From Solibacillus merdavium (GTDB taxonomy: Bacteria > Bacillota > Bacilli > Bacillales_A > Planococcaceae), in the NCBI RefSeq assembly GCF_014836935.1, contig NZ_JACSPW010000002.1:124001-188000 (forward strand): DNA of 64,000 nt, in the 5' to 3' direction. Under the pieces are notes generated by a model. That model was not told the origin of the DNA and did not search any database. It saw only the letters and a list, made by a program, of their open reading frames with translations. The translations under genes and the position numbers were made by a program. The stretch's first letter is position 1; each line of letters starts with the position of its first letter. Shown one piece after another: positions 1 to 64,000 of the stretch.

Positions 1-543
1 CAGATGAAATGGATTAACTTCGGTGGCGGACATCATATTACGAAACCTGGTTATAACGTAGAACTATTAGTGTCATTAATCAATCGTATTCAAGAAACAT
101 ATGACGTGAAAGTAATTTTAGAGCCAGGCGAAGCCATTGCACTGAATACAGGTTATTTAGTAGCAACAGTACTTGATATCGTTCATAACGGTATGGAGCT
201 GGCAATTGTAGACTCTTCTGCCACTTGTCATATGCCGGATACACTTGAAATGCCATACCGTGCACACATTATCGGTTCTGGTCAGCCAAGTGAAAAGGCA
301 TATACGTACCGTTTAGGTGGGATGACGTGCTTAGCCGGCGATATTATTGGGGATTACTCTTTCGATGAGCCACTTCAGGCAGGCGACAAAATCGTCTTTA
401 CTGACATGGCCCATTATACAATGGTAAAAACGCATATGTTCAACGGTGTGAACTTGCCGAGTATTTGCACGTACAATGATGAACAAGGAATTAAAGTCAT
501 TCGTTCATTCCAGTTTGAAGATTATAAAGGTCGTTTATCATAA
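1..543 (+). CDS. nspC: Carboxynorspermidine decarboxylase, 3' part (cut by window edge)
   Basis: C-terminal about 180 residues of a fold-III PLP-dependent decarboxylase of the NspC/CANSDC type, which converts carboxyspermidine or carboxynorspermidine to spermidine or norspermidine in the cytoplasm. The frame is open to base 1, so the ATG at position 4 is an internal Met (it follows a Gln codon). Visible family hallmarks are the INFGGGHH glycine/histidine loop, the EPGEA motif that lines the PLP phosphate site, and the late DMAHYTMVK segment. The partner dehydrogenase gene should lie off the left edge. A strong hairpin terminator follows the stop codon. Confidence 0.88.
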   Translation, partial: QMKWINFGGGHHITKPGYNVELLVSLINRIQETYDVKVILEPGEAIALNTGYLVATVLDIVHNGMELAIVDSSATCHMPDTLEMPYRAHIIGSGQPSEKAYTYRLGGMTCLAGDIIGDYSFDEPLQAGDKIVFTDMAHYTMVKTHMFNGVNLPSICTYNDEQGIKVIRSFQFEDYKGRLS

Positions 544-546
544 GAA

Positions 547-581
547 AAAGCAGAAACGTTTTATCACGTTTCTGCTTTTCT
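547..581. terminator. Bidirectional rho-independent terminator
   Basis: A 13-bp stem (AAAGCAGAAACGT against ACGTTTCTGCTTT) with a 6-base loop and T-rich flanks on both strands separates the convergent nspC and anti-sigma genes. Confidence 0.85.
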
Positions 582-1715
582 TTATTCAAGTGGGAAGTAA
601 ATAGGACGACTAAACGCCGGCTGCCATATACCTTGCTCGTTTTTTACCATTCTCACTTCTGCTGGTAATCCATTTTCCCCTGTAAAAACAACCCAGCCTT
701 CCGTTTCTGAACGTACTTCAAAAGTAGCCTGTTCTAATCCATTAAAGCCACTTACAACCATTATACGGTTTAATTCTGGTGTAAATAGCTGTTGACGCAC
801 AGCTTTTGTTTTTTCATAATACTGCTTTACTTCAAGTGTATCTTTACTTTCAACATTTGTAAAAAGTGCTTCATATGTTTCATAATCTTGCTCAATTTCA
901 CTTAACAAAAACATTTTAGTAATTGTAACCGGTGAAATCGCCCGCAAACGTTCCAATTCATAATCCGTTTTGAATGCCTCATACACAGCTTGTTCTTCAG
1001 GTGTCAATGTAAGCGCCAATTCATCTGAAGCTTGAATAGCGGTCACCTTGCCCACTAGTTGAGCATTCTTAATTTTTAATAATCGCTGATGATCGTCATT
1101 ACTGTAAACAAGTAGTTCATCTTTAGCGGTATCTATCGTTTCATTGGCAAAAGGTGTATATTTTATTCCCCATTCATAAAAATAATACGGGTTTTTAAGG
1201 GGATCTTTCTTTTCTCCCTCCCCTATTTTCTCTCCAAGACCTCGAACAGTTAATATCGTACCATTTACCCGGATTTGCCCCTCATCCATTGTCACCGTAT
1301 CATTCGCTAAACCGAGCACTGTCGATACAACAATCCCATTAGGCGAGTAATAGGCTACATAATCCCCATATGTAATGGTTGCATCTTCATCAATTACCAT
1401 TGGGAAGCCATGTAGCATCCATTGTTCCCCAAGTAAATACGCTTTTTGGGGTTCAATCACCTCTAACTCATTAACAACATCAATAATCGGCAATAGTGGG
1501 GTTCCTTCATTTGCTGTTTGGACACTTTTTGACGGGGAGAACTGTGCCAATAATATCATTCCAATTAAACAGCACATCGCAACAGAAACCGATAGTACTT
1601 GCCAATTGCGTTTTTTCGGCTTTCGCTTTGTCTGTAACAATCGCTGCTTGAGCTCATTTGTATAGGGTGCATCCTGCTGCAATTCCCGCTTCAACTGATT
1701 TTTAAATTCCTTCAT
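582..1715 (-). CDS. Putative membrane anti-sigma factor partner of the ECF sigma gene
   Basis: 377-residue protein with an N-terminal cytosolic segment of about 40 residues, one hydrophobic segment (VLSVSVAMCCLIGMILLA) and a long extracytoplasmic C-terminal part. I recognise no catalytic motif. The start at 1715 is chosen over an upstream in-frame ATG at 1742 because a GGAGGAG site stands 7 bases before it. The gene overlaps the end of the upstream sigma factor gene by 14 bases, the usual arrangement of a sigma/anti-sigma pair, so a role in sequestering that sigma factor at the membrane is inferred from context and topology. The region around residues 100-190 has a peptidase/LexA-like flavour (signal-peptidase-like GDYVAYYSP), which I cannot resolve further. 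Confidence 0.6.
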   Translation of the reverse strand: MKEFKNQLKRELQQDAPYTNELKQRLLQTKRKPKKRNWQVLSVSVAMCCLIGMILLAQFSPSKSVQTANEGTPLLPIIDVVNELEVIEPQKAYLLGEQWMLHGFPMVIDEDATITYGDYVAYYSPNGIVVSTVLGLANDTVTMDEGQIRVNGTILTVRGLGEKIGEGEKKDPLKNPYYFYEWGIKYTPFANETIDTAKDELLVYSNDDHQRLLKIKNAQLVGKVTAIQASDELALTLTPEEQAVYEAFKTDYELERLRAISPVTITKMFLLSEIEQDYETYEALFTNVESKDTLEVKQYYEKTKAVRQQLFTPELNRIMVVSGFNGLEQATFEVRSETEGWVVFTGENGLPAEVRMVKNEQGIWQPAFSRPIYFPLE

Positions 1716-2199
1716 AAAATAGCTCCTCCAATTCTTGATCATTTTTTAAAAGTTCTCTCGCCCGACGAATTCTTGTACGAACGGTATTTTGTGAAACCAT
1801 TAGTAAATCAGCAATTTCTGATACCTCAAATTCCTCATAGTAAAATAAAATAATGACCTCACGATAATGGACAGGCAAGGCGAAAATATGTTGTTTTAAT
1901 GTAGTAAAAGCTTCTATTTCTAAATACGCTTGTTCACTTGAAGGCACATTTTTACGCATTGGTATTAATTTTGTTAGAAGTGCTTTTCTCTTTTGTTTGC
2001 GTAGCTCATCATGACAACAATTAATCGCTATACGAGTTAAATAGGTTTTCAGTGAAGCTTCACTACGGAAATTTTCTTTATGTAACAGAAACTTCATTAA
2101 GACGTCCTGTGTGATTTCCTCTGCAAGTTGACGATCCTTTACGTATAAATAGCTAAAATGATATAAATATTCTCCATATTGTTCTACAATTTCCTCCAC
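1702..2199 (-). CDS. ECF-type RNA polymerase sigma factor
   Basis: 165 residues, the size of a sigma-70 family group 4 factor. Region 2 is visible around residues 10-70 (YLYHFSYLYVKDRQLAEEITQDVLMKF read in part, then TYLTRIAINCCHDELR) and region 4 around 110-155 (LPVHYREVIILFYYEE, then a helix-turn-helix with SQNTVRTRIRRARELL). Start is GTG preceded by AGAGGTGA at 7 bases. It forms a two-gene operon with the downstream anti-sigma factor. The regulon cannot be told from this window. Confidence 0.88.
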   Translation of the reverse strand: MEEIVEQYGEYLYHFSYLYVKDRQLAEEITQDVLMKFLLHKENFRSEASLKTYLTRIAINCCHDELRKQKRKALLTKLIPMRKNVPSSEQAYLEIEAFTTLKQHIFALPVHYREVIILFYYEEFEVSEIADLLMVSQNTVRTRIRRARELLKNDQELEELFYEGI

Positions 2200-2299
2200 C
2201 GATCACTCACCTCTTTTCAATTCTACAACTTAGACGTTTGCTTTTTAAAAAATTGTTCAAAATCTTCCATAATAATTTCTTCAAGGCTAATTATGATAC

Positions 2300-2341
2300 A
2301 AAAAAAGAGCACGGTTTCAACTTTAACGTTGTACCGCGCTC
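2300..2341 (-). terminator. Terminator of selO
   Basis: On the minus strand GAGCGCGGT pairs with ACCGTGCTC (one G-U) around an AT-rich loop, followed by seven T. It starts 6 bases after the selO stop codon. Confidence 0.8.
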
Positions 2342-2346
2342 AATTT

Positions 2347-3810
2347 TTATGTGCCGCAATAGCTGACAAATGGTGGTTCTTCATCTGTTGGCGGCTGTGT
2401 ATATTTTGAAAGCTGTTCATTTGTATCATAGGGATTTGATAAGACTTGCAGCATTTCGGCAAACATAGAAGGCTTGCCTGCAACAAATTCTTCTATAGCT
2501 TGTTCTACTAAATGATTTCTTGGAATTACGGCAGGATTAACCGATTTCATTACCTGTAAAGTTTCTTCTTTTGTCATGTCCTGTTGCTCAATACGCTCGA
2601 ACCAAGCTTTTTCCCATTGTTTGAACTGTTCTGATTGGAATAGTTTATTGTTTGGTCGTTCTCCCTCTGCCAATGAACGAAACGTATTCGTATAATCCGC
2701 ATCATTGTATTCCATTAGCTGAAGCAACTCATTAATAAGCTGTTCATCCTGATCACCTGGATAGAGAAGTCCGAGCTTTTCACGCATTTCACTATAATAA
2801 TGTGCTTTATAAACAGAAGGGAATTTTTCTAGAATACCTTGCGCTAAACGAACCGCCTCTTCTTCATTCTCATGAATTATTGGCAATAAACTTTCTGCAA
2901 AGCGTGTTAAATTCCATGAAGCAATTGCCGGTTGGTTACCATATGCATAACGTCCTTGAGTATCAATTGAACTAAACACAGTAGAGGTGTTATACGTATC
3001 CATAAAAGCACATGGACCATAATCTATTGTTTCACCGCTTATTGTCATGTTATCCGTGTTCATTACACCGTGAATAAAGCCAACACTTTGCCATTTTGCA
3101 ATAAGTGCCGCTTGCTTTTCTAATACCGTTTCCAATAATGCAATATAAGGATTATCTGCTTTACGAATCTCAGGATAGTGCCGGTCTATCGCATAATCCG
3201 CTAATGCTTTTACGTCAGACCTTTCTCCAAATTGAGCTGCATATTGAAAAGTACCGACGCGCAAATGACTAGCCGCTATACGGGTTAACACAGCACCATC
3301 AAGTGCCTTTTCACGATAAATAACATCCCCTGTAGCAGCAATCGCTAAGCTACGTGTTGTAGGAATTGAAAGTGCATGCATTGCTTCGCTGATAATAAAT
3401 TCTCTCAACATTGGACCTAATGCCGCTCTTCCGTCTCCCCCTCGTGAATACGGTGTGCGCCCTGAACCCTTTAATTGAATATCATAGCGTTCCCCATCTT
3501 TTGTAATATGCTCTCCAATTAATAGTGCTCGTCCATCTCCTAACATATTGAAATGACCAAATTGATGTCCCGCATATGCTTGGGCAATTTGCGCTGCACC
3601 TGAAGGCATTTCATGTCCGGCTAAAATTGCCGCCCCTTGCTCTTTTAATTCATTTGCATCTAAATCCAGTCTATCTGCTAGCGTACGATTAAAAATGACA
3701 ATCGCTGGTGCAGTAACTTTATTTGCCGCTATTTCGGTATAAAACATTTGTGGCAAATCCATATAACTATTATCAAAACGAAAACCAAAATTGTCTTCTT
3801 TTTCTGTCAT
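2347..3810 (-). CDS. selO: Protein adenylyltransferase SelO (YdiU/UPF0061)
   Basis: 487-residue pseudokinase-fold enzyme. SelO proteins bind ATP in a flipped orientation and transfer AMP to Ser/Thr/Tyr of target proteins, with a role in redox stress known from E. coli and yeast. The family core is intact: YAGHQFGHF, GDGRA, QLKGSGRTPYSRGGDGRAA in the nucleotide loop, HGVMNTDNM (catalytic Asn/Asp region) and DYGPCAFMD (metal-binding Asp). I choose the ATG at 3810; the ATG 15 bases upstream (3825) carries the GAGGCG ribosome site inside its own first codons and has none of its own. Bacilli usually lack the C-terminal selenocysteine or CxxC; here the end is SYCGT with a single Cys. Monocistronic, divergent from bioY. 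Confidence 0.93.
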   Translation of the reverse strand: MTEKEDNFGFRFDNSYMDLPQMFYTEIAANKVTAPAIVIFNRTLADRLDLDANELKEQGAAILAGHEMPSGAAQIAQAYAGHQFGHFNMLGDGRALLIGEHITKDGERYDIQLKGSGRTPYSRGGDGRAALGPMLREFIISEAMHALSIPTTRSLAIAATGDVIYREKALDGAVLTRIAASHLRVGTFQYAAQFGERSDVKALADYAIDRHYPEIRKADNPYIALLETVLEKQAALIAKWQSVGFIHGVMNTDNMTISGETIDYGPCAFMDTYNTSTVFSSIDTQGRYAYGNQPAIASWNLTRFAESLLPIIHENEEEAVRLAQGILEKFPSVYKAHYYSEMREKLGLLYPGDQDEQLINELLQLMEYNDADYTNTFRSLAEGERPNNKLFQSEQFKQWEKAWFERIEQQDMTKEETLQVMKSVNPAVIPRNHLVEQAIEEFVAGKPSMFAEMLQVLSNPYDTNEQLSKYTQPPTDEEPPFVSYCGT

Positions 3811-3919
3811 TGTTTTTCGCCTCATTTCTTTTAGTTGATGCGTTTATTATAAACCTTTTAAGATTAGTTAACCAAAATCCAGTCTTTTAAAACGAAAAAT
3901 GTAACCTAGCCTCACTTTA

Positions 3920-3946
3920 GTTAACCAAAAATAAATTTCAGTTGAC
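3920..3946 (+). promoter_or_regulatory. BirA-type operator copy 1, over the bioY -35 box
   Basis: GTTAACC and GTTGAC half-sites 21 bases apart (3920 and 3941) form an inverted repeat of the Bacillales biotin operator type (GTTAAC cores about two helical turns apart). The right half overlaps the -35 hexamer TTGACA. Confidence 0.7.
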
Positions 3947-3970
3947 ACAACTCGTTTTACATTTTATATT
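3942..3970 (+). promoter_or_regulatory. Sigma-A promoter of bioY
   Basis: Consensus -35 TTGACA at 3942-3947, 17-base spacer, -10 TATATT at 3965-3970. Transcription would start near 3977, inside the second operator. Confidence 0.8.
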
Positions 3971-3973
3971 TAC

Positions 3974-4001
3974 GTTAACCGAAAAAAATATTCCAGTTAA
4001 C
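3974..4001 (+). promoter_or_regulatory. BirA-type operator copy 2, at the start site of bioY
   Basis: GTTAACC at 3974 and GTTAAC at 3996, cores 22 bases apart, directly downstream of the -10 box. Together with copy 1 it brackets the promoter, as expected for repression by BirA-biotinyl-AMP. A further single GTTAACC lies at 3867-3873 toward selO. Confidence 0.75.
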
Positions 4002-4015
4002 AAAGGGGTTAGAAA

Positions 4016-4612
4016 ATGGAAACCGTTCACAAAACACAAACCTTTAAAACAGTAGATTTAATTTACAGTGCTTTGTTTGCAACATTAATTATGATTGGTG
4101 CAAACATAACATCATTTGCACCCTTCTTAACAGTTGGTGGTGTACCAATTACATTACAAACCTTTTTTGCTATTTTAGCAGGATTGGTTCTAGGATCTAA
4201 AAAAGGAGCCATTGCTTGTACTGTATACATGGCTATTGGGCTTGCTGGTGCACCGGTCTTTTCAAAATTCACAGGTGGCTTCTCAGCAATTTTGCTACCG
4301 ACATTCGGTTTTATTGTTACATTTATCGTTAGTGCCTATATTGCCGGTAAAATCGCTGAAACATACAAAACTAGACTTGCCTATATTATTGCGGCGCTTA
4401 TAGCGATGGCTATAAATTATATACTAGGGACAACTTGGATGTATTTTGCTTATACATTATGGGCTGCAGCGCCAGAAGGATTTTCCTATAAACTGGCTTG
4501 GTTTTGGATGATTCCGCCGATGCCAAAAGATATTATTCTAGCTATTTTTGCAGGATTCTTTGCCTTTCGTATTCAAAAAGTTTTAAAGATTCTTCCGATT
4601 AAACAATCGTAA
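4016..4612 (+). CDS. bioY: Biotin transporter BioY (ECF S-component)
   Basis: 198 residues, about six hydrophobic segments, with the BioY signature of an N-terminal helix followed by FLTVGGVPITLQTFFAILAG and the GLAGAPVFSKFTGGF loop. BioY binds biotin and imports it with the shared EcfAA'T module, which is not in this window. The start has AAAGGGG seven bases upstream. The promoter carries two BirA-type operators, so expression should rise under biotin shortage. Confidence 0.93.
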   Translation: METVHKTQTFKTVDLIYSALFATLIMIGANITSFAPFLTVGGVPITLQTFFAILAGLVLGSKKGAIACTVYMAIGLAGAPVFSKFTGGFSAILLPTFGFIVTFIVSAYIAGKIAETYKTRLAYIIAALIAMAINYILGTTWMYFAYTLWAAAPEGFSYKLAWFWMIPPMPKDIILAIFAGFFAFRIQKVLKILPIKQS

Positions 4613-4748
4613 ACAGTTGGAAATATGGAGAGAAATTACTATTTGCTGGACACATTTATCTTTTTTTATACAATATTTTGGCGCCATCATTATACCGAAA
4701 TCTATTTATTTGATATAATTTATCATATTGATAAAGGAGGAATTCCGT

Positions 4749-5198
4749 ATGGCAAATCATTATCAAAATATCGTTGTGGCAGTAGATGGCTCTGAGTTAG
4801 GCGAACTCGCTTTTCAAAAATCAATTGATGTAGCAAAACGTAATATTGGCTCGACTTTACATATTATCCACGTAATCGATACAAGCTTTTCCGCATCTTT
4901 TGATATGCTTTATGATAATATGGTTGAATTAGTCCGTAAGCACGGTGAAGTGTTATTGGACCGCTATGAATTAGAAGCAAAAGAAGCTGGCATTGTAAAT
5001 GTTAATAAGATTTTAACTAAAGGTACTCCGAAAAATGTTTTATCCAAAAAGCTTTCAGAACATGCGCCTGCAGATATTATTATTTGTGGTGCAACAGGCT
5101 TAAATGCAATGGAGCAAATGTTCATGGGCTCCAGTACTGAAGCAATCGTCAGACATGCAACTTGTGACGTATTAATTGTACGTACACCTATCAAATAG
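4749..5198 (+). CDS. Universal stress protein, UspA family
   Basis: 149-residue single-domain UspA fold. N-terminal IVVAVDGSE holds the first ATP-contacting Asp, and near the end the ATP-binding pattern G-2x-G-9x-G-S is exact (GATG, nine residues, GSS), so this is an ATP-binding Usp. The ATG at 4749 is preferred to an in-frame start 21 bases upstream because AAAGGAGG lies 8 bases before it. Monocistronic, closed by a hairpin terminator. The exact role is not readable from sequence. Confidence 0.9.
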   Translation: MANHYQNIVVAVDGSELGELAFQKSIDVAKRNIGSTLHIIHVIDTSFSASFDMLYDNMVELVRKHGEVLLDRYELEAKEAGIVNVNKILTKGTPKNVLSKKLSEHAPADIIICGATGLNAMEQMFMGSSTEAIVRHATCDVLIVRTPIK

Positions 5199-5200
5199 AG

Positions 5201-5241
5201 AAAAAGGTTATGAGGCTAATTAATGTCCTCATAACCTTTTT
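5201..5241 (+). terminator. Rho-independent terminator after the UspA gene
   Basis: AAAAAGGTTATGAGG pairs with CCTCATAACCTTTTT across an 11-base loop, three bases after the stop codon. Nearly symmetrical, so it could also stop the convergent helicase gene. Confidence 0.85.
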
Positions 5242-5302
5242 AAATTACGCACGATGCGAACTTACTTTTAAAAGCTCCTCTTACGTTAACATACGTAAAA
5301 AG

Positions 5303-8300
5303 TTAAATCATTAAAATTTCACGGATGTCTTGCTCGGTTAATCTACTGTTAGACTGGTCGTCTCCATCCAAAATATCGGAAATGAGCAGTTTCTTTTTTT
5401 GCTGAAGTTCGCTCATCTTTTCCTCTATCGTCCCATTTGTTATGAGTTTGATTACTTGTACAACTTCCTTTTGTCCCATTCGATGCGCACGGTCAGCTGC
5501 TTGTTCCTCCACTGCCGGGTTCCACCATAAATCATATAAAATTACGGTATCTGCCCCCGTTAAATTCAATCCTGTTCCGCCTGCTTTTAACGAAATTAAA
5601 AACAAATCGCGCTCTCCATTATTAAAAGCATTGCAAAGTGCTACACGTTCCTCTGATGGAGTTTGGCCATCCAGGTAAAAATACGATTCTCCACGCTTGG
5701 ATAGCTCAGTTGCAATCATTTTCAGCATTTGCGTAAACTGCGAAAATATTAGCACACGGCGTCCTGATGCTTTCGATTGCTCCAACAGGTGAAACAACTG
5801 CTCAAATTTTGCAGAACTTCCTTTATAGCCTTCGACAAATAGGGCCGGGTGACAGCAAATTTGCCGTAGTCGGGTTATGCCAGCCAAAATTCGAATACGA
5901 TTTTTATGAAACGTCTCTTTGTCTAAATGCTTCATTGTATCCACCCGTAACTTCGCCAAATACGCTGCATATAACGCTTTTTGCTCTGGGAAAAGTTCTG
6001 TTTTTTCGATAATCTCCTCTTTTTGAGGTAGCTCGTCCAGCACCTGTTCTTTCATACGGCGCAACAAAAATGGACGGACTCTGCGTGCAATATCTTTTCG
6101 CTGCATATGTCGGAATTCCTCTAGCTCCCGGAATAGCTGAGGAAAAACAACGCGATAGATGGACCATAATTCGGACAAGGAATTTTCAATTGGTGTACCC
6201 GTTAAAGCAAAACGGTTGGTCGCGTTAATTTTTTTGACAGTACGTGCTGTTTGGGTAACCGGATTTTTAAATGCCTGTGCCTCATCAAAAAATACAGTAT
6301 GGAAATGTTGTCGTTCATAAAATGATATATCACGTCGCAATAACGGATATGTCGTAATTACAACATCTTGTTCTTCCATTGTTCGCAGCAGTGCCCTTCT
6401 CTCTGACACATCCCCATCCACAACAATTGCTTCAACTTCTGAAGCAAATTGCATGAACTCATAGAGCCAATTATAAGAAAGTGATGATGGACAAACGATT
6501 AATACAGGTTGTTTATTCGCGCGAATTACATCTAATTCTGAAACGACAAACGCAATACTTTGAATCGTTTTGCCAAGTCCCATATCATCTGCCAGTACAC
6601 CGCCAAATCCATAATTGGAAAGTAATTTTAACCAATTGTAACCATGCTTTTGATAATCTCTAAGAATAGATTGTAGACTTGCCGGAACTTCGAATGTTAG
6701 TGATGCTGGATTTAACAATTGTCCTGTAAATTCTTTAAACGATTGTTCCGCTTCAAAAATTGTACTCTCTTCAAATTGCTCCAAAAACGGCAAGCTATCT
6801 AAAATCGGCATGTTAAACGTTAATTCGTATTCATCATCTTGTGCTGGAATCGCTCTTAAAAAGCGCTGAATTTCTTCTATTTCCCGCGTTTCCAATGACA
6901 GCAATGCTCCATCTTTCAGTCGGTAATATTTTTGCTTCACTTTAATAGCCGCTAATATTTCTTTAATCTGGTTATTTGAAACCCCATCCATTTCAAATTT
7001 AAATTCAAGCCAATTTGTCCGTTCCTTTTGTACATTTACTCGAATTTTAGGGAAGTTATTTTCTTTTGCAATACGTAATTTAACAGAATTTGTTGCATAA
7101 ATTTGAGCAAGCTTTGTTAATTTCGGAAGTTGATGGAATAAAAAATTATATTCGAGCTCCTCATTTTGCATATAGTAACCGCCATCTGTTTTCGTAAAGC
7201 CACTTTCATCCATTAACGCTAAAATAGTCGACTCCTTTTCAATATCTCGAATAATTAGCACTTCATCCGATATGTCATATTCACTTAATGGTTGAATAAC
7301 AAACTGCCCATATTGAAACTCCAAACCTGCTAGAAAGCGATTTTTTACACGGTCTAAATAAACATTGACGACTAATGGTGTTTGCATTTGCTGTAATGAA
7401 AGCTCTCTATCCATTGTCACAGTACCTATTTTTTTCAGTTTCGGAATAATCTTTTCTAAAAAGTAGTCCCAATGTGATTGCTCAATCGTTAGCGTGGATT
7501 GTTGCTGGAGCATTTTCTTTAATTCCAGAAGTTGCATCACACTTTCATCGCTGATTTGTGTCATTTCTCCGTTAAAGAGCACTAATCGATAACCAGGCAG
7601 TAGGACCGTCCGTTCAATTCCTTCTATATTAAGCTCATAATGCTCCCCTTTTGCCTGAATATTAAAACGCAGCGCTGTAGGACGTGTTAAAATCTTCACT
7701 TTACTGTAGCTTTCATTTTGATAAAACAGTGATACATCTTCTATATTCAAGAGTAGTGGTACAAGGAGATGCCATGATGATGGCGGAATGATTAGTAGAT
7801 GCTCCTGAAAATGAATTTGCTTATATTGCAATGTCTCTCTATATAGTGCATCATCTTCTACTATTTTAATAAGGAGTTGTAATATAGCATCGTGCTGTAC
7901 TTCGAAGCAGAATTCCTCAAAATTATATACCGTGCTTTCTGAAATGCGGTAAGTTTTTTTATTTTTTATATGCGTTAAAAATTCACGAATAGATAAAATG
8001 TGCTCCCCATTCACTTGGAGATTTATCGCAAAAAGCGTCTCTTCTACGGAAAGTTGAACGGGGGTCAATAAAAAATGTACGTCCATTATTTCACGCTTTT
8101 CAAAGTGACGTTGCTGACGACTTGTTTGCACTGTCTGCTCTTTGAAAATTGAAAGAAAGCTATTTTTTAAATCTACGTTCTCCTCAAGCGGAATAGTTAG
8201 CGAAGAAGGTGATGTTTTTTTATTGCGGTTTAAAATAGCAATCAGTACTGCCGCCACATGTTGGCAGCTTTTACTGAAGTCCCCTAACGTCGGGCAGCTA

Positions 8301-8500
8301 CAAGAGGTTTTAACTTTACCTGTACTTTCTTTTTCAACACGGACAACGAATTGTTCTGTACTTTTCACAACGGCTTCCCCAAATGTATCCGTATATTGCA
8401 GGAAATTCACTTTTCCTGTTTGATAAAAAGTATGCCCTTTTTTAAAAGAAACGGTCCCGCATAGATCTTTTATCTGTTTTTCCGAAAGTTTAATATCCAT
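5303..8500 (-). CDS. SWIM-domain SNF2-family helicase/ATPase
   Basis: 1065 residues. A SWIM zinc finger sits at residues 67-81 (CSC, then CQH), a long middle region of the bacterial SNF2-associated type follows to about residue 600, then the SNF2 motor: Walker A DDMGLGKT near residue 640, DEAQ near 740, ALTGTPIENSLSELWS (motif III), and in the second RecA lobe SLKAGGTGLNLTGAD and DRAHRMGQ (motifs V and VI). It resembles YwqA of Bacillus subtilis. Such RapA/HepA-like motors are DNA translocases thought to act on transcription complexes or recombination intermediates. Start ATG with AAGGGGGAT upstream. Monocistronic. Confidence 0.92.
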   Translation of the reverse strand: MDIKLSEKQIKDLCGTVSFKKGHTFYQTGKVNFLQYTDTFGEAVVKSTEQFVVRVEKESTGKVKTSCSCPTLGDFSKSCQHVAAVLIAILNRNKKTSPSSLTIPLEENVDLKNSFLSIFKEQTVQTSRQQRHFEKREIMDVHFLLTPVQLSVEETLFAINLQVNGEHILSIREFLTHIKNKKTYRISESTVYNFEEFCFEVQHDAILQLLIKIVEDDALYRETLQYKQIHFQEHLLIIPPSSWHLLVPLLLNIEDVSLFYQNESYSKVKILTRPTALRFNIQAKGEHYELNIEGIERTVLLPGYRLVLFNGEMTQISDESVMQLLELKKMLQQQSTLTIEQSHWDYFLEKIIPKLKKIGTVTMDRELSLQQMQTPLVVNVYLDRVKNRFLAGLEFQYGQFVIQPLSEYDISDEVLIIRDIEKESTILALMDESGFTKTDGGYYMQNEELEYNFLFHQLPKLTKLAQIYATNSVKLRIAKENNFPKIRVNVQKERTNWLEFKFEMDGVSNNQIKEILAAIKVKQKYYRLKDGALLSLETREIEEIQRFLRAIPAQDDEYELTFNMPILDSLPFLEQFEESTIFEAEQSFKEFTGQLLNPASLTFEVPASLQSILRDYQKHGYNWLKLLSNYGFGGVLADDMGLGKTIQSIAFVVSELDVIRANKQPVLIVCPSSLSYNWLYEFMQFASEVEAIVVDGDVSERRALLRTMEEQDVVITTYPLLRRDISFYERQHFHTVFFDEAQAFKNPVTQTARTVKKINATNRFALTGTPIENSLSELWSIYRVVFPQLFRELEEFRHMQRKDIARRVRPFLLRRMKEQVLDELPQKEEIIEKTELFPEQKALYAAYLAKLRVDTMKHLDKETFHKNRIRILAGITRLRQICCHPALFVEGYKGSSAKFEQLFHLLEQSKASGRRVLIFSQFTQMLKMIATELSKRGESYFYLDGQTPSEERVALCNAFNNGERDLFLISLKAGGTGLNLTGADTVILYDLWWNPAVEEQAADRAHRMGQKEVVQVIKLITNGTIEEKMSELQQKKKLLISDILDGDDQSNSRLTEQDIREILMI

Positions 8501-8689
8501 GCCGATCCCCCTTTTTCTTTTTAGTTCATTTTCTCATGTAGTACATTGAATTACTAGTTCGAAGCAATTCACAGAAAATTAATTCCAGTTTTTCAGTTAT
8601 TGCATTTCTAAACTGGAAGCGATTTGTGAAGCGCTCGATTGGCAACCTGGGGATTGATTCGCTGGAGGATTGAAAAGAAGAATAAACTA

Positions 8690-8720
8690 AAAAAGGGGGC
8701 TAACTGGATAGCCCCTTTTT
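8690..8720 (-). terminator. Terminator of the acyl-CoA dehydrogenase-like gene
   Basis: AAAAGGGGGCTA pairs with TAGCCCCTTTTT over a 6-base loop (ACTGGA), three bases past the stop codon on the minus strand. Confidence 0.85.
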
Positions 8721-8722
8721 AC

Positions 8723-9766
8723 TTAAGTGAAATTTGATTTTATTTTTTCTAAATGACGGACAGTTGGCGTTAAATTTGCAAAGAAGTATGCTTCACGCAG
8801 TTTGCGAGAAGGTACGCTACCGGCTACATAGCCCGCTGCACCATTATGAATCATATTTGCCTGCACTGCAGCTAATGTATCATGGACTGCCTGTAAACGC
8901 GTATTTACTACATCTTTTAGTGTTAAATTGTTTGCTAATTGAGTTAACTCCGCTTCAATTCTTTCATGATGGCTACGTAGTTCAGTTGCCTGTACTTTCA
9001 AAAAGTCATTACAGCCATTTTGCTTTGCTTTTACCTTTTCAATGCCATCAGCTGCTGCAGCTATAACACCGGCACCAAGCGGAACTTGGTAGTAAATGAA
9101 TGTCGGGCGTATAATATCGCAAAATGCTTTTGCATCCTCCGATATAACAAAATCATTTGGAATTAGTACATTCTCAAATTTACAAGTATATGTTGCACTT
9201 CCATTTACCCCGATAAACCCAAGTCGTTCGGTCATTTCCAAACCTGATGCATCTGTTGAAACGAGCACCATCACTTCCCGAGTATCAATTGTAGCAATCG
9301 CACCAAAATAATGGCGCTTCCCTAAATTTGATACAGCTGGTAGTGTTCCGTTAATAATATAGCCTTCTTCTGTCTTTTCGGCAGTTAAATGAAGCTTCTC
9401 CAGACCTGAATAGTATTTCATTGCATTTGATAAACCTGTTGCCCCTAACTTACGGCCATTTTCTAATTGGGGCAACACTTCATTTTTCAAATAGGCATTA
9501 TCACTATTTCGTAAGTAAGTTAATGCGGCTAAATGGCACCAAACACAAAACGCTGTTGTCATACATACCTTTGCCGTTTCACGGACAACTGTCGCTTCAT
9601 CTACTAATAAACTTGATTGATCTTTATTTGCCGATTGAAAAAATCCACCCTCGCCTAACGCTAAAATATAGCTTTCTGCATAATGTGCCTGCTCATCGAC
9701 TTTCTTTACTAAAGGTTTTAGTTTGTCCTCGATGATTTGCGCTAATAATTGTTTGTTCAATGCCAT
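8723..9766 (-). CDS. Acyl-CoA dehydrogenase-family flavoprotein
   Basis: 347 residues with the acyl-CoA dehydrogenase layout: N-terminal helical domain, middle beta domain with GLSNAMKYY (flavin-contact region) and GFIGVNGSATYTCKFENV, then a C-terminal four-helix domain. It is shorter than typical fatty-acid dehydrogenases (about 380) and lacks a catalytic Glu that I can place, so it may be one of the family members that act as two-component monooxygenases or desulfurising enzymes; that is inference. It follows the DUF4242-like gene by 20 bases, so the two are probably cotranscribed, opposite the HxlR regulator. Confidence 0.72.
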   Translation of the reverse strand: MALNKQLLAQIIEDKLKPLVKKVDEQAHYAESYILALGEGGFFQSANKDQSSLLVDEATVVRETAKVCMTTAFCVWCHLAALTYLRNSDNAYLKNEVLPQLENGRKLGATGLSNAMKYYSGLEKLHLTAEKTEEGYIINGTLPAVSNLGKRHYFGAIATIDTREVMVLVSTDASGLEMTERLGFIGVNGSATYTCKFENVLIPNDFVISEDAKAFCDIIRPTFIYYQVPLGAGVIAAAADGIEKVKAKQNGCNDFLKVQATELRSHHERIEAELTQLANNLTLKDVVNTRLQAVHDTLAAVQANMIHNGAAGYVAGSVPSRKLREAYFFANLTPTVRHLEKIKSNFT

Positions 9767-9786
9767 TCTCTCCGCATCCTTTCCTT

Positions 9787-10302
9787 TTAGTCCGATAGTT
9801 CCGTTAGCGATGTAATCGGTGTTTGTACTGCTTCGCGTGCACGTTTTACAGCTGCTTCGTCTGGTGCATCATAGAAGCATAAGCACTTTGTCATATCTTC
9901 ACATACATACGTACGAGAGAATTTTACATCAGGTACTTCTTCATACTTTACAGAGTTTTTCTTTTTGCGTTCCAAATATTTTTCCATCGTGATTTCAGCA
10001 GGGATTTCCCACTCAACTAAATAATTTACTTGCTCTCCACCAGCTTTTACTTCATCTAATTCTTTACCGATTAAACGAACTTCTTTAATTAAGTCGATCG
10101 AAACACCTTGTGATTGTAAAGCTTCTTTTACTGCTTCTTCTTCAGTTGCTTCAATAATGAAATAGCCACGTGAAAAATCCTTCGCTACTTGTACTTCGAT
10201 AACCCCTACATCTTTTGTCGCGTGCACTTTATCTACCAATGCCGAAAATGCCTCTTTTGAAGATACTTCATTAATTGTTGATTCCACTAAATATAAACTC
10301 AT
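9787..10302 (-). CDS. DUF4242-like (nickel-binding SCO4226-type) protein, two repeats
   Basis: 171 residues built of two alpha/beta repeats. The second (about 93-171: NYLVEWEIP, TYVCEDMTKCLCFYDAPDE) fits the DUF4242 ferredoxin-like pattern with a conserved Cys-containing strand; the first is a degenerate copy (YLVESTIN, FSRGYFIIEATEEEAV). A related Streptomyces protein binds nickel; function here is unknown. The start has AGGAGGAAT 6 bases upstream. First gene of a two-gene operon with the flavoprotein and head-to-head with the HxlR gene. Confidence 0.65.
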   Translation of the reverse strand: MSLYLVESTINEVSSKEAFSALVDKVHATKDVGVIEVQVAKDFSRGYFIIEATEEEAVKEALQSQGVSIDLIKEVRLIGKELDEVKAGGEQVNYLVEWEIPAEITMEKYLERKKKNSVKYEEVPDVKFSRTYVCEDMTKCLCFYDAPDEAAVKRAREAVQTPITSLTELSD

Positions 10303-10419
10303 TTAAATTCCTCCTAGTAGTTAATGTTAAATTTCTTTATATTCAAATAGGCGATTAAATTAGAGCGCACTATGAATATCAATTATCAATTGCACCTATT
10401 CATCATTAGGTACAGCATG

Positions 10420-10460
10420 TTGAAAGTTTCAAGCTCCTTTGAAAGTTAAAAAAATTAACT
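10420..10460. promoter_or_regulatory. Candidate HxlR operator dyads
   Basis: Two perfect dyads lie in the divergent intergenic region: TTGAAAGTTTCAA at 10420-10432 and AGTTAA-5-TTAACT at 10444-10460. A possible -10 (TATACT) for the regulator is at 10483. Assignment to HxlR is inferred from position only. Confidence 0.4.
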
Positions 10461-10509
10461 CGCTTTGCATAAAATTAATGTTTATACTAAGTACGAAGGA
10501 GGCATAAGC

Positions 10510-10938
10510 ATGAAAACTCGTTATGATTTACCTTGTAACATTGCACAAACATTAAATATTCTCGGGGATAGATGGACACTTCTAATCATCCACGAACTTC
10601 TAATAGGTGAAACAAATTTCAATGATATTAAGCTCAAGCTTCCCGGACTTTCGGCAAACGTTCTTTCGAATCGTTTAAAGGAATTAGAAGAAGCCCATAT
10701 AGTCCAGAGCGAGCTTTATGTTGCTCACCCACCTCGCTATCGCTATACATTAACCGAAAAAGGCACTGCCCTTGAGCATGTATTTAATGCGATGATTATT
10801 TGGGGAGCCGAGCATCTTGAAACTTGTTATAAAGAAATTGTCGATCCTGATGAAAACCGGGTTGAAATTGGTTATTACTCTACTAAAACGGGTGATCGAA
10901 TCGACAATATTCAAATACGACCTTTAAAAACTGTCTAA
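10510..10938 (+). CDS. HxlR-family winged-helix regulator
   Basis: 142 residues with the HxlR signature: Cys near the N-terminus (LPCNIAQTLNILGDRW), TLLIIHELL, then the wing region GLSANVLSNRLKELEEAHIV and YRYTLTEKG. The N-terminal Cys is the usual site of redox or electrophile sensing in this family (HypR, QorR, YodB). Start 10510 is chosen because AAGGAGG sits 8 bases before it; an upstream in-frame ATG at 10465 has no site. It is divergent from the DUF4242/flavoprotein pair, its likely target. Confidence 0.85.
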   Translation: MKTRYDLPCNIAQTLNILGDRWTLLIIHELLIGETNFNDIKLKLPGLSANVLSNRLKELEEAHIVQSELYVAHPPRYRYTLTEKGTALEHVFNAMIIWGAEHLETCYKEIVDPDENRVEIGYYSTKTGDRIDNIQIRPLKTV

Positions 10939-10957
10939 AAATTTTTAGGCAGTTTTA
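10926..10957. terminator. Bidirectional terminator
   Basis: AAAACTGTCTAAAAA pairs with TTTTTAGGCAGTTTT (one G-U); it covers the end of the HxlR gene and the stop of the convergent permease gene. Confidence 0.75.
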
Positions 10958-11716
10958 TTTTGCGCTGCCCCAAATGCGATTGACCCAACTTTCAAAATAA
11001 TGAATGCCTTTATCTAACGCTAATCCAAGAACCCCAATGACAACGATACAAGCCATTACTAAATCAAGACTTAAAGAATTTCTTGCATCAATGATTAAAA
11101 ACCCTAACCCTGATTGCGCACCGACCATTTCACCCGCTACAAGGAAGATCCACGCAGAACCTAACGCCATATGCAAACCATTTGCAATCATCGGGAATGA
11201 TGCCGGTAATACTATTTTCCGTAATGTTTCAAACGGGCTCATTTCAAAATTGGAGGCAATACGTAAATATGTTCTGTCGACTTTTTTGACAGCTGATACG
11301 GTCGATAAAAGGACCGGGAAAAAAGCAGCTATAAAAATTATGACAATCGCGGGCATATTGCCAATGCCAAACCATAATACGATAAAAGGTGACCATGCAA
11401 TTGGAGAAACCGGACGCAATACTTGAACAATTGGGTCCACTACTTTCCATACGAGCATCGATCTACCTAGTAGAAGCCCTAAAATGACGGCCACAATTAC
11501 TGCTGCTAAATAACCCGAGAAAAATCGAAATAAACTAATTTGAATATGAGCAAACAAAGAACCATCCGAAATGATTGCTAATAATGCTTCCCCCACTTTT
11601 AAAGGTGGAGGGAAGAGTGCTGACTGATGGCCACCGATGAAGATTGCAAATTGCCAGAAGACAAGAAGCAGAATAAAGCCAATCGCAATCGGTGACAGTT
11701 TTTTCACTTTGGCCAT
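10955..11716 (-). CDS. ABC transporter permease, NitT/TauT/SsuC type
   Basis: 253 residues, six predicted membrane segments, with the family EAA-type loop (residues about 145-175, SNFEMSPFETLRKIVLPASFPMI read in part) that contacts the ATPase. This family imports nitrate, sulfonates, taurine or thiamine precursors with a periplasmic-type binding lipoprotein and an SsuB-like ATPase. The three genes lie as ATPase, binding protein, permease on the minus strand with gaps of 13 and 20 bases. The substrate cannot be told from the permease. Confidence 0.88.
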   Translation of the reverse strand: MAKVKKLSPIAIGFILLLVFWQFAIFIGGHQSALFPPPLKVGEALLAIISDGSLFAHIQISLFRFFSGYLAAVIVAVILGLLLGRSMLVWKVVDPIVQVLRPVSPIAWSPFIVLWFGIGNMPAIVIIFIAAFFPVLLSTVSAVKKVDRTYLRIASNFEMSPFETLRKIVLPASFPMIANGLHMALGSAWIFLVAGEMVGAQSGLGFLIIDARNSLSLDLVMACIVVIGVLGLALDKGIHYFESWVNRIWGSAK

Positions 11717-11736
11717 AATATCCCTCCATTCCTCTA

Positions 11737-12666
11737 TTAATTTACAAAGCTATCATCAACAAAGTCTTCGTAGGATGGTGGATTAACAGATAATCCCATT
11801 TCCATTAATGCATCACGTAAAATAGCATAGCTTTCTTGTTCAATACTTAAATTGTCATATGAAATCCAATCAAGAGAAATATCCAAAACATTTTGATCCA
11901 CTGTTAAATATTGCCCGACTACTTCATGCATATGTTCGTCTTTTCCTTGTGCAAGCTCTCCACCTGCTACATAGTCGTTAACAAATTTGTCGGCCAATTC
12001 TTTATTGTCGTCAATAAATTTACCTCTCAATACTAAGCCACAATCGATGGAATCTTTCCATATTTCTTCTGACTGATACAATACTTTGCCATTTTCAAGT
12101 GCTACAGAAATCGCTCCAAATGGTTCAGCTACAACATAGCCGGCAATTCGCCCTTCTGCTAAAGCTGCAGGCATTTCTGCTGGCGGTAGTTCGATTACAT
12201 CAACTTCATCATAGGCAATGCCATGTTTTTCCAGCATTTCATACAACAAAATATTATGTGTGGAAAATCTGCTTGGGATGGCAAAGGATTTCCCGACGAG
12301 TTCTTCAACAGAATTAATATCATTACCTGCAATTAAAACATTGCCATCTCGATGACCGAGTGCCACTGCTTTTAAATCAATGCCTTTTTCCTTTGCATTC
12401 ATAGCTAATTGGATTAGTACGGATGCCCCATCGATTGCTCCCGTATTAAGTGCATCCATTAGTTCTGGCCAAGAACCAAACTTTACTAGCTCTAAATTAT
12501 AATCCTCATAGTTCTCATCATTCTGCATATATAAAGGCACCGCATGTGTAATCGGTAAATACCCAATTTTTATTGTTGGTTTTTCACCATCGACTGCAGA
12601 ATTATTTCCGCATGCAGCTAAAAATGTAACAAATAACATTGTCATTATTAAAAATATCTTTTTCAT
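11737..12666 (-). CDS. ABC transporter substrate-binding lipoprotein, NitT/TauT type
   Basis: 309 residues with a lipoprotein signal ending in the lipobox LAAC (Cys 19). The mature part has the NMT1/OpuAC-like fold start KIGYLPITHAVPLYM, a GAIDGASV loop and VVAEPFGAISVALENG, typical of nitrate/sulfonate/taurine family binding proteins. AAGGGGGGGT stands upstream of the ATG. Middle gene of the three-gene importer. Confidence 0.88.
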   Translation of the reverse strand: MKKIFLIMTMLFVTFLAACGNNSAVDGEKPTIKIGYLPITHAVPLYMQNDENYEDYNLELVKFGSWPELMDALNTGAIDGASVLIQLAMNAKEKGIDLKAVALGHRDGNVLIAGNDINSVEELVGKSFAIPSRFSTHNILLYEMLEKHGIAYDEVDVIELPPAEMPAALAEGRIAGYVVAEPFGAISVALENGKVLYQSEEIWKDSIDCGLVLRGKFIDDNKELADKFVNDYVAGGELAQGKDEHMHEVVGQYLTVDQNVLDISLDWISYDNLSIEQESYAILRDALMEMGLSVNPPSYEDFVDDSFVN

Positions 12667-12679
12667 CCACTACCCCCCC

Positions 12680-13453
12680 TTAAATATTAAATTCTATCGT
12701 TGTTTCATGAGTAAATTGAAATTCATTAAAAATTAGTTCCCTATAATGCTGAAAGTCTGCATCGGCACGATTTCGTTCCTTTGGCAATCTCAATACAATT
12801 TCCTTATGAATCTCCCCAGGATTTGGCTTCATAATTAATATGCGGTCTGCCAAATAAATGGCTTCATCAATATCATGTGTTACTAAAACAATTGTCATCT
12901 TTTCTCGACGCTGAATTTGCATTAATTCATCCTGTAAATAGTAGCGTGTAAATGTATCGAGCGCACCGAATGGTTCATCCATTAAAATGACCTCTGGCTG
13001 CATCGCCAGGGCACGTGCAATAGCAACTCGTTGCTGCATCCCACCAGATAATTCACTTGGGAGAGCATTGGCCCGATCCTCTAATCCAACCATTCGTAAA
13101 TAATGTAGAGTTCTTTCAGATATTTCCTGCTTTGATAAACTTATATTTTCAATGCCTAACTCTACATTTTTTCGGACAGAGCGCCATGGCAGTAACCCAT
13201 AGTTTTGCATCAGCATAATGCATCGCTTACTCGGTTTCCTGATAGACACTTCATCGAGCAAGATTTGGCCATTGTTTACCGCTTCAAAGCCACCTATACA
13301 ATTAAGCAATGTACTTTTTCCACAGCCGCTTTTTCCTAAAATTGCGATAACTTCACCTTTTTTTATATCGAAAGAAATATCCTGCAGTACTGTCGGACCC
13401 TGTTCACTATAAGACTTACTTACATTCCTAATATCAATCATTACTGAAGACAA
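12680..13453 (-). CDS. ABC transporter ATP-binding protein, SsuB/TauB type
   Basis: 257 residues with Walker [11 protein letters not shown]-loop MQNYGLLPW, signature LSGGMQQR, Walker [13 protein letters not shown] and the switch His (LVTHDIDEA). All catalytic motifs are intact. TTG at 13453 has AAAGG only three bases upstream, so ATG at 13441 (MIDIRN) is a real alternative. First gene of the importer operon. Confidence 0.9.
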
Positions 13454-13665
13454 TTACCTTTCACCCCAATGCCGATTATTCAACTCGGTTTTATATTATA
13501 TGAGTTATATTATTATACTTACTTAAATAAAACAACCTTATTTTTCAATTTATTTTTATTTTCTAAAAAATTGTCGGTTATTTTATGAATATAATATAAA
13601 ATGGAACAATATATAGTTATCTACATAGTGATGGTAGTTCATTTAAAAAGTGAGGTTGAAACAAA

Positions 13666-14229
13666 ATGAAAAAAGTGAAGTTAGTTCCCCATGATCTTCG
13701 TTATGCGAAGGAAATACATCGTTTATCTCAGGCACCCGAAGTAAAAAATGCACTTGGTTTACCTACTCAATCCATAGAAGATACGGAAAATTTTATTATT
13801 AATAATTTAATAGAAGAATCTGAAGGAAAGACGGTTTCTCGTGTAATTCTTAATGAGGAAGAAAAATTAGTTGGTATTACGACACTAATGTTTATTGATC
13901 AACATAAAAAACTTTGTCACATCGGTAGCTGGATTGGTTTTGAGTTTTGGGGGCTTGGCTATAATTTGCCGTCGAAAATTGAAATTTTAAAAATTGCATT
14001 TGAGCAGCTGAAATTGGATGTTGTGTTTGCAGGTGCCCGTACTGTTAATATCCGTTCACAAAAAGCACAGGAAAAATTACCGTTCATCTCCTTAAATGTT
14101 GAACAGCAATTTCCAGAAGAACATTTACTATTGGAAGAGAGACAAAAACAGCCTTGTGTTTTAAATGCAATTTTAAAAGAAGACTACTTAAATTATTTAT
14201 ACATTACACAAAAAGGTCAGGAAATTTAG
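13666..14229 (+). CDS. GNAT acetyltransferase (RimJ/RimL-like)
   Basis: 187 residues of the Acetyltransf_3 type. The acetyl-CoA-binding region appears degenerate: where RimJ-like enzymes have a Q/RxxGxG/A loop, this protein has FWGLGYNLPSKIEIL. The N-terminal RLVPHDLRYAKEIHRLS-like start and the later VFAGARTVNIRSQKAQEKL (Asn-Ser/Gln catalytic-loop region) fit the family. Substrate unknown. AGTGAGGTTG upstream is a weak ribosome site. It converges on the carotenoid cluster through a shared terminator. Confidence 0.7.
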   Translation: MKKVKLVPHDLRYAKEIHRLSQAPEVKNALGLPTQSIEDTENFIINNLIEESEGKTVSRVILNEEEKLVGITTLMFIDQHKKLCHIGSWIGFEFWGLGYNLPSKIEILKIAFEQLKLDVVFAGARTVNIRSQKAQEKLPFISLNVEQQFPEEHLLLEERQKQPCVLNAILKEDYLNYLYITQKGQEI

Positions 14230-14257
14230 AGGTATCTCTAATTTTCCTGACCTTTTT
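14209..14257. terminator. Bidirectional terminator between GNAT and carotenoid genes
   Basis: AAAAAGGTCAGGAAA pairs with TTTCCTGACCTTTTT; the loop holds the stop codon of one gene and the end of the other. Confidence 0.85.
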
Positions 14258-15686
14258 CTGCTATATATTTTTTTGCCACATTCATGCCTCCAAGTGTGAC
14301 AAGTGGAGACCCCCCACCTGGATGTACTGTCCCTCCAACAAAATATAAATTTTTCAGCTTTGCATGCCGATTACTCGGTCTAAAAAATGCAGATTTTACT
14401 GAATTGGATGCAGCTCCATACAATGCCCCTCGAAATGCATAAAATTCCTTCTCTAAATACTCGGGTGTTATTACTTTTTCCTCCACAATAGCATCTTCGA
14501 TATCAAGACCAAGGTCCTTTAACTGTATGATTATTTGTTGGCGATATTTCTGCGAATCAATTTGTAAAGTTCCATTTTGGGTTGGAGGGGCATTAACTAA
14601 AATCAGCAAATTATCTCCACTTGGTGAAATGGAAGGATCGGTATAGGAAGAATTACAAATATAAATTGTGGGATCTTCAACATAGTGATCTGAAAAGAGT
14701 GCGTCAAACTCCAATTCATAGTTTTCAGGAAAATAGACATTATGATGATGCAACCCTTCAATCCGTTTATTAAGCCCAAGCAATAAGACAAATGCTGAAC
14801 TGGATGGCTGAATATCTTTTTTAACTTCATCAAGCTCAAATAAATCACTTAATCGATCTGAATTCATAAAGACAGCATCGACTGTATGTGTATTTCCATA
14901 CTGATCGATAATACTGTGAATTTGAGTCTTTCCATATTTAACTTTTGTCACTTCACACCCTACATGAAATTTCACACCTAGCTGCTTAGCACGGGTTGTA
15001 AATGCTTGCGCAATCTTTGATGTTCCACCTTCAACGTAATCGACACCATCAACCAATTCCAAATAAGCAATCATTGCAAATGTTGCAGGCATTATGTATG
15101 GCGATGAACCAATATATGTCGCATAGCGTAAAAAACATTGAACGATAAACGGATGCTGAAAATACTTTCTTATAAATTGGTCCAAAGTTTCAAAAGGCCG
15201 TACTTTTACTAGCGCCGATAGTAATGATGGTTTCATATAGTCTCGCCAGCTCGTAAATGTTGTTTGCAAAAAATGACGCTGTGCCAAAAAGTAGATTCTT
15301 GAAATTTCCGTAATAAAAGCAGGATAATTTTTCGCGTCACTTAAAGAAATCTTTTTAATTTGCTCAATCATATATTGCTGGTCGTTGGAAAAATATAATA
15401 CTTCTCCTTTCGAACTTACATTCTTCATATGAACTCGTAAAGGGATAAAATTTAAATAATCATCCGGATCTACGCCAGTTTGTGCTAATACCTGCTGAAA
15501 GACAGGGCGCATTGTAATCGTATTTGGTCCAAAATCAAAATGATGCGTACCGAGATCTATTGAGCGCATTTTTCCGCCCAATTCTTTATTTTTTTCAAAT
15601 ACTGTAACATCCATGCCTGCATTCGCAAGTGTTATAGCTGCGGATAGCCCCCCTAGACCGCCGCCAATTACCGCTACTTTCTTCAT
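14238..15686 (-). CDS. CrtN/CrtP-type phytoene desaturase family carotenoid oxidoreductase
   Basis: 482-residue flavoprotein with the N-terminal dinucleotide fold (VIGGGLGGLSAAITLA, then EKNKELGGKM) and the C-terminal FAD loop FVGGTVHPGGGSPLVTLGG, as in CrtI/CrtN/CrtP. In C30 pathways such enzymes desaturate diapophytoene or oxidise the terminal methyl group. Being in a run with a glycosyltransferase, an acyltransferase and a CruF-like protein, a diapolycopene/diaponeurosporene oxidase role is likelier than the first desaturase. Its ATG overlaps the stop of the glycosyltransferase (ATGA), showing translational coupling. Last gene of the operon. Confidence 0.82.
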   Translation of the reverse strand: MKKVAVIGGGLGGLSAAITLANAGMDVTVFEKNKELGGKMRSIDLGTHHFDFGPNTITMRPVFQQVLAQTGVDPDDYLNFIPLRVHMKNVSSKGEVLYFSNDQQYMIEQIKKISLSDAKNYPAFITEISRIYFLAQRHFLQTTFTSWRDYMKPSLLSALVKVRPFETLDQFIRKYFQHPFIVQCFLRYATYIGSSPYIMPATFAMIAYLELVDGVDYVEGGTSKIAQAFTTRAKQLGVKFHVGCEVTKVKYGKTQIHSIIDQYGNTHTVDAVFMNSDRLSDLFELDEVKKDIQPSSSAFVLLLGLNKRIEGLHHHNVYFPENYELEFDALFSDHYVEDPTIYICNSSYTDPSISPSGDNLLILVNAPPTQNGTLQIDSQKYRQQIIIQLKDLGLDIEDAIVEEKVITPEYLEKEFYAFRGALYGAASNSVKSAFFRPSNRHAKLKNLYFVGGTVHPGGGSPLVTLGGMNVAKKYIAEKGQEN

Positions 15687-16783
15687 CCGTATTCACGTCC
15701 CTTCCAAACATACGATCGTTTCGTTTGATACAAATAAATTGAATTACACAAAATAATTAGCATTGCCAATGAAGAGAGTGGCATGAACAATGCGTAATAT
15801 AAGGGTGTCTTGCTTTTGAAGTCGGAAACCATTCTTTGAATAACAATCAAAATATACGGTATAGCATACAGCCAATTAGAAAAAACAATACTATTAATAA
15901 GAAGCACTAGCGGAAACACATAAGTCACACTATAAAAAAGGACAAACAGCACGGCATTTCTAAAAGAATAATTTAGGCCATTAAATGTATTTTTAGAAAA
16001 ACCTTGCCACGTTTCAAACGCGCTAGTGTACATCTTACATGAACTGTCTTTACTAAGATTAACTAATAACACCCGCATTCCTGATTTTTTCATCGCCCGC
16101 GCTATTTCCACATCTTCCAATAGAGAGTTTTTCACTACAAGATGACCACCCATTTTCTCATAAGCTTCTCGTTCGAAAAATAAAAATGTCCCATTGGCAG
16201 CCGTAGCAGCCGGCCATTTCGTATAATTCGCCAGAGCAACAGGCAAATGAAAATTCACAAGAAAATGCATCATCGGAAGTACAAGCCGATCCAGCCAATT
16301 AGAATACATAAAATGCGGAAACCCGGTAATTAGACCAATTTTGTTTTCCCTCATAAGTGGAACTACTTTTTCAAAGATGTGTGATGACAAGGTTACGTCT
16401 GCATCAATAAACGCTAAATATTTTCCAGTGGCTACTCGCTGTAGCTGATGACAGGCATGCACTTTCCCTACCCAATTAGACGGCAACTCCACTCCCTCTA
16501 TCACACGAAAGCGCGCATCACCTTCAATTTCCTGATATAGCATTTGTCCAGTTAAGTCGGTTGATTGATCATTATAAATGATGAACTCTAGCTGTGGATA
16601 TGTAAGTTGCTTTAGCATGGAGATGCACTGTTTTACATTTCGTTGCTCATTACGCATAGGAATAAGAATGGAAATACGATCTAGATTTTCCCCATGCCCT
16701 TTTTTAATTCGAGGTAAAAACAAGCCATTCAAAATTGTCCAAATGACAAAAATACTTAACACAATACAGTAAATAAATAGCAT
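15683..16783 (-). CDS. Glycosyltransferase family 2, CrtQ-like
   Basis: 366 residues: an N-terminal membrane segment, a GT-A domain (ILIPMRNEQRNVKQC, DQSTDLTG, and the metal-binding DAD in FIDADVTLS), and four hydrophobic segments at the C-terminus. CrtQ-type enzymes attach glucose to the carboxyl end of the carotenoid. Start taken at the ATG at 16783 because GAGGTGAC lies 8 bases before it; the GTG at 16792 is inside that site. It overlaps the next gene by 4 bases and follows the acyltransferase by 13. Confidence 0.82.
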   Translation of the reverse strand: MLFIYCIVLSIFVIWTILNGLFLPRIKKGHGENLDRISILIPMRNEQRNVKQCISMLKQLTYPQLEFIIYNDQSTDLTGQMLYQEIEGDARFRVIEGVELPSNWVGKVHACHQLQRVATGKYLAFIDADVTLSSHIFEKVVPLMRENKIGLITGFPHFMYSNWLDRLVLPMMHFLVNFHLPVALANYTKWPAATAANGTFLFFEREAYEKMGGHLVVKNSLLEDVEIARAMKKSGMRVLLVNLSKDSSCKMYTSAFETWQGFSKNTFNGLNYSFRNAVLFVLFYSVTYVFPLVLLINSIVFSNWLYAIPYILIVIQRMVSDFKSKTPLYYALFMPLSSLAMLIILCNSIYLYQTKRSYVWKGREYG

Positions 16784-16796
16784 CCTAGTCACCTCA

Positions 16797-17447
16797 TCAT
16801 ACTTTTATGAAACTTGTATAATCATTTTGAACAACATCTTTTTTCAGAGCATTTAACTGCTCCGTGACTACCTCTTCAAAATATTGTGTCATCTGTTCTC
16901 GACTCCATTTATCTTCATATTGAATTGGTTTTCCGATATCAATCCACACTTCAGCTTTTCGTTCATTCCGAAATGTATAGTAAAAAGTTATAGGAACGAC
17001 CGAAATACCTTTCATTTGCTTGGCAATCATTGCTGCACCTTGTTGAAAGTAAAGTGGCCTTTGTTCTAAATGCCATTCCTTTCCTTGAGGAAATATACAA
17101 ATATTTTTTCCATCCTGTAATAGACTTTTCGTATAGCGGATGGATTCTATAATATGTTTCGGGTTTTGTTGATTAACTGAATACGCACCTATCCATTGAA
17201 AAATTGGGAATTTCTTTATTCCCTGCTCATCTACCATGACAAATAGATTTGGAATATATCCCCTTTGTTCCAATTCAAACAAAAGCAGACCATCCCACCA
17301 GGAACTGTGATTAGCAATATATAGTGCATTGCTGGGCATAGGGAAATCCGCCTTTATACAAATATGAGCAAAACTTCGCTTCATCAATTTCTGTTGGACG
17401 AACCGAAACATTCTCATAGCAACTTTATTCTTTTTAGCTACTCGCAT
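16797..17447 (-). CDS. PlsC-type acyltransferase of the carotenoid cluster (CrtO-like role)
   Basis: 216 residues with the 1-acylglycerol-3-phosphate acyltransferase motifs: NHSSWWD (HX4D catalytic pair), then FPQGKEWH as the EGT/R-type substrate motif. In C30 glyco-carotenoid pathways an acyltransferase esterifies the sugar; membership of this operon suggests that role, though a lysophospholipid acyltransferase cannot be excluded. GAGGGGC stands three bases before the ATG. It overlaps the upstream gene by 14 bases. Confidence 0.75.
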   Translation of the reverse strand: MRVAKKNKVAMRMFRFVQQKLMKRSFAHICIKADFPMPSNALYIANHSSWWDGLLLFELEQRGYIPNLFVMVDEQGIKKFPIFQWIGAYSVNQQNPKHIIESIRYTKSLLQDGKNICIFPQGKEWHLEQRPLYFQQGAAMIAKQMKGISVVPITFYYTFRNERKAEVWIDIGKPIQYEDKWSREQMTQYFEEVVTEQLNALKKDVVQNDYTSFIKV

Positions 17448-18192
17448 ATTGCCCCTCTTTTCGAAGTGAGAATATTAAAAAGAGAAGTGCTGTCACAACT
17501 ATTGTACTGGCCAAATATATTCCATTCATTAACCCAATTAAAGCAAACATGATAATAATCAGGATATACAAAAGAACGAGTCGATCCTGCCAAACTTTAT
17601 TCACTTGTGAAACAGAAATGAATGATAGAATTATATGAATGCAAAAAGCGACAATAAACCAGCCAAAAAAGTTCGTCCACGGAATGTCATAGTATATTCC
17701 CGGCTCGTGCCATATCCAATATTGTTTTGCTTTATAGGCTACTGGATCTAATATTAAATCCATCGTAAGCGCCAAAACACCACCGAGTAGTGCTCTTAAA
17801 ATTATATTTTGCACTCCAAACTTCATGATAATAGCATGACCTGTCGCAATAACCATTACCCATGCGAAACCGATTGCAACTGGAACCCCCATAACATTCG
17901 GTGCAAAATAATTTGAATACGTATAATCACCAAACAAAAATTGACTAGATGATCCATAGTATTCAATGATGAATGTAGACACAAATATTCCAACAAATAT
18001 TAAGAAGCCCAATTTAAAGCGGAAATGAATGAGGAAATAAATTCCTCCTAATATTCCGGATGTAATAATAAATATACTATTCGACCATTCCAGCCAACTG
18101 GGCAACAAATCAAAGCCAACAAGTACTACTCCGCATATGTACCAAAAAAGAAAAAAGTAAAATATGTAATCTGCAATACGCATTTTATTCAC
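17434..18192 (-). CDS. Carotenoid biosynthesis membrane protein (DUF422/CruF-like)
   Basis: 252 residues, about seven to eight membrane segments. The region around residues 75-165 (YYGSSSQFLFGDYTYSN, PVAIGFAWVMV, MDLILDPVA, YYDIPWTNFFGWF) is the DUF422/CruF signature; CruF homologues hydrate carotenoid psi-ends. First gene of the four-gene run, with AAGGGAGTG upstream. Its presence in a C30-type cluster is known in other Bacillales, but its exact reaction there is not settled. Confidence 0.8.
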   Translation of the reverse strand: MNKMRIADYIFYFFLFWYICGVVLVGFDLLPSWLEWSNSIFIITSGILGGIYFLIHFRFKLGFLIFVGIFVSTFIIEYYGSSSQFLFGDYTYSNYFAPNVMGVPVAIGFAWVMVIATGHAIIMKFGVQNIILRALLGGVLALTMDLILDPVAYKAKQYWIWHEPGIYYDIPWTNFFGWFIVAFCIHIILSFISVSQVNKVWQDRLVLLYILIIIMFALIGLMNGIYLASTIVVTALLFLIFSLRKEGQYASS

Positions 18193-18273
18193 TCCCTTAT
18201 TAAACTATTATTTCCTTTTTTCCATTATATTCACTTCTCATGTAACCCGTAAACAAATGCGATTTCGTTTCAA

Positions 18274-18309
18274 ATAAAAACCGAAATGGATGTTAGGTTC
18301 CATTTCGGT
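18274..18309 (-). terminator. Terminator of cstA
   Basis: ACCGAAATGGA pairs perfectly with TCCATTTCGGT over an 8-base loop, followed by TTTTTATTT on the minus strand. Confidence 0.88.
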
Positions 18310-18324
18310 GTATAGATCTTACAT

Positions 18325-20121
18325 TTAATTTGCTGTTGCCTGTTCTGTAAAGCGCGGATGTGCCCATAGTTCACGCCATTTAATAAATGATGTTATGACA
18401 ATAATTAAACCTAGCGTTAACATGATGATGGATAAAATTCCATTTAAAATATTGTATCCACCAGCCATGCTGTTCCAGTAGACATTTTTCACCATCCAGA
18501 ATCCTGCTACGTTTACTGTAATATATAAATATACTAATGGAATAAAGCATGTTAATACGTAAATGCGTTTATCTGCAACCTTCAGTACGAAAGTTACACC
18601 ACATACTAAACCGATCGACGCCATTAATTGGTTGGATACGCCGAATAATGCCCAGACGGATGCAATATCCCCGGAATTCAGTAAGTAGCCCCACATGATA
18701 CAGGCCAGGGCGCTCGCACCGATTGCACCGGGCAGCCAATCGGTTTTCTTTAATGGCTTATACACATTTCCTAAGAAATCTTGAATTAAGTAACGAGCAG
18801 TACGTGTACCTGCATCGATTGCTGTTAATATAAATACCGCTTCAAACATAATCACGAATTGATAGAAATATGCCGTTAAATGACTGAACCATTCCACCCC
18901 GGCAAATATTGATGCCATACCGACAGCAAGCGTTACCGCGCCCCCTGTACGTCCTTCTAAATCCATCCCAATTGCTTCAGATAATGCAGGTAAATCCACT
19001 ACAGACATTCCTAATGTCGCAAATTTTTCAGGTGTTGAGTTAATTGCAAAATAATCTCCAGGATGTAAAACCGTTGCTGCTATTAGAGCCATAACCCCAA
19101 CGACACATTCTACGAGCATTGCCCCAAAACCTACAACACGAATATCTTCCCAGCGATCTAGCATTTTCGGTGTTGTTCCTGAACCGACAAAAGCATGGAA
19201 ACCGGAAATCGCACCACAGGCAATTGTAATTGAAACGAAAGGCCAAACAGGACCCGCAACGATTGGTCCTCCGCCACCTAAAAAGTCAGGGATAATTGCT
19301 GGAAACTGAATTGTAGGATTAATAATAAATACCCCGATAATCAAGGCAATAAATACACCTATCTTCATAAAGCTACTTAAATAATCACGTGGCGCTAATA
19401 AGAACCATATTGGTAAGGCTGCCGCAAAGAATGCATAAATTGGTAATAAAATTGATAGTGTTTCACGATCTAATGTTAATACCTCACCGAGCCAAGTTCC
19501 TTGAATCGATGGACCGTAGAAGACAGCCGCTACGAGCAAGACGACCCCTAAAATAGTAGAGAGCTTCAAGTTACCCGTGAACTTATTAATTAACCCCATC
19601 AGCATAGCAATAGGAATTGTCGCTGCAACAGCAAATGTTCCCCAAGGATTTTCTGCTAATGCACCTAAAATTACCATTGATAACCCTGCCATTGTAATGG
19701 TGATTATGAAAAGCATTGCAAGACCTGTACAAAAGCCCGCCACTGGTCCTAACTCTTCACGCATAACTTCAGACAATGATTTTCCGCCTTTTGTCATCGA
19801 TGCAAATAGTACGACTGCGTCATGGACTGCTCCTCCAATAACGGCACCGATTAATAGCCAAAGATAACCTGGCAAATAACCGAATTGTGCAGCTAAAATT
19901 GGTCCTACTAATGGACCTGCAGCTGCAATAGCCGCAAAATGATGCCCGAATGCTACCCATTTATTTGTCGGTACATAGTCTTGTCCGTCATTTTTTTCAT
20001 GAGCAGGTGTTGGCTTGTCTTCATTAATTTTTAATACTTTTTTTGTAAAGAAAATACCATAAAATCGATAAGCTATTACTAAAATACAAATAGCCCCTAT
20101 AACTAGTGTAATTGCATTCAC
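18325..20121 (-). CDS. cstA: Carbon starvation protein CstA (peptide/pyruvate transporter family)
   Basis: 598 residues, highly hydrophobic with 16-18 membrane segments. The CstA signature is clear: NKWVAFGHHFAAIAAAGPL, GPILAAQFGYLPG, GGAVHDAVVLF and later GSGTTPKML. CstA homologues import peptides or pyruvate on carbon limitation. The GTG at 20121 is chosen because TAGGAGG lies 9 bases before it; the frame extends 48 bases further upstream to an ATG without a site. Monocistronic. Confidence 0.9.
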   Translation of the reverse strand: MNAITLVIGAICILVIAYRFYGIFFTKKVLKINEDKPTPAHEKNDGQDYVPTNKWVAFGHHFAAIAAAGPLVGPILAAQFGYLPGYLWLLIGAVIGGAVHDAVVLFASMTKGGKSLSEVMREELGPVAGFCTGLAMLFIITITMAGLSMVILGALAENPWGTFAVAATIPIAMLMGLINKFTGNLKLSTILGVVLLVAAVFYGPSIQGTWLGEVLTLDRETLSILLPIYAFFAAALPIWFLLAPRDYLSSFMKIGVFIALIIGVFIINPTIQFPAIIPDFLGGGGPIVAGPVWPFVSITIACGAISGFHAFVGSGTTPKMLDRWEDIRVVGFGAMLVECVVGVMALIAATVLHPGDYFAINSTPEKFATLGMSVVDLPALSEAIGMDLEGRTGGAVTLAVGMASIFAGVEWFSHLTAYFYQFVIMFEAVFILTAIDAGTRTARYLIQDFLGNVYKPLKKTDWLPGAIGASALACIMWGYLLNSGDIASVWALFGVSNQLMASIGLVCGVTFVLKVADKRIYVLTCFIPLVYLYITVNVAGFWMVKNVYWNSMAGGYNILNGILSIIMLTLGLIIVITSFIKWRELWAHPRFTEQATAN

Positions 20122-20169
20122 TTCTCTTTTCCTCCTAAATTCTATTTTGTTGTAATATAACAATATCAA

Positions 20170-20465
20170 AAAAATCCTCTGTTGTACTACAAAAATTAAA
20201 AATTAACAGAAAATTTTGTGTAATAGTTATTTTAACGTACAAAGTTACAAAATTGAATACATTTTCCATTTAATAAAAAGATATTAAATATTTTTTTAAA
20301 TAGAAGAAGAATTAATTTTTTTTTTTTTGGCTGTTATAATTCGATGATAAATTCTTATCTAACATGGCACTGTAACCAGGCACTCTAAGGGTTCACACCA
20401 TGTTCAATTAAGATATATAATAAAAATCAATCATTTACTTGTAATATATTTGAAATATAATTAAT
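20170..20465. other. Intergenic region with a candidate structured element (20350-20413)
   Basis: No gene seen. A run of T at about 20318-20330 is followed by nested inverted repeats: TCTTA/TAAGA outside, AACATGG/CCATGTT in the middle and AACC/GGTT inside, forming a possible three-part stem in about 64 bases. I do not recognise it as a known RNA class. Confidence 0.35.
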
Positions 20466-20490
20466 GTTTAATAAATGTAAGGGTGGGAAT
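20466..20490 (+). promoter_or_regulatory. Sigma-B-type promoter
   Basis: GTTTAA at 20466-20471, a 13-base spacer and GGGAAT at 20485-20490 match the general-stress sigma-B consensus (GTTTAA, 12-15, GGGWAT), 55 bases before the KGG gene. Confidence 0.7.
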
Positions 20491-20544
20491 TAAACTAATA
20501 AGCTTAGCAATAGGCTTAAAAAATATTCTAGGAGGATGTTAGAA

Positions 20545-20796
20545 ATGGCTAATAACAATCGTAACCAGAACAACAATGGGAAAATGACAGTTCAAGAAGC
20601 CGGTCGTAAAGGCGGAGAAGCTACATCCAATAACCACAACCAAGAATTTTATCAAGAAATCGGCCGTAAAGGCGGAGAAGCAAGTAATGGAAACAACAAT
20701 GGCAATAACAATGGCGGCAAAATGAGCCGTGAAGAAGCTGGCCGCAAAGGCGGAGAGGCTAGCCGTAGAAATAACAGCAACAATAATAACAATTAA
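20545..20796 (+). CDS. KGG-repeat stress protein (GsiB/YciG-like)
   Basis: 83-residue hydrophilic protein with three copies of the KGG motif (GRKGGEA) separated by Asn/Gly-rich linkers, ending in poly-Asn. KGG proteins such as GsiB are hydrophilin-like general-stress proteins. AGGAGG stands 9 bases before the ATG at 20545; an ATG at 20536 is too close to the site. A sigma-B-like promoter upstream supports general-stress control. Followed by a strong terminator. Confidence 0.85.
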   Translation: MANNNRNQNNNGKMTVQEAGRKGGEATSNNHNQEFYQEIGRKGGEASNGNNNGNNNGGKMSREEAGRKGGEASRRNNSNNNNN

Positions 20797-20853
20797 GACA
20801 ATCAACATGAATGAAATCAAATAAAAATGAACAGTAAAATACGCGTATTTAAT

Positions 20854-20898
20854 AAAAAGATGCTTGCCGTTGTATAAAACACGGCAGGCATCTTTTTT
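20854..20898 (+). terminator. Terminator of the KGG gene
   Basis: GATGCTTGCCGT pairs with ACGGCAGGCATC (one G-U) over a 10-base loop, then TTTTTT. Confidence 0.88.
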
Positions 20899-21074
20899 AT
20901 GCATAAATAAGCACCATAACAAGCTTCAAGACTATTTTTCACTTCAAAGAAATAGCATATTACATAAAATTGTAAACAAACAATTTGAAATTATTCAAAA
21001 AAAATTATATATTACTTTATGTTCATTTATAAAAACAAATATTTTAATATAACTTATTTAATATAGAGAGGGAA

Positions 21075-21641
21075 ATGACAATATTCATGCAACAATATAC
21101 AAATCAATATCTTAAAGAAATTATTCATTCTGCTATTCTAGCTACCGGCATGAATATTGAACTAAAGCAAGATTATACAGGTGTAAATATGAGTTATAAC
21201 TTCATTACGCATATCGTTAGTTTCGATGCTAATCGTTTAGTAGAAGCTGCCGCAGAATTCTCTAATATTATACCTTTAGAAATATATATAAATGCATTAA
21301 CACTCCACGAGTTGGGACATGCTATTGACAGACCGGCATTACAGGCTTCCCTGCCAAGAACAATTGATTTTTTTGAAATGAGAAATGAAAATTCTTTAAA
21401 TGAAATCTATAATACACCTAGCCTTTTAAGTATGATTATTGAAGAACATATAATGAATATTGCCTTCGAAGAGACAGCATGGGTTAATGCAAAAATCCTT
21501 AATAATAAGTTACAATTAGTAAATACCGATACGTTTGAAAAAATAAAAAATCACAGTTTGTCCTCATACTTGAATAATTACAGAGAAGATTTAGCCCTAT
21601 TTAAGAAAATTCAAGATGAAGCAGAACTTCTACCGGCATAA
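21075..21641 (+). CDS. Small predicted zincin metalloprotease-like protein
   Basis: 188 residues with HELGH at about residues 78-82 (TLHELGHAID), the zinc-binding HExxH motif, and a later acidic segment (EEH, FEETAW) that could give the third ligand. No signal peptide or membrane segment is seen, so it acts in the cytoplasm if folded. Not a family I can name. AGAGGG lies 2 bases from the ATG at 21075 and 14 from the next Met at 21087, so the start is uncertain. Monocistronic between the KGG gene and a dispersed repeat. Confidence 0.6.
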   Translation: MTIFMQQYTNQYLKEIIHSAILATGMNIELKQDYTGVNMSYNFITHIVSFDANRLVEAAAEFSNIIPLEIYINALTLHELGHAIDRPALQASLPRTIDFFEMRNENSLNEIYNTPSLLSMIIEEHIMNIAFEETAWVNAKILNNKLQLVNTDTFEKIKNHSLSSYLNNYREDLALFKKIQDEAELLPA

Positions 21642-21656
21642 TAATTTAGAAAATTT

Positions 21657-21908
21657 AAAAGAGCCTGGACAAAACGAAAAACATCCATTTTTCCAATGTA
21701 TAAATGGATGTTTTTCTGCTTCTGCCAAAATTGATTTCCGTTCCGGGGACGCTTTCCGGGGGCACGGCCTGAGCCTGTAGTCTCAGGCGTCGTGCTGTTC
21801 CCCCAGGAGTCGCCCCTTCACTCCAATCAATTCATATAGTATCAGTTTCTTAATAAGGATATTTCCCCTATACAAACAAATTACTACTTATGTCCCAGGC
21901 TCTTTTTT
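21657..21908. repeat. Dispersed intergenic hairpin repeat with terminal inverted repeats
   Basis: About 250 bases bounded by AAGAGCCTGGACA and TGTCCCAGGCTCTT (inverted). Inside, a small hairpin (AACATCCATTT/AAATGGATGTT) and a GC-rich long imperfect stem (GGGGACGC...GGGGGCACG, GCCTGAG/CTCAGGC, CGTGC...CCCCC, CCCC) stand out against the AT-rich surroundings. From memory, elements with this GC-rich core recur between genes of many Bacillales. It probably also terminates the two flanking convergent genes. Confidence 0.7.
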
Positions 21909-21916
21909 CGTTGCAT

Positions 21917-23581
21917 TTAGATTTCAATAACAATAGGTAAAATCATTGGTTTTCTCATTTTCAATGTAAATATATATTGATCTACAGCTTTCTTAATCGC
22001 TTTTTTCATAGCAAAAGGATTAGATTCCTTAAAGTTCATTACTGCCGCTTTTGAAATCTCATTTATATCATTTATTAATGCCTCGGATTCTTTTGCGTAA
22101 ACAAAACCTCGTGAAATACTATCTGGTCCCGAAATAATCGAACCATCATATTGACTGATGGTTACAACAATTACGAGCATGCCTTCCTCTGATAGCTGCT
22201 TGCGATCGCGTAGTACAATCTCCCCCACTTCATCGCTGCCAACACCATCTACATACGTATCTCCTGCAGTAATGGCACGAGTTTGCCTAGCTTCAGCATT
22301 TTTAATATCGACAATTTCTCCATTTTTAAGAATAAAGGTATTGTTGTAATTAACACCAACTGCTTCTGCAAGTAATCGGTGGATATGAAGCATGCGATAT
22401 TCTCCATGAATAGGGATAAAATACTTCGGTTTCATAAGTGTCAGCATCATTTTTAAATCTTCCTGATAGCCATGACCAGATACATGCATTCCGGTTACAC
22501 TGGAATTTCCATATACAACTTTTGCACCAAGCTGAAATAAATTATCAACAATTTTAGAAACGTCCTTTTCATTTCCCGGTATTGGCGAAGCAGCAAAAAT
22601 CACCGTATCTCCCTGTACAACTTTCACATCACGATTTCGACCCGTTGAAAGACGGGATAATGCTGCTAGTGGCTCTCCTTGGCTACCTGTACATAATACA
22701 ACTATCCTCTCTGGAGGAAGTTCTCTCATATCCCGTGGTTCAACTAACATCCAGCCTGGGATATCTAAATAACCAAGTCGCATTGCTACAGAAGTAACGT
22801 TTACCATACTCCGACCAAGCAGTACAAGTTTTCGGTTCGTCTTTTTTGCTGCTTCTACAATCTGTTGAATTCTATTTACATTGGAAGCAAATGTAGAAAT
22901 AAATACTTTGCCTGTCGCTCTTTGAAATTCTTCTTCTAAATGGCTGGCAATAATTTGTTCAGAAGGGGTAAACCCTGGTCGCTCAGCATTTGTACTTTCG
23001 GATATTAGCGCTAACACCCCTTCTGTACCGATTGCTGCCATCTTATGAATATCCGAAACTTGATCGTTTACGGGAGTAAAATCAAATTTAAAATCTCCAG
23101 TATGGACTATTTTCCCTTCTGGAGTATCAAATACAATACCTAAACAATCAGGAATACTATGGCTTGTTTTAAAGAATGTTACAGACAAATGTTCAAAATC
23201 AATACGAGATTCAGCATTAATCTCATTTAAAACAGTATCGCGTAAAAGTTTATGTTCCTTTAATTTTAATTCGATTAATCCAAGAGTAAATCGTGAAGCA
23301 TAAATAGGCATATTTAACTTCTTTAGCATAAAGGGAATGCCGCCAATATGATCTTCATGCCCGTGCGTCACAACTAAAGCTTTTATTTTATGTCTATTTT
23401 CCTCTAAATAACTTAAATCGGGAATAATCAAATCAACTCCCAATAAACTTTGGTCTGCAAATTTTGCACCACAGTCAATAATTACTAGCTCTTCTCCATA
23501 TTCAATGACATACATATTTTTTCCGATTTCATTTATACCACCTAAAGCGAAAATGGAAAGTTTATTATCGGTATTTAGCAA
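21917..23581 (-). CDS. Ribonuclease J1-like beta-CASP metallo-nuclease
   Basis: 554 residues matching RNase J1 along its length: metal site THGHEDHIGG, HTGDFKFDFTPV, beta-CASP GRSM and TGSQGEP, SGHG, PIHGEYRM, and the C-terminal RRPMILPI-like end (RKPMILPIVIEI). RNase J has both endonuclease and 5'-3' exonuclease activity in mRNA decay and rRNA maturation. All metal-binding residues are present, unlike RNase J2. The start is TTG with GGAGG eight bases upstream. Since one rnjA normally sits elsewhere in Bacillales, this may be a second J1 paralogue; that cannot be told here. Confidence 0.9.
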   Translation of the reverse strand: MLNTDNKLSIFALGGINEIGKNMYVIEYGEELVIIDCGAKFADQSLLGVDLIIPDLSYLEENRHKIKALVVTHGHEDHIGGIPFMLKKLNMPIYASRFTLGLIELKLKEHKLLRDTVLNEINAESRIDFEHLSVTFFKTSHSIPDCLGIVFDTPEGKIVHTGDFKFDFTPVNDQVSDIHKMAAIGTEGVLALISESTNAERPGFTPSEQIIASHLEEEFQRATGKVFISTFASNVNRIQQIVEAAKKTNRKLVLLGRSMVNVTSVAMRLGYLDIPGWMLVEPRDMRELPPERIVVLCTGSQGEPLAALSRLSTGRNRDVKVVQGDTVIFAASPIPGNEKDVSKIVDNLFQLGAKVVYGNSSVTGMHVSGHGYQEDLKMMLTLMKPKYFIPIHGEYRMLHIHRLLAEAVGVNYNNTFILKNGEIVDIKNAEARQTRAITAGDTYVDGVGSDEVGEIVLRDRKQLSEEGMLVIVVTISQYDGSIISGPDSISRGFVYAKESEALINDINEISKAAVMNFKESNPFAMKKAIKKAVDQYIFTLKMRKPMILPIVIEI

Positions 23582-23663
23582 CTTTTATTCCTCCTGTTCG
23601 CATCATAAAAAATAGTATTGCCTATACGGTATGAACTATACGAGAACAGAGATTGAAGTCATG

Positions 23664-23693
23664 AAATATTTTGCGTCATTTCGTTCATACTAA
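23664..23693 (+). promoter_or_regulatory. Possible sigma-E-like promoter of yteA
   Basis: AAATATT at 23664-23670, 15 bases, then CATACTAA at 23686 resembles the mother-cell sigma-E pattern (ATATT, 13-15, CATACANT), just upstream of a sporulation-associated gene. Weak match. Confidence 0.35.
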
Positions 23694-23710
23694 CTAAGAA
23701 AGGATTGATA

Positions 23711-24391
23711 ATGATGCTAACAGAAAAACAACTTGCGAAATTAAAAAAACAGCTGATCGAACAAAAATCAGAATTAATCGGTGATGAAAATGAAAATGAA
23801 CTACTTGCCCGCGCAAGCTTACGTGATTCAACAGATGAATTATCAACAGTAGATAATCATCCGGCAGATTTAGCAACTGAGTTATACGATCGCGAAAAGG
23901 ATATGGCGCTAAAAGTCCATAGTGATGATCTATTGGTACAGGTAAATGCTGCTTTTGAAAGAATGGAGCATGGTACATATGGAGTTTGTGCAACATGCCA
24001 TGCAGAAATTCCTTATGATCGCCTTCGCGCAATACCGTATACAACATTTTGCATTGATCATAGTGAAGCAAAATCAGTACCAACCGATCGTCCAATCGAA
24101 GAAGAACTGCTTCATCCTGCTGTAGACAATTCATTTTCAGATAGAGAAGATCATGATGAACTGCAAGATAATGAAGATTCGTTCCAAATCGTTGCTCAAT
24201 ACGGAAATTCGGATACACCTGCCGATTTCGAAGGAGATTATGACCATTACAATGATTTATATAAGGATAAAGATGGTGAGGAAATGTATTCGGCATTGGA
24301 ATTCTTGCATGTCTCCAAAGAAGATCAGCTAAATGGGCAAATTTCGCAAAAGTACGCGGATGAAGCAAGCAAATATGACTATTTGGATTAA
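23711..24391 (+). CDS. yteA: YteA-family DksA/TraR-type zinc-finger sporulation protein
   Basis: 226 residues: N-terminal helical part with the hairpin ending in DNHPADLATELYDREKD, a degenerate DksA/TraR zinc finger (GVCATCHAEIPYDRL, then FCIDH), and an acidic C-terminal half with EFLHVSKEDQ. YteA is a sporulation-phase protein of unknown activity. AAAGGA is 6 bases before the ATG at 23711; TTG at 23705 and ATG at 23714 are alternatives. Divergent from RNase J, followed by its own hairpin. Confidence 0.85.
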   Translation: MMLTEKQLAKLKKQLIEQKSELIGDENENELLARASLRDSTDELSTVDNHPADLATELYDREKDMALKVHSDDLLVQVNAAFERMEHGTYGVCATCHAEIPYDRLRAIPYTTFCIDHSEAKSVPTDRPIEEELLHPAVDNSFSDREDHDELQDNEDSFQIVAQYGNSDTPADFEGDYDHYNDLYKDKDGEEMYSALEFLHVSKEDQLNGQISQKYADEASKYDYLD

Positions 24392-24415
24392 CAAGTAATA
24401 CTTAGTTATGGAGAA

Positions 24416-24453
24416 AGGCTGTGTTAAAAGTCAAATTGACGATTAACACAGCC
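24416..24453 (+). terminator. Terminator between yteA and hemAT
   Basis: GGCTGTGTTAA pairs exactly with TTAACACAGCC across a 15-base loop, followed by a T-poor TTAATCTTT tail, so moderate strength. Confidence 0.7.
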
Positions 24454-24481
24454 TTAATCTTTAGACAAAAATATAAAAATA

Positions 24482-25789
24482 TTATAAATGTGTAGTCATT
24501 TTATATAACTGGTCTGCGGTACTTGCTACGTCCCTAGTTTCATGTCCAATATTACTAATGACGCCACTTAAGTCCATAATATCAGATGATACTTGTTTAA
24601 TTTGCCTTTCATTTTGATCAATCGCTTTCAAAATCTGATGAAATTTTGTTTGAGTATTAACCGAAACATCCAATCCTGAATCGACCCTTAATTGTACACC
24701 TTCAATCATATTAACCGCCGTTGTTGTTAGAGATGTGGATGTTTGGATTAAATCGGTTATATTTTCCACTGAATTTTTAGATTGCTCCGCTAATTTGCGA
24801 ACCTCCTGAGCCACAACCGCAAACCCTTTCCCATGTTCTCCAGCCCTAGCTGCTTCAATCGAGGCATTTAATGCAAGCAAATTTGTCTGATCTGCAATAT
24901 TTCTTACTAACGATACAATATTAATAATTTGCTCTGAGGATACTTTTAATTGGCCGATTAATCGACTCATTTCCATAGTACTATTTTTAATCTCCAGCAT
25001 CTCTTTCTCAAGTTGAGTTACATTTTCTTTTCCAACCATTGCGTCTTCATGAATGTGTAGCACAATCTCTACATTTGACTCGATTGTCTGACTAATTTGC
25101 GATGTATGATTGTTAACTTGTTCAATTGATTTGTTTGTTTCTTCCGTTAAATCTGCAAGGTTTTGAATAATCGAAGAAAGATTGCCCTTTAATTCCTGCT
25201 TTACAATATTATATTGTTCACTTCGAAGTTTAATATTTTCCTTTTCATATTCTTCTAAAACTATTTGCATTTCTAAATTGATTAGCTTGGAAACATTTAA
25301 ATTTATCTGTTCCCTTAGAGCAAGATCTTTTATATCTTTGCAAATCAATGTAATCATTACTTCCTGCAATTTTTGAAATGTCCCCATATACCATTTCGGG
25401 TCTAAGCCGATTTTAAAATGCATACTTGCCAGTTTTCTTTTAGCTTCAATTGTCTCATCATTAAATATCCCATCGAACATTGAAACAATATAGACATCTA
25501 GCAATTTCTTTAAGCGTTCGATTTTTGTCCGTTCCTCTATAATTTCCCTCAAGGATGATATCGCCAGGACACTTTCATAGAATACATCAGTTATAGTAGA
25601 AACGCCTTCTGCTATATAAGGCTGGTATGACTTGATTTGCCGTAAATTCTCTTCCTGAATACCTATCAATTTCATTTGCTGCTCTAATTCAGGTCTACTC
25701 GTAAATTTCATAATCGGCTCAAAATTTTGCAAATGCGCTAGTTGATCGGCTTTACCGTTGTCCGATTTTTGCTTCCACCAATTCCCCAT
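24482..25789 (-). CDS. hemAT: Globin-coupled aerotaxis chemoreceptor HemAT
   Basis: 435 residues: N-terminal globin-sensor domain (about 20-185) and C-terminal methyl-accepting signalling domain, without membrane segments. The heme-proximal His is conserved (ASMHFKIGL, residue 124) as is the distal Tyr (VFYESV, residue 71); KWYMGTFQ follows. The receptor hairpin tip (NIADQTNLLALNASIEAARA, then GEHGKGFAVVA) that binds CheA/CheW is intact. It senses O2 and steers aerotaxis. ATG at 25789 is preferred to the GTG at 25798, which lies within the GAGGTGG ribosome site. Divergent from a MerR/B12-type regulator. Confidence 0.92.
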   Translation of the reverse strand: MGNWWKQKSDNGKADQLAHLQNFEPIMKFTSRPELEQQMKLIGIQEENLRQIKSYQPYIAEGVSTITDVFYESVLAISSLREIIEERTKIERLKKLLDVYIVSMFDGIFNDETIEAKRKLASMHFKIGLDPKWYMGTFQKLQEVMITLICKDIKDLALREQINLNVSKLINLEMQIVLEEYEKENIKLRSEQYNIVKQELKGNLSSIIQNLADLTEETNKSIEQVNNHTSQISQTIESNVEIVLHIHEDAMVGKENVTQLEKEMLEIKNSTMEMSRLIGQLKVSSEQIINIVSLVRNIADQTNLLALNASIEAARAGEHGKGFAVVAQEVRKLAEQSKNSVENITDLIQTSTSLTTTAVNMIEGVQLRVDSGLDVSVNTQTKFHQILKAIDQNERQIKQVSSDIMDLSGVISNIGHETRDVASTADQLYKMTTHL

Positions 25790-25805
25790 TATATCCACCT
25801 CTTTT

Positions 25806-25847
25806 TTGTATAATCTTTGTATAACATTAAAGTGTTATTATTGTCAA
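25806..25847 (-). promoter_or_regulatory. hemAT promoter overlapped by 11-bp direct repeats
   Basis: On the minus strand TTGACA (25847-25842), an 18-base spacer and TATACA (25823-25818). The -10 region coincides with two plus-strand TTGTATAA copies at 25806 and 25817, exactly 11 bases apart, with a weaker third repeat after them. CarH-type regulators bind 11-bp direct repeats over -10/-35 regions. Confidence 0.6.
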
Positions 25848-25871
25848 TTGATTTAATAAAAGCACCAAAAC

Positions 25872-25912
25872 TATACAAAGGTTGTATAAAGTTTTTAAGT
25901 TTATAGTATAAT
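25872..25912 (+). promoter_or_regulatory. Regulator promoter with TATACAA/TTGTATA dyad
   Basis: TATACAA (25872-25878) and TTGTATA (25882-25888) form a perfect dyad carrying the same core as the hemAT repeats. TTGTAT with TATAAT at 25907 (19-base spacer) is a possible promoter for the MerR-type gene, suggesting autoregulation. Confidence 0.5.
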
Positions 25913-25980
25913 AATATTTATATCAGTATTTTATGGAATAGTTTAGATTTTAATAATTAATTAAGAAAGGAGGATACATA

Positions 25981-26880
25981 ATGGTTTCACATTCTTCGAG
26001 TTGGCAGTATAACATAACGCAAGTTTCTGAAATTACACAGCTATCTAAACAAGTTATACGAAAATGGGAAGAGCGTTACCAATTAGTGCAGCCAAAACGT
26101 TTGGAGAACGGGCACCGTGTCTATTCTGAAGACGACCTTCAGCAAATTTTAAAAGTGCGCAACCTTTCATTGCAAGGCTATTCCATTAAACAGGCGGTAT
26201 TAATAATTCGTCAGCAACAGCTAAATAGTGATACTTTGCCCGTTAATACGGAAGAAGAAATGAATGACTATACAAAATACTTATTGCATTATGGACAGAC
26301 GTGCAATGAGTTGGAATTAAATCGAATTCTCCAGCAAGCTACACATATATTAGGCTTGGAAAAATTTCTGTCCATTGTTGTTATCCCATTTCTAAAAGAG
26401 GTCGGTAATCGATGGGAGAACCAAGAGTGGACAGAGCATCAGGAATCGGTTTCCACAATGGTTATACGGGATTATTTAGTACAAATAAGAAGAAATTATT
26501 ATTGCCATGAGGATGCACCACTTCTAATGTGTGCATGCTTGCCTGGAGAATACCATGAAGTGCCTCTTCATATTTTAATGCTACAGGCAATGATAAATGG
26601 TTGGCGCTCCTTTCTTGTCGGAAGCTCTCCTGCAATGGGTACAATAGAATCTCTAGTGACACAATTACAACCGAAAGTCGTTCTCCTCTCTGCAATTACT
26701 ACAATACCGTTTGAGCTTCATCCGGATGTTTTACAGAGGTTAGATGAATTTGCAGCAAATCATCCTTCAATCCGGTTCTATATAGGCGGAGCAGGTTCAC
26801 TTGAGTATTTAAAAAGTAATACGACTATTTCGATAGCGGTCGCTACGAATATCGAAGAAATACTGAAGGGAGAAAAATAA
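25981..26880 (+). CDS. MerR-type regulator with B12-binding (CarH/LitR-like) domain
   Basis: 299 residues: MerR winged helix at 10-80 (TQLSKQVIRKWEERY, NGHRVYSEDDL), a four-helix cap at about 95-175, and a Rossmann B12-binding domain at 180-299. The cap has the Trp of the CarH motif (GNRW, residue 145) but where CarH has Glu-His this aligns to Glu-Ser. The lower ligand loop reads GEYHEVP, keeping the His (192) of ExHxxG but with Pro for Gly. So cobalamin binding, perhaps light sensing, is plausible but unproven. AAAGGAGG precedes the ATG. Divergent from hemAT with shared operator-like repeats. Confidence 0.82.
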   Translation: MVSHSSSWQYNITQVSEITQLSKQVIRKWEERYQLVQPKRLENGHRVYSEDDLQQILKVRNLSLQGYSIKQAVLIIRQQQLNSDTLPVNTEEEMNDYTKYLLHYGQTCNELELNRILQQATHILGLEKFLSIVVIPFLKEVGNRWENQEWTEHQESVSTMVIRDYLVQIRRNYYCHEDAPLLMCACLPGEYHEVPLHILMLQAMINGWRSFLVGSSPAMGTIESLVTQLQPKVVLLSAITTIPFELHPDVLQRLDEFAANHPSIRFYIGGAGSLEYLKSNTTISIAVATNIEEILKGEK

Positions 26881-26901
26881 ACTTTATTACAAATAAAAAA
26901 A

Positions 26902-26938
26902 TACAGCCTGTTATTTTTGCAATAACAGGCTGTACATA
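26902..26938. terminator. Bidirectional terminator
   Basis: ACAGCCTGTTATT pairs with AATAACAGGCTGT over a 5-base loop, A/T tracts on both sides, between two convergent genes. Confidence 0.85.
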
Positions 26939-26957
26939 TTTTAAGGTTATTAAATTC

Positions 26958-27869
26958 TTACTCTTTCGGACTTAAATCTTCAATTGAATCAATGTCTACA
27001 TAAGAAGGTACAACGAATCCATTTTGTGTACCCTCCAAGTTTTCACCTAAATCAACAATCTCATCTTTATGTTTCTCATAGAATGCATTGTGAGTTGATG
27101 GTAACCATGGTGCTACAGTAACATCCCCTTCACCTGTTGCAATTGCTTGGAACATAATTGCAGGATCAACGGGTGTAACTTCAACATTATAACCTAATCC
27201 TTCAAGGACAAGTTTGACTACACTACTTGATGCAAATTCAGAATCCCAAGGAGTTGAAATGACTTTAACCTTCTCACCATCAGCCTGGGCGATATCTTTT
27301 GTCCATTCATTTACTTTTTCTTCGTTGTTCTCAATCCAAAGAGCTGCAGCTGCATCAAAATCACCACTATTTTGTGCATCATACATCACTTGTTCCATAT
27401 CTTCCGGCTCCCAATAGAAGCGATCCATTACTGTATACACATCTGGTAAGTCTTCTTCCAACCCTTTTCTTGCAAGTGTTTGAATATTTTCTGATCCACC
27501 TAAAACACCTTTAGGATCTTCAAGGATTTTTAAATCATAAGCCGAGAATTTCCAGTGCGGTGTCCAGCCTGTCACAATGACTGGCTCTTCATTACGAATT
27601 GCCTGTTCTAAAGTTCCAAGCATTCCTGCAGTTGAACTTTCCTGCAATGTCCATCCTTCCAGATTTTCATATTCATCTAATACATCTTGTGATAGACCTG
27701 TCAATCCAGCGCCGGGTTCAACTCCGACTATCGTATAGTCTACTTGTTCACTAAGGTTATTGTTATCTCCGTTTTCACTACTGCTACCGCTAGTATCATC
27801 TCCGCACGCAGCCAAAAGAAGTGCTGAAGAAACCCCTAAAGTCATCCCAAAGGTTTTAAATTTTTTCAT
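26958..27869 (-). CDS. Glycine betaine ABC transporter substrate-binding lipoprotein (OpuAC-like)
   Basis: 303 residues, lipoprotein signal with LAACG, a low-complexity Ser/Gly/Asn linker, then the OpuAC fold: VGVEPGAGL, VIVTGWTPHWKFSAYDLK (Trp residues of the aromatic cage for trimethylammonium groups), DPKG, and VTVAPWLPSTHNAFY. The ATPase and permease genes are not adjacent, so it is an orphan binding protein or belongs to a transporter elsewhere. The ATG at 27869 stands 12 bases after GGAG; TTG codons at 27887 and 27881 are alternatives. Confidence 0.85.
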   Translation of the reverse strand: MKKFKTFGMTLGVSSALLLAACGDDTSGSSSENGDNNNLSEQVDYTIVGVEPGAGLTGLSQDVLDEYENLEGWTLQESSTAGMLGTLEQAIRNEEPVIVTGWTPHWKFSAYDLKILEDPKGVLGGSENIQTLARKGLEEDLPDVYTVMDRFYWEPEDMEQVMYDAQNSGDFDAAAALWIENNEEKVNEWTKDIAQADGEKVKVISTPWDSEFASSSVVKLVLEGLGYNVEVTPVDPAIMFQAIATGEGDVTVAPWLPSTHNAFYEKHKDEIVDLGENLEGTQNGFVVPSYVDIDSIEDLSPKE

Positions 27870-28028
27870 CTTAAATATCAACTCCAAAAATATAATTTCG
27901 TCTGCTCCTTCAAAAGCAACAACCCAATTTTAACAAGAGGTTGTTACTAATGTCAAACGAGTACTCTATACAGACTTATTTTTTTGGCAGAGCGCTGTTA
28001 TCTATATGAATAAGCAGTATATTGAACA

Positions 28029-28080
28029 AAAAAGAAGCATCTCCATGATTGATTTGCTCAGTCATGGAGATGCTTCTTTA
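28029..28080 (-). terminator. Terminator of the CAP-domain gene
   Basis: AAAGAAGCATCTCCATGA pairs with TCATGGAGATGCTTCTTT, a 18-bp stem next to the stop codon. Confidence 0.88.
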
Positions 28081-28088
28081 AATAACTA

Positions 28089-29069
28089 TTATTGTTTAAT
28101 GAATTGTTGCGTCCAAATATTACCGTCCTTCACATACCCAACACCGATATGTGTAAAGTTTGCATTTAAAATATTTGCACGGTGACCTTCAGAATTCATC
28201 CAAGCTGTAACAACTTCCTGTGCTGTACGTTGACCTTTGGCGATATTCTCACCAGCTGCCTTATAGCTAATGCCTAGTGCTTTCAAACGATCAAATGGAC
28301 TACCGTAAGTTGGGCTTGTATGAGAGAAATAATTTTTATCTTTCATATCTTGTGATTTTTCACGGGCTGCAGCCATTAATGGGGCATGTGTTTTAAATGG
28401 TTGTAAACCTGCTTTAACTCGCTCTGCATTTGTTAATTCTACAACCGCTGCTTCAATAGCATCAATGTCCGATGAATTAGATGCTACTGTGTTTGTTGGT
28501 TGTTTTGCAGGTGACTGAGTCGACGTTTGTGTTGTTTCAGTTGCTTTTGGTTGTTCTGGTGCTACTTCCTTCACTGGCGCTTTTGGCTGTTCTGATGTTG
28601 CTTCCTTTGCTGGTGCTTTTGGTTGTTCTGGTGTTGCTTCCTTCACTGGTACTTTTTGTTGTTCTGGTGTTGCTTCCTTCACTGGTGCTTTTGGTTGTTC
28701 TGGTGTTGCTTCCTTCACTGGTGCTTTTGGTTGTTCTGGTGTTGCTTCCTTCACTGGTGCTTTTAGTTGTTTAGCTGGCACCTCTTCAACAGTACCTTTT
28801 TCATTTTTATTGGAAACAGACTTTTTAACTTTTTTAATTTTAATAGAAATTTTTCCATCTTTAAAATTATCATTTTTAATTTCAATAAAGTTAGACACCG
28901 AGCTCCCATTAATAAAATATTTATTAGATGCTATCTTTTTATATTCAAAATTTTGAGTAGATTTATATTGTGGTGTCACCTCTTCTCCAGTTGTTGATGC
29001 TGCGTTAGCTGCTGGAGCTTGAGTAGCTAAAAGTGCAAATGCACAAAATGTGATAAAGCTTTTTTTCAT
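28089..29069 (-). CDS. Secreted CAP/SCP-domain protein (YkwD-like) with Pro-rich repeats
   Basis: 326 residues: signal peptide (MKKSFITFCAFALLATQAPAA, in part), a basic segment of about 70 residues, six 12-residue repeats of the type APVKEATPEQPK, then a CAP domain (about 190-326) with LTNAERVKAGL, ARE KSQDM, YFSHTSP, GENIAKG and the His/Glu residues of the family cavity (SEGHRANILNANF). YkwD-type CAP proteins are exported; their biochemical role is unclear. Start at 29069 has AAAGGAGG; the frame runs 57 bases further upstream without a site. Confidence 0.88.
   Translation of the reverse strand: MKKSFITFCAFALLATQAPAANAASTTGEEVTPQYKSTQNFEYKKIASNKYFINGSSVSNFIEIKNDNFKDGKISIKIKKVKKSVSNKNEKGTVEEVPAKQLKAPVKEATPEQPKAPVKEATPEQPKAPVKEATPEQQKVPVKEATPEQPKAPAKEATSEQPKAPVKEVAPEQPKATETTQTSTQSPAKQPTNTVASNSSDIDAIEAAVVELTNAERVKAGLQPFKTHAPLMAAAREKSQDMKDKNYFSHTSPTYGSPFDRLKALGISYKAAGENIAKGQRTAQEVVTAWMNSEGHRANILNANFTHIGVGYVKDGNIWTQQFIKQ
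28545..28760 (-). repeat. Six tandem 36-bp repeats in the CAP-domain gene
   Basis: Encodes six imperfect copies of APVKEATPEQPK. A spacer likely to span the cell wall, and a place where copy number may vary between strains. Confidence 0.85.
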
Positions 29070-29282
29070 TTTGTACGCCTCCTTTCGTACCCCTATCGTA
29101 AAATACTTTTTATTAAAATTTTTCACCTATAATTTGGTACGATACCCATTGCGAATTATGAATGCTATTAAAATGGTATTTTGTGAAATAAAAGTTGACC
29201 AATAGTTACCACTAACTCCGAAAATTTCATTCAATATGGTGTTGACAAAATCCTAATTCTCCGTTTCTATACACCCATAAAC

Positions 29283-29326
29283 AAAAAAGCAGAAGTTTCT
29301 CTTTGGGTGAGGAACTTCTGCTTTTA
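29283..29326 (-). terminator. Terminator of the nucleotidase gene
   Basis: AAAAGCAGAAGTT pairs with AACTTCTGCTTTT across a 16-base loop, ten bases past the stop codon. Confidence 0.85.
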
Positions 29327-29332
29327 AAATTT

Positions 29333-31696
29333 TTAGTTAGTTTTTAATCCATATTTACCAAAACCATCTGTACCTTCACCAATATAATGAATTTTACTAT
29401 TTTCATCTAACACATCGACTGCTTTTTTCGACGATTCAAATACCACTTTCACGTTTTCTGGAAACGCAGCAAATTTCCAGTTACCATCTGCACTTGGATC
29501 AATTGTTTTTTCAGCTAAAATATAGTCGATGATTGCTTGACGGTTTTCATCTGGATAAACTTCAACTGCAGTCGCGTTTCGTACACCTGGGAATGTTCCA
29601 TTTGCACGATAGTTATTCGTCGCTACAATGAACTCCTGTGATAAATCGATCGGCTTTCCATCATATTGTAAATTTACAATGCGGGAAGCCTTTTCATTTA
29701 CTATATTTCCACTAGCATCATATTTGGCTGGTTGTGTCACATCAATTTCATAAGTGACTCCATCAATGACATCATAGTTATATGATCTGTAGTCAGAATT
29801 AATTAGTTGTTGTTCATCTTCTTTATTTATATCGATTTGGTGGAATTGACCAGCAGACATTTCAAGCCATTCTTTCACATCCGCACCTGTTACTTTTAAC
29901 ATAGCTAATGTATTGTCATATAAATATAGGTCTGCAACATTCTTAATTGCCAACTCACCTTTTGGTACGAATGTGTAGTACTCTGGATCACTTCTCGTTC
30001 CTGCTTTAAATGGCGCACCTGCTGATAATACTGGTAGACTTTCAAATGGTGTTCCTTTAATTTTATCCTTTACATAAATCGCTTGGGCATTTGTCACGAT
30101 TTGAATGGAAGGATCATCCTGCACTTGTGAGAAATAACTATGAATATTTGCTGTCGTTGTTCCTACAGCCTGACGCACATAATCAATTGTACCTTCATGG
30201 GCTTCTTTTACGCTTTCCACAACTGTACTGCTTACATTTTCATTATCTTTTGCAATTTCACGCACGGCACCTGTTCCTGAAATCACATCCCAAGAATCAG
30301 CTTTTTTCTCAAGCTCTAAATCGATTACTCCTAGATGGCTACCAAATTTACCTGCCATTACGATAGGTACACCGTTCATTGTTCCATTATCAATATCCAC
30401 ATTCGTTAAAGTGCTATCTACTTTTCCAGGGAATACTTCATGGGCATGTCCTGTTATGACCGCATCTACATCGCTGATTTTTGTTAATAGATAGGATACA
30501 TCTTCCTCGCCGATTTCATGTGTTGCATCACCCATACCTGAGTGCGACAGTACAACTACTACATCCGCGCCAGCTTTCTTCATCTGTGGAACGATTATTT
30601 TTACCGCTTCTACAGAATCATCTACTGTTACTTTTCCTTCTAAATTTGCTTTATCCCATTTTAAAATTTGTGGAGGCACAATGCCTGTTACACCAATTTT
30701 AATCATCGTACTATTTCCTGTTGAATCAATTACTTCTTTTTCAATCATGACATACGGCTCATACATTAATTCTTTTGTCAAAGCATTGCGTACATTCGCA
30801 TTGACATACGGGAATGGTGCATCATCTGTTACTTCATCAATAAATTCCAAGCCGTAATTAAATTCATGATTGCCATAAGTCGCAGCATCATAATCCAACG
30901 CAATCATTGATGCAATAGAAGGATGGACTTCTCCTTCTTTTAATTTTTTCACGGATTGAATGTAAGAGCCAAGAGGCGTTCCTTGAATGGCATCTCCATT
31001 ATCAAATAATACTGTATTCGGGTTTTCCTCACGAGCTTTTTCGATGAGCAACGCAGTTTTTGCCAAGCCTAAACTATTCGTTGGCGCATCTTTGTAATAA
31101 TCATAATTCATAATATTAGTATGAATATCCGTCGTACCTAAAATGCGCAATGCCACGGTCGTATTTGCTTCAACTGGGTTATATTCCGCCAAAAACCGCT
31201 GCAGAATCTTTTGCATTTGGACTTTCGTGACAAACTCATTCGGTTTGATCGTCCCGTCTTCATAGCCTGTTAATAAGCCTAACTCTACTGCCTTTGCCAT
31301 CTCTTGACGATTCCCAGATCCAATTTTATTCGCATCTTTAAATTGATTTAATACATTTTCGGAATATTGTTTTTCATCCGGTATACCCCTAGCTGCAATA
31401 AGGAAGGCATGTGTGCGTGTCAATTTTTCATTTGGTGCAAACTGCGTCGGTGTTTTACCTTTAATTAACTTTAGTTCCACAGCCTTTTCAATATATGGCT
31501 TCAGTGAATCGGGTACGTCCTTGAATTGAACGGATTGTCCAGAACCTACTTCTACCCCTAATGCATCAATGACTGCCTTCACAAAATCTCCACGTGTCAT
31601 TTCTTCATTGTTGGAAGTAGATGCCGCTGATACTCCAGCCATTCCACTAGTTAAAAGTGTTAATGTAAGGGCAGAAGCAGAAAGTTTTTTCCACAT
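29333..31696 (-). CDS. SLH-domain 2',3'-cyclic-nucleotide phosphodiesterase / 5'(3')-nucleotidase
   Basis: 787 residues: signal peptide (to about residue 25), two to three S-layer homology repeats (about 30-170) that bind pyruvylated wall polymer, a calcineurin-like metallophosphoesterase domain with TTDIHTNI, FDNGDAIQGTPL, YGNHEFNYG and HSGMGD, then a 5'-nucleotidase C-terminal domain with the substrate-stacking SYNYDVIDGV segment. A surface-anchored enzyme that releases phosphate and nucleosides from extracellular nucleotides. AGGAGTGA upstream of the ATG. Monocistronic. Confidence 0.9.
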   Translation of the reverse strand: MWKKLSASALTLTLLTSGMAGVSAASTSNNEEMTRGDFVKAVIDALGVEVGSGQSVQFKDVPDSLKPYIEKAVELKLIKGKTPTQFAPNEKLTRTHAFLIAARGIPDEKQYSENVLNQFKDANKIGSGNRQEMAKAVELGLLTGYEDGTIKPNEFVTKVQMQKILQRFLAEYNPVEANTTVALRILGTTDIHTNIMNYDYYKDAPTNSLGLAKTALLIEKAREENPNTVLFDNGDAIQGTPLGSYIQSVKKLKEGEVHPSIASMIALDYDAATYGNHEFNYGLEFIDEVTDDAPFPYVNANVRNALTKELMYEPYVMIEKEVIDSTGNSTMIKIGVTGIVPPQILKWDKANLEGKVTVDDSVEAVKIIVPQMKKAGADVVVVLSHSGMGDATHEIGEEDVSYLLTKISDVDAVITGHAHEVFPGKVDSTLTNVDIDNGTMNGVPIVMAGKFGSHLGVIDLELEKKADSWDVISGTGAVREIAKDNENVSSTVVESVKEAHEGTIDYVRQAVGTTTANIHSYFSQVQDDPSIQIVTNAQAIYVKDKIKGTPFESLPVLSAGAPFKAGTRSDPEYYTFVPKGELAIKNVADLYLYDNTLAMLKVTGADVKEWLEMSAGQFHQIDINKEDEQQLINSDYRSYNYDVIDGVTYEIDVTQPAKYDASGNIVNEKASRIVNLQYDGKPIDLSQEFIVATNNYRANGTFPGVRNATAVEVYPDENRQAIIDYILAEKTIDPSADGNWKFAAFPENVKVVFESSKKAVDVLDENSKIHYIGEGTDGFGKYGLKTN

Positions 31697-31874
31697 TTAT
31701 TTCACTCCTATTATCTAAATTGTTCAACAAGTCCATCATACTAAATTGCCAGAATAGTAGAAAAGAGCAAATTGATACATTACTATATCGAGGTAAGTAG
31801 TACTTTTTGAGAGTTAAAAAAATGCCACAAGTTATTCACTTCAAGAAACGGGTACAATTTACTCAATAAATTAA

Positions 31875-32687
31875 TTAAATTACTTGCACGTCGCAAATTC
31901 CGCGGTGCTCCTGGTAGGCAAAATGGTTTGTAGGGCCAAATCCATGACCAATATTCAGTGGGTAACGAATCGCTAATTGAACAAACTTTTTTGCTTCAAT
32001 GATCGCTATTTTTAATGGTTTCCCTTTCGCAATTTCTGCGGTAATTGCTGCTGAAAATGTACATCCTGTTCCATGTGTATGAATTGTTTTCAGTCTTTCT
32101 GTTTTCATTTTAAAAGGCTTTTCCCCTCGAATAAACACCGTATCAATCGCATGCTTACCCGCTAAATGACCACCTTTTATCACTACACATTGCATACCTA
32201 AATTTAATAAATATTCCCCTGCAAATTTAATTTCCTCTTCGGTTTTGATCGTAAGCCCGGTCAATACTTCTGCTTCGGGTATATTCGGTGTACAAACCGT
32301 TGCAACCGGAAGTAGTTTTTCCTTTAAAGCTATTGTTGCTTGCTCTTTCAATAAGCTAGCCCCGCCTTTTGCAATCATTACTGGATCTAAAATAAGTGGT
32401 ATTTCTTTAGATTCCAATACCGAGACAATTGTTTCTACGATTTCTGCATTAAACAGCATACCTGTTTTAACAGCTTTTAAATCAAAATCATCGAGTACTG
32501 CATTTAATTGATCCTTTACAAAATCAGCAGTAGCAGGATAGATTCCATGCACCCCTTTTGTGTTTTGAGCCGTTAAAGCTGTAATCACTGATGTGCCGAA
32601 AACTCGAAGCTCTTGAAAGGTTTTTAAATCAGCTTGAATGCCAGCCCCGCCCCCACTATCGGATCCTGCTATAGTACATGCAATCAT
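31875..32687 (-). CDS. thiD: Hydroxymethylpyrimidine/phosphomethylpyrimidine kinase
   Basis: 270-residue ribokinase-fold enzyme that phosphorylates HMP to HMP-PP for thiamine synthesis. Features: TIAGSDSGGGAGIQADLK at the start, KTGML, LDPVMIAKGG, CVVIKGGHL and the anion-hole HTHGTGCTFSAA. The ATG at 32687 (AGGAG 8 bases upstream) is preferred to the GTG at 32696. It is alone, not in a thi operon, but is preceded by a TPP riboswitch and its terminator. Confidence 0.92.
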   Translation of the reverse strand: MIACTIAGSDSGGGAGIQADLKTFQELRVFGTSVITALTAQNTKGVHGIYPATADFVKDQLNAVLDDFDLKAVKTGMLFNAEIVETIVSVLESKEIPLILDPVMIAKGGASLLKEQATIALKEKLLPVATVCTPNIPEAEVLTGLTIKTEEEIKFAGEYLLNLGMQCVVIKGGHLAGKHAIDTVFIRGEKPFKMKTERLKTIHTHGTGCTFSAAITAEIAKGKPLKIAIIEAKKFVQLAIRYPLNIGHGFGPTNHFAYQEHRGICDVQVI

Positions 32688-32730
32688 TTTTACCACTCCT
32701 AATAAAAATATTATTAAGTGTCACTGCAAA

Positions 32731-32763
32731 AGAAAGACCCCACGTAAAATACGCGGGGTCTTA
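32731..32763 (-). terminator. Riboswitch-controlled terminator
   Basis: On the minus strand GACCCCGCGTA and TACGTGGGGTC form the stem, followed by TTTCTTTT, between the TPP aptamer and thiD. An alternative hairpin (AAGTACA/TGTACTT, 32766-32789) lies between aptamer and terminator. Confidence 0.85.
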
Positions 32764-32792
32764 GTAAGTACATATGTATAATTGTACTTTGC

Positions 32793-32868
32793 TCCCTACG
32801 TCCGTATTAACGGTCAGGTTCTAAGGGTCAGGTTTTAACCTTCTCAACACAAATGTGTCCCCCTGCAA
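32793..32868 (-). promoter_or_regulatory. TPP riboswitch (THI box) upstream of thiD
   Basis: Read on the minus strand it has the conserved THI-box elements in order: GGGGG near the 5' end, TGAGA, ACCCTTAGAACCTGA, and the closing ACGTAGGGA. TPP binding should favour the downstream terminator and switch thiD off. Confidence 0.9.
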
Positions 32869-32989
32869 ATGCATTTAATTACGTCGAGTGTATCAGAATA
32901 AAATTTACATGGCAAGTAAATGGTAAAATTTTAGATTCATAATATACTTTCTAATGCAAAGTACGATTGTAAATTGCCACATCACTTAT

Positions 32990-33030
32990 AAAAACTCAGA
33001 TGAGCTATATACCATTTCATCTGAGTTTTT
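32990..33030 (-). terminator. Terminator of the SleL-like gene
   Basis: AAAACTCAGATGA pairs with TCATCTGAGTTTT, 14 bases past the stop codon. Confidence 0.85.
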
Positions 33031-33043
33031 ATTTAATCCTATT

Positions 33044-34333
33044 TTATTTCTTAACGACATTAAAGTTTGAACCGATAAGTTGCCAGTTTTGGGGGAAAGG
33101 TAAACCAAGTTTCCAATAACCGACACCCCGTAAATTCAGTCTTTTTACTAAATTAAATTTTGCCTGGATGGAACGTGCATCTTCAAACCATACAATATGT
33201 GAACGTCCTTGCTCATCATAATAGTTAAAGTACGGTGCCTGTGCCGTATAGTCATATTGAATGGCAGCATTATAACGTTTGGCTATTTCAATTGCACGCT
33301 GTGGACTTAATGCTTCTGCATATTCCCCCCCTTGCACAAAAGGTAACGTCCAATCATACCCATACAAATTTTGCCCAAGTAAAATTTTATTTGCCGGAAT
33401 TTCCGTTAAAGCATATTGAACTACTTGTTCAACTTGAGGGAGCGGGGAGACAGCCAGAGGTGGTCCTGCAGAATACCCCCACTCATATGTCATTAGCATA
33501 ACAAAATCTACTATTTCCCCATGAGCTCTATAATCATGACCTACCGTCCATTCCCCTGGCTGATTCGCACTCGATTTTGGTGCCAGTGCCGTGGAAACTG
33601 TATAACCTTCAGCATGCATACGCTCTACCGCACTTCTCAAGAAATTATTATAGGCTTCCCTTTGATCACCTGGTATTCTCTCAAAATCAAAATGGATATC
33701 CGACACATTCCCAATTCTTTTTGCTTCTGCAATAATATTGTCAAAAAGTAAGTTTTGTACTGCTTTACTTTGAAAAATGTCACGTGCTAGCTCACTACTG
33801 AACTGATAATCTTCTAGATTCGTTATCGCCATTGCAATACTTGCATTATTTTCTGCCGCCAAACTAGGTAATGGTGCAATTACTGGCGCCTTTAATGAAC
33901 CATCCCGTCCAGCTTCATAGCTGAATAGGGCTAAATACGTTAAATAGGGACTCGTTTCACGCACTTGATTTACTAGTAGTTCACTTACTTCATCGCCTCT
34001 TGGTTCAACATAAGCGAAAATTTCAGCAGATGTTTTCGCAGCGGGAGGAATATATAAACGCGTTCCAATCATTAATAATGCATTTGGCGATAAACCATTT
34101 ACTTGTGCAAGTGTCAAATAATTCACATTAAAACGTTGTCCTATTGACCATAAGCTATCCCCCGGTTGAACAATATAATATTGACCATTTACTGGAATCA
34201 CAAGCGCTTGCCCTACAACTAAGCGATTAGGCTCGGGAATTTGATTGGCATCCACAATATTCTGTATCGTCGTTCCATAAGCTTGCGCAATTCCCCATAG
34301 CGATTCTCCTGGCTGTACAACATGAATTTGAAT
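33044..34333 (-). CDS. Spore cortex lytic enzyme SleL/YaaH (LysM-LysM-GH18)
   Basis: Two LysM domains (VQPGESLWGIAQAYG and VQPGDSLWSIGQRFN) followed by a glycoside hydrolase 18 barrel (about 110-429) with the catalytic DIHFDFERIP (DxxDxE-type; Glu as acid) and MLMTYEWGYSAGPP. SleL is a glucosaminidase acting on spore cortex muramic-lactam peptidoglycan in germination. I place the start at an ATT codon (34333-34331): AAAGGAGG stands exactly 7 bases before it and it restores the whole first LysM. The first standard codon is GTG at 34255, which cuts that domain in half and has no ribosome site. Monocistronic. Confidence 0.85.
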   Translation of the reverse strand: MQIHVVQPGESLWGIAQAYGTTIQNIVDANQIPEPNRLVVGQALVIPVNGQYYIVQPGDSLWSIGQRFNVNYLTLAQVNGLSPNALLMIGTRLYIPPAAKTSAEIFAYVEPRGDEVSELLVNQVRETSPYLTYLALFSYEAGRDGSLKAPVIAPLPSLAAENNASIAMAITNLEDYQFSSELARDIFQSKAVQNLLFDNIIAEAKRIGNVSDIHFDFERIPGDQREAYNNFLRSAVERMHAEGYTVSTALAPKSSANQPGEWTVGHDYRAHGEIVDFVMLMTYEWGYSAGPPLAVSPLPQVEQVVQYALTEIPANKILLGQNLYGYDWTLPFVQGGEYAEALSPQRAIEIAKRYNAAIQYDYTAQAPYFNYYDEQGRSHIVWFEDARSIQAKFNLVKRLNLRGVGYWKLGLPFPQNWQLIGSNFNVVKK

Positions 34334-34503
34334 TGTCGGTCCTCCTTTTTCTATATACTAATTTATGAACTTAATGCTCTATTAATGCGAGAGAAAAAGT
34401 CATAAATGAATAAGAGTACTTTTTGAAATAATTTTTATACAAAACTAATTAAGATATGCGCATCCTAGCAAACTTTTTCATACTATAAATGTGAGGTGAA
34501 AAA

Positions 34504-34944
34504 ATGCCAAGAGTAAAATATCGAGACGCAGATGTCGATTTGATGGCAAGAATGATGCGAGCTGAGGCTGAAGGTGAAGGAAAACAGGGGATGTTATATG
34601 TTGGGAATGTCATTGTCAATCGTGCAGTGGCTTCTTGCTTAGACTTTAATGATGTAAGGACAATTGAACAAGTCATTTATCAAGTACAAGGAAATAACTA
34701 TTCATTTGAAGCTGTTCAAAAAGGGAATATGTTTTATCAGCGAGCACGACCTACTGAACAAAGATTGGCGCGACAAGCTTTAGATTATTGGAGAGAACAT
34801 CCTGCAAAATATGCCCTGTGGTATTTTAATCCGTCTGGTGAATGTCCTCCGACATGGTATGGGCAACCATTTACAGGGCAATTTAAACAACATTGCTTCT
34901 ATGAACCTGTAGCCGGAACATGTGAAAGTGTATATATAGGATAG
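34504..34944 (+). CDS. cwlJ: Cell wall hydrolase CwlJ (SleB family)
   Basis: 146 residues, entire length a SleB/CwlJ catalytic domain (ARMMRAEAEGEGKQGMLYVG with the catalytic Glu, NVIVNR, WYFNPSG). It lacks signal peptide and binding domain, as does CwlJ, which is made in the mother cell and sits on the spore coat to degrade cortex in germination. GTGAGGTG precedes the ATG; a CATACTAT box at 34479 would suit a sigma-E -10. Lies head-to-head with the SleL-like gene. Confidence 0.9.
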   Translation: MPRVKYRDADVDLMARMMRAEAEGEGKQGMLYVGNVIVNRAVASCLDFNDVRTIEQVIYQVQGNNYSFEAVQKGNMFYQRARPTEQRLARQALDYWREHPAKYALWYFNPSGECPPTWYGQPFTGQFKQHCFYEPVAGTCESVYIG

Positions 34945-34965
34945 ATTTTCCTATCGCTAAATCAT

Positions 34966-35000
34966 TAGAGAGCCTTTTAAAATAAATAAGGCTCTTTTTT
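34966..35000 (+). terminator. Terminator of cwlJ
   Basis: AGAGCC pairs with GGCTCT over an AT-rich loop with extra A-T pairing, followed by eight T. Confidence 0.7.
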
Positions 35001-35028
35001 TATTTTGAAAAGAAAGTGATAATTATAC

Positions 35029-35232
35029 TTATTTTTTGTTGGACTGCTGGTTTTTATCGTGATTTGTTTTGTTATTTTTATTTTTGAGTTTAGCATCAAA
35101 TTCTTCTGCAAATTCAGCTACATTATCTTCTGGATTTCGATCATGACTTGTCTTATTATGATGCAATTCTTTATAAGTAGCATAAGGGTTATGTGTTCTT
35201 TCGTTCAACGTCTTTTTGTTGTTTTTGCTCAT
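35029..35232 (-). CDS. Small hydrophilic protein, unknown
   Basis: 67 residues, rich in Asn, Lys, His and Glu, no membrane segment. AGGAGGTGG sits 8 bases before the ATG at 35232; the ATG at 35238 is only 3 from it. Position among spore wall genes and composition suggest a small spore-associated protein, but I recognise no family. Confidence 0.55.
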   Translation of the reverse strand: MSKNNKKTLNERTHNPYATYKELHHNKTSHDRNPEDNVAEFAEEFDAKLKNKNNKTNHDKNQQSNKK

Positions 35233-35376
35233 ATTCATCCACCTCCTACTGATTTAATGTGCTCAGTATTGGGGGTTTTATGCCTTTTCCATCTTCATTT
35301 ACTTCCTTACTTTTTGTGATAAAAAAATTATCTAATGCCATATTAAGAAGGAATCCAATTGAAAGGAGAATACGAA

Positions 35377-35547
35377 ATGGGCCGAGACGACAGCACAAGT
35401 AAAGGAACTAATAAGAGGTCGTTACCTCAAACACCTAAGAATGAAAAAATTGCTCCAAACAAAATGAGAGAAGAAATCGCAAATGAATTAAATGAACTAC
35501 ATCGCCTTGTAGAAAAGGGTAAAAGTAACGCTGCAAAGAAATTTTAA
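35377..35547 (+). CDS. Small YfhD-like protein
   Basis: 56 residues starting MGRDDSTSK and containing KRSLPQTPKNEK, reminiscent of the small YfhD-type proteins of Bacillales. AAAGGAG is 9 bases upstream of the ATG at 35377; an earlier in-frame ATG at 35359 lacks a site. Function unknown. Followed by a strong shared terminator. Confidence 0.55.
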   Translation: MGRDDSTSKGTNKRSLPQTPKNEKIAPNKMREEIANELNELHRLVEKGKSNAAKKF

Positions 35548-35560
35548 GTAATAAGTAAAA

Positions 35561-35598
35561 GGGCCTTCACAACAGAATATTACTGTTGGTGAAGGCCT
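35561..35598. terminator. Bidirectional terminator
   Basis: GGGCCTTCAC-AACAG pairs with CTGTTGGTGAAGGCCT with one bulge, between the convergent small genes at 35377 and 35771. Confidence 0.8.
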
Positions 35599-35618
35599 GA
35601 TTTACTTCTTAACAAAGG

Positions 35619-35771
35619 TTAAAACTGTTTAGCTTTCGCATTAATTCTCAATATTTGGTTTTGCAGAGTAACCTCTGTTTGACCATTAACCTGAGATTTC
35701 TGATGCTTATTTCTTGTCCAGTTCTGGTGGATTTTTTGAGATTTTGGATCTAATGCACCCTTTTTGCTCAT
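35619..35771 (-). CDS. 50-residue basic protein, unknown (short ORF)
   Basis: A complete ORF with ATG at 35771, GGGAGG at 8 bases upstream and a TAA stop. The product begins MSKKGALDPKSQKIHQNW and is Lys/Gln/Asn-rich, like small acid-soluble spore proteins, though it matches none of the Ssp families I know. It lies between other tiny genes in the spore-gene neighbourhood and ends at a shared terminator, which supports it as real. Confidence 0.6.
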   Translation of the reverse strand: MSKKGALDPKSQKIHQNWTRNKHQKSQVNGQTEVTLQNQILRINAKAKQF

Positions 35772-35953
35772 TCGTTCCGCCTCCCTATGTTTAAAGTGAA
35801 ATCCAATTTAGTATGGTACGAATTACTTCATTTATTCTTAAAGTAAAGTACTTTTTGGATTCATTTACTGGCAATTTTTTTGACGGATGGATTACTCGTC
35901 AGGATCAATACTAACAGTGAAAACAGTCCCGAAGACGGAAAGGATGAGGAACA

Positions 35954-36235
35954 GTGGCTAAAAAAAGTTCAGGCACACCTAGCTGGAAGCAAAATCACCC
36001 GATTAGTTTACTATCCAACTCAGTTGAAAGAACAGAGCGAGCAGTAAAACAGGCAATGTCTCACCCGGAAGAATTTGCAGTAGAACATGCATTCAATTCA
36101 TTGGAACGTACCGAAAACGCACTCTCTAATGCAGAACAAAAACAGGAACATATGGATATTGTTGAGCAAAATAAAGCCAAACTGGATGAACTAAAGCAAA
36201 ACATCCTAGAAATTGATGAAAACTTAAATTCATAA
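35954..36235 (+). CDS. Small helical protein, unknown
   Basis: 93 residues beginning MAKKSSGTPSWKQNHP, then a largely helical amphipathic body with a repeated pattern (NSVERTERAVKQA and NSLERTENALSNA). Start is GTG with GATGAGGA at 5 bases. No family recognised. Single gene between the small spore-type genes and the peptidase gene. Confidence 0.6.
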   Translation: MAKKSSGTPSWKQNHPISLLSNSVERTERAVKQAMSHPEEFAVEHAFNSLERTENALSNAEQKQEHMDIVEQNKAKLDELKQNILEIDENLNS

Positions 36236-36241
36236 AAGTAT

Positions 36242-36270
36242 CCCCCGTTGCATGTTCGTAACGGGGGAGT
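36242..36270. terminator. Terminator
   Basis: CCCCCGTT pairs with AACGGGGG over a 10-base loop between convergent genes. Confidence 0.75.
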
Positions 36271-36274
36271 TCAT

Positions 36275-37465
36275 TTACATATAAAGTGCACTTAAAAAAA
36301 TCCCCAATGCCTCTTCATATATTTCATCAAACTGGCTAATTGGCAAAGGATTCGTTCCAAGACCTAATTCAACGGTGAAACCTGGGCGACGCCAATCTTG
36401 AATAAACCAGTCTTTATAACCGGCATAGCTTTCAATTGTTTGCACCGGCTTATACCCACTAACTCTGGCAAACTCATTAACAAGCTGTTCTGTTTCAGGA
36501 GGCTCCAACCCCATGAACCCCCAAAAAATAACTTGGCCTTGTGTATGAAAAGCCAATACACGAGCAAAGTCCCGTTCAACCGTTAGCTCCGCCATTGCAA
36601 TGGACTCCGGCTCAGATAGCGGACTTTCCCCACCATAATCTCGCGGACCCGGTGTTTTCGGATTTCTTTCTCTTTCCAGTTCCCATTCAGCAGGAAACTG
36701 GTCGTTCAGGTCGACCCCATTAATATTTGCTTTCCAATCGGAAAAATCTGTACTGCCCTTATTCCACTCAATTAAATTATTCCGGATGGTTTCATTTTCC
36801 GGTGGTCCGTTCAGCACTAAATCCACTCCGTCTGGATTTACCATAGGAACAATATTTAAACTCGTTTGATTATACAATGGCAATGTATAAAGCCCTCGTA
36901 TTGAACCATTATTCGTAAGCGACAATAGGTAATCATTAAGAAACGTCATGACAATCGCTGTTGTAATCCATTCATTGGCATGGAAGGAAGCATTATAATG
37001 AACACGTTTCTGCCCTTTTCCAATCGTGAGTCCCGGTATTTCTTTATTTAATACAGAATTTCCAATCGACTCATTTACTAGGAATGGATAGATTGCCTGC
37101 AATGTACGAATATCCTGTACCATCATGCTGTAATCATAATTTTGTTTCCCATTTACAACTCGCCATGTTATACGAACAGGTAATAGTAATTGGGTACCGA
37201 CTTGAAGTGCATATGGACTGATACCTGAATTGAGAAGGAAAATCGCATCCATCGGCAAATTTATTCTTTGTGCAATCGACCAAACCGTATCTCCACGTTG
37301 AACCGTGTATGGACTTGTTACATAGCCTGGAATTTGGACAGGTTGGTTCGGGATTAGCTCCTGTGCATTCAAATTACGATTTGAATCAATAATTACCTGA
37401 TAAGGAAGATTAAAAACTTGGCTATAATACCAAAAGGAATCACCCGGCCTAACAAAAATCTCCAC
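36275..37465 (-). CDS. Gamma-D-glutamyl-L-diamino acid endopeptidase (LysM2-M14, ENP1-like)
   Basis: 396 residues: two LysM domains (VRPGDSFWYYSQVFN; VQRGDTVWSIAQRIN) and an M14 zinc carboxypeptidase domain. Zinc ligands H and E are in ASFHANEW, the third His in LAFHTQG; the catalytic Glu lies in GFTVELGLG, and GVDLNDQFPAEW carries the substrate Arg/Asn region. It matches the layout of endopeptidase I of Lysinibacillus sphaericus, a sporulation enzyme that cuts gamma-D-Glu-(L)-diamino acid bonds. Start is GTG with GGGAGGAG 4-6 bases upstream. Confidence 0.9.
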   Translation of the reverse strand: MEIFVRPGDSFWYYSQVFNLPYQVIIDSNRNLNAQELIPNQPVQIPGYVTSPYTVQRGDTVWSIAQRINLPMDAIFLLNSGISPYALQVGTQLLLPVRITWRVVNGKQNYDYSMMVQDIRTLQAIYPFLVNESIGNSVLNKEIPGLTIGKGQKRVHYNASFHANEWITTAIVMTFLNDYLLSLTNNGSIRGLYTLPLYNQTSLNIVPMVNPDGVDLVLNGPPENETIRNNLIEWNKGSTDFSDWKANINGVDLNDQFPAEWELERERNPKTPGPRDYGGESPLSEPESIAMAELTVERDFARVLAFHTQGQVIFWGFMGLEPPETEQLVNEFARVSGYKPVQTIESYAGYKDWFIQDWRRPGFTVELGLGTNPLPISQFDEIYEEALGIFLSALYM

Positions 37466-37662
37466 TAAGCTCCTCCCTCAATAAAATGATCAATAGAAAA
37501 GTATATGAATGTGGGGATTGATTATTAACACGGTTCGAGAAAACTGATTTATTATCTTCAATCACTTTCTGTATTCCCTAATTTTCCCCTATATAGCTGA
37601 AATTGAGAGCAGCATTATGTTATAGTAGAATCTACTAAATTTTTATTGTATGGAGGTTCATC

Positions 37663-38292
37663 ATGGAGACGAAAAGAATATCGCTGCATCGTGCACTATC
37701 TGAGTTAAAAATGCTTGGTGAACGGATCCAATCGGCTACGTACCGCGTAGTGCTGGCTCGAGCAAACCGAAAAAGCAACGAAAAAATTGAAGGCATGTCA
37801 ATTGATGAATACAAAAAAGAAATGCAAGGTTCGTATGACAAAGTCACAAGCCTTATTCAATACCGCAATAAACTAAAAGCACTCGTTGTCGAATCAAATG
37901 CTAAAACAATCGTTAAAATTGGAGCAAATGAAATGACAGTGGCTGAAGCAATTGAACGCAAACAATCAATTGCATATGAGAAGGATTTACTGAATCATCT
38001 ACGCCGCCAATATTTTGAAGCAATCGATGAAGTAACAGCTGCGAATGAGGCCCTTCCTGAAAAGCTTGAAAATTACCTGATTAATATTTTAGGCAGCAAG
38101 GAAAAGCAATCATCCTCAGACGAAGTGAAGCTTCACACCGATACTTTTATGAAGCGCAATGAATACGAACTGATCGACCCGATGCAAGTAAAGAAAACCA
38201 TTGACGAGCTTGCAGCGAAAATCGAGGAATTTGAGTCAGAAGTAGACGCTGTATTATCAGAATCAAATGCCACAACATTTATTGAGATCTAA
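37663..38292 (+). CDS. Coiled-coil protein, unknown
   Basis: 209 residues, almost wholly helical with long charged stretches; a central segment KIGANEMTVAEAIERK looks like a short turn between two helical arms. Proteins of this shape occur in phage and cell-envelope neighbourhoods, but I cannot name its family. GGAGG is 6 bases before the ATG. No cotranscribed partner. Confidence 0.65.
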   Translation: METKRISLHRALSELKMLGERIQSATYRVVLARANRKSNEKIEGMSIDEYKKEMQGSYDKVTSLIQYRNKLKALVVESNAKTIVKIGANEMTVAEAIERKQSIAYEKDLLNHLRRQYFEAIDEVTAANEALPEKLENYLINILGSKEKQSSSDEVKLHTDTFMKRNEYELIDPMQVKKTIDELAAKIEEFESEVDAVLSESNATTFIEI

Positions 38293-38692
38293 CTAATAAT
38301 TTGCATAGCGTAGCGAAAACAGTAAACGGATCGGCGCTCGTGCTTTGACTGTGTGCGAGTTGAAACAACCAAACAGTCACTCAACCTACAATTAATATTT
38401 GAACCTTAATAGAAAAGTTCAAAGCTTAAAGGTCAAAGCTGAAATATCAAATGTCAAAGCTCTTAACTTTTAAAGCTCAATGTTCAAATGATAAAGCTCA
38501 TCCAAATCCTGGGTCATGGTTTAGGTATGCCGATTCATGACCGTCTGTGGCTCCACCAGGCAGCTATTGTTGTGCAAAATAAAATGCCGAATTCGCTTTC
38601 TTGGCGAATTCGGTTTTTGTTTTACTTACCCTTTTACCGGTGCGTGCGCAGTTTTCCGTCGAAATAATTATGGAGAACAAAAAAAGAAGCAG
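38293..38692. other. 400-base region without a gene; direct repeats and a terminator hairpin
   Basis: No convincing ORF. From about 38405 to 38500 a short motif of the type TCAAAGCT recurs with variations. At 38587-38613 CCGAATTCGC pairs with GCGAATTCGG, followed by TTTTT on the plus strand, so a transcript from the left ends here; an unrecognised small RNA is possible. Confidence 0.4.
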
Positions 38693-38707
38693 TCATTTGC
38701 AACTGCC
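38679..38707 (-). terminator. Terminator at the left end of the immunity array
   Basis: GGCAGTTGC and GCAACTGCC type pairing (GCAGT/ACTGC core) overlaps the stop codon of the first array gene and is followed by TTCTTTTTTT on the minus strand. Confidence 0.65.
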
Positions 38708-39229
38708 TCCCTCAAGATTTAATAGAACAATCTCATTTTCATCGTACCAGTACTTTTCTGCTCTATCTATGTATGATAAAAAATCTTCGTAGCGTCCTTT
38801 CCAATTTCCAGGTACAAAATCCTCGTAGGAAGCTGGTTCTGAATAAAGGGAGTACAGTTCTCTTTTATCGAAATTTATATATAACGAAGGCATAAAACTA
38901 TAAAAAGTGTCCTCTTTCGTTTCAGTAAGTAAATTTAACTTAAGTCTTTCTCTTAATTCTTTTGTTGAAACAGCATACTTTGCAATTCTTGGCGCAAATT
39001 CTGCATATGAATCCTCATCTAATATATCTATGCCTTTCCTTTCATCATCTTCTTCGATAAAAGGACCAGTATATGCAATTCCCATTTCTTTAAATTTCTT
39101 TTTATATGCCTCTTCTAGTTTTTTTCTATCTAAAAACCAAATATCTTTTGTGGAAACATACCATTTGAAATGATTATTAATTAATACACCTACAATAATA
39201 TTCTCAAGTGCTTTAGGTACTAATAACAT
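38693..39229 (-). CDS. Probable orphan immunity protein, unknown family
   Basis: 178 residues, soluble, acidic, with many aromatic residues in the C-terminal half (EDTFYSFMPSLYINFDKREL; FVPGNWKGRYEDFLSYI in part). No family recognised. The ATG at 39229 follows GGAG by 9 bases; a TTG at 39238 is in the same frame. It is the leftmost gene of the immunity array, and size, composition and place suggest a toxin antidote; that is inference. Confidence 0.5.
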   Translation of the reverse strand: MLLVPKALENIIVGVLINNHFKWYVSTKDIWFLDRKKLEEAYKKKFKEMGIAYTGPFIEEDDERKGIDILDEDSYAEFAPRIAKYAVSTKELRERLKLNLLTETKEDTFYSFMPSLYINFDKRELYSLYSEPASYEDFVPGNWKGRYEDFLSYIDRAEKYWYDENEIVLLNLEGGSCK

Positions 39230-39365
39230 ATGTTTCAACTCCGTTTTATTATTTTCTTACTCTACGTTTTCGAACTGTAATCATTACTTAGAAATTACTA
39301 AAATTCCCTCGATTAATATATTATCATCAAACTTATTCATCCTTATTACCTTAAGAAAGAAACTA

Positions 39366-39653
39366 CTAATTCACATCAATTACTTGTATTCCTTTAACCT
39401 GAGCACAGGTATTAATCTCTTTGATTAAATTGTTTCTATAAACTGATATTGCTCCGTGTATTTCTCTTTCACCATCTGCATCTATATATTCTGGAAATAA
39501 AATAAAATTTGTTTAATCCATTTTTTTTATTATATATTCATTTCCTTCAAATTCTCCACATCTGATATGATATGAAGTTATAAAAGACATTATATCTTCA
39601 TATAATTCCTGTGTATTAATTTCTGCCTGCAAAAATCCTTCTATAACATTCAT
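39366..39653 (-). pseudogene. Immunity-like gene with in-frame stop
   Basis: From an ATG at 39653 with AGAAAGGCGAG upstream, a 96-codon frame runs to TAG at 39366 and is broken once by TAA at codon 47 (39515-39513). The acidic product (MNVIEGFLQAEINTQ at the start, VKGIQVIDVN at the end) looks like a small antidote protein. Upstream a toxin-terminus-like tail (ending LSAYPIK) is visible at about 39670-39735. Confidence 0.5.
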
Positions 39654-39845
39654 AATAATCTCGCCTTTCTATTTTATTGGATAAGCTGATAACCTGCCTC
39701 CATCTTCTGATAATACAACTTTAAATCTGTTACTTCATCTGCATATGTCAGCTAACTTACATGAGATTCTAATACAAAAGGGAAAAGAAAACTCGACTAA
39801 GTACGAGCACCTGATTAAGGTTTTTCATCCCCAAAAAAATTAATT

Positions 39846-39903
39846 TCTTTTTGTCTTACTAAGTTAAACTAAAGTAAACAACCTTGAAAGGCGTAAAACC
39901 ATT
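39846..39903. repeat. Repeat shared with 41952-42013
   Basis: About 60 bases (TTTCTTTTxGTCTTACT..., AGTTAAACxAAAGTAAA, CCTTGAAAGGCGTAAAACCATT) nearly identical to 41952-42013. In the second copy the end forms a terminator hairpin; here the right arm (TTCAAGG) is lost. Confidence 0.65.
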
Positions 39904-39915
39904 ATTGAACAATAA

Positions 39916-40344
39916 TTAACAATTAAAATATGCCTTTAAGAAATCAAAAAACGATGACCAAGCTTCTTTTAACTCTCCTTTTAAAAGCAGTTCATCGCCA
40001 CCCTCAAAGTTAACTATATAAACTTTATCTGTTACAGTATCCACCACTAATACAGCATTTGCTGACATTCCACTTAAAACAAGATATTGCTGCGGAAAAC
40101 CATGTTCTTTTCGAGAAATTAGTGTGTATGATTCAATATTATTTTCTTCATCTGCTATATCTAGTAATTCAAAGGGTACATGTTCTTCCCAAAAAGGTCC
40201 TGCATATTGTATATAAAATTCTTGGAAAGTATCTGATGCGTCTACACCTAGCCTTATTAAAGCCTCCTGTACCAGATTGCTATCTTCACGTTTATATATT
40301 TCTTCTCCTAGAATTTCATCTAGTCTCTCGGGCAAAATACTCAT
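39916..40344 (-). CDS. SUKH (SMI1/KNR4)-family immunity protein
   Basis: 142 residues with a SUKH-like pattern: helical N-terminus, FQEFYIQYAGPFWEE, a beta-rich middle (YLVLSGMSANAVLVVDTVTDKVYIV) and a final helix (SSFFDFLKAYF). SUKH proteins neutralise nuclease toxins of contact and type VII systems. AGGAGG lies 8 bases upstream. A remnant of a toxin tip (HPYKGKLNPFYPMDET) precedes it at about 40355-40500. No active toxin is beside it. Confidence 0.6.
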   Translation of the reverse strand: MSILPERLDEILGEEIYKREDSNLVQEALIRLGVDASDTFQEFYIQYAGPFWEEHVPFELLDIADEENNIESYTLISRKEHGFPQQYLVLSGMSANAVLVVDTVTDKVYIVNFEGGDELLLKGELKEAWSSFFDFLKAYFNC

Positions 40345-40354
40345 ATTATTTTCC

Positions 40355-40510
40355 TCCTAAAGCTTCTTCTCCTCATATTTTCCAATAATTAATAGAATCT
40401 ACTTTTTGAAATGCCCCTCTAGTTGTCTCATCCATTGGATAAAATGGATTTAACTTTCCTTTATAAGGATGTAGTGGAGCTCTTTTAGCATTAATTGCTC
40501 ATTAGCTAAT
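40355..40510 (-). pseudogene. Remnant of a toxin C-terminal tip
   Basis: Read on the minus strand the frame gives RAPLHPYKGKLNPFYPMDET, then GAFQKVDSINYWKI, a stop, GEEALGGK and a final stop just before the next immunity gene. It has no start of its own and no LXG part. Confidence 0.45.
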
Positions 40511-40609
40511 TGAAGGTTTTTTTCATAGCACTAATAACCACTATAGATAAAAGCAATTGTCGCTTCATAAAGTAAATCAAGTGCTTGTGGTTAATTCTAC
40601 TCCTGAATA

Positions 40610-41152
40610 TTACTTAATTGGTCCCATAAATTCAGTAATATTAAGAATATGTTCCTTCAGTTTTACTTTTTTTAGATTCTCTACTTTTTCTGCTCCACCT
40701 AAACCTAATAGAGGTGTATAGCCGAAGCACTCATCATAATCCAACTCACCATATTGTTTAAGGGCTTCGGGATAAGGTTGCCAAGACAAATCTTCATCTT
40801 TAAATTCCAAGTCATTAATATTTTGAAAGAAAAATTCAAATGTAAACATAATTGTCTTTACCACACCATACCTGTAATTAAGTAATCTAACATATCCATC
40901 TGACCAAATAACCAGATCACCCATACCTGTAGCAAATAACACAAATGAATCCTTGTATCTTTGACTACTCTCCCCCAAAATCTCTTTAAATTCCTCTGGA
41001 TTTACACTTTTAAAATACCCTTGCATAAATGTACCAAATCCATAATTACTCCATAAATCTATAATTTCATTTGGTACCAGTTTAGTATATTTTACAATCA
41101 TTTCACTCGGAACTTTTTTATACGATTTAAAATCTATTAAATATTTTTCCAT
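40610..41152 (-). CDS. Tdi1-like (GAD-like/DUF1851) immunity protein, paralogue 1
   Basis: 180 residues of the GAD-like/DUF1851 type found as immunity to DNase-type effectors: LVPNEIIDLWSNYGFGTFM, FATGMGDLVIW, and a conserved C-terminus DECFGYTPLLGLGGAEKVEN. GAGGAG is 5 bases before the ATG. It is a paralogue of the gene at 45628; the C-terminal thirds are almost identical while the N-terminal halves differ, as if recombined. No toxin remnant directly upstream. Confidence 0.72.
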   Translation of the reverse strand: MEKYLIDFKSYKKVPSEMIVKYTKLVPNEIIDLWSNYGFGTFMQGYFKSVNPEEFKEILGESSQRYKDSFVLFATGMGDLVIWSDGYVRLLNYRYGVVKTIMFTFEFFFQNINDLEFKDEDLSWQPYPEALKQYGELDYDECFGYTPLLGLGGAEKVENLKKVKLKEHILNITEFMGPIK

Positions 41153-41245
41153 TTAAACTCCTCAAACTAATGAATTTTTACTCCATGGAAACAAACAAAT
41201 GCTTTAAGTGCACCTTGAAAATGGGAATTTTCCCATATTTAAATT

Positions 41246-41722
41246 TCAAGAATATGAGTTAACTATATCTTTCTCTAATTTTAAAAATTCTTCAAACCTT
41301 TTTACCATATCTGCTATTGTAGTTGGGACTTCTTGAGGCATATAATTTATGAAACCCAACATATCTTCTGGGTAATGATGATTTTCATAAAACTCGGCTA
41401 TTTTATTTAATAATTCATTATCTTCTTTACACTCTTCTTTTATTTTAGATAAACAAACAAATCGAAGTTTTCTATTCTCAGCTATTAAAAATGCGCTATT
41501 TTCGTCTAATTGTGGGAAATAAATGTCCTTTATCTCCAACATTACTTTGTTTAAATCTTCAATAGGTATTCCCCATGCAAACTCATTTTCATCACCATTT
41601 TCCATCGACTCTACCGCATAGTCAGAAATAGCCTTTTTACTGAAGTAATTTTCATTGATTCCTACAAAAATAGTTTTCCAATCATATTTAATATTTCTAT
41701 TTTTAAAATCTGTTAAGTTCAT
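41246..41722 (-). CDS. Probable immunity protein (DUF2247-like)
   Basis: 158 residues, acidic, with WKTIFVGINENYFSKKAISDYA near the start, which recalls DUF2247. GTG at 41731 and ATG at 41722 are both possible; ATG is chosen since the stop of the preceding toxin remnant overlaps the GTG. The remnant (ENGEITGKPIKLQKSRL) and an LXG-core relic (41817-41950) lie just upstream, so this is the antidote of a lost LXG toxin variant. Confidence 0.55.
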   Translation of the reverse strand: MNLTDFKNRNIKYDWKTIFVGINENYFSKKAISDYAVESMENGDENEFAWGIPIEDLNKVMLEIKDIYFPQLDENSAFLIAENRKLRFVCLSKIKEECKEDNELLNKIAEFYENHHYPEDMLGFINYMPQEVPTTIADMVKRFEEFLKLEKDIVNSYS

Positions 41723-41754
41723 ATTTCTCACAACCTACTTTTTTGTAATTTGAT

Positions 41755-41950
41755 TGGCTTACCAGTTATTTCTCCATTTTCTATGAACCTCCTGTGGCTC
41801 ACATTACCGTTTAATCTATGTTGATACCATTGCGCCGTTGAGACCAAAAGTACCTAAAGGCTGCTGATCATTTTGGTAAAGAGCAGAGAATGTGTACGAT
41901 TGGCAAGTGCAATCGTTAATGGATGTTGGCTAGCGAATGATTGCAACTGT
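41755..41950 (-). pseudogene. Relic of an LXG toxin: core fragment plus end of a tip
   Basis: Bases 41817-41950 are a decayed copy of the toxin core around 54245-54440 (shared: ACCATTGC-CCG-TGAGACC-AAAGTACCTAAAGG in pieces, GCTGCTGA-CATTTTG, GGCTAGCGAATGA). Joined to it is about 60 bases encoding the end of a different tip (SHRRFIENGEITGKPIKLQ). Several deletions; no ORF remains. Confidence 0.65.
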
Positions 41951-41983
41951 ATTTCTTTTAGTCTTACTCAGTTAAACAAAAGT

Positions 41984-42019
41984 AAAAAACCTTGAAAGGC
42001 GTAAAACCATTCAAGGTAT
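41984..42019 (-). terminator. Cassette terminator hairpin (CCTTGAA type)
   Basis: CCTTGAA and TTCAAGG enclose a 13-base loop, then TTTTTT on the minus strand. The same CCTTGA-A-GGC design recurs at 43902, 44082 and 47660. Confidence 0.75.
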
Positions 42020-42035
42020 GTTTTATTATTGTTCT

Positions 42036-42368
42036 TTAATCAGCTAGTAATTGGATCTTTTCTTTCCATACTAGTAACAGCTCTATAAGTTGCTCCGTTT
42101 CTATTGTATTTTTATAAGGTTCTTCAACCCGAAAATTATTTTCCACGATACTAATATCTTTTTTTATAAATATGCTTGTAGCATTTAATTCTATTTCAAA
42201 GTCTTCATATACACCTTCTAAAACATTCTTTATATATTTTATATACTCATCTATTTGTTCTTCCGATGCAATATTTTCAATAAAATCCGAGAAAAGGCTT
42301 ATTTCTTCTGGTAAAACTATTCGTAAATCACCAAATGGATCTTCTTTAAATTCATATACATATCTCAT
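42036..42368 (-). CDS. Probable immunity protein, unknown family
   Basis: 110 residues, strongly acidic, helical (FSDFIENIASEEQIDEYI; TEQLIELLLVWKEKIQ). No family name can be given. Start ATG at 42368 with a weak TAAGGT site. Upstream at 42399-42500 is the end of an RNase-like toxin tip, whose antidote this should be. A CCTTGAA terminator follows. Confidence 0.5.
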   Translation of the reverse strand: MRYVYEFKEDPFGDLRIVLPEEISLFSDFIENIASEEQIDEYIKYIKNVLEGVYEDFEIELNATSIFIKKDISIVENNFRVEEPYKNTIETEQLIELLLVWKEKIQLLAD

Positions 42369-42398
42369 ATACCTTAGTTATCACCTTCTGTTATTTTT

Positions 42399-42500
42399 TA
42401 TACAGTGGATATGCCGTAGCTATTGAACCATCTTTATTCAAATACATTTCTATTTTAATGCCCGTGGAAGTAACACCTTTATTTCCTCTAATGTCATCAT
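42399..42500 (-). pseudogene. Remnant of a toxin tip ending in ...AYPLYKK
   Basis: The minus-strand frame reads GNKGVTSTGIKIEMYLNKDG then SIATAYPLYKK and stop. The KGV-TGIK-I-M-L-KDG-I-TAYP ending is typical of RNase (BECR/CdiA-CT-like) toxin domains. No start codon or upstream part remains. Confidence 0.5.
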
Positions 42501-42660
42501 ACTTTTCCAGTATAGTTTAATTCAATATTCAATAGTTTCTCCAGTATCAAAATTTAAGGCTTCCTCATCAAAGTCTTTAAAATCCTTATAGAATGCTTGG
42601 TCATAGATCAAAAGGGAAATATCACCAACAAATATTAGGATTTTATCCGTAAAGGTTCTT
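42494..42660 (-). pseudogene. Fragment duplicated from the immunity gene at 44129
   Basis: About 165 bases closely match 44227-44391 (shared tracts: GTCATCATACTTTTCCA, CAATAGTTTCTCCAGTATCA, GCTTCCTCATCAAAGTCTTT). Only the middle part of that gene is present, out of context, so it is a dead copy left by recombination. Confidence 0.75.
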
Positions 42661-42663
42661 TTA

Positions 42664-43017
42664 TTATTCTTTTTCAATTAGTATAGTATTACAAACAACT
42701 TCTACATTTAAAGGCGGCATAAAAATATTACATTTTAATATATCTTCTCCATCAATCTGTATATCTGAAATCTCAACTTCCTGAATAAAATAAGGAATTT
42801 GAGTTTTTGTTAACTCTTTTAAGGGTTTCAATCTATCTTCAACACTTGTTATAAATGAGAATCTCGAACATCCAATAAAAAGTAAGGTTACATTAAAATC
42901 TGTATCTTCAAATACAATTCTAAGTTCATCTCCAAAAAAACTGGACTCCATTTGCAGTACTCTTGCATCCCAATAATGCAGTTCTTCAATTTCATTTAGT
43001 ATTTTCTGTGCATTCAA
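42664..43017 (-). CDS. Probable immunity protein, unknown family
   Basis: About 117 residues, beta-rich with acidic strands (FGDELRIVFEDTDFNVTLLF; FIQEVEISDIQIDGEDILK in part). The TTG at 43017 is taken as start because GAGGTGG lies 6 bases before it; a GTG at 43032 inside that site is the longer alternative. Upstream (43025-43150) lies the end of a toxin tip frame, and downstream a duplicated gene fragment. Confidence 0.5.
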   Translation of the reverse strand: MNAQKILNEIEELHYWDARVLQMESSFFGDELRIVFEDTDFNVTLLFIGCSRFSFITSVEDRLKPLKELTKTQIPYFIQEVEISDIQIDGEDILKCNIFMPPLNVEVVCNTILIEKE

Positions 43018-43024
43018 GTTACTC

Positions 43025-43150
43025 CACCTCACTTTTTATATGGAATATGAGATTCCGGGCTTTTTCTACCACAACATTTAGGTTTACATCAAGCGGATTC
43101 ACGAACAAATGTTCAGCTTCTATTACTTCTATACGAGTTTTACCGGTCCG
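43025..43150 (-). pseudogene. Remnant of a toxin tip
   Basis: Open minus-strand frame without start: RTGKTRIEVIEAEHLFVNP, LDVNLNVVVEKARNLIFHIK, SEVE, stop next to the immunity start. Its place directly before an immunity gene follows the pattern of the array; I cannot name the domain. Confidence 0.4.
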
Positions 43151-43193
43151 TTAATTGATTTATAAGTATCCACTGAATTAACTTCATTGTTTT

Positions 43194-43619
43194 TTACCAA
43201 TTATCAATTCCTTCTTGGAATATGTCTAATACATAATCATCAAATGTATTATATCTAGGGTGTAAATCTATCCCCCCCCTTTCCCAACTAAATACTCTAT
43301 CATCATATATATCTGCACAATACATACATCTAGCAAATTCTCCCGAATCCTCTAAAACAATTAAGTTCATACCCAACCCTAATTTTCTCCATCTCTCGGT
43401 TGCATCAACTACAGATGCCCCTAAATTACCCTGAACGCCTTCAAGCTCAACTCCACATATTCCTCCCGAACCATATTTTTTTATAAAATTGTGATAACTT
43501 CCAGGAAATTTAACTCTAAGTTTTTCTTCAGCATTATTAATATATTCTTCTGATACTTCTCCAAAAAAATCATCTTCTTCACCATAATTATCAATCATCT
43601 TAATAATTCTTTCATCCAT
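43194..43619 (-). CDS. SUKH (SMI1/KNR4)-family immunity protein
   Basis: 141 residues with a clear SMI1/KNR4 N-terminus (EEYINNAEEKLRVKFPGSYH, FIKKYGSGGICGVELEGV) and a C-terminal YNTFDDYVLDIF. Similar to YobK-type antidotes of Bacillus LXG nucleases. AGGAGTGA is 8 bases before the ATG. The decayed HNH-type tip just upstream (43640-43800) fits as its lost toxin. Confidence 0.8.
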   Translation of the reverse strand: MDERIIKMIDNYGEEDDFFGEVSEEYINNAEEKLRVKFPGSYHNFIKKYGSGGICGVELEGVQGNLGASVVDATERWRKLGLGMNLIVLEDSGEFARCMYCADIYDDRVFSWERGGIDLHPRYNTFDDYVLDIFQEGIDNW

Positions 43620-43639
43620 AAATTAAACTCACTCCTATT

Positions 43640-43800
43640 ATGAACTAGCACGCATTTTTCAATAGTTACTTCTAAAGTTATTATACATTTTTTCAAGTTC
43701 TGGATTATTTCTAAAACTTCACCCATTTTCAACAAAACCTTGTAACGTCGAATCGTATTTATCGTGAGTTAACTCCGCAATTTCAACCATTCCACCAGGT
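43640..43800 (-). pseudogene. Remnant of an HNH-type nuclease tip
   Basis: Minus-strand frame EPGGMVEIAELTHDKYDSTL, QGFVENG, a TGA stop, SFRNNPELEKMYNNFRSNY, stop. The PGGMVEIAE-THDKYD pattern is that of HNH-type toxin C-termini paired with SUKH antidotes. Broken by the internal stop and lacking any start. Confidence 0.55.
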
Positions 43801-44128
43801 TCTTTTTTTTGGTACACTCAGAAGTAGTCATAGGTGTTACAAGCCAGGAATACCTCTACTATCTGAATAAAGAATGTTTTATTCGTCACTGGGTAGCCCT
43901 ACAAAAAAGAAACCTTGAAAAGCATTAGCCAATCAAGGGTCGAGCTCAGGAATATACCCTCAAATTTTGACTCTTAAATTTCGCGATGTAATAAATGTAT
44001 ATCAGAATCTACCTGTATCCTATCATCAATCTTTACCATGCTTGAATTTGACGGTGACTTTCCACTTTACTGGGCAGACCCACAAAAAAGAAACCTTGAA
44101 AGGCTAAGGCCAATTAAGGTTTACAAGT
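43801..44128. repeat. Intergenic block with two cassette-end repeats
   Basis: Bases 43888-43938 and 44070-44120 share ACTGGG-AG-CC-ACAAAAAAG, AAACCTTGAAA and the CCTTGA...TCAAGG terminator hairpin. Between them I see no gene; a very short remnant frame may be present. Confidence 0.6.
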
Positions 44129-44644
44129 CTATTCTTCACATATTTGATTAATTTCTTTGGGAACAGATTCAAAAATTAAAACTTCTGGCTTTGGATAAGA
44201 CCTCTTTATTAAATAGTCTTCAAGTGTCATCATACTTTTCCAATATAGTTTTAGCCAATATTCAATAGTTTCTCCAGTATCAAAATTTAAAGCTTCCTCA
44301 TCAAAGTCTTTCAAATCCTCATAGAATGCTTGGTCATAGATTGAAAGGGAAATATCACCATCAAATACTAAGATTTTATCCGTAAATATAGGAAAGCCAA
44401 AAGATTTGGAAAAACGATTGGTTATATCAACACCTATTGCTTCTTTAAAGTTAAGCCAGGCAGGAGCATTAGAGGGTTTTAATAGTTCTGTTATCTCAAA
44501 TTTTACTCTACCACCATTACTATATCTATTATTAGACTTAGTAGAATATTTAATGCCACCATTCATGACTTCTTCCAGCGAAACATGATGTTCATGATTT
44601 TCAGGTAAATATGCATGATACAACATATTACTCAAGTATTTCAC
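44129..44644 (-). CDS. Probable immunity protein paired with the LXG pseudogene
   Basis: 171 residues with LEEVMNGGIKYSTKSNNRYS, ILVFDGDISLSIYDQAFYED and IEYWLKLYWKSMMTLEDYLI; no family recognised. The start may be GTG 44644 or, better spaced from AGGTGA, TTG 44635. It begins 12 bases after the end of the LXG pseudogene tip, so it is probably its antidote. A fragment of it is duplicated at 42494-42660. Confidence 0.55.
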   Translation of the reverse strand: MKYLSNMLYHAYLPENHEHHVSLEEVMNGGIKYSTKSNNRYSNGGRVKFEITELLKPSNAPAWLNFKEAIGVDITNRFSKSFGFPIFTDKILVFDGDISLSIYDQAFYEDLKDFDEEALNFDTGETIEYWLKLYWKSMMTLEDYLIKRSYPKPEVLIFESVPKEINQICEE

Positions 44645-44655
44645 CTACTTAATAG

Positions 44656-45540
44656 TTATTTTCTTGGAACATATGGGAAATATGAGCTTCTGGTTGGATC
44701 AACAAGATTTTCAAATACCCGATGACTCCCTGTCGGTGTATCAGGTGTACTGATATTTCCGTCAAATTCTTTATAATACTTAGTTATTTTGTTTGGATTT
44801 GGATTGTTAGGATTTGGCCAGTTTGAATAAGCTTTATCAGGATTACTCATTGTTTCTTGCCTTAACTTGGCTCAAACATATGTTTTTCAGAATGTGGGTT
44901 AACAAAGTCTTTAGAATTGCTACCACCACCTGGTTTGGTAGGAAATGGAGCATCACCCTTCATTACCAACAACCTCATCAATATCACTCTTCTTAACAAC
45001 CTCACCCACGTTACTATCTACAATTTTATCAATCGCTTTCGGGATTTTCAAAACTTTTCCTATTGGGATGAAGGATGCTAACGCAATACCTTTATCAAGA
45101 CCCGAAGCATTTTTATCAGCGAGCGTGTTCACATCGTCCAATATTAAGAAATCCAATAAACCTTTTCAGATTTTGGTAGCGCCACTTCCGACATCTCCTA
45201 GGAAATTAAGAAAACCATTCTCCTCTTCTTTCACATCATCTACTGTTGTGGCTGTAGCGGAAAGCTCTTTTGCGACTTTTTTATTTTGTTGCTTCATAAA
45301 TGAAAAGAAATTTGTTGACACCACCGCACCGCTGAGCCCGAAAGTACCTAAAGGCTGCTGACCATTTTGATAAAGACCTGGGAGTGTGTATGGATTCGCT
45401 CCACCGATTCCTCCAGGATTAAATAGTGGATTCATATTAATCACTTGATCCAACGATTGCGTACGATAGGCCAGTGCAATCATTAACGGATTCTGACTAG
45501 CGAATGACTGCCATTGTTCTGCCGGGAAGTTAACATCGGT
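44656..45540 (-). pseudogene. 5'-truncated, nonsense- and frameshift-broken LXG toxin copy
   Basis: Bases 44960-45540 are near-identical to the core of the intact toxin gene at 53373-55064 (from TDVNFPAEQWQSF to VKKSDIDEVVG). The LXG domain is missing. A GGA-to-TGA change (45168-45166) stops the frame; after DEVVG a frameshift leads into a tip reading GDAPFPTKPGGGSNSKDFVN, then a second shift before SNPDKAYSNWPNPNNPN and PTRSSYFPYVPRK. The upstream end falls abruptly within terminator sequence of the neighbour, which marks the recombination seam. Confidence 0.85.
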
Positions 45541-45552
45541 ATGAATATTGAA

Positions 45553-45598
45553 AACATAAAAAAGCACTCGTCGCCTAATATAGACAATCAAGTGCTCA
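45553..45598 (-). terminator. Terminator (AAGCACTTGATTGTC type)
   Basis: Minus strand GAGCACTTGATTGTCTA pairs imperfectly with GGCGACGAGTGCTT, then TTTTT. Same design as the terminator at 52768 after the intact toxin/immunity pair. Confidence 0.65.
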
Positions 45599-45627
45599 TA
45601 GTTAACTCTAACCATATTTCCTGTACA

Positions 45628-46182
45628 TTACTGCACTGGACCCATAAATTCAGTAATAATACGAATATGTTCCTTCAATTTGACTTTTTTTAGATTCTCT
45701 ACTTTTTCTGCTCCACCTAAACCTAGCAAAGGTGTATAGCCAAAGCAGTCATCATACTCTGGTTCATTATATTTTTCTATTGCTTCTGGATAAGGAAGCC
45801 AATCTAAAGCCTTCTGTCTAAAAGCCTCTTCCTCTAAAAATCTTAGAAACAAGGAGTATTTTGAAGCTACAACTTTTGTTTTACCTTTTCGGTAGTTTAT
45901 TGTTACAATATAGGATTCTTGATTTTCATCCTTTTCAAAAAGTATTAGATCACCCATGGATGTACTGAAAATAGGTACTGTCCCTTTACTTCTTAAATAA
46001 GACTCATTTACTAAAGAGCTAAATTCATCAGGGTTAATTATTTTTAAGTATCCATTCATAATTGTACCATACCCATATAATTTCCATACTTCAATTAAAG
46101 CTTCTGGGAGCATATTCTTATATTTATTAATTGTATATTCCTCAACTTCACTTACTTTTTTAAAATCTTTAAATAAGCTCAA
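45628..46182 (-). CDS. Tdi1-like (GAD-like/DUF1851) immunity protein, paralogue 2
   Basis: 184 residues, paralogue of the gene at 40610: LPEALIEVWKLYGYGTIMNG, FSTSMGDLILFE, and the same C-terminus DDCFGYTPLLGLGGAEKVEN. TTG at 46182 is chosen because GGAGG stands 7 bases before it; an upstream TTG at 46215 has no site. Both paralogues end ITEFMGP. No toxin of its own beside it. Confidence 0.72.
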   Translation of the reverse strand: MSLFKDFKKVSEVEEYTINKYKNMLPEALIEVWKLYGYGTIMNGYLKIINPDEFSSLVNESYLRSKGTVPIFSTSMGDLILFEKDENQESYIVTINYRKGKTKVVASKYSLFLRFLEEEAFRQKALDWLPYPEAIEKYNEPEYDDCFGYTPLLGLGGAEKVENLKKVKLKEHIRIITEFMGPVQ

Positions 46183-46261
46183 ATTACACCCTCCTCTGAT
46201 ATGGCAGCATAGCAATTAAATAGACAGGGCTAGCTCCAATAACTAAAGGTTTTAATCATAC

Positions 46262-46675
46262 TTACTCCTCTAACCCTGAATAAGGATTACCAATGTTTCC
46301 ATCTAATTCATTTATTGTTTCCTCTATTACTTCCTTAACATTAATACTTAGACTTGTACTATCTATTTCCTTTAATGTTTGAAAACTATTTGAGAGTCCA
46401 AGATATGCAATTATTGACGTTACATTATCCATTAACTCATAAGAATTTGGGTCTAATATTTCTTGAACTATCGAATCTACCTTATCTTTAATTTTTTCAT
46501 CCAAATATTTATAGGTATGCCATTGTCTTTCTGCTAATTGATATATAGCTTCAGACAAATCAATCTTACTTATATCCCCATTATTTTCGTAATAATCAAT
46601 AACCTGTTCAAAATACATTTTTAGTATTTCCTCAGATAAATAATCGGGTAACTCATCAAATTTAGAAAAATCCAT
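46262..46675 (-). CDS. Probable immunity protein of toxin copy B
   Basis: 137 residues, acidic and helical (DYLSEEILKMYFEQVIDYYE, LSEAIYQLAERQWHTYKYL); no family named. It starts 11 bases after the stop of the toxin tip at 46687, with AGGAG 8 bases before the ATG, so the two are a matched pair. Confidence 0.6.
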   Translation of the reverse strand: MDFSKFDELPDYLSEEILKMYFEQVIDYYENNGDISKIDLSEAIYQLAERQWHTYKYLDEKIKDKVDSIVQEILDPNSYELMDNVTSIIAYLGLSNSFQTLKEIDSTSLSINVKEVIEETINELDGNIGNPYSGLEE

Positions 46676-46686
46676 TCTTAATTCTC

Positions 46687-47505
46687 CTACTCAATTGGAA
46701 TATGTGTTAAATTATTCGGCTTTTTATAAAGGTTACCATCCTGTCCTAGAAGTTTTTTCCCTATTTTTATTTGGGCAGTCCACATATTCCCTGAATTACT
46801 ATCAGGGTACAGTTGTTTTGCATTTAAATCTGGTGAATGCCATTTTACTTCTATCTTTTGCCCGTCTATTTCAAAATTATATTTATATCCTTCAGTTATA
46901 GTTTCACTCGGTTTAAATGTATTAGGTATGTCGTTTGGTATTATTGACTTCAAATCATCAACTGGAATTTTCCCATTTTTCACAAAATTACTTGTATCCA
47001 CAAGAGCATTACCTTTACCAACTACCTCATCTACATCACTCTTCTTAACAACCTCGTCCACGTTACTATCTACAATCTTATCAATTGCTTTCGGGATTTT
47101 CAAAACTTTCCCTATTGGGATGAAGGATGCTAACGCAATACCTTTATCAAGACCCGAAGCATTTTGATCAGCCAGCGTGTTCACATCGTCCAATAGTAAG
47201 AAATCCAACAAACCTTTTCCGATTTTCTTAGCGCCATTTCCCTCACCTTCAAGGAAACCAATAAAACCATTTTCCTCTTCTTTCACATCATCCACGGTTG
47301 GGGCTGGGCAAGAAAGCTCTTTTGTGACTTCTTTTTCTTGTTTCTTCATAAATGATACAAAATTCGTTGATACCATCCCACGCTCAGACCGAAAGTAATT
47401 AAAGGCTGTTGTCTGTTTTGTAAGGTGTACGGATTCGCTCCTCCGATGCCTCCTGGATTAAATAGGGGATTCATATCCAGCGGTTGCGTACAGTAGGCCA
47501 GGGCA
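46687..47505 (-). pseudogene. 5'-truncated LXG toxin copy with intact tip (type 30-like)
   Basis: An open frame of 229 codons (46687-47376) carries the toxin core (MVSTNFVSFMKKQEKEVTKE to KKSDVDEVVGKG) and a tip with YKYNFEIDGQKIEVKWHSPD, SNSGNMWTAQIKIGKKLLG and NNLTHIPIE, which resembles polymorphic toxin type 30. Homology to the intact gene continues, frameshifted and with deletions, to 47505 and then stops, so the LXG domain is absent and the protein could not be exported. A silent but intact tip with its antidote downstream. Confidence 0.78.
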
Positions 47506-47538
47506 TTGCGTCTTCTTCACTATTTTATTTTGGATAGG

Positions 47539-47650
47539 TTATTTTATATCTTTGGGCCTTGGTGTAGACTTTTCTATCTTTTTCTTGACCTTTTTAGGAC
47601 CTTTTTTGACGACGAATTCAAATTTCAGATTATTTTTTAACCACAAACTT
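47539..47650 (-). pseudogene. Remnant of another toxin tip
   Basis: Minus-strand frame SLWLKNNLKFEFVVKKGPKK then VKKKIEKSTPRPKDIK and stop; basic like nuclease tips. It is cut on its right by a cassette terminator and on its left abuts toxin copy B, so its antidote was lost or moved. Confidence 0.35.
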
Positions 47651-47659
47651 CTTTAAATA

Positions 47660-47697
47660 AAAAAAAGCCTTGAGAGGCATATTGCCAGTCAAGGTCT
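47660..47697 (-). terminator. Cassette terminator hairpin
   Basis: CCTTGACTGGC and GCCTCTCAAGG pair around a short loop, then eight T on the minus strand. Confidence 0.75.
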
Positions 47698-47732
47698 AAA
47701 TCATAACTACTTTATCAAAGTACAAAACAATA

Positions 47733-48146
47733 TTATGAATGAACTTTAGACAGAAAGTCTTGAAGGATTTTCCTTACTGGTGCACTGGCACCTGGTAATA
47801 GGTCATTTATACGTTGCAGAATTTCAGGGCTACCTAATATCATTCTTTTACTTTCTTGGCTTGTATAACTCCTTAATGTATCTATACAAGTCGCAAATAA
47901 TTCTTCATCATCAGTATTCAGCAAGGACATTAAAATATTAAGTTCATGCTCATTACACTGATTATCCAAACAATATGCTATTTTTCTCTGCCATTCTATT
48001 GATTTACTAAGTACTTGATTGGATAATTCATCCCAATCACTTAAACTAAATTCTAAAAGTATCTCGCCTGCTATAGTACAACCGTCATCATACCAAGAAT
48101 CTACCGTTGTATCTGCAGATAAAAGATTATCTAATTCCTTGTACAT
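47733..48146 (-). CDS. Immunity protein, Imm30-like
   Basis: 137 residues, helical (DSWYDDGCTIAGEILLEFSL, SDWDELSNQVLSKSIEWQRK, IAYCLDNQCNEHELNILM), matching the W-D-IA-L-DW-L-EWQ pattern of immunity protein 30. ATG 48146 with GGAGG 8 bases upstream is preferred to the GTG at 48161. It follows the Imm70-like gene by about 48 bases and ends in a cassette terminator. Confidence 0.62.
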   Translation of the reverse strand: MYKELDNLLSADTTVDSWYDDGCTIAGEILLEFSLSDWDELSNQVLSKSIEWQRKIAYCLDNQCNEHELNILMSLLNTDDEELFATCIDTLRSYTSQESKRMILGSPEILQRINDLLPGASAPVRKILQDFLSKVHS

Positions 48147-48194
48147 ATTTGGTACCTCCACATAAATTTGAATTAAAAACCTAATGGACGATAT

Positions 48195-48611
48195 TTATAT
48201 GCTTTCTATATAAACATCGGAATTAGTTTTTTGTCCCTTCTCTAATGCTTTCATTAACATATCTATTAAGTCCTCACCCTCACTTGTTATAAAATAATTA
48301 GATAAGTTTGTTATATCCTTACTAATGTTATCACCCCAAGGCGGACTTTTAGATAAGTTATCAATGTCCCATATTACTTGTGATGGGCTAAAATCCTGTA
48401 ATTTCTTTTTAATTTCTTCTAATTCATTTATAGCGCTATCAATATTCTTATTCTCAAGTTTCCCATTATAGAGTTCATTTAATAAGAAAGGATATTCAGT
48501 TCCCCATCCATTTTGTTCTAAATGATAACTTATTGTAGAGAAAAAAGAGTGTAAGAAATCACCATGCCCGATTTGATACCAGTAATATTTCACTTTAAAT
48601 CCCACAGCCAT
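48195..48611 (-). CDS. Immunity protein, Imm70 family
   Basis: 138 residues beginning MAVGFKVKYYWYQIGHGDFL, followed by HSFFSTISYHLEQNGWGTEY and PPWGDNISKDITNLSNYF, a well-conserved pattern that I associate with Imm70 proteins of Bacillus LXG loci. GAGGTGAG is close before the ATG at 48611; the frame extends to 48629. It is the last array gene before the insertion sequences; its own toxin was probably lost with their insertion. Confidence 0.75.
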   Translation of the reverse strand: MAVGFKVKYYWYQIGHGDFLHSFFSTISYHLEQNGWGTEYPFLLNELYNGKLENKNIDSAINELEEIKKKLQDFSPSQVIWDIDNLSKSPPWGDNISKDITNLSNYFITSEGEDLIDMLMKALEKGQKTNSDVYIESI

Positions 48612-48858
48612 TCTTCTCACCTCAATCAATTTGTTTTAAATCTTTTATCTACTTAGTTAGTATGATAACCATTATGAATTTTTGATTCAAATATTGTGTA
48701 AAAAAAATATAAAAACCTTGAAAGACAGTAAGCCCGTAATCAAATAACGCATATAAATAACCTGGCACCGCCGGTACGATAAAGTTATCATTCAAAGGAG
48801 GTGCCATTCTTACCTCCAGTCAATAGCTTTTTAGAAAATATTTTAGGTGTTGAATAGA

Positions 48859-48900
48859 TTTTTGGGTAAGGGAGGGGGTACCCCCTCCCTTACCCAAAAA
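48859..48900. repeat. Perfect 42-bp palindrome
   Basis: Centred at 48879/48880 on GGTACC: TTTTTGGGTAAGGGAGGGGG with T, then its exact complement. Just downstream of the IS110 transposase gene; GC-rich arms flanked by A/T runs would make a strong bidirectional terminator when transcribed. Confidence 0.9.
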
Positions 48901-48974
48901 TTGCGCACGCCATAAAGACCTCCCGATTTTTATTTTTTTCGAAAGGTCGTTGTGATATAGTTTAATTAGATGTA

Positions 48975-50201
48975 TTACGATTTCTGAGCTGGTAATGCGG
49001 ACTCATAATCGTAGAGGATATCGTGTTTCAGTAGCTGAAACGTCATTTTCAGAAACTTATTGATACACGCCACAATCGCGACCTTGTGAGGTTTCCTCTG
49101 AGGTTGCGTTTTTAATTTATCATAATAATCGATGAGATGGTTATCGGTCTTTTTCCGAAGCGTAATCATCGTACAAATCATAAAAAATAAAATCTTTCGT
49201 AATTTTTTATTACCTCGTTTGTTGATTCGATCACGATATTGTGTATTGCCTGACTGATAGCGCATGATATCAATACCGGCGTACGCATTGAGCTGTTTGG
49301 CATTTTCAAAGCGTCGAATATCGCCTAATTCACCAATTAATCGGCAGGCGGTCGTATCCCCAATACCTGGAATCGAACGGAATATGCGATATTCATTTCT
49401 TTCAGCTGACATACCGACCATTTGTTTAATAATAGCTTCCTTTTTTTCAACTAAATCCATAATACGAGCTGCGTAATCTCGAATTTGATCACATCGAATA
49501 TCATTATCTTTCATGGCTGGATAACTATTTTGAGCAGCCTCCAATAATACTTCTGCTTTTGCCTCTGCACGTGCCAATGATAGCTTTTTACGTGTATTAG
49601 CCTTCAAACGATTTTTAATCACCGTTTTCGAATGTGCTAATAGAAGAGCTGGATGTGGAAACAATTGGACAATATTTAAGAATAGCGCTGAACTTGGTGT
49701 TATGAGTTTCTCTAATTCTGGAAAACTCAGATGTAAAAGGGCGTGCATTCGACTTTTTAGTGTAATAACCTCCTCATCAATTTCATCGTAATAACGCGTT
49801 AACGCACGCATTTGTTCATAATAATCATCCTGTACATAAGTTGACTCGCGTTCGCTTTTAAAATGTGTTTTGGCCAGCTCATGGGCATCACTGACATCCG
49901 TTTTATTACGGCGCATTGTAGCCATTTGTAAGTTCGCTTCAAGCGGATTCATCCGGCAATATGTATAGCCATAATCAATAAAAAACTTTTCAACGGGCTT
50001 AGAATAGACGCCTGTTGCTTCAAAGACGATTTCTGGCGCTACTCCATCTTGACGTGCGATTTCTTCCATCTGCTCATGTAACCGTTCAAAATCAGCACGT
50101 GTATGATTCAATTCACCTTCGAACTCGCATTGGCGATAGCCATCATAAATCACAAGGTTGCTTTTTCCTTTACTTATATCTAAAGCAATGACATGTTTCA
50201 T
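48975..50201 (-). CDS. IS110-family transposase (DEDD recombinase)
   Basis: 408 residues: N-terminal DEDD RuvC-like domain (HVIALDISKGKSN with the first Asp, FEATGVYSKP, KTDVSDAHELA) and C-terminal transposase 20 domain (FRSIPGIGDTTACRLIGELG, LNAYAGI, KRGNKKLRKIL with the catalytic Ser region). Intact. GGAG precedes the ATG on the minus strand. IS110 recombinases work with a structured RNA encoded next to the gene. Confidence 0.92.
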   Translation of the reverse strand: MKHVIALDISKGKSNLVIYDGYRQCEFEGELNHTRADFERLHEQMEEIARQDGVAPEIVFEATGVYSKPVEKFFIDYGYTYCRMNPLEANLQMATMRRNKTDVSDAHELAKTHFKSERESTYVQDDYYEQMRALTRYYDEIDEEVITLKSRMHALLHLSFPELEKLITPSSALFLNIVQLFPHPALLLAHSKTVIKNRLKANTRKKLSLARAEAKAEVLLEAAQNSYPAMKDNDIRCDQIRDYAARIMDLVEKKEAIIKQMVGMSAERNEYRIFRSIPGIGDTTACRLIGELGDIRRFENAKQLNAYAGIDIMRYQSGNTQYRDRINKRGNKKLRKILFFMICTMITLRKKTDNHLIDYYDKLKTQPQRKPHKVAIVACINKFLKMTFQLLKHDILYDYESALPAQKS

Positions 50202-50363
50202 TGTATTTTCTCCTTTTTAGCCAATCCTAGAAGTCTTCACATGACCTTATCGATTCCATTTTCTTATACACGATCTCTTTGGACCCAACATACTAAACTG
50301 ATTCTAATAAGGGTGTGAAGTGGGCCTGTTTTTTATACGGACTCTGAAATGGTCCCTGGCACC
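50202..50363 (-). ncRNA. Candidate IS110 guide (bridge) RNA region
   Basis: The 162 bases between the transposase start and the putative left end are non-coding on the minus strand and contain short inverted repeats (GTGAAG with CTTCAC, GAAGACTTC). In the IS110 group the bridge RNA is encoded exactly here. Position-based; the fold was not computed. Confidence 0.35.
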
Positions 50364-50391
50364 TCTCGACCTTTCTTCACTTCTACTATAA

Positions 50392-50643
50392 AAAATAGTA
50401 GCACAAACCATGGCCTTGGTTTGTACTACTAATGTTAGTATGTTTCTTATGCCAACAAACAAATTAACCATTGTTCCCGTCAAACTCGACCCTCTTCCAA
50501 TTGAAACTTCTTCGTTCCATTCTAGCCAATACACTGCTGAGCCAAGTTGTGTAATTAAAACCGCTGCGGCTGAAATTTCCTTCTTCAATGGCGTAGATGA
50601 GCGCATTATCCATACCATAATGAAGGAGCTGAACAGTCGATGA
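50392..50643 (+). pseudogene. IS66 TnpA accessory protein, N-terminal half missing
   Basis: The frame from about 50392 (ATG at 50410) gives KLTIVPVKLDPLP and CVIKTAAAEISFFNGVDERI, the C-terminal beta part of IS66 TnpA, ending HTIMKELNSR. The helix-turn-helix half is absent and an in-frame stop lies at 50389. It overlaps tnpB by 4 bases in the usual way. Confidence 0.65.
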
Positions 50644-50993
50644 AACAGGATTTTACGAGCGTGCAAAATATCTACATCATATGCGGCAAGACAGATATGC
50701 GTAAAGGTATTGACGGTCTAGCAACGCTCATTCAAGATTCTTTCGAATTGGATCCGTATAGTGATTCTATCTTTCTGTTTTCTGGATGGAGCAAGGACCG
50801 CTATAAATGTTTGTACTTCGATGGAGATGGTTTCGCTATGCTTTATAAACGGTTAGATAATGGAAAGTTACAATGGCCAAAAAATGAAAATGAGGTGCGC
50901 AATCTTTCGCAACAAGAGCTTAGGTGGTTATTAGAAGGCTTATCCCTGCAACAGCCAAAGGCGATTGCAAAATCTGCAAAAGGTGTCTTTTAA
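50640..50993 (+). CDS. tnpB: IS66-family accessory protein TnpB
   Basis: 117 residues with the IS66 Orf2 signature: IYIICGKTDMRKGIDGLATL, FLFSGWSKDRYKCLYFDGDG (FxN/S/RxR-D-K-L) and GFAMLYKRLDNGKLQWP. Overlaps the tnpA remnant (ATGA) and precedes tnpC by 50 bases. Intact. Confidence 0.92.
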   Translation: MKQDFTSVQNIYIICGKTDMRKGIDGLATLIQDSFELDPYSDSIFLFSGWSKDRYKCLYFDGDGFAMLYKRLDNGKLQWPKNENEVRNLSQQELRWLLEGLSLQQPKAIAKSAKGVF

Positions 50994-51043
50994 TAGCCCT
51001 ATTTCAAGTGGTATAATCATTTATAACTTAAATTGAACGAAAT

Positions 51044-52609
51044 GTGGTGAATGATTTGGGAAACGCTTCAAATGAAAAAGTGATTCAATTATTGGAAGAA
51101 CAACTAGCCTATACAAAAGAACAAAATAAAAGTTTAACCAAACAAATTGAAGCATTAACTGAACAAATTCGCCATTTAACAAAAGCTTTATACGGTTCTA
51201 AATCAGAGAAATCCAAATATCAAGCACCAGACGGACAAGGCTCTTTATTTGAAGACGATCCGTCTTTTAGCGAACCTGAGCAGACAGAAGAACAAAGCAC
51301 GGAAACGGTTAGTTATACTGTTACTCGTAAAAAGAAAAATAAAAAACGAAATGATTCGTTTCGTGAGGATATTGAAATTGAGGAAATTCATCATCATCCA
51401 ACTAATTTAGCTTGTGATTGTTGTCTCGGAGAAATGGTAGAATTCAGTTCAACAATGGTACGTGAAGAAGCCAAATTTATACCAGCGACATTGAAACGTG
51501 TACAACATTTTGAACATGCTTATGAGTGCAAAGCGTGTAAAAAAGAAGCCCTACAAAAAGCACAAATTAAACGTGGTAAAGCACCACAAGGCGCTATCCA
51601 AAGAAGCATTGCAGGACCCACTGTTTTAGCAAAGCTTATCTATGATAAGTTTATTCAGTACTTGCCTCTTTACCGTCAGGTAAATGAATGGGAGCGACAT
51701 GGTCTACATACAAACGATAAGAATTTATCCAATTGGGTAATACGTGTAGCAGAAGATTGGCTTCAACCGCTTTATGATTTGATGAAGCAACTATTGACGA
51801 CGAAATCTGTGCTGCATGTGGATGAAACGTATGCACAAATACTCAAACGTTCAGATGGGAAATCCGCTCAATCGAACGCCTATAACTGGGTATGTCGTAG
51901 TGTACAAAGTGAAGGTCCTATTATCGTTTTATTTAAGAGCGCACTCTCACGAGGGCGAGCTATATTAGAAAATTTAATTTCGGGATTCAAAGGTATTGTG
52001 ATTTGTGACGGCTATTCGGCTTATGGTCAATTACTTAATGTTCAATTCGCTAACTGTTGGGCACACGTACGACGTTATTGGCTGAAAGCCGATAGTAAAA
52101 ACGGACGAAAAGGTGTTGAATACTGCGATCGTTTATTTCACATCGAGCGTAAAATCAAACAATCTTCACCGGAAGAACGTGTGCGAGTTCGTCAACAAGA
52201 AGCAAAGCCCATCGTAGCTGAATTTTTCGATTGGATTGACCGTTCTCCTTTCTTTGGTAAAAATGCGCTTGCGAAATCAGCGGACTATACATTGAGCCGA
52301 GCTGAGGAGTTAAAAGTCTTTCTTGATAACGGGCACATCGCAATTGATAATAATCCCGCTGAAAATGCAATTCGCCCAAATGTGATTGGGCGTAAAAACT
52401 GGCTTTTCTCTGTGAGCGAAGCAGGTGCCAATGCGAATGCCATCTGTTTAAGCTTGGCTGAAACGGCCAAAGCAAACGGAATCGATTTTTATCAGTATCT
52501 GGTGAAGCTAATGATGGAATTACCGAATTTACCGTTTCATCAACAACCTGAGATTTTACATAACTACATGCCTTGGTCAGAAAATATTCAAGCCACATGT
52601 GCAAAATAG
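51044..52609 (+). CDS. tnpC: IS66-family transposase TnpC
   Basis: 521 residues: leucine-zipper-like N-terminus (IQLLEEQLAYTKEQNKSLTK), CxxC zinc-finger segment (LACDCCLGEM; YECKACKK), and the DDE domain with VLHVDETY (first Asp), VICDGYSAYGQL (second Asp), ANCWAHVRRYW and NNPAENAIRPNVIGRKNW (catalytic Glu). Start GTG; a second GTG follows directly. Appears intact, though the element lacks a full tnpA. Confidence 0.92.
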   Translation: MVNDLGNASNEKVIQLLEEQLAYTKEQNKSLTKQIEALTEQIRHLTKALYGSKSEKSKYQAPDGQGSLFEDDPSFSEPEQTEEQSTETVSYTVTRKKKNKKRNDSFREDIEIEEIHHHPTNLACDCCLGEMVEFSSTMVREEAKFIPATLKRVQHFEHAYECKACKKEALQKAQIKRGKAPQGAIQRSIAGPTVLAKLIYDKFIQYLPLYRQVNEWERHGLHTNDKNLSNWVIRVAEDWLQPLYDLMKQLLTTKSVLHVDETYAQILKRSDGKSAQSNAYNWVCRSVQSEGPIIVLFKSALSRGRAILENLISGFKGIVICDGYSAYGQLLNVQFANCWAHVRRYWLKADSKNGRKGVEYCDRLFHIERKIKQSSPEERVRVRQQEAKPIVAEFFDWIDRSPFFGKNALAKSADYTLSRAEELKVFLDNGHIAIDNNPAENAIRPNVIGRKNWLFSVSEAGANANAICLSLAETAKANGIDFYQYLVKLMMELPNLPFHQQPEILHNYMPWSENIQATCAK

Positions 52610-52767
52610 CCAACTATCCGAAAAAAACTCCGGATAGTTGGCCATTCGTCGTGCGTACCGTAAAGGTGCGCTATTTTTTATATTTCGGGCTTACGTACTA
52701 CCTTCATGAGCTATGAATTTCATAGAATCTTTTTAAATTGTTCAATACAAAAATTTCTCACAAAAAA

Positions 52768-52809
52768 ATAAAAAGCACTTGTTGTCTATAGTAGACAATC
52801 AAGTGCTTG
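52768..52809 (-). terminator. Terminator of the LXG/immunity operon
   Basis: Minus strand AAGCACTTGATTGTCTA pairs with TAGACAACAAGTGCTT, followed by TTTATTTTTTT. The same hairpin type occurs at 45553, inside the cassette array. Confidence 0.85.
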
Positions 52810-52877
52810 AGGTTAATTAAATAAGTGTGACTAACTTACTGGCATTCTATCAAGAGTTAGAATCTACCAAAAAGTAT

Positions 52878-53351
52878 CTATTCTGTTAACATATTTAGAA
52901 ATTCTTCAAAGCTATTACTTACAATATATGTTATAGGATTTAAATCTGAAGACTCTTCATGATTCCAAACGCATACAACAGGCTCTTCAACATTGTTACG
53001 ATAGTCTAAACAAACAAAGTCACCTGCAAATAAAACAGCTATTGGTAGCAGTTCAGTACCTACTAAATTTTCATCAAAAACAATTCTTTCGTCTAGTTGA
53101 GTTCTAACTACTCCTATATCGTAATACTCATCATCTCTTTCCCCGGTTACTTTTAAAATACATAAAAACCTATCAATCGCATAAACATGGCTATTACACT
53201 TAAAACTATCCTTTATAGGAGTACCACCATTATATTTTTTTATAAATTCTTTATACGTTTCTGGTAAATTTATTCTCCACTTACCTTCCTTTTCAGAAAG
53301 TAAAGTATCGTCCGGCAAGGGATAAATTATTGATCCATCCTTAAATTCCAT
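52878..53351 (-). CDS. SUKH (SMI1/KNR4) immunity protein of the nuclease LXG toxin
   Basis: 157 residues: LPDDTLLSEKEGKWRINLPE, TYKEFIKKYNGGTPIKDSF and a C-terminal PITYIVSNSFEEFLNML, the SMI1/KNR4 pattern, with AVLFAGDFVCLDYRN in the middle. GAGGAGG precedes the ATG. It starts 22 bases after the stop of the WHH nuclease toxin, and SUKH proteins are the common antidotes of WHH/HNH toxins, so the pairing is well supported. Confidence 0.85.
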   Translation of the reverse strand: MEFKDGSIIYPLPDDTLLSEKEGKWRINLPETYKEFIKKYNGGTPIKDSFKCNSHVYAIDRFLCILKVTGERDDEYYDIGVVRTQLDERIVFDENLVGTELLPIAVLFAGDFVCLDYRNNVEEPVVCVWNHEESSDLNPITYIVSNSFEEFLNMLTE

Positions 53352-53372
53352 TTCTATACCTCCTCAATATTA

Positions 53373-55064
53373 TTATCTTGGAGCGTCGGCCCACATACCT
53401 TTAGTCCTTCCACCATTATGAGGTGTAATATTATGAATACCAAAGGGGACTAGCTCCATTTTACCAGGAACCTCCGTATGATGCCACGTCATCCCTTTTC
53501 TTGTACCACCTATTTGTTCATCTAACCACTTAAACTGTTCTTTATCCGATAGCTTCCAAAATCTATCTGGTAGCTGAACAGTCTCTTCTACAACACCTGC
53601 ACTTGCAAAATCGGCAAATCCATACCTCATACCATCTGCTTTTGTAATCTTTATTTCAGGAATATGTGCTTTTGCTATAGCCATTTCTTTTATCTTTCTT
53701 TTTTGAGCAGAAGACAAGCTATCCCCACCCGGAATGGTATCATCCCAAGACCAAGGTTTATTTAAATCAACATGTTCTTTATATACTTTTGCATAGTCTT
53801 CAATGATTTCATCAAATTTCTTGTTACCATTTATAAAATCATCGATATTTCTTAAATTAGTTTCACTAACTCCCTTACCTTTATCCGCGCCCTTACCAAC
53901 AACCTCATCAACATTACTCTTCTTAACAACCTCACCCACGTTACTATCTACAATTTTATCAATCGCTTTCGGGATTTTCAAAACTTTTCCTATCGGGATG
54001 AAGGATGCTAACGCAATACCTTTATCAAGACCTGAAGCATTTTTATCAGCGAGCGTGTTCACATCGTCCAATATTAAGAAATCCAACAAACCTTTTCCGA
54101 CTTTTGTAGCACCACTTCCGACATCTCCTAGGAAATTAAGAAAACCATTCCCATCTTCTTTCACATTATCTACTGTTGTGGCTGTAGTGGAAAGCTCTTT
54201 TACGATTTCTTTTTCTTGTTGCTTCATAAATGATACAAAATTCGTTGAAACCATTGCACCGCTGAGACCGAAAGTACCTAAAGGCTGCTGACCATTTTGA
54301 TAAAGACCAGGGAGGGTATACGGATTCGCTCCTCCGATTCCTCCAGGATTAAATAGTGGATTCATATTAATCACTTGATCCAACGATTGCGTACGATAGG
54401 CCAGTGCAATCATTAACGGATTCTGGCTAGCGAATGACTGCCATTGTTCTGCCGGGAAGTTAACATCTGTTACCCCTTCTGTCATCATCGTTTCTATGTT
54501 GGTAATCCATGTTTTCATATGCATCAGGTCTGTTTGAATTGTCGTTAATGCATCTGTTTGGGATACGTCAAATTCAATGAGTTTTTCAACGGTTTCGTCC
54601 CGATGTCGTTTCGCGTCATGTACACCCAGATGGACTTCACTATCATCCAGTTTTGGCAAGCTCACGATATCTGACACTTGGTCCATTATATTATTGGCTT
54701 CGTCTGTTAGCTCTTCTGTCACTTGTTTGGCACGATTGAGGCCTTGCTCAATTTCGCCTTCCAATGCTGCTTGGCGAATAAAGCCTGATGAATCCGGTTC
54801 AAGCGATGAAAGGGCTGTTTTCATCTCTTGAAGAACAATAGTAAAGCTAATTTTAAAGGTATTGAAAAATGTGAGGAATGGCAAATGGCAACTCTCGTAA
54901 TATGCACGTAATGCTTCTCCACCTTGACCTTTTAGCGATTCTTCTAATTGTGTGAGACCTTGAACAGCACTTTCAATTTGTTTCATTTCACTTTCCAGGC
55001 GGGTTAACTGATTAACAGTTCTTTCAAGTCCTTGCTGAAACTCATTTACATCCAATACCTTCAA
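53373..55064 (-). CDS. LXG polymorphic toxin with WHH/HNH nuclease tip
   Basis: 563 residues. LXG domain (about 1-210; KVLDVNEFQQGLERTVNQL, then LEESLKGQGGEALRAYYES with the LxG element) directs export by type VIIb secretion. A middle core (210-395; TDVNFPAEQWQSFASQNP to VGEVVKKSNVDEVVGKG) is the segment repeated in the cassette array. The C-terminal tip (395-563) ends GMTWHHTEVPGKMELVPFGI and HNITPHNGGR, the WHH/HNH nuclease signature with His pair 528-529. Start TTG with weak GGTGA. Followed by its SUKH antidote; preceded by two DUF5085-like genes. Confidence 0.92.
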   Translation of the reverse strand: MKVLDVNEFQQGLERTVNQLTRLESEMKQIESAVQGLTQLEESLKGQGGEALRAYYESCHLPFLTFFNTFKISFTIVLQEMKTALSSLEPDSSGFIRQAALEGEIEQGLNRAKQVTEELTDEANNIMDQVSDIVSLPKLDDSEVHLGVHDAKRHRDETVEKLIEFDVSQTDALTTIQTDLMHMKTWITNIETMMTEGVTDVNFPAEQWQSFASQNPLMIALAYRTQSLDQVINMNPLFNPGGIGGANPYTLPGLYQNGQQPLGTFGLSGAMVSTNFVSFMKQQEKEIVKELSTTATTVDNVKEDGNGFLNFLGDVGSGATKVGKGLLDFLILDDVNTLADKNASGLDKGIALASFIPIGKVLKIPKAIDKIVDSNVGEVVKKSNVDEVVGKGADKGKGVSETNLRNIDDFINGNKKFDEIIEDYAKVYKEHVDLNKPWSWDDTIPGGDSLSSAQKRKIKEMAIAKAHIPEIKITKADGMRYGFADFASAGVVEETVQLPDRFWKLSDKEQFKWLDEQIGGTRKGMTWHHTEVPGKMELVPFGIHNITPHNGGRTKGMWADAPR

Positions 55065-55112
55065 TTTATCACCATCTTTTTAATAGTTCCATCTAAATTG
55101 ACCAACCATTAA

Positions 55113-55562
55113 TTACCTTACTCCTACACTCATTTCCGCATATACTGTACCGGAATGGCTGCGTTTGTACTCCACAAAGATTGGGCTACTTTGACTAAAA
55201 TTATTTTTTTGTAAGTGTTCCACTAGCTCCCAGTACTTCTCCTGAGACTGCGCATCAAATTCGTTCGTAATCCTTGTCATAAGCATACGATTTACTGAAA
55301 AATAGCTTCTAAAATTGACATCTTCAGCAGCTTTCATATCCGAAACATTGCTTTCCTCTATAGAACGGAATATTTCAGCTGTCATTACAGGAGCAGTAGG
55401 GTCACTAATAATAGAAAAGAACATCGTGTCTTGAATATGAAAACCATTGTTTGAGAGAATTTGATCAAAATTCGCAAAAGCCAGATCAATTTCTTCTGGC
55501 ACGAAGTTATAATATTTAGAAGCTACATTCCGGTAAGAAATTTGGTGATTTTCTACAATCAT
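55113..55562 (-). CDS. DUF5085-like LXG accessory protein 2
   Basis: 149 residues: IVENHQISYRNVASKYYNFV, a middle with SIISDPTAPVMTAEIFRSI and a C-terminal YKRSHSGTVYAEMSVGV. This looks like the DUF5085 family seen beside LXG toxins; role unknown, perhaps a targeting helper or antidote part. The ATG at 55562 overlaps the stop of the upstream gene (ATGA); GGAG is 9 bases away. It precedes the nuclease LXG gene. Confidence 0.6.
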   Translation of the reverse strand: MIVENHQISYRNVASKYYNFVPEEIDLAFANFDQILSNNGFHIQDTMFFSIISDPTAPVMTAEIFRSIEESNVSDMKAAEDVNFRSYFSVNRMLMTRITNEFDAQSQEKYWELVEHLQKNNFSQSSPIFVEYKRSHSGTVYAEMSVGVR

Positions 55563-56008
55563 TTCACTTCGCTCCATTCTTTTAACGGGACGTATAAATC
55601 AATTAAATATTCTCCGTAAACATTCAATAGTACGCAAATGAATGAATTCTCTACTGAGATATTCTCAGTTGCTGCATAACTTTTGATCTTCTGGATAGCT
55701 GTACTAAAATCTGCCTCTTCCTGTGCCTGTCGCATTAATAGCGCTTTTTTTATACTAAATTGGTGGATATATTCAAAATCTGTAATACCTTCTTCAAATT
55801 CCACGGCATCATTTATCGGTAAATAATATGTGAACAGGCCTTCATTATCTTTTTCTTCTTCATAGGAAAAAAATATAGGACCATTTTGATACACTTCATG
55901 ATTTAATGGGAAATCTTCTAAAATCTTAATCCCTTCTAGCCAATTTTCTTTTTTATCTCTTACTTGAAATGTAATTAAATGATCGAAATGTAAGCTGCGA
56001 ATATCCAT
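55559..56008 (-). CDS. DUF5085-like LXG accessory protein 1
   Basis: 149 residues, similar in length and layout to the next gene (GIKILEDFPLNHEVYQNGPI, FFSYEEEKDNEGLFTYYLPI, then FICVLLNVYGEYLIDLYVPL). GGAGG is 9 bases before the ATG. Coupled to its neighbour by a 4-base overlap, so the two may form a heteromer. No catalytic residues recognised. Confidence 0.55.
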   Translation of the reverse strand: MDIRSLHFDHLITFQVRDKKENWLEGIKILEDFPLNHEVYQNGPIFFSYEEEKDNEGLFTYYLPINDAVEFEEGITDFEYIHQFSIKKALLMRQAQEEADFSTAIQKIKSYAATENISVENSFICVLLNVYGEYLIDLYVPLKEWSEVK

Positions 56009-56021
56009 TAAATCCAGCCTC

Positions 56022-56807
56022 CTAATTATGTTTAACTTTTCTATTATTTTTAGCTACTCTTTCCGTGTACAGATAGCCACTTATATCAAAATTAAAGCTT
56101 TTAAAACGAATTTTACAATAAAGAATAACGAGCTGTTCGGGCAAGACAAAAATCAATGTGTAAAAAAGACCAAATGGTAAAAAAACAAACATTACTGTAT
56201 CAAAGAAATCAGAAGATCCCATTTTCATTACGTATTGGATAATAAAAACAAGACTAATACTGCCGATTATAGCAATAGGGATATAAGATTTCGTTTCAAA
56301 TTTTCCGCGCATTTCATCACTCTTAGATCCTTTGCGATAATAACCTTTCTGAAGGAGTATATAAAATCGAATAAATGTTGCGAGAAATAATAATACACCG
56401 ATTGTAAGTGTAATCCATGTTAAGTTTACTAGAGATCCAACTGTTGCATCATTACTTTCTCCTAGATAAAAAAGCGCAGATAGGTAGAAAAAAACGGTGA
56501 AATTTTGAGTGACTATAATAGATAAGAAGTACTGTACCTTCTCCGCTCTTTTAAAAACAGATGGTATCGCAAAAACAACGGATAATAAAATCAAAATTGC
56601 TGTCAACCACATATGGATTGTTTGAATACTTTCGAAATTTGGATAGATTGTGTACTTACCAGCAACATAATAAGTAAGATAAAATACCAATGCCTGTATG
56701 AACATACCTAATATAAACACAGTAGCTAATGAATTTGGGCTTTGTCTACCAGATTCCAGCGGTCCTCTTAATACAGCGAAATCTTCTTCTGATAGTTTTT
56801 TTAACAT
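56022..56807 (-). CDS. Polytopic membrane protein, probable immunity to the LXG toxin upstream
   Basis: 261 residues with about six membrane helices (TVFILGMFIQALVFYLTYYV, WLTAILILLSVVFAI, LSIIVTQNFTVFFYLSALFY, WITLTIGVLLFLATFI, SYIPIAIIGSISLVFII, MFVFLPFGLFYTLIFVL). No family named. It begins 19 bases after an LXG toxin whose tail is hydrophobic and glycine-rich; membrane antidotes are known for such pore-forming LXG toxins (TelE/TipE), so immunity is the likely role, by inference. Confidence 0.6.
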   Translation of the reverse strand: MLKKLSEEDFAVLRGPLESGRQSPNSLATVFILGMFIQALVFYLTYYVAGKYTIYPNFESIQTIHMWLTAILILLSVVFAIPSVFKRAEKVQYFLSIIVTQNFTVFFYLSALFYLGESNDATVGSLVNLTWITLTIGVLLFLATFIRFYILLQKGYYRKGSKSDEMRGKFETKSYIPIAIIGSISLVFIIQYVMKMGSSDFFDTVMFVFLPFGLFYTLIFVLPEQLVILYCKIRFKSFNFDISGYLYTERVAKNNRKVKHN

Positions 56808-56826
56808 GAGGTGAAGCCTCCTATTT

Positions 56827-58398
56827 TTAACGGAACCAGCCCTTTATTTTATCCATGGCCGATTCCCCTGTTTCTTTATCTTTTTTATTTAACAAACCAT
56901 TGATAAATATACCAGCTGTAACACCAATTGCAGTCCCAACACCGGGAATAGGAACAGCTGCAGTGAAAAATGCAACACTGGCAGCCTGAACCGCACCGCC
57001 GACTGCTGTATCTATCGCTGTATCTCTTATGGCACTCTTATGCAGGTCTCCGCCTGATAACCCGGCATCTTTCGCATTATGATAGTTAGCATAATAGTTG
57101 AATCCGGCCGTGATGGGCGCCAATCCTTTTGTAACTCCTTTTGCAAATCCATTCGTAAAGATACCTTTCACATCTACAATATCTTTAAATGATTTTCCAG
57201 CACCCGCCGCTGCTGCCTTCCCTACAGTTTTTGCCTTTTCAGTTATACTTGCTTTATCATTCCAGTACTTAAGGGAAGAGTGGTCCTTTAATGCGGCTTC
57301 TCCCACTTTTGACCAGCCCGATTGCCCCTTTTTTTGTGTGCCGAATTTTAAAATTGCACTGTTATTAGCTTGCTGCTGATGGTGTTGCGGCTTCCATGGT
57401 TTGTCCCCTTTTGGTAGTTTATAATTTAGCTCTCTTAACGCTCTTGCATCTGGAGTAACCCTCAAATAGTGAAGTGCCTCTTTACTAGCACGTAAACGGT
57501 AAGCAGGTCCACCAGTACGTGTATCACGTACTAACTCGATTTTCAAACCACCCTTTTTACCCGCCATAAACATTCCAAAGCTTTCAACTGCTCCATTTAA
57601 AGCCGTATTAAATCTCCTAAAATTACCTGTGTCTTCCTTATATCCCATAATTGTTTCATCAGCTGATGAGACATTACCGGTCTTTTCTCCCGGTGCCCCT
57701 TCTGTTACTCCATCTACTGGATTGGTTCTACTCGTTAACCCCGTGAGAAGCGCTGTCGTTGAAGCATACTGTGCCCAAAGCTCTTTAGGGAAATTCACAT
57801 CTGTTAAACCTTCCGCTATCATCGTTTCCAAATCTTTTATCCATGTATTCATTGCTAAAAAGTCACTCTCAACAGCTGTCAGAGCTGAGGTTTGGCTGCT
57901 GTCAAATGTATTTAGATCTTCTACTGTTGTATCGCGATGCTTTTTTGCCATTTGGATTTCATTATGAACTTCGGAATCATTTAATTGCGGAAGCGGTACA
58001 ATATCTGAAACGCTACCTATTATTGTATTTGTTTCATTTGTTAGGCTTTCTGTAATTTGTTTTGCATTGTTCAAACCTTGCTCCACATTATTTTCAAGGA
58101 ATGATTGTTGAATATATCCATTACGATCAGGTTCTAGGCTATCAAGTGCTGACTGCATTTGCGTAAGAATATCCTGGAAATTACCTTTAACTAAATAGAA
58201 AAATTGCAAAAAGGGCACATGACAGTCCTGATAATATGCTCGTATTGCACTGCCGCCTTGCCCCTTTAATGATTCCTCAAGCTGAATAAGCTCTTGAATG
58301 GATGTTTCAACTGTTTTCATTTCTGTCTCAAGTCTTGTTAGCATAGTTAGATTTCGTGAAATACCACTGTGGAAATTACTCGAATCTAGTATTTTCAT
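56827..58398 (-). CDS. LXG polymorphic toxin with glycine-rich membrane-active tail
   Basis: 523 residues. LXG domain at 1-210 (KILDSSNFHSGISRNLTMLT, LEESLKGQGGSAIRAYYQD), about 45% alike by eye to the second LXG protein. Middle part 230-400 is basic and unlike it. The C-terminus (about 420-500) is hydrophobic with small-residue spacing (DTAVGGAVQAASVAFFTAAV, PIPGVGTAIGVTAGIFINGL), suggesting a glycine-zipper pore-forming tip rather than a nuclease. ATG overlaps the stop of the small partner gene (TAATG). Followed by a membrane protein that may be its antidote. Confidence 0.85.
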   Translation of the reverse strand: MKILDSSNFHSGISRNLTMLTRLETEMKTVETSIQELIQLEESLKGQGGSAIRAYYQDCHVPFLQFFYLVKGNFQDILTQMQSALDSLEPDRNGYIQQSFLENNVEQGLNNAKQITESLTNETNTIIGSVSDIVPLPQLNDSEVHNEIQMAKKHRDTTVEDLNTFDSSQTSALTAVESDFLAMNTWIKDLETMIAEGLTDVNFPKELWAQYASTTALLTGLTSRTNPVDGVTEGAPGEKTGNVSSADETIMGYKEDTGNFRRFNTALNGAVESFGMFMAGKKGGLKIELVRDTRTGGPAYRLRASKEALHYLRVTPDARALRELNYKLPKGDKPWKPQHHQQQANNSAILKFGTQKKGQSGWSKVGEAALKDHSSLKYWNDKASITEKAKTVGKAAAAGAGKSFKDIVDVKGIFTNGFAKGVTKGLAPITAGFNYYANYHNAKDAGLSGGDLHKSAIRDTAIDTAVGGAVQAASVAFFTAAVPIPGVGTAIGVTAGIFINGLLNKKDKETGESAMDKIKGWFR

Positions 58399-58700
58399 TA
58401 ATCTATTAGCCTCCTCGGACCAGAAACGGTGCCATTAATATTCGTCGAAATACGTTGATCCTGCTCCTTCATATATTGAACAGAATTTCTTGTAGTCTGA
58501 ATATTATTTTGCAGCACCGCTTGGTAACTTGTTAAGATTTGCTCTAATTGTATAGAGAGCTCGTTTAACTTTGTTACTACATCTAATGTATTTCCTTCAA
58601 TCGGAAGTTCTGCAGTAGGCTTAAGTGATGAAGCTGCATTTTCAATCACAGATAGCTGTTCTTCTACATCCGCATAGACGATTTTCACTTCATTTGACAA
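58398..58700 (-). CDS. Small helical LXG partner (DUF5344/Lap-like)
   Basis: 100 residues, two amphipathic helices (VEEQLSVIENAASSLKPTAE; TKLNELSIQLEQILTSYQAV), WXG100-like in size. Such proteins (YwqI type, Lap) bind the LXG domain and form the secretion-competent targeting complex. TTG start with AAAGGAG upstream. Its stop overlaps the start of the LXG gene by one base, so the two are made together. Confidence 0.8.
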   Translation of the reverse strand: MSNEVKIVYADVEEQLSVIENAASSLKPTAELPIEGNTLDVVTKLNELSIQLEQILTSYQAVLQNNIQTTRNSVQYMKEQDQRISTNINGTVSGPRRLID

Positions 58701-58749
58701 ATGTACTCTCTCCTTTCTAATGGAATCTAGACATTACTCCTACCATTTC

Positions 58750-59271
58750 TTATTTTTTCTCACTTTGCACCATTTTAGGTACAAGCCAAATTAGCACAAC
58801 TAAAATACTTACTATTAATATACCAATATAAATAATTCGTAAATTTTTACTTTTACTTTGGTTAATGGGCGTTGCATTTGAAACTTGTTCTTTAGCAGCA
58901 TTTAATTCGCTTGAGAATAATTGATATTTTGTTGATTCATAAGCAATTGTTTTACGGTTTTCAAAGTTATTAATAAAGAGTTCTTCCTTTATTTTTTCAT
59001 TGGAGTTATTATCCTTTGGCAGGAAATCCAGTTTTTTCTGCTCTTCTCGAATATTTTTGCGAATCTCTAGTAAAGCCTCATTATGAAGGTATTCCTTATT
59101 ATGTTTAAACTCTTTTTCTTTATATTCGTTTGGATTCAATTTATACAGGTCGGTAGATGCATAGCCAGTCATTCCAACTTTTAAATCCAACGGGAAGCTG
59201 GTTTCAAATATGAATCCAGCTCCCCAAATTAGAAATAAACTAAAGAAACCAACTACTATCTTACATTTCAT
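58750..59271 (-). CDS. essA: Type VII secretion protein EssA
   Basis: 173 residues: N-terminal hydrophobic segment (IVVGFFSLFLIWGAGFIF), charged extracytoplasmic middle, and a C-terminal membrane helix (LRIIYIGILIVSILVVLIWLV) before a short basic tail, the EssA topology. ATG at 59271 with GAGG nine bases upstream; upstream in-frame ATGs at 59295 and 59286 lie in the end of esaA without a site. Overlaps esaA by 11 bases. A membrane component of the secretion machine. Confidence 0.78.
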   Translation of the reverse strand: MKCKIVVGFFSLFLIWGAGFIFETSFPLDLKVGMTGYASTDLYKLNPNEYKEKEFKHNKEYLHNEALLEIRKNIREEQKKLDFLPKDNNSNEKIKEELFINNFENRKTIAYESTKYQLFSSELNAAKEQVSNATPINQSKSKNLRIIYIGILIVSILVVLIWLVPKMVQSEKK

Positions 59272-62005
59272 ACATAGGTTCCTCATCTTGTTCATTGGAA
59301 CGGTTTTTGATTTTCCCTGCGATATACGGTATTAATGCAAACACTCCAATAATCACCAATAAAACAATACTTGCAGGGATAATTAATGATTCCGGACCGT
59401 ATTGAATCGATAAATAAACTTTTGACATCGGATCTTCATAATCTAGATTCGAAGCTAACAATGTTAACATTGGTGTTACGAAAAACGCGATCACTGCCAC
59501 ACTTACAAACCAACCGATTAAAGGTCCAATTGAGAAGCTTGCAAAAATAATTGTCGATACAGCAGCTAATAATAAAATAGTGAAAATCGTCCACTCGATT
59601 GTTCCTGTTTCATTTAGAGAATAAATTTCCATGCCGTAAATACTTATAATCAACCCGACGATTAAGTTTAATAAAGAGAATAACGCGATACGTACGCCCG
59701 GTTTGTTATTGTTGAAATAGTAGCAGAAGTAGCCGATTAATAAACTACTAATTAATACAATGACAAGTACGATGACTGGCGGTACTTTATTCTCTTCTAC
59801 CGTTGCATTTAAGCTAGTAGATGTAAGCGGTGTTGATAAATGATCATATATATGCCCATTTCTTTGTCCATCCACAAACGCATTATTTAATACGTTATGA
59901 ATATCATTTCGGTATTTTTCTGTTGTGCTTACGTTATCATTCCATTTATTATTTAGTTCATTTGTATCTGCGTTTACATTAGATGCTTTGGCATACAAAT
60001 CATTCGTAACGAGCATAATATTATCTTGATTAGTCATAATACTGTTCATTGAGTTACTCATTGCTGTTAAGTTTTGAATAATACTATGTTGATTTGAAAC
60101 TAATGCATTGCCGTCTGCAGGTGGTACTGAAAATACCGTGGAACCCGATATAAATGAATCCAAGCTTTTCTGCATATTGTTAGCACTTGTCTCAACAGCC
60201 TGAATTTGTGATGAAATTGCCTCATAGTCAGAGTCAACTTTGGCCGTATACTCTGTAAAGAAAGATTTAACACCTTCCTCTAAACTTACTAACTGTTCCT
60301 GGGAATCCGGAACCCCTTGTTGTAATTCATTTAGAATGCTTGAACCTTCATTGTTCATAACTAAAAGGTTATTTACACTTAAGTTTGTCTTTAAAATGGT
60401 TTCGTATTGTGCTAATGCCCCGTAATATTCCATGAGCATTGCTGTATTGTTTCTATCAATAGTTTTAGAGAAAACACTTTTTAGCCTTTCCTTTTTCGCC
60501 CCATTCATCAATGGTGAATTCATAATTTCAGATTCTTTTCGCTTTACTTCTTCTACAATTGTGAATTCATTTATTTCAGGCTTCAGCTCATCTCCTTTGG
60601 CGTCTTCCTGAGATTCTTGAGACTCGATTAACTCCTCTTGCAGTTGTCTTTCTTGCTGTTGAATTTGATTAATATTTGATTCAATTACAGCTATTTGAGA
60701 AGACAGCTGTGAAAGTTGATCATTTACAGCTAGAACTTCTTTATTAGAATTTTCATCATTTGTTTCAGTTGTATTTGCCGAAGCAATGACTACTTCTTCT
60801 TTCACTGAATTAATATTTTGAATTAAGCTTATTAATTTATCTCTTTCAGAATCTAATGCTGCAATTTTAGAGGATGCGATAAATTGGCGCGTATTGTTTT
60901 TTTCATCTCCACTTTTTTTAGCCTGTATTGGTTGTACTTGACTAGGTGAACTAGTATTTAGCTGATCTTTTAACGTAATTAATTGATTTTCATATTGAAC
61001 AAGTAATTCGCCTTCCACTTGATTTAAAAGGTCGATAATTTCCTCTCTCTGTTTAACGACCTGGCTAGTTAAGTTGTTTACACTCTCCTTATTTTTTGCC
61101 AGTTGATCTTCAAGCATTTGGACGTTTTCATTAATGCTATCGTTGTGATCAATCAAATAATTTTTCGTTTCATTATATCGAGGTTCCTGATCGTTTTTCA
61201 TAAAGACTACTGAAAGCAAACTTTCCTGCTGTAGTGGCTGTAATAGCTGTTGTTGGGTCGTATGATATTCTTTGTAGTCATTTACATACGATACAAATTG
61301 GGATAATAGCACTTCAAATTCTCCAGCTTCCTGAATACTTCCATCGATCGGAGTCCCACTTACAGTTGAAGCTAGATTTTCTAGCATTTGTTTTTGACTT
61401 TCAATATCCCCTACTACGCTCGCTAAATTTGGACGGTAAAATTCCGATATTGTATTTAAAAATTCTATTTCCTTTTGAAGAATCGTATCAAACTCATTAC
61501 GGACCTTCTCTAAATCTTGAGATACATAACTCCAGTAAAGAGTAGCGATTTTCCCGTTGACACGTGCAGTCGCTTTATCAATTTCACGTAATACTTTCTC
61601 ACGATTTGCTGCATTTAATTGACCGCCAACTGTATATTTAAATTCAGCCTTAACTGGTTGTTGTTCCTCATATGTCATAATATTTTTTGAAAAATTTGAT
61701 GGAATATAGACGATTGCATCGTAATCTTGACCAGCCAACCCTTTTTCAGCAGCGCTACGACTCACAACAGACCAGTTAAAGTCAGAGTCTGTCGTGAGAA
61801 CTGTTGCTACCTCTTTTCCGAATTCCAGTGCATTTTCTTCCTTTTCTGCACCTGTATCTTCATTTACAACAGCGATATTTTTCGTTCCATTTGATTCATC
61901 AAAAAACGGATTTTCACCTATTGCAAAGAAATAAATAATCGGGGCTCCGATAATCAAAATCATGACGATTGCAATTTTTAACATTAACCTCTTTTGAGAC
62001 GTCAT
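59261..62005 (-). CDS. esaA: Type VII secretion protein EsaA (YueB-like)
   Basis: 914 residues: one N-terminal membrane helix (IAIVMILIIGAPIIYFFAI), an ABC-2/Pip-like start (KNIAVVNEDTGAEKE), a very long extracellular coiled-coil stretch (about 180-690), and five to six C-terminal helices from about 740. This is the layout of YueB, which is also the SPP1 phage receptor in Bacillus subtilis. Its ATG overlaps the essC stop (ATGA). Forms the surface part of the secretion channel. Confidence 0.92.
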   Translation of the reverse strand: MTSQKRLMLKIAIVMILIIGAPIIYFFAIGENPFFDESNGTKNIAVVNEDTGAEKEENALEFGKEVATVLTTDSDFNWSVVSRSAAEKGLAGQDYDAIVYIPSNFSKNIMTYEEQQPVKAEFKYTVGGQLNAANREKVLREIDKATARVNGKIATLYWSYVSQDLEKVRNEFDTILQKEIEFLNTISEFYRPNLASVVGDIESQKQMLENLASTVSGTPIDGSIQEAGEFEVLLSQFVSYVNDYKEYHTTQQQLLQPLQQESLLSVVFMKNDQEPRYNETKNYLIDHNDSINENVQMLEDQLAKNKESVNNLTSQVVKQREEIIDLLNQVEGELLVQYENQLITLKDQLNTSSPSQVQPIQAKKSGDEKNNTRQFIASSKIAALDSERDKLISLIQNINSVKEEVVIASANTTETNDENSNKEVLAVNDQLSQLSSQIAVIESNINQIQQQERQLQEELIESQESQEDAKGDELKPEINEFTIVEEVKRKESEIMNSPLMNGAKKERLKSVFSKTIDRNNTAMLMEYYGALAQYETILKTNLSVNNLLVMNNEGSSILNELQQGVPDSQEQLVSLEEGVKSFFTEYTAKVDSDYEAISSQIQAVETSANNMQKSLDSFISGSTVFSVPPADGNALVSNQHSIIQNLTAMSNSMNSIMTNQDNIMLVTNDLYAKASNVNADTNELNNKWNDNVSTTEKYRNDIHNVLNNAFVDGQRNGHIYDHLSTPLTSTSLNATVEENKVPPVIVLVIVLISSLLIGYFCYYFNNNKPGVRIALFSLLNLIVGLIISIYGMEIYSLNETGTIEWTIFTILLLAAVSTIIFASFSIGPLIGWFVSVAVIAFFVTPMLTLLASNLDYEDPMSKVYLSIQYGPESLIIPASIVLLVIIGVFALIPYIAGKIKNRSNEQDEEPMYEM

Positions 62006-64000
62006 GAGTATATCTTCCTTTCAACATCACATAGTGGGAGTTGTATTTTAATTTCTTTGTTATTTAAAACATAATAACCAAACCCTGCCTGGATCTCCTC
62101 TTCTTTACGATCGTAAGGAAGTGTGAACAATGTTTGATCGGACTTCTTCATTAATAAGACTGCTTGTCTAATTTGTTTAACCTCAGCCGACAGCGAATCA
62201 TAGCCCTTCAAAATATCTGACGCATTGCCTGTAACGATAACGTTAAATCCTAAATAACTAGCATTCTTCATCAGTTTTACAATATGTTCTTGTAATCTAG
62301 TATCCATAGCTGCGTTGAATCGTGCAAAGTCATCTATTACAAATAATATTGGCTCAAAATTGAGTTCTGATCGATCACTGAAATTTGTATTAGTGTAGGT
62401 CATTTCGCGTGCAGCGAGCTCTTCTTCAATTGCGGTCAACCATTGCTCAACTTGATCCTTTCCTTCTAGTTGTGTCACTACCTCATTCTCTGTTAACGTA
62501 GCCAAGCCTCTGTCGAAAGAATCATATACAGCAATGTGTCCTAATCCCTTTTGTATAGCGGTCGTTATTAGTAGCTTTAATACATTTGTTTTTCCTTTTT
62601 GTGCTTGTCCGATTATTAAGCAGTGTTTATTTGTTAATAGATTAATTGCGACAGGTTGAACAAATTCTTCGTCCAGTCCAATTGGTAGAATTTGTGGTTG
62701 CCCTTCCAGCCGGACATACTCAGAAAACTTCGTTAATGTTAAGTCATTAGGAAGCATTGGAATAGGCTGTGGGGCAGCATACTCGTGGTACTTGGCCTTT
62801 AATGATTTAACGGTTTCTTTTACTGCTTCAAGCATTTCAAAATCATTTGTCCCATTAGCCGGCAGGAACATTTGAGAGAAATGTACTTCATCCTTCTTTA
62901 TGATGGCTCTTCCAGGAATTGTTTCAGGAGCTAGATTTGTTTTACCCAGCACTGAATACGCCTCACTGTGGTCCATTAAGTAATGAACTATTTTCGTTTT
63001 TAAATTGTTCATTACTGCTTGGCGAATTGCTGAAATACGAGTCGCAGTAAAAATCATATAAATACCTAATGATTGTCCATCCCTTACAAATTGATTGAAA
63101 TTTGTTTCGAAATCGGGCATTTCATCTTTTATAAAGTCAAAATTTTCTACAGCAACAAAAATTAACGGAAGCTTTTTCTCTGCAACACTGTTATATAATT
63201 TAATGTTACCAACTTCCAACTGTTGCAATAGCTGTTTTCTCCGGATAATCTCTTCCCGGATCATTCTCATAAACTTTTCCATTTTCCGCTTTTCTTCCAT
63301 TAAGAAGAAATCCGCAGTATGAGGAAGTTGTTTTAATGGAAGCAATGATCCATTCCCAAAGTCCATTAAATAATAATGCACTTCTTCTGGACTATAGTTC
63401 TGTGCAATATTTAATAGTAACGTAAGCACTGTCGTAGATTTACCATAACCGCTTGAACCGAATATACCTATATTTCCATCTTCCATTACTTGATAGTAAT
63501 AAGGCGTTTGTTTTTGTTTTTCCGGTTCATCGACTAAAGCGATCGCAATTTGATTTCGCTCCTCCGAAGTGTAGGAATTATTATAAATTCTATCTTCAAG
63601 AGGTGATAACCATGGACTTCTAAGCTTTTTAACGCCTAATATATTTTGTGTTTCTTCAATTTTCGAAACAACCGCTTCAATTTCGGATATCGACTTCTGC
63701 TTATTTTCCTTTGCTGCTATATTCGATAAAGGAATGAGCCCCAAATCGGTTACAATGGCTATTTCGTCTTCACCACCTGAATGTTCTGAAAGATAAGGTG
63801 CTCCACTCCAGGCCGACTGGAACAAATCATACACTTCATTATTTCCAACTTGTAAATAACCTCTACCTGTAACAGTGATTGATGCAGCATCCGTATTTTT
63901 CAGTATTTCTTTACTGTCCGTCGCATCCTGAACTTTTAAGGCTATTTTAAAGCGAGCATTACTCCAGATTTGATCATCGATAACGCCACCTGGCTTTTGG
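62002..64000 (-). CDS. essC: Type VII secretion ATPase EssC/YukBA, C-terminal part (cut by window edge)
   Basis: 666 residues visible; the frame is open through base 64000 on the minus strand (the GTG at 63834 is internal: GYLQVGNNEVYDLFQSAWSG runs through it). It holds the end of the first FtsK/SpoIIIE domain and the complete second and third, with Walker A GSSGYGKST and GQAQKGKTN both intact. EssC is the hexameric motor that recognises WXG100/LXG substrates. FHA domains, membrane segments and the other yuk genes lie beyond the right edge. Confidence 0.92.
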   Translation of the reverse strand, partial: QKPGGVIDDQIWSNARFKIALKVQDATDSKEILKNTDAASITVTGRGYLQVGNNEVYDLFQSAWSGAPYLSEHSGGEDEIAIVTDLGLIPLSNIAAKENKQKSISEIEAVVSKIEETQNILGVKKLRSPWLSPLEDRIYNNSYTSEERNQIAIALVDEPEKQKQTPYYYQVMEDGNIGIFGSSGYGKSTTVLTLLLNIAQNYSPEEVHYYLMDFGNGSLLPLKQLPHTADFFLMEEKRKMEKFMRMIREEIIRRKQLLQQLEVGNIKLYNSVAEKKLPLIFVAVENFDFIKDEMPDFETNFNQFVRDGQSLGIYMIFTATRISAIRQAVMNNLKTKIVHYLMDHSEAYSVLGKTNLAPETIPGRAIIKKDEVHFSQMFLPANGTNDFEMLEAVKETVKSLKAKYHEYAAPQPIPMLPNDLTLTKFSEYVRLEGQPQILPIGLDEEFVQPVAINLLTNKHCLIIGQAQKGKTNVLKLLITTAIQKGLGHIAVYDSFDRGLATLTENEVVTQLEGKDQVEQWLTAIEEELAAREMTYTNTNFSDRSELNFEPILFVIDDFARFNAAMDTRLQEHIVKLMKNASYLGFNVIVTGNASDILKGYDSLSAEVKQIRQAVLLMKKSDQTLFTLPYDRKEEEIQAGFGYYVLNNKEIKIQLPLCDVERKIYS

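What the first reader, a model, noticed from the sequence alone, without database searches (positions are those of the whole stretch)
25806..25912. CarH-like operator between HemAT and a B12-type MerR regulator
TTGTATAA occurs twice exactly 11 bases apart over the -10 of hemAT, and TATACAA/TTGTATA forms a dyad at the regulator's own promoter. CarH-type photoreceptors bind 11-bp direct repeats. The divergent protein keeps Trp145 and His192 of the cobalamin site but has Ser where CarH has the upper His, and Pro in the ExHxxG loop. This would link oxygen taxis to a B12- or light-dependent switch, or to a B12-free offshoot.
Basis: partly seen in the sequence, partly recalled or inferred. Interest (0 to 1): 0.62.

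Follow-up and report, generated by a model that had tools for sequence, protein, structure and literature searches.

The report
CarH-type switch over oxygen-taxis gene
A bacterial vitamin-B12-type gene switch, of the kind known for turning on carotenoid pigments in light, appears to have a second job in this bacterial family, controlling the oxygen-seeking receptor HemAT; the DNA sites and gene pairings are clear, but what the switch senses still has to be measured.

Summary
TTGTATAA lies at 25806-25813 and 25817-25824, 11 bp apart. On hemAT's strand this is TATACAAAGATTATACA, two CarH-type 11-bp direct repeats (TnnACA) over the -10, unique in the genome. With one mismatch allowed, the family operator is at three places in this genome: hemAT, a crtI-family desaturase, and between a paralogous regulator and an MMPL transporter. 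Of 132 HemATs listed in 261 family genomes, the paired repeats lie upstream of 30 of 34 close ones and 4 of 98 distant ones, and those 4 are beside the regulator; of the 27 within 3 kb of a regulator, 26 have them. The CarH-like operator is thus supported by comparison; binding is untested. Corrections: the 'dyad' is a decayed direct repeat, and the residue changes belong to the whole clade. In 52 of 52 regulators TtCarH Trp131, Glu141 and lower-ligand His177 are kept, His142 in none, His132 in one. This favours a cobalamin-binding repressor with altered upper-face chemistry over a B12-free one. In relatives a c-di-GMP phosphodiesterase, chemoreceptors and crtI sit at or beside such sites. A new variant of a known kind; its signal is open.

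The parts
25807..25823 (-). hemAT operator: two CarH-type 11-bp direct repeats TATACAAAGAT|TATACA over the -10
   Evidence: 17 of 17 bases kept in S. faecavium
25872..25888 (+). second site, one direct repeat plus one decayed repeat (TATACAAAGGT|TGTATA), over the likely -35 of the regulator; full repeat in G004, G007, G008, G012
   Evidence: 15 of 17 bases kept in S. faecavium
25842..25847 (-). hemAT -35 TTGACA
   Evidence: sequence
25819..25824 (-). hemAT -10-like TTATAC, 17 bp from -35, inside the operator
   Evidence: sequence
25907..25912 (+). regulator -10 TATAAT
   Evidence: sequence
24482..25789 (-). hemAT: protoglobin + MCP signalling domain
   Evidence: Pfam PF11563 2.9e-40 and PF00015 6.1e-38
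25981..26880 (+). CarH-like regulator: MerR HTH + 4-helix + B12-binding Rossmann domain, Wx9ES in place of Wx9EH

Best explanation
The intergenic region is a two-sided operator for the divergently encoded CarH-like regulator. The regulator (and possibly its paralogue elsewhere in the genome) binds pairs of 11-bp direct repeats TRTACA-N5-TnnACA: one pair covers the hemAT -10, the second, partly decayed, lies at the regulator's own promoter. By position it should repress hemAT and itself. It most likely still binds a cobalamin through the invariant lower His, and the cobalamin state (B12 supply, light, or Co redox/oxygen) sets DNA binding. The pocket lacks TtCarH His132 and His142, so classical TtCarH photodissociation by bis-His ligation is not expected. 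Shown here: the sites, their conservation, their co-occurrence with the regulator, a shared operator with crtI in the same genome, and residue conservation. Inferred: binding, repression, cobalamin and the signal.
For: In the own genome the operator (<=1 mismatch) is at 3 places, 0 with the reversed control pattern: hemAT, crtI-family gene, and between paralogue regulator and MMPL. In 61 genomes 45 sites against 5 control; Solibacillus with a regulator 12 of 12 have sites, without it 0 of 4. HemAT upstreams: 30 of 34 close, 4 of 98 distant (shuffles of the 34: mean 0.19, max 2). HemATs within 3 kb of a regulator 26 of 27; regulator elsewhere 7 of 40; no listed regulator 1 of 65. Five Solibacillus HemATs (G004, G007, G008, G011, G012) have the repeats although the regulator lies elsewhere in the genome. 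In genera g3, g5 and g11 the second repeat is TTGACA, which looks like the -35, in 14 of the 18 HemATs with a pair; CarH operators are described with the -35 inside a repeat (PMC9304148 passages). L. capsici crtI has four tandem TnnACA repeats upstream. Trp131, Glu141 and His177 52 of 52. The genome has 6 cobalamin riboswitches and 2 adenosyltransferase matches.
Against: No binding or expression data. hemAT operators mostly have two repeats (a further TnnACA 11 bp on in 2 of 45 sites), fewer than the three or four of TtCarH and CarHBm. The NCBIfam CarH model scores 104.5 bits, far below its 400 cut-off. Four close HemATs (G226, G021, a second one of G113, G112) lack the pair, G226 although linked. 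Upper-face residues important in TtCarH are missing, so the signal is unknown. The close/distant border (E 1e-34) was set after I had seen the listing and a first pass. Sequences are related, so the Fisher p (1.5e-14 on 90 rows) overstates independence.
Confidence: 0.72

Rival explanations
1. Classical CarH: adenosylcobalamin-bound repressor in the dark, released by light, so hemAT is light-induced.
For: Same fold and operator class; shared operator with crtI in the genome; invariant lower His, Trp, Glu. CtMerR responds to green light with Arg at the His132 place (PMC11796333 passages). An earlier report, cited in PMC10442372, had TtCarH H132A still disassembling in light.
Against: The proposed light signature is GxxW, EH, GxxH, GxxxP; the clade has GxxW in 52 of 52, EH in 0 of 52, GxxH in 25 of 52, and the window protein has GSSPA for GxxxP. 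PMC10442372 finds that most H132A TtCarH stays tetrameric in light (passages).
Confidence: 0.3
2. B12-free regulator that kept the fold, like CarA in mechanism or class II LitR, driven by another partner or by expression level.
For: His142 and His132 lost; both Pfam B12-binding scores fall below their gathering cut-offs; CarA acts without B12 (PMC9304148); window protein departs from the published motif after the loop (SxI for SxT/V, 29 residues to GG instead of 22-27).
Against: The lower-ligand His, Trp131, Glu141 and GG are invariant in 52 of 52, hard to explain without a bound corrinoid.
Confidence: 0.2
3. Repeats are bound by some other factor or are AT-rich -10 debris; the regulator controls only other genes.
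For: TATACA/TATAAT-like words are common in AT-rich promoters; the loose motif is matched in 30 of 100 shuffles of the window.
Against: Sites follow the regulator through genomes and are absent without it in Solibacillus; the operator is also at crtI and at regulator promoters.
Confidence: 0.08

Closest known systems
CarH / class I LitR (T. thermophilus, B. megaterium, M. xanthus)
   Same: MerR HTH + cobalamin-type domain (PDB 3whp/5c8d best sequence hits), R-x-W-E-x-R-Y recognition helix, 11-bp TnnACA direct repeats over promoters, crtI beside the regulator in relatives
   Different: His142 in 0 of 52, His132 in 1 of 52; mostly two-repeat operators at hemAT; target is an oxygen-taxis receptor
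CarA of Myxococcus
   Same: CarH relative with an altered Wx9EH motif
   Different: CarA lost the Trp and kept EH (PMC9304148 passages); here Trp is kept and the His of EH is lost
Class II LitR (Pseudomonas)
   Same: T(G/A)TACA half-site (PMC9758184 passages)
   Different: Class II has only the 4-helix part and N12-spaced sites; here the Rossmann part and N5 direct repeats are present
CtMerR
   Same: Lacks the His132 equivalent (Arg) yet is a tetramer that monomerises in light (PMC11796333 passages)
   Different: CtMerR keeps EH
HemAT of Bacillus
   Same: Protoglobin-MCP (the Bacillus protein itself is recalled)
   Different: Control of hemAT by a CarH/LitR-type regulator was not seen in the listings

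Membership tests
CarH / class I LitR | MerR HTH + 4-helix bundle + B12 Rossmann architecture | tested here: met
   a low-confidence model (pLDDT 68.1) still best matches 5c8d, E 2.6e-10, TM 0.39
CarH / class I LitR | Intact Wx9EH motif | tested here: not met
   W and E kept, H is A 35, S 15, T 1, K 1 of 52
CarH / class I LitR | Lower axial His in D/ExHx2G/P | tested here: met
   His in 52 of 52; P at the G/P place in 50 of 52
CarH / class I LitR | Rest of the motif, x41 SxT/V x22-27 GG | tested here: inconclusive
   GG in 52 of 52 but 29 residues after SxI in the window protein; the SxT/V place is T or V in 14 of 52
CarH / class I LitR | Light-state upper ligand His132 | tested here: not met
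   1 of 52; also variable among proven photoreceptors
CarH / class I LitR | Operators of tandem 11-bp nnnnTnnACAn repeats over promoter elements | tested here: met
   as sequence only; two repeats at hemAT, four at L. capsici crtI
CarH / class I LitR | NCBIfam NF052513 above cut-off | tested here: not met
   104.5 of 400 bits
CarH / class I LitR | AdoCbl-dependent dark binding released by light | not testable with these tools
   needs protein
Light-responsive CBD signature (GxxW, EH, GxxH, GxxxP) | All four motifs | tested here: not met
   window: GNRW yes, ES no, GEYH yes, GSSPA no
Class II LitR | Lacks Rossmann B12 domain | tested here: not met
   Rossmann part present

The most novel reading that the evidence does not exclude
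The family of this genome (Solibacillus, Lysinibacillus and kin) carries a new class of cobalamin regulators, with the adenosyl-face His replaced by Ala/Ser, that form one regulon joining photoprotection (crtI), oxygen taxis (HemAT and other chemoreceptors) and c-di-GMP turnover (an EAL phosphodiesterase). The cobalamin would act as a light- and/or oxygen-redox sensor that sets where the cell swims and whether it stays motile.
Probability: 0.35. Interest if true: 0.78.

Novelty: new variant of a known kind. Interest (0 to 1): 0.6.

Why it matters
LitR/CarH proteins are described as mainly involved in light-induced carotenoid production (PMC9758184 passages). PMC10442372 (passages) argues that CarH chemistry integrates light and oxygen; here CarH-type sites sit on an oxygen-taxis receptor in 34 of the 100 family genomes with a listed HemAT. 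It also offers a natural set of proteins lacking His142/His132 to test which residues make a cobalamin domain a photoreceptor.

Tried and rejected
Local chance test: the loose repeat motif alone in the window is not significant, so it was dropped as evidence. The 'dyad' reading was rejected in favour of a decayed direct repeat. Structure prediction from 3 sequences gave a weak model; no pocket argument is drawn from it. The paper search for HemAT and MerR matched words starting 'hemat' and 'merr' and was useless. A first pass of the HemAT upstream script missed 26 of 90 loci because little coding DNA was included; one search placed starts coordinates instead. The shuffles keep only base composition, not dinucleotides. 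In the tree (quick method, no bootstrap) the partial L024 was left out and long branches are flagged, so only the grouping of the 51 family rows (SH-aLRT 99) is used. Of the 45 operator sites, four that I looked at (L070, L075, L091, L092) lie in or beside unrelated genes and may be chance; loci were returned for only part of the 45. In the own genome the looser TRTACAN5TRTACA has six places: the three discussed and three that lie inside long reading frames (L058, L060, L061), taken as chance.

Full report
What is there. hemAT (24482-25789, minus; protoglobin plus MCP signalling domain) and a 299-aa MerR-type regulator (25981-26880, plus) are divergent. The window lies in a Solibacillus-like genome (nearest named relative S. 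faecavium, regulator 89% identical). TTGTATAA stands at 25806 and 25817. Read on hemAT's strand this is TATACAAAGATTATACA (25823-25807), two 11-bp repeats of the form TnnACA, the CarH operator unit nnnnTnnACAn (PMC9304148, passages). They cover the likely hemAT -10 (TTGACA, 17 bp, TTATAC). Against S. faecavium the repeat pair is 17 of 17 identical, the second site 15 of 17, the rest of the gap 118 of 157.

Is it more than chance? TTGTATAAN3TTGTATAA is unique in the genome. The operator TRTACAAACATTRTACA with one mismatch is found at three places in the genome and at none with the reversed control pattern: at hemAT; about 200 bp upstream of a crtI-family desaturase (C11; TIGR02734 470.9 bits against a cut-off of 238.1); and between a second regulator of the same family and an MMPL transporter (C1). 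In 61 genomes there are 45 sites and 5 control matches. In Solibacillus, 12 of 12 genomes with a regulator have sites and 0 of 4 without.

Conservation with hemAT. The HemAT globin domain was searched in 261 family genomes; 132 matches in 100 genomes were listed (candidates beyond a per-genome cap were not scored) and the upstream DNA of the 132 was examined, one of them only in part. A pair TRTACA-N5-TnnACA (either order, either strand, within about 250 bp) lies upstream of 30 of 34 HemATs with E below 1e-34 and 4 of 98 others. The border was set after seeing the listing. Base-composition shuffles gave a mean of 0.19 (max 2) for the 34 and 0.35 (max 3) for the 56 others. The 4 others (G221, G223, G255, G256) are 746-786 bp from a regulator. 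By linkage, over all 132: within 3 kb of a regulator 26 of 27, regulator elsewhere in the genome 7 of 40, no regulator at E<=1e-60 1 of 65. That one (G029) has a broken regulator remnant beside it and a more diverged regulator elsewhere (E 2.5e-48). Against the reading: G226 (linked, no pair) and G021, G112 and a second HemAT of G113 (close, no pair). Five Solibacillus HemATs without a regulator beside them keep the repeats (G004, G007, G008, G011, G012). In G012 the locus is syntenic: the genes on both sides match the window's 26961-27869 (72%) and 23870-24388 (82%), but the regulator's place is taken by an EAL phosphodiesterase. In genera g3, g5 and g11 the second repeat is TTGACA, apparently the -35, in 14 of 18 HemATs with a pair (TATACAAACATTTGACA and variants). 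All this fits a repressor.

The second site. The 'dyad' is TATACA-N5-TGTATA. At the aligned place G004, G007, G008 and G012 have a full repeat pair, on the opposite strand from the hemAT pair. The regulator's TATAAT is at 25907-25912, and the decayed repeat overlaps its likely -35, so autoregulation is probable (inference).

The regulator. Best solved relatives are TtCarH (1e-18) and CtMerR. Among 52 distinct family regulators that I aligned (one search lists 96 matches in 92 of 261 genomes at E<=1e-60), TtCarH Trp131, Glu141 and His177 are 52 of 52, His142 0 of 52 (A 35, S 15, T 1, K 1), His132 1 of 52 (E 26, C 15, rest mixed). Four relatives outside the family were aligned too: L027, L028 and L029 have EH (L029 lacks the Trp) and L030 aligns poorly there. 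The family regulators (51 rows, one partial left out) group together (SH-aLRT 99, quick tree). His132 is the light-state ligand in TtCarH (PMC4557120, passages). PMC10442372 (passages) finds that its removal keeps most TtCarH tetrameric in light, against an earlier report that it cites; CtMerR works with Arg there (PMC11796333, passages). The light signature GxxW, EH, GxxH, GxxxP is half met by the window protein. Invariance of the lower His argues that a corrinoid is still bound, though the stretch from SxT/V to GG departs from the published spacing. The genome has 6 cobalamin riboswitches and 2 adenosyltransferase matches, so adenosylcobalamin is probably available.

The wider regulon. Where the regulator is not beside hemAT it is, in the loci I read, often beside a crtI-like gene (L033, L040, L041, L042, L045, L047), an MMPL transporter, or a small membrane protein with ABC-transporter genes. 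The L. capsici crtI promoter has four tandem TnnACA repeats and the gene is followed by a PAS-MCP gene. An EAL phosphodiesterase lies within 3 kb of the regulator or of a repeat-bearing HemAT in 15 of 65 rows tested: G004, G007, G008, G012, G029, G083, G110, G113, G115, G226, G228, G229, G258, G260, G282. 119 of 261 genomes have this EAL gene at E<=1e-50; the window's own does not, so this arm does not apply to it. A 4HB-HAMP MCP in G033 also has the operator close upstream.

Mechanism and limits. Most likely: repression of hemAT and self by a cobalamin-loaded CarH-like oligomer on repeat pairs, relieved by a change of cobalamin state. Shown: sites, conservation, co-occurrence, residues. Inferred: binding, repression, ligand, signal. 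Papers: HemAT with CarH 0 papers; HemAT with LitR 1, unrelated; CarH, chemotaxis and MerR 3; HemAT, transcriptional regulator, promoter and aerotaxis 3; cobalamin, HemAT, light and c-di-GMP, 8 listed of 81. None of the listed titles and abstract starts links them; I read none of these further, and subscription journals are mostly not held. The papers cited here were seen as passages, none whole.

Noticed in passing
G000:C1:45358-46203 (L034 6344-7225): Second regulator of the same clade in the same genome, divergent from an MMPL transporter, with Cys at the His132 place and the perfect operator TATACAAACATTGTACA between them.
   Followed up: partly
G000:C11:454949-454965 and 455164-456681 (L123): crtI-family desaturase with the same operator about 200 bp upstream; no other carotenoid gene noticed by eye in the 16 kb fetched.
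   Followed up: partly
window 14238-18192: Carotenoid-type gene run: CrtI/CrtN-like desaturase (29% to the crtI query), then glycosyltransferase-like, acyltransferase-like and membrane proteins judged by eye; no paired repeats there.
   Followed up: no
L261 1549-2541; G004, G007, G008, G012: An EAL phosphodiesterase lies divergent from hemAT in other Solibacillus, in G012 at the syntenic locus, with the operator between them.
   Followed up: partly
G029:C1:2143730-2144351: Broken regulator remnant between an EAL gene and hemAT; the operator at hemAT is present.
   Followed up: no
L033 5908-6711: Soluble PAS-MCP directly downstream of crtI under a four-repeat operator in Lysinibacillus capsici.
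   Followed up: no
L072 and L073, about 1500: Repeat-like sites upstream of a DUF4397 protein (Pfam on L072; L073 by likeness) in genus g2.
   Followed up: no
L044 3719-4365, L046 7279-7861: Tandem cobalamin riboswitches near the MMPL-linked paralogous regulator in two of the four such loci scanned (L034, L043, L044, L046).
   Followed up: no
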